From Betaproteobacteria bacterium TMED156 (GTDB lineage: Bacteria > Pseudomonadota > Gammaproteobacteria > Burkholderiales > Burkholderiaceae_A): a stretch of DNA of 13,353 bases. The notes beneath the pieces are model-generated. The model was not told the origin of the DNA and did not search any database. It worked only from the letters and a program-made list of their open reading frames with translations. Of this stretch, positions 1 through 13,353 are shown piece after piece; within the stretch, counting starts at the first letter, position 1; every line of letters begins with the position of its first letter. The stretch lies in contig NHHF01000035.1 in assembly GCA_002171155.1 (NCBI GenBank), positions 1-13,353 of the forward strand, in the 5' to 3' direction. Both the position numbers and the translations under genes were made by a program.

Positions 1-732
1 TAAATTTTCATGTAGATCAATTTTCGGTTCAAAGCCGACCCACATTTTATATTGATGCATCTGCATTATAATTTTAACATTGTACTGAGAACATATCAAA
101 TTTAAGTATCTAAACATTATATCTCTAAAGTGCCTTTTTGTTTGCATCTTAACGTCTAAGAATACTTTTGGTATTTCTTTATCTGTAGAAGTTTCCTTTA
201 TTGCTTTTGTCATAAAATCAATTGATTGTATAAATCTTGGCGCTGATATAACAATAGCATTTGGTTCAAGTTTTATTATGTGATCTTCTATCAGTCTTGT
301 TATTTCGAACATTGTGTTTGCAGGAGATATATTCCAATAATGTGTCGATGAATACTTTTGCTTCAGCAGTTGATCCAAGTGATGTATATAGATTTCATCT
401 TCATTTAATCCAGAACCAAAAGAAAAACTTCCACCGTAGTGTAATACCTTATACTCTGCATCACTTGGTTTTATTTCTGGGCCTCTAAATCCTTCACTGT
501 TAAACTTGTAGCTTATTTGATCTTTAGTAAAAGTTCTGTCTTGTGTTATGTGGCTTGTGGGAGTTTCTCCTCCTTGCACTTTCCAATCCATACTAGCATT
601 TTTATCAAACGTTTCTTCGTTATCACTTGCATAAAAGTTTAAAGTTTCATTCTTATGTTCACTAGGAAAATCAAACCAGTGCCTTACATGTGATCGTTGG
701 AAGTTCTTAAAGTTTGTATATTCTTCTGTCAT
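1..732 (-). CDS. SGNH/GDSL-hydrolase-like protein, partial (C-terminus beyond window)
   Basis: An open frame runs from ATG at 732 to the window edge without a stop (244 codons). The ATG overlaps the upstream gene's stop as ATGA, so it is probably translationally coupled; no clear Shine-Dalgarno site is visible. The protein has YKFNSEGFRGPE around residues 75-86, followed by GGSFSFGSGL at 100-109. This matches the usual 'NxxGFRGPE ... GDSFTFGxGV' block I of SGNH hydrolases, with Ser102 as candidate nucleophile. The usual Asp of GDS is Gly here. Later stretches (NISPANT near 134-140, LEPNAIVISA near 155-164) fit the following SGNH strands. The catalytic Asp/His block would lie outside the window, so activity cannot be judged. 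Members of this superfamily remove acyl groups from lipids or glycans; the substrate here is unknown. It is the last visible gene of the TctA operon. Confidence 0.6.
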   Translation of the reverse strand, partial: MTEEYTNFKNFQRSHVRHWFDFPSEHKNETLNFYASDNEETFDKNASMDWKVQGGETPTSHITQDRTFTKDQISYKFNSEGFRGPEIKPSDAEYKVLHYGGSFSFGSGLNEDEIYIHHLDQLLKQKYSSTHYWNISPANTMFEITRLIEDHIIKLEPNAIVISAPRFIQSIDFMTKAIKETSTDKEIPKVFLDVKMQTKRHFRDIMFRYLNLICSQYNVKIIMQMHQYKMWVGFEPKIDLHENL

Positions 733-1247
733 AATTTGTTTAACACCAAATGTATTCTATCTTCTCTACCAGAGTTTAATGCTGTATGATTAGTGTTGGC
801 ATTCATTTCATAAGCACAACCATCTGCAGGTATATGATAGTGATTTCCTTTTTCATATAATATAAAAGCACCAGGATTAGTTACCACAGCAAAATGATAT
901 CTAATTAATCCAGGGTCGTTGTGTAACCAGTAGCACTTTTTAGGTCCCATTTTCATTAATCTCATTCTACCAATTTTATATGGAAACGTCTTATATATTT
1001 CTTCAAACACGGTGCCATTGAAATCAGTATTAAATTTAGTAAAGTCTTTTTCTTCCAAGCCATACGAGTTGCTGTGAGATAATCTAATATCACCAGTTCC
1101 TTGATACACATCGTTATCACTATCTCGTGTATTGACAAAGCATATTTGGTTATGCTCATTGAATTCGTGATTAGACATCACTTTGTTATAATCATTTAAA
1201 AGTTTATCGTAATCAATACTAAATTCGGTCTTTGTTATTTCACTCAT
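729..1247 (-). CDS. Aspartyl/asparaginyl beta-hydroxylase-like 2OG-Fe(II) oxygenase
   Basis: This is a 172-residue protein with the compact double-stranded beta-helix pattern of the AspH family. Fe(II) ligands can be read as H109-x-D111 (WLHNDPG) and H154 (NTNHTALNSG), with R161 or R164 in REDRIHLVL as the likely 2-oxoglutarate carboxylate binder. The C-terminal 'NHTALNSGREDRIHLVL' matches the usual AspH ending, in which a His is followed by Asn and then RxHLV. The enzyme would hydroxylate a side chain or small substrate using O2 and 2-oxoglutarate, releasing succinate and CO2; the substrate is unknown. Its start overlaps the end of the upstream sulfotransferase-like gene by 8 bases, and its stop overlaps the next ATG. 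It is one of two 2OG oxygenases in the TctA operon; the other (3742-4446) is longer. Family assignment is good, role unknown. Confidence 0.8.
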   Translation of the reverse strand: MSEITKTEFSIDYDKLLNDYNKVMSNHEFNEHNQICFVNTRDSDNDVYQGTGDIRLSHSNSYGLEEKDFTKFNTDFNGTVFEEIYKTFPYKIGRMRLMKMGPKKCYWLHNDPGLIRYHFAVVTNPGAFILYEKGNHYHIPADGCAYEMNANTNHTALNSGREDRIHLVLNKL

Positions 1248-2301
1248 GAAAGTTTAACCTTTTTCCTTCAATTTCGTAGTTGTTAGAGTATACTCTATTG
1301 TGTTCTTCTCTCTTCTTTGCTAATGTATTTACTAAATCATATTGTGGGGTAATTTTTAAAAACTCACAAACTTCTAAATACTTTTCTTCAGATAATCCTC
1401 TAACAAAGTCCTCTAATTTAATAACGAATGTATTTTCTGCATAGTTGGTTAATAACCATTCTTTTAATTTTAATCTTGATTTTTGCTTCTTAATAAACAT
1501 TGGTAATAGATAATCATCAATAGCTGTTTGTATTCTACTATGGTCACTGTCGATGTTAAAGTTTTTCGAATACCTCCATGCATAAAAATCTAACCTAGTT
1601 AACCTTGAATGATTTTGATACTGATCTCTAAAATCACACATCATTTCATAATCTTCATATATGTCATCTTGTTTAAAACCCATATCAAACAATTGTTGCT
1701 TTGTATATTTTTTATATGGATCATACATATCATCAGCCAATAAGTCTTTGGCATGAGAAAAATTTACTGCACTTCTAATACAAGAATGTATTTCATTTGG
1801 ATCAAAGTCAACATAAACAATTTTACATCCTGGCAATGCCTGTGCTATTCTATCTGGAAAAGTGTGTGCTGGAAGTACAAATCTTTTATCTTGTATACTT
1901 AAATCAGATAGTCTTCTTTTAAAAATATAATTGAAATCATCTATGTAATCTGCATCACCAAGTTTGTAAGTTCTATTATAAAATCTTTTGGTTACATTAC
2001 TTGTTCTTAATACTTGATCAGTTTTATAATCCATTATCGAAACTGGAAAGTCTTTTACTCTACCTGTTTCTAACCAATCAATGATATTTTTTGCTCTTGT
2101 AGGCGGTCCGTAATTTAAATCTAAGACCGTCTTAGAAACTTGTTCTAATGTAAATGTTTTTGTTTCTTGTTGATCAATCGAGTTATACCAATCTGTTCCA
2201 AAAGGCCAATGCATCTCCGGTGAGCATGAGATCGTCCTTGCCATCATGTGGCCACCTGTATCCGTTAGATAACTTACATAAACTAAATTTTCTGTTTTCA
2301 T
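1240..2301 (-). CDS. Sulfotransferase-like P-loop protein
   Basis: I chose the ATG at 2301 (353 residues) because AGGTG lies 4-5 bases upstream and the start clears the previous gene; a GTG nine codons earlier would overlap that gene. The N-terminus, VYVSYLTDTGGHMMART, sits after a first beta strand where sulfotransferases have their phosphosulfate-binding loop. Residues 141-167 (FVLPAHTFPD, then CKIVYVDFDPNE) look like the later strand and 3'-phosphate region, followed by a Ser-rich helix (HSCIRSAV). The protein at 6665-7345 shares both blocks, with 13 of 27 identities in the second, so the two are paralogues. Family members transfer sulfate from PAPS to glycans, lipids or small molecules. 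The first loop is not canonical, so sulfotransferase activity is inferred from weak similarity. Confidence 0.55.
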   Translation of the reverse strand: MKTENLVYVSYLTDTGGHMMARTISCSPEMHWPFGTDWYNSIDQQETKTFTLEQVSKTVLDLNYGPPTRAKNIIDWLETGRVKDFPVSIMDYKTDQVLRTSNVTKRFYNRTYKLGDADYIDDFNYIFKRRLSDLSIQDKRFVLPAHTFPDRIAQALPGCKIVYVDFDPNEIHSCIRSAVNFSHAKDLLADDMYDPYKKYTKQQLFDMGFKQDDIYEDYEMMCDFRDQYQNHSRLTRLDFYAWRYSKNFNIDSDHSRIQTAIDDYLLPMFIKKQKSRLKLKEWLLTNYAENTFVIKLEDFVRGLSEEKYLEVCEFLKITPQYDLVNTLAKKREEHNRVYSNNYEIEGKRLNFHE

Positions 2302-2314
2302 CTTACACCTATAT

Positions 2315-2668
2315 TTAACTATATACACTACCTATTATAAAGTAATCTACGATAAAAGTCAATTCTGCTCCTAGGAAAACTGCTATCCAATAGTTTCCTA
2401 TTTTATTCCATATTTGCTTTATTATCCACCATGCAACAATAACCCTTGCAGTATATAAGAAATCTGCTACAAACAGATCTAACCATTCAAATCCTGATGC
2501 ATTAAAGTAATTATAGAAAATGATGTTGTCGTATATGAAACTTAACTGTGCCATTACAAACACAGCAACATAATAATTAAGTTTGTAATTTAAAAACTTA
2601 ACTAGCGGTCCGGAAACCGCTAGTCTATAGATAACATAAGTTGCGTTAGCGATTGCTAACTCTATCAT
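2315..2668 (-). CDS. Small 4-helix membrane protein with internal duplication, candidate TctB-like subunit
   Basis: This is a 117-residue, very hydrophobic protein with about four predicted membrane segments (roughly 3-23, 31-53, 63-85 and 92-114). The two halves repeat with a period of 61 residues: NYYVAVFVMAQLSFIYDNII (31-50) aligns with NYWIAVFLGAELTFIVDYFI (92-111) at 11 of 20 identities plus several conservative pairs. The first helices of each half align more weakly. It lies 6 bases after the TctC stop, in the place where a TTT operon might carry its small membrane subunit TctB, which is normally about 150 residues with four helices and poorly conserved. I see no sequence signature that proves TctB. 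A holin or unrelated membrane protein remains possible. A GC-rich hairpin lies within codons 15-22. Confidence 0.6.
   Translation of the reverse strand: MIELAIANATYVIYRLAVSGPLVKFLNYKLNYYVAVFVMAQLSFIYDNIIFYNYFNASGFEWLDLFVADFLYTARVIVAWWIIKQIWNKIGNYWIAVFLGAELTFIVDYFIIGSVYS
2592..2624 (-). terminator. Intragenic GC-rich hairpin with T-run, possible attenuator
   Basis: The plus strand reads ACTAGCGGT, a 6-base loop, then ACCGCTAGT: a perfect 9-bp stem (2601-2609 with 2616-2624). On the coding (minus) strand the stem is followed after four bases by TTTTT (2596-2592). It lies 45 bases into the 4-helix membrane protein gene and is strikingly GC-rich for this window. It could reduce transcription past tctC or stabilise the tctC mRNA 3' end; it could also be a coding coincidence. 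Confidence 0.35.
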
Positions 2669-2674
2669 TTACTT

Positions 2675-3730
2675 TTATTTTCCTAAGTTTTCTTTGTAAA
2701 CACTTGCTAATCCAAGTGCTTCAGTATTAAATTTAACTAGGTTTTGTAATGCTTTATTATTAATGAATGTCATTAGAGTATCTCTATGTGCATTACCTTC
2801 AGCACCAATTACCCAACCGTAGTCTCCTACTTTCTTTTGAATCACTGCCATAGCATCAGCATCTTGACTCATTTCAGTAAGGGCTTTGATTAATTTATCA
2901 GTGTTAGGGTTACCTTTGTTTACCCACAATGCTTTTTGTAAACCATCTCTAAAAGATTTAACAAGTTTGTATGCATCGTACATATCACCACTAGGTGCTA
3001 CACCCCAACGTTTTTCAAATAGAATTTCAAATTGAAATCCTGGATAATTTGGATCATCTGCATGACTACCATCTGGTTGTAAAATACCATGATGAAACCA
3101 AAGTTCTGCATTTTCATTTCCTGCAACGTGTTTTTTATATGCCGCTGGATTTTCTCTAGTACCATTTAGTTCACCACGTTTAAATGCTAAACGTCTTTCG
3201 CCGCCTGACATACCTTTTACCCAAGTTACATTTTCTTTAAAACAAGCAGTATATTCATCAATTGATTTATCTGGGCCACAAATTAACATTGTAAATGCAA
3301 ATGCTTCGGGTACCATACCTGAACCTGCCGCAAAACTTGGCTTGTTCATGTCTGCACCTTTTAGTTTACCTGCAATAATGTTTAAGTTCATAAGACCGAT
3401 TGACTCATATTCTGCATAATTATAATCTACATTCTCTTGCAAGAACGAAACACCATTACCACCATGTGATACCATAACTACTTTGTCATCACTGCGTAAC
3501 TTATTGTGCCATTTATTAAAACCAGGAATATCTCTTGCTCCTGGGTAATGTTGTAATTTAATTTTTTCACCTAAAAAAGGTTCTAGTTGTTTTGCAACAA
3601 TTTCTGCCCATACGCTAGTACCACCGCCTGGCTTTTGTGGAATTACAAAAGTGTAATCTGCCATTGCTGAAGTAGTTATACCAAACGTAAGAATCATAGT
3701 CGCTAAAAGTTTTCCGATTAGTTTTTTCAT
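2675..3730 (-). CDS. tctC: TctC-type solute-binding protein of a tripartite tricarboxylate transporter
   Basis: This 351-residue protein starts with a textbook signal peptide (KK, a hydrophobic core, then TTSAMA with cleavage after residue 24), so the mature protein is periplasmic. The mature N-terminus YTFVIPQKPGGGTSVWA and the later YPGARDIPG correspond to the TctC/Bug hallmark: a PGGGTDxWAR loop that binds the carboxylate ligand, then a PGAGG-like turn. Here the loop's usual Asp is Ser and the following Arg is Glu, so ligand preference may differ. Two cysteines (C151, C163) could form a disulfide. It is slightly longer than the usual 320-330 residues. AGAGGA lies 7 bases before the ATG. 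The permease gene tctA is two genes upstream in the same operon. The protein would capture an organic acid and deliver it to TctA; the substrate cannot be told from sequence. Confidence 0.85.
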   Translation of the reverse strand: MKKLIGKLLATMILTFGITTSAMADYTFVIPQKPGGGTSVWAEIVAKQLEPFLGEKIKLQHYPGARDIPGFNKWHNKLRSDDKVVMVSHGGNGVSFLQENVDYNYAEYESIGLMNLNIIAGKLKGADMNKPSFAAGSGMVPEAFAFTMLICGPDKSIDEYTACFKENVTWVKGMSGGERRLAFKRGELNGTRENPAAYKKHVAGNENAELWFHHGILQPDGSHADDPNYPGFQFEILFEKRWGVAPSGDMYDAYKLVKSFRDGLQKALWVNKGNPNTDKLIKALTEMSQDADAMAVIQKKVGDYGWVIGAEGNAHRDTLMTFINNKALQNLVKFNTEALGLASVYKENLGK

Positions 3731-3741
3731 TTATGTTTCCT

Positions 3742-4446
3742 CTATACGTTAATCGTTTTATTAAAATCACCAAGTTCAACAACTTGTTTAGTTTCATCAG
3801 TTGTCCAACCTGTAACCTGTAACATTGGTCTATCTTCCCAACCCATATTACAAGTACCGTGGGGAATATCTCGCCATTCCCAAGTAATACATTGTCCTTT
3901 TTTCCATTGATGCCAATTACTATTACCTAATTGAAACACTTGTCCATGTTTCCAATCATCTAACATAATAGCAAACCTTCTCATAAGATTAGGATTTTTA
4001 TCTGCTTCAATTTCAGTAAATGTATTACCGCGTTCTTTTCGTCCTGCAAAATTATCAATATGCCAGTTTAACATTTGTCCAGTAGTTTGGTTATGAAACT
4101 TAATACTTGTTTCTTTCATGCCAAAATACTCTCCAATACGTTTAAACACTGGAATATCTTTTGCGTTTACACGACTAAAAATCTCTATTTCAGGATTCGC
4201 TCCTGCGTTAATTAAGTCATTTTCTTCTAATGTAGAAGTGTAGACTTTTTCTTTTAAATCTATATTTCTGTTTGCCCAAGTATTAGGCTTTGTTTTACTT
4301 AAACACTCTTGTATCTCATTTACCCAGTCGCCTTGAAATGTACAAACTTGTTTGTAATCCACTGTTTCTTTTGCTGGATCAAAATGCCACTTACTTTGTT
4401 TTTTAGTAAATTCCCAACGACTTTCGCCCCAATATTCATCATTCAT
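3742..4446 (-). CDS. 2OG-Fe(II) oxygenase inserted between tctA and tctC
   Basis: This is a 234-residue protein. The jelly-roll core holds H129-x-D131 (LNWHIDNF) and distal H196 (DIPHGTCNMGW) as Fe(II) ligands, with R206 (EDRPMLQVTG) as the likely 2-oxoglutarate-binding Arg. The run 'GQ..TWEWRDIPHGT.N.G..DR...QVTG' is typical of aspartyl-hydroxylase-like oxygenases that I associate with marine phages. The N-terminal 100 residues are not recognisable. TTGGAG lies 8 bases before the ATG, which overlaps the tctA stop by one base (TAATG), so the gene is coupled to the permease. Its position inside the transporter operon suggests co-regulation and perhaps use of an imported organic acid. It could instead modify a macromolecule; nothing in the sequence decides this. 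Confidence 0.8.
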   Translation of the reverse strand: MNDEYWGESRWEFTKKQSKWHFDPAKETVDYKQVCTFQGDWVNEIQECLSKTKPNTWANRNIDLKEKVYTSTLEENDLINAGANPEIEIFSRVNAKDIPVFKRIGEYFGMKETSIKFHNQTTGQMLNWHIDNFAGRKERGNTFTEIEADKNPNLMRRFAIMLDDWKHGQVFQLGNSNWHQWKKGQCITWEWRDIPHGTCNMGWEDRPMLQVTGWTTDETKQVVELGDFNKTINV

Positions 4447-5888
4447 TACGCATACTCCAATTTATTCTTTCTAGAAACTCCATAACCAAATAAACAAATA
4501 ATAGCAACTATTAATCCTATAAACAAAGGTCTTTGTAATAAAGTTTCTATAGTGTATAAAGATGTTATTTGTATAGTTAATGCTTCAACTTTATCTGCTA
4601 AAATAAAAGCCATTAACATCGCCGGTCTGCTAAATTTATATTTTTTTGCAACCACACCTAATACAGTACACAATACTAAAATAATATAGTCTTCAATTCC
4701 TCCTGTGTATTGCACACATGCCCATACAATAAAAGCAACCAATAATGGAAAATAATATATGTAAGGCACATAAGTTATTTTTGCAATATATTTGTTAAAT
4801 GCTACACATATTAATCCTACAATAACTGTTGCCCACATGAACCCAAAAGTTAAACTGTCAAAAAATCTATCGTCATATGCTAGATCAGGAGTGCCTAACT
4901 CAAACCCAAGATACATAAACAAAGCCATTAGCACTGCGGCAAAACTAGCACCAGGTATTCCAAACAATACTGTAGGAATCATCGATGTAGCCTTTTGGGC
5001 ATTATTGGCCCCTTCAGGACCAATTACCCCTCTAATATTACCTTTACCAAACTCTTCATTTCGGTGTGTTGCAACCGTAGAACCATAAGCCATCCAATCT
5101 CCCATAGCACCACCAATGCCAGGTAAAAACCCTACAAATGCTCCAATGGCTCCACCTCTTAATGCGTCCCACTTACAACGCCAAACTGCTTTTATACCTT
5201 GCCATGTTTGTTTACTGTGTGCTTCTTTACCTATTACTGCTACAGACTTTCCTTTGGTCCAGCCATCTAATATTTCTGGAAAAGCAAATAAGCCGGCAAC
5301 AAAAGGCATAAGTTGTACACCATCTGCCAAGTAATTCCAACCTAATGTAAATCTATCAACATTAGTTGCTGGGTCAACTCCAACAAGTCCGAGTATAAGT
5401 CCAATAGTAATAGCAACTAAACTTCTAACCCAATATTTGTTACTAACAAAACCTACACAGGCTAAACTTAACATTATAAAAGCCCATAACTCAGGAATAC
5501 CAAAGTACATAATAAGTTGTACATACCAAGGCAATAATGCAAACGTTAATGTTCCCCAAAGTAATCCATTAAGTGTTGATGTAGTGATTGCCGATGTTAA
5601 AGCATACGTGGCCTTACCTTGTTTTGCTAAAGGATATCCGTCTACCATAGTTGCCGCGGCACTATTAGCACCAGGTATACCCAATAGGACACCCGAGTAT
5701 GTATCACCAGTAGTACTGGCGGCTACAACTGCCATACAAAATATTACGCCTAAGTAAGGGTCGAAACCAAAGTAACTAATAAACCCAAACAGTGCAACTA
5801 AACCTGTGGTCGCTCCTGCACTAGGTATCAGACCAACTAATAGTCCGTATAGTGTTCCTCCAAATAATGCTAAGATTTCATTCATCAT
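4446..5888 (-). CDS. tctA: TctA-type permease of a tripartite tricarboxylate transporter
   Basis: This 480-residue polytopic membrane protein is close to the usual 490-510 residues of TctA. The signature blocks are present: GLLVGLIPSAGATTG (15-29), GIPGANSAAATMVDGYPLAK (70-89), the inverted-repeat counterpart GFLPGIGGAMGDWMAYG (253-269), GVIGPEGANNA (287-297) and IPTVLFGIPGASFAAVL (304-320). These are the two P-G-x-G repeats and the 'EGANNA...IPTL.LGIPG' block that define the family, so the permease looks complete and intact. It sits in the inner membrane and would use an ion gradient to import carboxylates handed over by TctC. It has a very strong Shine-Dalgarno site and is the first gene of the operon. 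Two tandem ATGs (5888 and 5885) are possible starts; the first has 5-base spacing from GGAGG and the second has 8. Confidence 0.92.
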   Translation of the reverse strand: MMNEILALFGGTLYGLLVGLIPSAGATTGLVALFGFISYFGFDPYLGVIFCMAVVAASTTGDTYSGVLLGIPGANSAAATMVDGYPLAKQGKATYALTSAITTSTLNGLLWGTLTFALLPWYVQLIMYFGIPELWAFIMLSLACVGFVSNKYWVRSLVAITIGLILGLVGVDPATNVDRFTLGWNYLADGVQLMPFVAGLFAFPEILDGWTKGKSVAVIGKEAHSKQTWQGIKAVWRCKWDALRGGAIGAFVGFLPGIGGAMGDWMAYGSTVATHRNEEFGKGNIRGVIGPEGANNAQKATSMIPTVLFGIPGASFAAVLMALFMYLGFELGTPDLAYDDRFFDSLTFGFMWATVIVGLICVAFNKYIAKITYVPYIYYFPLLVAFIVWACVQYTGGIEDYIILVLCTVLGVVAKKYKFSRPAMLMAFILADKVEALTIQITSLYTIETLLQRPLFIGLIVAIICLFGYGVSRKNKLEYA

Positions 5889-5892
5889 ACAA

Positions 5893-5900
5893 TCCTCCTT
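5893..5900 (-). promoter_or_regulatory. Strong Shine-Dalgarno site of tctA
   Basis: The coding strand reads AAGGAGGATTGTATGATG. AAGGAGG is the strongest ribosome binding site I see in the window, pointing to high translation of the permease from late transcripts. Confidence 0.8.
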
Positions 5901-5916
5901 TTCTTATCTTATTGGA

Positions 5917-5953
5917 TTGTTAATGAACTCTGAACGACAGGCGTTATCAACAA
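5917..5953 (-). promoter_or_regulatory. Leader hairpin in the tctA 5' untranslated region
   Basis: On the transcribed strand TTGTTGATAAC (5953-5943) can pair with GTTCATTAACAA (5928-5917) across a 14-base loop, with one G-T pair and one bulge. It lies between the late promoter and the ribosome binding site. It may stabilise the mRNA. It does not match a riboswitch I recognise. Confidence 0.35.
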
Positions 5954-5978
5954 ATATGTCAAAAACTTTTATTGTTAT

Positions 5979-5986
5979 TATTTATC
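5979..5986 (-). promoter_or_regulatory. T4-type late promoter for the tctA operon
   Basis: The minus strand reads GATAAATA, matching the marine T4-like late consensus NATAAATA. It overlaps the stop codon of the upstream methyltransferase gene and lies about 90 bases before the tctA ATG, so transcription would start near 5973. Confidence 0.6.
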
Positions 5987-6668
5987 AATTTTGTTTCTTA
6001 CGCCATACAAAGTACATTCTATTGTTCGAATCATTACGTAGATCCAAAATATCTACATCAAAATGATCTGCACAGTTTTGTATAAAATTGGCGTTCCATG
6101 GATAGAAAACTATCCAATCCGATTCAGGTGCTTCATGAAGCATACCAGGATTGACCCTAAAGAACATCGTTCCGCCAGGTGCACACAATTCTACTGCGTG
6201 TTCTAATTCAGCAAAAACTTTATCTGTTGATCCAAAATTAATCGAACCTAGAACAATAATGACATCAAATTGTTTACCTGGATTGTATTCTAATATAGTT
6301 TCCTGTACGTCTGCTTTTGCGTTGTATGGATCAACACCAACCAAATTTGGTATCTTTCCTTTGAACTCATTATATCCACAACCTAGATCTAAAACAGATG
6401 TTGGATTCAAGGAATTGATTTCATCAATTAGTTTCAATCCACTGTATTTAAATTGTTTTGTTTTTGGTTGCCATACTTCACCAAAGTATTTTGATAATAC
6501 TGCAAAGTCAATCCTATCAACGAGCTCTCCAATTGATTTGAAACTCACATCATCTACTCTAACATTAAAAGTTGCTTGTATGAGCTGTCTCAGTTTCATA
6601 TCATTTTTCAGTACCTGTGGAGATATCTGCAATACTCTTTCTAATTCATTTAAAATTCTTATGTTCAT
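5985..6668 (-). CDS. Class I SAM-dependent methyltransferase
   Basis: This is a 227-residue protein with a Rossmann-type methyltransferase domain in its C-terminal two thirds. Motif I is VLDLGCGYNEF (92-102), the post-I acidic strand end is LVGVDPYNA (109-117), motif IV is FDVIIVLGSINFGS (134-147), and the strand after it is CAPGGTMFFRVNPG (162-175). The first 85 residues are helical and not recognised; they may bind the substrate. Family knowledge says it transfers a methyl group from S-adenosylmethionine; the acceptor (small molecule, glycan or protein) is unknown. GAGAGG precedes the ATG by 5 bases, and the ATG overlaps the previous stop as ATGA. It ends the three-gene operon that begins at 7980, and its stop codon overlaps the late promoter of the tctA operon. 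Confidence 0.85.
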   Translation of the reverse strand: MNIRILNELERVLQISPQVLKNDMKLRQLIQATFNVRVDDVSFKSIGELVDRIDFAVLSKYFGEVWQPKTKQFKYSGLKLIDEINSLNPTSVLDLGCGYNEFKGKIPNLVGVDPYNAKADVQETILEYNPGKQFDVIIVLGSINFGSTDKVFAELEHAVELCAPGGTMFFRVNPGMLHEAPESDWIVFYPWNANFIQNCADHFDVDILDLRNDSNNRMYFVWRKKQN

Positions 6669-7345
6669 CTAAACCTCTCTATGACAAATTGACTTGCTTG
6701 TTTATAATTTCCTGTTATTCCTAGCTCATTACAAATCCTATTATACTCCTGTTCATTTAATTCAGGATACAAATTGGACATTTGTAAGTTTATTTTACAA
6801 AAATTATTCCTATTTGTCAACATTTTTATTTTATTATCATAGTATATTTTTTTAAATTCTTCTTCGTTATTAACTTCATTTATCAAATTAAAAGTAAACC
6901 TTTTAGCAGAGTTATACATCATGTCATAATTAGATTCATCGAACTGTATCCTGACTATTTGGCAGTTAGGAAAAAGCTTCTCTATTATGTCTGGATCTGC
7001 ATGGCAAGGCAACACCAAATATTTTCCACTATCTATAAAGTCTTTGTACCATTCTTTTTGCTTGTATGACTGTTCAAATATTTCTAAAAATTTTGCGTGT
7101 GTTGAATCATCTTTTAAATCTAGTTCAACACCATCATATTCTTTTACATTATAGTGCGGTCTTGGTAAGTAATTTTCAAAATGTGCAGGACTGTGTCTTT
7201 GTCCTTGATGCACAACATTTGGTCCAGATATATCATCTGCTCCTACCCAATAGACGTCTTTTGAAAATGACAAGCATCTAGTCAATACATGTCCTAGTGT
7301 GTCACTTACAAAGCTGATGTATATAAATTTTGAATCGTCAATCAT
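6665..7345 (-). CDS. Sulfotransferase-like P-loop protein, paralogue of the one at 1240-2301
   Basis: This is a 226-residue protein. The N-terminal block FIYISFVSDTLGHVLTRCLS (7-26) aligns with VYVSYLTDTGGHMMARTIS of the gene at 1240-2301. Its second block LVLPCHADPD...CQIVRIQFD (110-136) aligns with that paralogue at 13 of 27 positions. The two share a strand-loop-helix start and a 'LPxHxxPD' segment where sulfotransferases place strand, catalytic and 3'-phosphate-binding elements, but the classic PKxGTTW loop is not present. It is 127 residues shorter than the paralogue, missing mostly C-terminal and middle segments. No Shine-Dalgarno site is evident; the ATG overlaps the preceding stop (ATGA), so translation probably depends on coupling. 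Activity is uncertain. It is followed by a methyltransferase, so a small decorating pathway is possible. Confidence 0.5.
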   Translation of the reverse strand: MIDDSKFIYISFVSDTLGHVLTRCLSFSKDVYWVGADDISGPNVVHQGQRHSPAHFENYLPRPHYNVKEYDGVELDLKDDSTHAKFLEIFEQSYKQKEWYKDFIDSGKYLVLPCHADPDIIEKLFPNCQIVRIQFDESNYDMMYNSAKRFTFNLINEVNNEEEFKKIYYDNKIKMLTNRNNFCKINLQMSNLYPELNEQEYNRICNELGITGNYKQASQFVIERFR

Positions 7346-7980
7346 TTTGGTATGTATAAGCCAACTGTAACTTCAGGAAATTCTTTGAACGCATCATGGT
7401 GTTTTTCGATGAGATACTCCGATGCTGTTGGGATATTATTCAGCAACCATTCATTAGTAAAAGGTTCAAGTTTAATATCATGTTCTTTTACAAATTTAAG
7501 TATGCCTTGATTTTGTATTTTAATTCTTTCTAGCATTGTGCTTTCATTTTTATACCATGTATAACTAGGATATGTAATATCAAACCCGCCACATCTCAAC
7601 CACCAATCCAATGAAGCGTCATCGTCTTTGTAAACAAACATTATATTATCTTTAGGAAAGTTAGTTAAAACATGTTGCAAGTTTTCATACACTCCCAACT
7701 CGTGAAACTTTATAACTTTAGTGCCTTTGCCAGTCCATGGTTTGTCAACTTCTTCTAGTATTTGATCTTTCGAAAGATCTTTAAAGTTATCCCAATCACT
7801 TCCAAACTGCATACCAGGATCAAAATAAGCACCCGAATGACTGACATGTCCAGACGCTGTGGTAAATGTAGGTAAACTTTCTCTATCTGAATTATCTATG
7901 AAACCTAATCTTTTTTGAGTTTGGGCATATATTCCAGACCATTGCGATCCTGGAACTCCTGTGAACCATAGTCTTTCCAT
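7342..7980 (-). CDS. Divergent sulfotransferase-like/P-loop protein, first gene of a three-gene operon
   Basis: This is a 212-residue protein opening with LWFTGVPGSQWSGIYAQTQ (4-22), a first beta strand followed by a G-x-P-G-S-x-W-S loop very like the phosphosulfate-binding loop of sulfotransferases (PxSGTTW). Further on, KVIKFHELG (about 88-96) and DNIMFVYKDDDASLDWW (about 111-127) fall where that fold has the following strands and the 3'-phosphate contact. I have seen proteins with this 'VPGS.WSG' start in marine phage genomes but know no experimental function. GGAG lies 10 bases before the ATG and a perfect TATAAATA lies 27 bases upstream. It shares strand pattern but little sequence with the other two sulfotransferase-like proteins of the window. 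The GPGSxW loop makes this the best sulfotransferase candidate of the three. Confidence 0.6.
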   Translation of the reverse strand: MERLWFTGVPGSQWSGIYAQTQKRLGFIDNSDRESLPTFTTASGHVSHSGAYFDPGMQFGSDWDNFKDLSKDQILEEVDKPWTGKGTKVIKFHELGVYENLQHVLTNFPKDNIMFVYKDDDASLDWWLRCGGFDITYPSYTWYKNESTMLERIKIQNQGILKFVKEHDIKLEPFTNEWLLNNIPTASEYLIEKHHDAFKEFPEVTVGLYIPK

Positions 7981-8007
7981 TATTGTTTGACTCCATTGTG
8001 TTTTTAT

Positions 8008-8015
8008 TATTTATA
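8008..8015 (-). promoter_or_regulatory. Perfect T4-type late promoter TATAAATA
   Basis: The minus strand reads TATAAATA, identical to the T4 late consensus, 27 bases before the ATG of the gene at 7342-7980. It drives the operon of two sulfotransferase-like genes and a methyltransferase. Confidence 0.75.
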
Positions 8016-8065
8016 GCTATTATAACTTAATGTTATTTTGCTTGTCAATGGTATATTTAAAACAT

Positions 8066-8093
8066 AAAAAGCAGGCCTTCCGACCTGCTTTTT
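8066..8093 (-). terminator. Rho-independent terminator after the 102-residue gene
   Basis: There is a perfect 10-bp stem, AAAAAGCAGG with CCTGCTTTTT, around an 8-base loop. Both arms are flanked by A and T runs, so it could work in both directions. It lies 21 bases beyond the stop of the gene at 8115-8423. Confidence 0.85.
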
Positions 8094-8114
8094 GATTGCA
8101 ATCAAAATGCAAAA

Positions 8115-8423
8115 TTAACCTGCATTATAATCTTCTTCAGTAATTCTTTCCCAGTTAAATGAGAATGGATAGTCTTTGCCTGCTGAAGCTTCTGCATCAA
8201 CTAGTGATGTGTGTGCCGCTTCATCGTTGAAAGTAACTTTCATCATTACTGACGAACCATCTGCTACCATTTTGTATTCTGGCGTTCCAGTGATTTTATC
8301 ACTGTGTGTTGCCATAAATGCGTCAAAATCATCTCTTGAGTGTGACTCAAAGAAGTTTTCAGCACTTGTATATGTAGCACCTGGCGTATTGCCTTTTAAT
8401 TTTCTATATTCGATGTGTGCCAT
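8115..8423 (-). CDS. Uncharacterised 102-residue acidic protein, single-gene unit
   Basis: I do not recognise this protein. It is acidic, has no Cys, no signal peptide and no membrane segment, and looks like a small soluble alpha/beta protein (EYRKLKGNTPGATYTSAENF at the start, then SVMMKVTFNDE and FSFNWERITEED). It has its own transcription unit: a late promoter-like CATAAATA 71 bases upstream, GGAG with 7-base spacing before ATG, and a strong terminator 21 bases after the stop. Such insulation and a good ribosome site suggest high late expression, for example a virion or abundant accessory protein. This is inference from context only. Confidence 0.75.
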   Translation of the reverse strand: MAHIEYRKLKGNTPGATYTSAENFFESHSRDDFDAFMATHSDKITGTPEYKMVADGSSVMMKVTFNDEAAHTSLVDAEASAGKDYPFSFNWERITEEDYNAG

Positions 8424-8494
8424 TTTATTTCTCCATATATAGATATTGCTTTTTTCACTTATATAAGTTATACTATATTTAAATAGTACACACT

Positions 8495-8502
8495 TATTTA
8501 TG
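8495..8502 (-). promoter_or_regulatory. Late promoter-like CATAAATA for the 102-residue gene
   Basis: The minus strand reads GGCATAAATAAG, matching NATAAATA. The leader to the ATG at 8423 would be about 65 bases and contains the 12-base palindrome ACTTATATAAGT (8458-8469). Confidence 0.5.
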
Positions 8503-8520
8503 CCAGTGTGCTAATGATGA

Positions 8521-8535
8521 AGGTTAAATACTAAT
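8521..8535 (+). promoter_or_regulatory. Start-site module AGGTTAAATACTAAT abutting ATG
   Basis: The sequence AGGTTAAATACTAAT directly precedes the ATG at 8536. The same module (AGGTTAAATATTAGT) precedes the other plus-strand operon start at 12039. TTAAATA is a one-mismatch late promoter box and would place transcription start on the ATG. Alternatively AGG is a ribosome site with an unusually long 12-base spacing. A weak sigma70-like pair (TTGCTT, 17 bases, TATACT at 8470-8475) lies upstream. Confidence 0.4.
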
Positions 8536-9327
8536 ATGCAACAAAAAACAAATGCCATTGAAATAGATCGCTGTTCTGCTATTGTTAGCACACCTGATAG
8601 GATTTCTAAATTACCTACAATAATTATTGTGCATGGTAGTGGTGGTATAGGTTCCTGTGAATGGCAATGGCATGATCTAGCATTAAAAAATAATTGCAAT
8701 GCAATAATCATTGATCATTTTACTAAAAAAGGTGTAAGAGATTGGTGGTGGCATGAACCAGAATTTAATCCTACATTTCATGACATGGCCAATGACGTTG
8801 TAAATGTAATTGACCATATCTATACCAAAGAATCATTGTTTGGTTTTATTGATTTCGATAAACTTGCTGTTGTTGGATTTTCGGCAGGAGGGACTGCAAG
8901 TATATTGCTTTCAACCATGGTAAACGAGATCAAACTATTTGGTTCTGTCAATCCATGCATTTGGCCATACTTGCCAGAATTTGACAAAGTAAGAAACAAA
9001 GACAGTTTGCATTTATACTGTGGAGATTTAGATGATTGGTGTTCTTATGATAAACAAAAATTATTCAGTGAAAGAACTGGAACACATCTGCACACATACA
9101 AGAATTGTCATCACGGCTTTACTAGACCAAGAGCAAATCCAATAGGAAGAAAACTACCAGACACTGTAACATTTAGAAACTGTGACTTTCCTATTCCTTA
9201 CAGATACAATATGTCTAATATGATTAAGTTTGAAGATAGTTGGGAAAAGGGTGTCACTGTCGAATATAATGCTGAAGCATCAAAACAAGTACAAGAACAT
9301 TTCTTTAATTTAATTAAATCTTTTTAA
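8536..9327 (+). CDS. Alpha/beta hydrolase, dienelactone-hydrolase-like
   Basis: This is a 263-residue protein with the full catalytic plan of an alpha/beta hydrolase. IIIVHGSGGIGS (29-40) is the first strand and oxyanion loop, VVGFSAGG (112-119) the nucleophile elbow with Ser116, LYCGDLDDWC (160-169) the acid region with Asp166 or Asp167, and NCHHGF (190-195) the catalytic His192/193. The order and the CHHGF ending are typical of the dienelactone hydrolase family. It should hydrolyse an ester or lactone in the cytoplasm; there is no signal peptide. The substrate is unknown. It is the only gene of its strand in this part of the window and its end overlaps the convergent gene at 9310 by 18 bases. 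Its start is fixed by the module AGGTTAAATACTAAT. An auxiliary metabolic or lipid/glycan-deacylating role is possible. Confidence 0.85.
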   Translation: MQQKTNAIEIDRCSAIVSTPDRISKLPTIIIVHGSGGIGSCEWQWHDLALKNNCNAIIIDHFTKKGVRDWWWHEPEFNPTFHDMANDVVNVIDHIYTKESLFGFIDFDKLAVVGFSAGGTASILLSTMVNEIKLFGSVNPCIWPYLPEFDKVRNKDSLHLYCGDLDDWCSYDKQKLFSERTGTHLHTYKNCHHGFTRPRANPIGRKLPDTVTFRNCDFPIPYRYNMSNMIKFEDSWEKGVTVEYNAEASKQVQEHFFNLIKSF

Positions 9328-9930
9328 CCATTCATCAACAGTCATCGATGGCAAGTTCAATTCGTTATCATCAAGTTTACATACAGCAACATTCTGCCAA
9401 CAATTGATTCCTTGGCTGTCACCAACAAACGTTCCTTTTTCGTTGTATTGTCTACAGGTATTATACATGCCTGGCAACACTTGCCAATTTTGATCATAAA
9501 GTTTATTTAAATTTTCAATGATACGTTGTATCGCAGGTCTTCTTCTGTAATATTCTATACTAAAGAATGGTAGTGTTATATTGTTGTTCTTACAATATTC
9601 AACTTGATAAGGAATAAAATATAACTCTGCATAACTTGGTCTTTTTAAATGATTAGCAATATTTCTAAACATAGGATGATAATATGTTCTTGTTGCTACT
9701 CTGGCTGATTCAGAAGGATATCTTCCATCATTGTGTGTTGTACTAAACCCAACAATATCATGCTCATCAACCAACACATCAAACGTAAGATAATCATTTA
9801 TATGCTCGTGAATGTTTTTATAGTTGTCTTTATTACGATGTGTTTCCTCTTGTTCTATCCAATGAACAAGACGTTCTAATTTTTCATAGACTGGTTGATT
9901 GAAGTTATTTTTTAAATCGTATAATTTCAT
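9310..9930 (-). CDS. Uncharacterised protein, possibly GNAT-like acyltransferase fold
   Basis: This 206-residue protein is rich in Tyr, Asn and Arg. The middle (DVLVDEHDIVGFSTTHNDGR at 51-70, then ARVATRTYYHPMFRN) resembles the central strands of GNAT acyltransferases, in which 'xIVGFS' precedes a strand with a bulge, but no R/Q-x-x-G-x-G/A loop is visible. The call is therefore weak. The first third is helical. No Shine-Dalgarno site precedes ATG (TATTACAAATG). Instead a consensus sigma70 promoter lies so close that the mRNA would start within about two bases of the ATG. No alternative start with a ribosome site exists downstream. This promoter type, unlike the late promoters elsewhere, points to early expression by the host polymerase. 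The 3' end overlaps the convergent hydrolase gene by 18 bases. Confidence 0.75.
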   Translation of the reverse strand: MKLYDLKNNFNQPVYEKLERLVHWIEQEETHRNKDNYKNIHEHINDYLTFDVLVDEHDIVGFSTTHNDGRYPSESARVATRTYYHPMFRNIANHLKRPSYAELYFIPYQVEYCKNNNITLPFFSIEYYRRRPAIQRIIENLNKLYDQNWQVLPGMYNTCRQYNEKGTFVGDSQGINCWQNVAVCKLDDNELNLPSMTVDEWLKRFN

Positions 9931-9938
9931 TTGTAATA

Positions 9939-9967
9939 ATTATAACAATAATTAATTAGGAAGTCAA
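9939..9967 (-). promoter_or_regulatory. Consensus sigma70 promoter TTGACT-17-TATAAT
   Basis: On the minus strand TTGACT (9967-9962), a 17-base spacer and TATAAT (9944-9939) form a near-perfect host-type promoter. It sits directly after the stop of the gene at 9968-10309. Only eight bases separate TATAAT from the ATG at 9930, so the transcript is predicted to be leaderless. Confidence 0.75.
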
Positions 9968-10309
9968 TTAGTTCTTCTTTTTGAAGGCATTATTAAACAT
10001 GCGATGAACATTTTCGTGAACCGTGTGCTCTAGTGAAGTCATATCTATATAAATTTCCATATTAACTATATCATGATACGTTTCAGCGACCTTTTCCCAA
10101 TCAACTTGTCCTCTAACTGGAATAGTATTATAGATATCATCTTTGGTCATTAAACTAGTTTTTCCATCTTTATGGAACAATTTAATTTTATCAACAAAAT
10201 GTGCTGGTATTTTCTTTGGATGTATTTCGTGCATAATTCTATCAAACTCGTTGTGATTTTGATCACTGTTTGACGGAATAAATTTTCTGTTTGGATTTTG
10301 TTGCGTCAT
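9968..10309 (-). CDS. Uncharacterised phage protein, 113 residues
   Basis: This is a soluble basic protein with a disordered, Asn/Gln-rich N-terminus (MTQQNPNRKFIPSNSDQN) and a conserved-looking C-terminal half: IPVRGQVDWEKVAETYHDI, MEIYIDMTSLEHTVHENV and a Lys-rich end (FKKKN). It reminds me of small proteins that accompany structural genes in marine T4-like phages, but I cannot name a family. It has its own late promoter inside the hairpin at 10313-10352. The ribosome site CAGG (7 bases from ATG) lies in the 3' arm of that hairpin, so translation should differ between read-through and late transcripts. It is followed immediately by the sigma70 promoter of the next gene. Confidence 0.75.
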   Translation of the reverse strand: MTQQNPNRKFIPSNSDQNHNEFDRIMHEIHPKKIPAHFVDKIKLFHKDGKTSLMTKDDIYNTIPVRGQVDWEKVAETYHDIVNMEIYIDMTSLEHTVHENVHRMFNNAFKKKN

Positions 10310-10312
10310 TAT

Positions 10313-10352
10313 AAAACCTGCCTTATAATAGTATTTATCATAGGCAGGTTTT
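10313..10352 (-). terminator. Hairpin between two phage genes: terminator with ribosome site in its 3' arm
   Basis: There is a perfect 10-bp stem, AAAACCTGCC with GGCAGGTTTT, around a 20-base loop, 7 bases beyond the stop of the gene at 10360-10986. On the minus strand it ends in GGCAGGTTTTATAATG, so it can act as a terminator and also masks the GGCAGG ribosome site of the next gene in read-through RNA. Confidence 0.65.
10332..10339 (-). promoter_or_regulatory. Late promoter GATAAATA inside the hairpin loop
   Basis: The loop of the 10313-10352 hairpin reads GATAAATA on the minus strand. A transcript starting about six bases downstream would lack the 5' arm, leaving the AAGGCAGG ribosome site of the gene at 9968-10309 unpaired. 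Confidence 0.6.
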
Positions 10353-10359
10353 AATAAAC

Positions 10360-10986
10360 TTATGCAGTTGTTTCTGCGGTAGCTTCTTTTTTAGGTCTAC
10401 CTCTTGGTCTTTTTGGTTCAGCATAAACTAGTTCTTTACCTAATTTTTTCTGTATACCTGGAGACACTGACTCTGCTTCTGCACGTTTTTTATGTGCGTC
10501 GGCTTCCATCATTTCTGCTTGTATAAGCAAGTTCCTTGCAATACCATCTTGATCATTTTCATCAGCAGGTTGTTGCATTTCTCCTGCTTTAGTTGATGAG
10601 TCTGGTGTTTGTGGAATTGCTGGTTCTTCTTTAGTTTCTTCTACCATTTTTTGGTATGCATTGAATTCTTTCAAAGGAAGTGTTTCTGTAGGTGACGGTA
10701 ACAATGTTATCGTATCTACTGGCACTCTTCTTAAGAATCCTTTTTCATGCAAAGTTGTTAAAATATTTTTACCATCCCAAAACAACTTTCTACCAAGCAC
10801 TTCAAATAATTTATTTGATGCTTGAGCTTCTGGTGATTCAACTGCCTGCATAAGCCCGTCATGATAACGTTGCTCTAGCGAGTTGATATCTACCACAAGA
10901 CAATTGTCTTGATCTTCTGGTATTGATGGAAATACAACTACAACACGTCTGTTGGTTGAATCCACTCTACCTGTATGTTTTATCAT
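10360..10986 (-). CDS. Probable phage virion-associated protein with C-terminal AT-hook
   Basis: This is a 208-residue protein. The first 100 residues (RVVVVFPSIPEDQDNCLVVD, then LMQAVESPEAQ, KLFWDGKN, LHEKGFLRRVPVDTITLLPS) form a compact domain that I associate with conserved structural proteins of cyanophage and pelagiphage myoviruses; this is memory-based. Residues 110-185 are low in complexity, acidic and partly coiled-coil (QAEMMEADAHKKRAEAE). The end carries PKRPRGRPKKEA, a perfect AT-hook core R195-G-R-P198, which binds the minor groove of AT-rich DNA. The gene follows the 106-residue gene by 35 bases with AGGAG 7 bases before ATG, so both are transcribed from the promoters at 11371-11400. 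A hairpin terminator follows. A DNA-contacting virion or packaging role would fit. Confidence 0.7.
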   Translation of the reverse strand: MIKHTGRVDSTNRRVVVVFPSIPEDQDNCLVVDINSLEQRYHDGLMQAVESPEAQASNKLFEVLGRKLFWDGKNILTTLHEKGFLRRVPVDTITLLPSPTETLPLKEFNAYQKMVEETKEEPAIPQTPDSSTKAGEMQQPADENDQDGIARNLLIQAEMMEADAHKKRAEAESVSPGIQKKLGKELVYAEPKRPRGRPKKEATAETTA

Positions 10987-11021
10987 TATTATTCTCCTAA
11001 TTGCAATTATTAACTTTTATT

Positions 11022-11342
11022 TTATTTTTGTTCAGGTGCCGCCTGAGCCGGTTGTGCATCTCCAATTGTACCTTCATCAATTGCTCCACCTTCAGCTTTC
11101 GCTTTTTCTTCTTGTTGAGCTTTTTGTTGATCTGCGACATGCTGTAAAAACTTTGTAAGTTTATCTGCAATACCGCCAACATTTGAAAGTTCATTGGCTC
11201 TAAATGCACCTCTTGAACTTGCTACGTCGATGATGTTCATCAAAGCCTGTAAATCAGCTATCGACAATTGTGGTACCTCTGCCGCTTGAGCTTGACTTGG
11301 TGCTTCTTGAGTAGCTTGTTGTTGTGCTTTTTCTTCAGCCAT
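11022..11342 (-). CDS. Small Q/A-rich phage protein conserved in marine T4-like phages
   Basis: This is a 106-residue protein with a conserved-looking core, LSIADLQALMNIIDVASSRG (26-45) followed by AFRANELSNVGGIADKLTKF (46-65), between Gln/Ala/Glu-rich, probably disordered ends. The motif 'RGAFxAxELSxVGxxxDKLxxFL' is one I recall from uncharacterised, possibly virion-associated, proteins of marine T4-like phages. It has an excellent Shine-Dalgarno site (AAGGAG, 8-base spacing). Two promoters precede it, one host-type and one late-type. It is the first gene of a two-gene unit with the AT-hook protein. There is no membrane segment and no catalytic motif. Confidence 0.75.
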   Translation of the reverse strand: MAEEKAQQQATQEAPSQAQAAEVPQLSIADLQALMNIIDVASSRGAFRANELSNVGGIADKLTKFLQHVADQQKAQQEEKAKAEGGAIDEGTIGDAQPAQAAPEQK

Positions 11343-11370
11343 AATTTATTCTCCTTAATTAAGTTCTTTT

Positions 11371-11400
11371 ATTATAGTATACTTTAATATTTATCGTCAA
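11371..11400 (-). promoter_or_regulatory. Sigma70-type promoter TTGACG-18-TATAAT
   Basis: On the minus strand TTGACG (11400-11395) is followed by an 18-base spacer and TATAAT (11376-11371), 28 bases before the ATG at 11342. It lies just beyond the HNH gene stop and overlaps a late promoter box. Confidence 0.6.
11388..11395 (-). promoter_or_regulatory. Late promoter GATAAATA overlapping the sigma70 -35 box
   Basis: The minus strand reads TTGACGATAAATA, so the late box starts on the last base of the -35 hexamer. It lies 45 bases before the ATG at 11342. The two promoters could not be occupied at once, which suits an early-to-late switch. Confidence 0.6.
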
Positions 11401-11408
11401 CCTTTTTT

Positions 11409-11954
11409 TTAAGCGACTTTAATTAGATTATCATCCCATTTTAAATAGGATTTCCAACTATGATGGGGAATCATTAGTGGAAACTGTGATCTTTTGTTGG
11501 CCAATTCCCAATAGTCTGGTTTGTACGGCATTTGTTTTGGCCTAATATCTCTACTGCCTTTTTCAACATTACAAGTTGTACATGAGGTTACTATGTTCTC
11601 CCAATGTGAATGTCCACCTTGAGATCTTGGAATAACATGGTCAAGTGTTAGATCTCTCCAGTTTCGATCATTGTATTCACATCCACAATATTGACAGGTG
11701 AACAAATCTCTTAGATAAACATTATTTCTTGAAAATCTTGGATGCCTGGCCAAATTTAAATATTCTTTTGCAATCAATACACTCGGAACGTGCATTTCTG
11801 TAGAAGGGCTGTGGATAATCCAATCATCGTAATATTCTAAAACTTTAAACTTATCTAGCCAAATTAATTTGATTGAGAGATGCCAATTTACTGCACTAAT
11901 GGGCAATAAACTTAACGGGGATCCGTCTGCATTTAGAATTAATGTATCACTCAT
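11409..11954 (-). CDS. HNH endonuclease of the type common in T4-like marine phages
   Basis: This is a 181-residue protein. The HNH domain occupies about 80-140: zinc-binding C87-x2-C90 (CQYC), the catalytic LTLDHVIPRSQGG block with D105-H106, N120 (HWENIV) and the second pair C125-x2-C128 followed by N129 (CTTCNVEKG). This is the ββα-metal nuclease fold with a structural zinc, and all key residues are present, so it should cut DNA. The N-terminal 80 residues (LILNADGSPLSLLPISAVNW) match the widespread phage HNH form that sits near structural genes, rather than an obvious intron homing enzyme. Homing or a packaging-related role are both possible. The ribosome site is weak (AAG) and a poor late-like box ACTAAATA lies at 11977-11970. 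It is divergent from the secreted protein gene at 12039. Confidence 0.9.
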   Translation of the reverse strand: MSDTLILNADGSPLSLLPISAVNWHLSIKLIWLDKFKVLEYYDDWIIHSPSTEMHVPSVLIAKEYLNLARHPRFSRNNVYLRDLFTCQYCGCEYNDRNWRDLTLDHVIPRSQGGHSHWENIVTSCTTCNVEKGSRDIRPKQMPYKPDYWELANKRSQFPLMIPHHSWKSYLKWDDNLIKVA

Positions 11955-12023
11955 TGTCTTATTTGCTTATATTTAGTTATATTTGTACTTAAAATAAAGC
12001 ACCATGTTATAACCTATCAACCG

Positions 12024-12038
12024 AGGTTAAATATTAGT
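12024..12038 (+). promoter_or_regulatory. Start-site module AGGTTAAATATTAGT abutting ATG
   Basis: This is the second copy of the module seen at 8521-8535, with 13 of 15 bases identical and the same zero distance to the ATG. It precedes the plus-strand pair 12039-12757. Confidence 0.4.
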
Positions 12039-12539
12039 ATGGCACGTTTATTTCTTATAATATTTGCTATTTGTGTATTATTTACAACAAATGCTAATGC
12101 AACACAAGACACGTTCGAGGAAGATGCTAACTATCAAAGCATGGCCGAGGACTTCAGAACATACTCTGTATGTCAAGCCATTCATTCAAATCTTGGAATG
12201 TTTATTGTTATCAACTATGGTGTTGGTGCAAATTTAAACTTTCCTACTGCATGGTTAGAACAACAACGTGGCCTTATACAAAACATTGCTTCACAGCAAG
12301 TTAAATTTGGTGATAAATTAGAAGTAGTAATAAGTAGACTTCATAATGATTATGGTTTTCCTCTACAAGGACTACACGAACAAAAAAGATTAAATCAAGC
12401 AAACACTACTCAAGGAATTATTTTTTCAATCTCTTCATCTATGTCTAACCCAGACGAAGCAATTGCTATTGTCAAAGGCATGTTAAACGAATCTAAAAGT
12501 TGTAGAGAATACGAATCTAAGTTCAATTACGAGGAGTAG
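12039..12539 (+). CDS. Uncharacterised exported protein
   Basis: This is a 166-residue protein with a clear signal peptide (MARLFLIIFAICVLFTTNANA, cut after Ala21), so it is secreted to the periplasm of the infected cell or lies on the virion side of the membrane. The mature part is mainly helical, with two cysteines (C45 and C155) that could form a disulfide linking both ends. No catalytic motif or known family is recognised. The stop codon is followed after two bases by the ATG of a DUF6356-like membrane protein whose ribosome site (GAGGAG) overlaps this gene's end, so the two are co-translated. A function in the envelope, for instance exclusion or lysis control, is possible but unsupported. 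Confidence 0.75.
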   Translation: MARLFLIIFAICVLFTTNANATQDTFEEDANYQSMAEDFRTYSVCQAIHSNLGMFIVINYGVGANLNFPTAWLEQQRGLIQNIASQQVKFGDKLEVVISRLHNDYGFPLQGLHEQKRLNQANTTQGIIFSISSSMSNPDEAIAIVKGMLNESKSCREYESKFNYEE

Positions 12540-12541
12540 TA

Positions 12542-12757
12542 ATGAACAATCCATTTACCGACCATCCACATAGTGTCAATGAGAACTACTTCACTCACAT
12601 GCGTCATTCATTATCGTATAGTGTAAAATTTATTTGGTTAGCATTTATGACTTTGGTACATGCATTTTTTCCTTTTATTTTTACCAATGCAAGTAGCAAA
12701 CTAGTTAAGAAAATTAATGATCATTTAGATCATCGTCTAACCAACCGCAACCAGTAA
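12542..12757 (+). CDS. DUF6356-like small membrane protein
   Basis: This 71-residue protein begins NPFTDHPHSVNENYFTHMRH, continues with one hydrophobic segment (FIWLAFMTLVHAFFPFIF, about 30-47) and ends in a basic amphipathic tail (SSKLVKKINDHLDHRL). The pattern 'F.HP.SV.E.Y..H...' followed by 'HA..PF.F...S' fits DUF6356, a small family I know from alphaproteobacteria; its function is unknown to me. A bacterial-type membrane protein here suggests capture from the host. It is preceded by GAGGAG, 5 bases from ATG. The 3' end overlaps the convergent miniprotein gene by 21 bases. Confidence 0.75.
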   Translation: MNNPFTDHPHSVNENYFTHMRHSLSYSVKFIWLAFMTLVHAFFPFIFTNASSKLVKKINDHLDHRLTNRNQ

Positions 12758-12865
12758 AGTCAGTAAACCAAAAAAAGATATCAATGTAATTAGAGTTATC
12801 TGGACGGTACCTTTAATACCAAAGGCCCAAATAAACAATGCAAGAAAAAATAAGAACCAAAGCAT
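12737..12865 (-). CDS. 42-residue membrane miniprotein
   Basis: The short ORF from ATG at 12865 to TAG at 12737 encodes MLWFLFFLALFIWAFGIKGT and a second hydrophobic stretch (ITLITLISFFGLLTLLVAVG), so two membrane helices joined by a short GIKGT loop. Its ATG overlaps the stop of the upstream gene by one base (TAATG), the same arrangement as tctA and its neighbour, which supports real, coupled translation. It overlaps the end of the DUF6356-like gene on the other strand by 21 bases. No function is recognised. Small two-helix phage proteins include holins and anti-holins, but nothing specific points there. It is below the size many gene callers report. Confidence 0.55.
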   Translation of the reverse strand: MLWFLFFLALFIWAFGIKGTVQITLITLISFFGLLTLLVAVG

Positions 12866-13353
12866 TACTTTATTTCACCATTGTTAAACATATCAATAAA
12901 TTTTTTATGGTTATCTAATGCTTCTTCCCATGTATTAAATTTACAATAAAGTTTACCTTTTTGAACAATAGTATTTCCTATTTTATCTCTTGCAGTTCCA
13001 AAACCAGTATAGCCTTTTTCTTTTAAGGAATTAATTAAATCACTACTGATTTCATCTTTGTTTCCAGGTGTTTCTATTTGTGAATAAAATGCTCCTTGCC
13101 ATACAATTCCAACAACATAGTAATCTTGTTTCTTTGCATATATGTATTTGTTTACATGTCTTTCAAAGTAATCAGTATTTTCATTTAATTTTTCTTTTAA
13201 GAAATTATTAACTTCAGACTCATCTTTTCTAATTTTAGTTGCTTGTTTATCTTCTTTAATATTATCTAATGACAGTTGTTCATATTCAAATGCTGAAAAA
13301 TAATCTATAAAAATTTGTCTTAACGAAGTATTTTTATCTGGATCATCTTCAAA
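12865..13353 (-). CDS. Uncharacterised protein, partial (N-terminus beyond window)
   Basis: An open frame continues from the right window edge to TAA at 12867-12865, giving the last 162 residues. It is Lys/Asp/Glu-rich and soluble: a helical, charged part (FEDDPDKNTSLRQIF, then KEDKQATKIRKDES), and a C-terminal domain with YYVVGIVWQGAF, LINSLKEKGYTGFG and KLYCKFNTWEEALDNHKKFI. The last segment loosely recalls SPOR-type or glucosaminidase C-termini, but I cannot assign either. It is coupled to the 42-residue membrane protein through TAATG. Confidence 0.6.
   Translation of the reverse strand, partial: FEDDPDKNTSLRQIFIDYFSAFEYEQLSLDNIKEDKQATKIRKDESEVNNFLKEKLNENTDYFERHVNKYIYAKKQDYYVVGIVWQGAFYSQIETPGNKDEISSDLINSLKEKGYTGFGTARDKIGNTIVQKGKLYCKFNTWEEALDNHKKFIDMFNNGEIK

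Follow-up and report, generated by a model that had tools for sequence, protein, structure and literature searches.

The stretch of DNA analysed here (13,353 nucleotides; the window) probably, at roughly 0.7, comes from the genome of a marine phage of T4 type and carries a two-gene solute importer together with a late promoter and an RNA regulator of its own. An earlier note had proposed a complete tripartite tricarboxylate transporter (TTT) in an apparent phage genome. All features given below lie on the (-) strand of the window.

Gene content of the tct operon

The operon contains tctA, ORF234, tctC and ORF117, in this order, and neighbouring genes are separated or overlap by no more than 11 bp, which agrees with the one-operon arrangement of the earlier note. 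The tctA gene (4446..5888) encodes an intact TctA-family permease of 480 aa, which matches PF01970 (E 1.9e-95, 320.5 bits, cut-off 28.9) at profile positions 1-422 of 423 and provides the large permease of a TTT system; the claim of an intact TctA therefore stands. The product of tctC (2675..3730, 351 aa) is a divergent periplasmic solute-binding protein with no match in Pfam or NCBIfam, PF03401 itself included. Its N-terminus is hydrophobic, ends AMA-DYTF and, judged by eye, resembles a signal peptide, and the motif PGGGTSVWA is present; of the two receptor features noted earlier, the motif is confirmed and the signal peptide is likely. The AlphaFold model of TctC (pLDDT 88) shows a clear predicted fold of the TctC/Bug type. 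Its first 16 Foldseek matches in the PDB (E 1.6e-9 to 3.4e-7, query TM-score 0.50-0.57, identity 10-16%) are MatC, BugD, Bug27, TphC, a TctC, proteins that bind terephthalate and an entry called just "periplasmic transporter", and the fold class is clear because TRAP and other receptors match only after these 16, from E 8e-7 on. Profile-profile comparison of viral with cellular TctC gives 99.9%, and the family assignment is based on the fold matches and this profile match together; with the signal peptide judged by eye, they identify the receptor of a TTT system.

IMG/VR contains 73 contigs with TctA relatives at 64-94% identity. The tctC gene is beside tctA in 64 of the 74 loci, window counted, and in the remaining 10, which show no tctC, the sequence stops inside tctA or at most 0.65 kb past it. 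Both genes are under purifying selection in the viral clade, the outcome that the earlier note had named as supportive, with a median dN/dS of 0.074 for tctA (116 pairs) and 0.086 for tctC (119 pairs), and 12 aligned viral TctA sequences show long invariant blocks. The content between the two genes varies by lineage, as it might if the pair were a functionless, decaying hitchhiker, but the full-length frames and the low dN/dS medians make such decay barely credible. In the window this place is occupied by ORF234 (3742..4446), a weak 2OG-Fe(II)-oxygenase-like protein (PF13640, E 0.13, below the cut-off), a copy of which, 97% identical, is at the equivalent place in another locus (L001).

The "complete" tripartite importer of the earlier note did not hold up, since TctB (PF07331) was found by Pfam search in none of 38 virus records and a crude hydropathy scan near tctA showed no small multi-helix protein in many loci. 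ORF117 (2315..2668), which occurs in 15 of the first 73 loci, encodes a small membrane protein with four helices in its predicted model (pLDDT 77), and this model has no PDB match at E <= 0.001. Compared with TctB and TctB-like tails, ORF117 reached a probability of 0.1-0.2%, in a comparison whose positive control reached only 51.6%. Profile and fold tests thus do not support ORF117 as a TctB homologue, given a moderate positive control, and it is a possible stand-in for TctB. Because no TctB was detected and ORF117 shows no similarity to it, the phage system is not classed as a complete TTT; the TctB role might be filled by ORF117 or by the TctB of the host, or might be dispensable.

Viral context of tctA and its relatives

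The window contains an HNH endonuclease of phage type (11409..11954; phrog_16726, E 5.8e-36), with matches in 161 phage records at identities below 60% throughout, and two phage-family genes (10360..11342; phrog_15894, E 3.5e-16, and phrog_13789, E 2.5e-12), so phage-type genes accompany the operon as described earlier. Homologues of the latter two genes, at 31% and 44% identity, are near tctA in locus L105, on a 146-kb contig with gp23 (G036). The PHROG search of 20 window ORFs left 17 without a match, and no structural gene was recognised in the window. Relatives supply these: on a 204-kb contig (G007), tctA is flanked at one end by genes for tail sheath/tube, head closure and terminase and at the other by gp32/UvsX, and gp23 and portal are present as well. 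G007 has the T4-type set of gp23, portal, terminase and tail genes, and gp23 also occurs on three contigs (G709, G711 and G036; 146-300 kb) in a further set of 30, which gives four of the 59 contigs searched. Among 29 tctA contigs, terminase is on five, with a model that also matches six of 14 control genomes, the T4 portal on one and the Pfam tail sheath on none. T4 hallmarks occur in 15 of 102 tctA stretches, some of them redundant, and most tctA contigs show no structural gene. The expected viral clade with conserved TctA-TctC linkage was thus recovered, and some of its contigs, not most, also have genes for terminase, capsid, portal or tail. As metabolic genes within viral genomes and under purifying selection, tctA and tctC are putative auxiliary metabolic genes.

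Close cellular relatives are rare in the records searched. Two MAG contigs show TctA at 56-58% identity, and the other nearest cellular TctA are at about 37% among the matches listed. The best plasmid identity is 36.8% (best of 10 listed, 807 plasmid records), 385 Alphaproteobacteria show at most 36% among the matches listed (E <= 1e-30) except for one phage-like MAG contig, and one of 285 Omnitrophota shows a TctA match at E <= 1e-60. Two scans that covered 84,980 species genomes and were limited by a pattern returned zero and two TctA relatives; judged by eye, one of the two is in a Pelagibacter MAG, on a contig that looks phage-like, and the other is in an Omnitrophota MAG, on a chromosome-like contig. 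In a tree whose cellular sampling comprised 19 Alphaproteobacteria and which has long branches, viral TctA forms a long branch apart from all sampled cellular TctA. Seven records of the phage collection match TctA, each below 32% identity and none of them close, and phage isolates show no TctC. The window could be bacterial chromosome or a chimeric assembly, the outcomes that the earlier note had set as its refutation, or a misbinned contig; the shortness of most contigs, the lack of a close tctA in the phage collection and the one relative on the chromosome-like Omnitrophota contig agree with such an origin. It is nevertheless highly improbable and already largely refuted, as dozens of contigs share the tctA-tctC pair, which in some of them has phage genes to either side, and close relatives are nearly missing from the species genomes in the two pattern-limited scans.

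Leader RNA and putative promoter of the operon

The tct leader RNA (5907..5955) is a conserved, covarying hairpin, apparently undescribed before, in which a C is bulged and the AAC/GUU pairs are invariant. Double-sided changes are present in 10 of 14 pairs, with none of 500 shuffles reaching the covariation score, and in 11 of 14 pairs in a larger set; a conserved structured leader with covariation, as in riboswitches, is therefore present. Model R1 scores the window leader at 51.6 bits, the window being among the ten sequences used to build it. In Rfam, the leaders of the window and of L001, L025, L054, L064 and L143 showed only sub-threshold, chance-level matches. Folding energy is modest (z -1.35 to -3.87, eight copies), and most tctA loci lack the RNA: 100 sources contained 16 strong matches, of which ten are sequences that the model was built from, and 73 sources one more. 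Among 289 Alphaproteobacteria it was found only on the Pelagibacter-MAG contig, under stricter filters with at most 20 candidates scored in the genomes listed, by which copies could be missed. A gene-blind motif scan gave 33 confident hairpin copies, all of them preceding transporter genes: tctA (24), tctC (8) and a sodium:solute symporter (1). Upstream, the leader adjoins a methyltransferase-like gene (5985..6668; PF13489, E 1.4e-6), homologues of which are recurrent neighbours of both transporter types (50 of 74 tctA loci, window counted, and 51 of 57 symporter loci).

The strong ribosome site reported earlier is confirmed as the Shine-Dalgarno sequence AAGGAGG of tctA (5894..5900). The T4-type late promoter claimed with it fared unevenly. 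The window shows a late-promoter-like octamer, GATAAATA (5979..5986), with one mismatch to the T4 late promoter consensus, TATAAATA. One-mismatch octamers are present in 38 of 57 tctA upstreams and in 42% of shuffles, so the window octamer alone is weak evidence. Exact TATAAATA occurs in three of 57 upstreams (3% expected) and was rejected as a general tctA signal; a clear signal came only from anchoring on the hairpin. In the relatives the hairpin usually starts 6-9 nt past the octamer, a spacing outside which the window octamer falls, and a relaxed octamer anchored on the hairpin, N[AT]TAANTA, picked after inspection of the sequences, is found in 30 of 41 relatives versus 9%. The operon is apparently switched on late in infection, as these motifs suggest.

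In the window, the hairpin 3' strand (5914-5928) is predicted to pair alternatively with the Shine-Dalgarno/start-codon region (about 5880-5895; whole element 5880..5928). The predicted minimum-energy fold with this pairing has -16.6 to -16.8 kcal/mol, none of 300 shuffles pairs as strongly, and two mutually exclusive states are therefore predicted for the window clade. Evaluated on the free fold of the leader, start-codon masking reached p <= 0.05 in six of 43 leaders (about two expected by chance); it is lineage-restricted, seen in the clade of the window and in a few leaders besides, and was rejected as a general platform of all leaders.

It is quite possible, though not the reading preferred here, that the hairpin is a mere 5' stabiliser or processing signal of the mRNA and not a transporter-specific regulator; most copies start a few nucleotides past a late-promoter-like octamer, and the alternative state is predicted in those six leaders only. 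Against this are the invariant AAC/GUU pairs and bulged C, the hairpins resembling intrinsic terminators 3' of the leader hairpin in L267 and L109, and the position of all 33 gene-blind copies before transporter genes, although the late genes of T4-type phages are many. Regulation of transport by the leader remains the preferred reading. Its fuller form is tentative: a new small riboswitch class, so far only viral or phage-like, would sense a solute late in infection and control TctA/TctC and a DUR3-like sodium:solute symporter, unrelated families serving one substrate, in an RNA-controlled phage import regulon.

Proposed function and comparison with known systems

The pair would be transcribed from the late-type promoter, and the bulged hairpin near the mRNA 5' end would tune the amount of membrane protein made; in the window clade, its 3' strand may instead mask the ribosome site and start codon by pairing. 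After export to the host periplasm, TctC would bind a small anion, ligands in the known TctC family being of carboxylate type, and would pass it to inner-membrane TctA for entry by ion symport, by analogy with cellular TTT permeases. The "high-affinity organic acid" import of the earlier note is likewise an inference. The two proteins may instead have been repurposed for a superinfection block, dissipation of the membrane potential or late export rather than host feeding, in keeping with the long branch from sampled cellular TctA, the lack of TctB and the late-type promoter. This is unlikely, as TctC still has a TctC/Bug-type fold and what is likely a signal peptide, the TctA blocks are invariant, permease and receptor are retained together under similar constraint, and an unrelated symporter has the same RNA in front of it. 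Phage auxiliary genes are mostly enzymes, and the retention of an intact receptor and permease across a deep viral clade suggests that control of infected-cell intake is worth genome space and that these phages manage the uptake of the infected cell. Any signal to which the hairpin responds should give a clue to the solute imported, and the hairpin itself can be used to search for more phage transporters, having already led to the symporter clade.

Bacterial TTT systems (TctCBA, with Bug/TctC receptors) share with the phage pair the PF01970 permease, the TctC-type fold, the likely signal peptide and the gene linkage. The cellular gene order is C-B-A, whereas the phage system shows tctA before tctC, no detected TctB and a best TctA identity of about 37% among the cellular matches listed, and lies in phage genomes, where an RNA leader and a promoter of late type precede it. 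The closest sampled cellular homologues are longer TctA proteins (642-703 aa) that have an additional domain at the C-terminus, and the receptors beside them match the viral TctC profile. Their tail is weakly TctB-like (hhalign 51.6%; Pfam TctB call in none of three tested), and viral TctA stops at 480 aa without it. T4 late promoters show an AT-rich octamer at a fixed position, as do the tct relatives, in which it is relaxed to N[AT]TAANTA versus TATAAATA. The earlier note knew of no characterised example, which is correct in part: tctA ("protein domain hit only") is among the putative auxiliary metabolic genes of SUP05 viral contigs, together with a 2OG-oxygenase, and its role was called unknown (Roux et al., 2014; PMC4164917). 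The excerpted text of that paper names no TctC or RNA; both were found here. Melnitz (PMC9004378), as excerpted, is a marine T4-like phage with a glutamine riboswitch, a glnA-type RNA at ssrA. Both RNAs are structured cis-elements of marine T4-like phages; the tct leader differs in preceding transporters and in having no Rfam match. With tctA on viral contigs already noted in 2014, the new part of the system looks to be this covarying leader hairpin.

Gene content of the window and identity of the transporter pair

The window shows a GC content of 33% over 13,353 bp, and its minus strand contains, in transcription order, a methyltransferase-like gene (5985-6668), tctA (4446-5888), ORF234 (3742-4446), tctC (2675-3730) and ORF117 (2315-2668). 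TctA, the large permease, shows a full-length Pfam match to PF01970, and ORF234 shows nothing beyond a sub-threshold 2OG-Fe(II)-oxygenase match. TctC, the periplasmic receptor, is too divergent in sequence for a Pfam or NCBIfam match, and the best hit in a sequence search of the PDB, BugD, is borderline (E 0.0013). An AlphaFold model of TctC made from the 19-sequence alignment A2 has a pLDDT of 88; compared by structure with the PDB, it matches MatC, Bug, TphC, TctC and terephthalate-binding proteins in the top 16 places (E 1.6e-9 to 3.4e-7, TM-score by query 0.50-0.57; one entry bears only the title "periplasmic transporter"), with TRAP and other receptors ranking close behind. A profile built from the window TctC and 62 TctC proteins of related loci, including those of the MAG contigs L080 and L081 (63 in all), matches receptors whose genes adjoin cellular tctA (E 5e-32 and weaker in a small database; 99.9% by hhalign), and the three such receptors tested all match PF03401, one of them below cut-off. 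Both proteins are intact, as the earlier note had claimed, and by the end-to-end match of TctA and the predicted fold and profile match of TctC they are members of their families. A second, more divergent TctC subfamily (L136, L143, L145, L184 and L196), with about 35% identity to the window TctC, has its own copy of the leader RNA.

The importer had also been called complete, which does not hold: TctB, the small permease (PF07331), is found in none of 38 virus records, and the sole match among 40 records lies in a Pelagibacter MAG, on another contig than the one with the tctA relative. ORF117, predicted to form four helices, gives no alignment to TctB or to the tail of the long cellular TctA (0.1-0.2% probability), in a test whose positive control, TctB against this tail, reached only 51.6%; Pfam finds no TctB in three of three such tails. 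Among the first 73 loci, ORF117 was found in 15, at times 6-8 kb distant from tctC, and in many loci scanning for hydropathy picks up no small protein with several helices close to tctA. Because TctB was not found and ORF117 shows no similarity to it, TctA and TctC are classed as family members, and the pair would be TTT-like in its working, with a putative function and substrate. The phage-encoded pair is real, intact and widespread, without a recognisable TctB.

Elsewhere, the window contains a DUF6356 protein gene (12542-12757, plus strand; PF19883, E 2.5e-22) and, on the strand opposite to most of its neighbours, a dienelactone-hydrolase-like gene (8536-9327, plus strand; PF01738, E 2.2e-4, barely above cut-off).

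Phage context, selection and origin

An IMG/VR scan with the window TctA gives 73 loci with 64-94% identity. Counting the window, tctC lies beside tctA in 64 of 74, and the remaining ten stretches terminate within tctA or at most 0.65 kb past it. These relatives are a phage clade with conserved TctA-TctC linkage; the earlier note had named a viral clade as a supportive result. The best T4-type evidence comes from a 204-kb contig: at its locus L012, genes for tail sheath, two tail-tube proteins, head closure, terminase and a structural protein are followed by tctA, ORF234, methyltransferase, tctC and ORF117, and then by gp32 and UvsX; gp23 and portal genes lie on the same contig, away from this locus. 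Of the capsid and packaging genes suggested as a check, terminase is found on five of 29 contigs (its model is also positive in six of 14 control genomes) and gp23 on one of 29 (no control positive) and on three of 30 further contigs (300, 151 and 146 kb); the Pfam tail-sheath model matches none of the 29. In most cases the tctA contig is a fragment on which no structural gene was recognised, and a T4 hallmark is present in 15 of 102 tctA stretches, some being duplicates of one contig. The 146-kb gp23-positive contig, G036, contains close to tctA (locus L105) homologues of the window phrog_15894 and phrog_13789 genes (31% and 44% identity, respectively), which links the other flank of the window with T4-type phages.

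Viral contig L061, which carries tctA and tctC, also contains a tryptophan-halogenase-like gene (988-2445; PF04820, 4e-60) and PhoH (5115-5840; PF02562). tRNA genes are found near tctA, one in L001 (7375-7446) and three in a row in L054 (6957-7189).

Purifying selection, another supportive result named in the earlier note, is supported: in non-independent pairs with 85-98.5% amino-acid identity and dS < 2, tctA has a median dN/dS of 0.074 (116 pairs, range 0.036-0.145) and tctC one of 0.086 (119 pairs, maximum 0.616). A tree made by a quick method without bootstrap splits 94 viral, database and MAG-contig TctA from 19 cellular ones, all alphaproteobacterial, with full SH-aLRT support on a very long branch. 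The nearest cellular homologues among the matches listed have 36-37% identity, and in a 5.8-billion-protein search the best 120 of 1,800 matches show 71-96%. Pattern-limited scans of 84,980 species genomes give no relatives with the window TctA as query and two with an alignment query: a Pelagibacter-MAG contig (58%), with gene order as in phages, and an Omnitrophota-MAG contig (56%), chromosome-like by eye; this is the one genome of 285 Omnitrophota that matches at E <= 1e-60. On the latter (L081, 3168-5654), tctC has about 48% identity and methyltransferase-like genes adjoin the pair (by eye); transfer between phage and cell is possible.

One earlier report in the open-access literature places tctA on viral contigs (PMC4164917), and a review repeats it (PMC6359870), so that the earlier note's remark that it knew of no characterised example needs qualifying for tctA. 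Among the open-access papers listed, a number well below what several searches matched, none describes a phage TctA-TctC pair or the leader RNA.

The leader hairpin and its distribution

A leader hairpin emerges when the regions upstream of tctA are aligned. It occupies window positions 5907-5955 and has an outer stem of about eight pairs, an inner stem-loop and an AAC/GUU helix, as well as a bulged C in its 3' half. In ten sequences, two-sided changes occur in 10 of 14 pairs, and covariation scores 0.702, against 0.186 when shuffled. In 42 distinct sequences, whose alignment was fitted to the structure and is biased towards it, the values are 11 of 14 pairs and 0.474 against 0.131; neither score is reached in 500 shuffles, and the count of further pair types in the larger set is equalled by 46 of 500. 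No Rfam family comes near its gathering score.

Model R1, built from those ten sequences, was run on 1.09 Mb from the window and 99 loci and gives 16 strong hits, all immediately upstream of tctA; ten are its own building sequences and the six new ones are mostly close relatives of these. Weaker hits lie before tctA in L052 (29 bits) and elsewhere in L072 (23.9 bits, E 0.089). Because this result is partly circular, IMG/VR was scanned gene-blind for the hairpin core motif, giving at least 120 stretches in at least 80 loci. R1 scores at least 30 bits in 33 of 80 motif loci, some copies being near-identical; the other 47 score below 19 bits or are unscored, and downstream genes were tallied for the 33 only. 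The first long ORF is tctA in 24 (L193 with its first codons alone, and L164 being the contig of the earlier L109), tctC in eight and a sodium:solute symporter in one, with identity down to 44% for tctA and 35% for tctC.

This symporter (L206, 2471-3913, minus strand; PF00474, E 2e-24) is nearest in PDB sequence to the urea symporter DUR3 (E 2.5e-18), choline and glucose carriers being weaker, and 57 IMG/VR loci (L261-L317) encode it with 50-100% identity. Five of the 57 show the hairpin (27.8-35.8 bits) immediately upstream of the symporter gene. Among these five, one is the contig of L206 itself, and the other four, three distinct sequences, have a C-G pair replacing the otherwise invariant U-A. 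Most tctA and most symporter loci have no detectable leader RNA, and among 289 Alphaproteobacteria it is found only on the phage-like Pelagibacter-MAG contig. The leader RNA is probably undescribed and common to a second phage transporter type. The methyltransferase-like family is a recurrent neighbour of both types, near tctA in 50 of 74 loci and near the symporter in 51 of 57.

Promoter-like octamer and downstream devices

The octamer N[AT]TAANTA, a pattern picked after inspecting the same upstreams, is found in 30 of 41 distinct upstreams with its start 8-30 nt ahead of the hairpin model, against 9% in mononucleotide shuffles and one of 41 in a control window further upstream. In 26 cases it begins at 14-17 nt and so ends 6-9 nt before the hairpin, from which we infer that late transcripts would carry the hairpin at their 5' end.

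Downstream, the leaders differ. Three of them, from the window, L001 and L002, have a hairpin 3' strand complementary to the region of the ribosome site and start codon, and this alternative pairing is the predicted minimum-energy fold, with none of 300 shuffles as strong; L212 and L155 also show 0/300 and L186 is marginal, so that start-codon masking passes in six of 43 leaders, against about two by chance. L267 and L109 each show one intrinsic-terminator-like hairpin after the conserved one (0.1 expected), and L269 and L271 have the same arrangement in their sequence.

A glutamine riboswitch is described in a marine T4-like phage (PMC9004378), and a survey of pelagimyophages detected no known riboswitch (PMC7029224). 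Varied downstream devices behind one conserved element resemble regulatory RNAs, and the leader may be a candidate for ligand response. In the leaders of L034, L212 and L172, a second hairpin is seen by eye, lying after a purine-rich stretch that resembles a ribosome site and ahead of the AUG. Some T4 genes have a hairpin in their initiation region, and the second hairpin of these three leaders is reminiscent of them.
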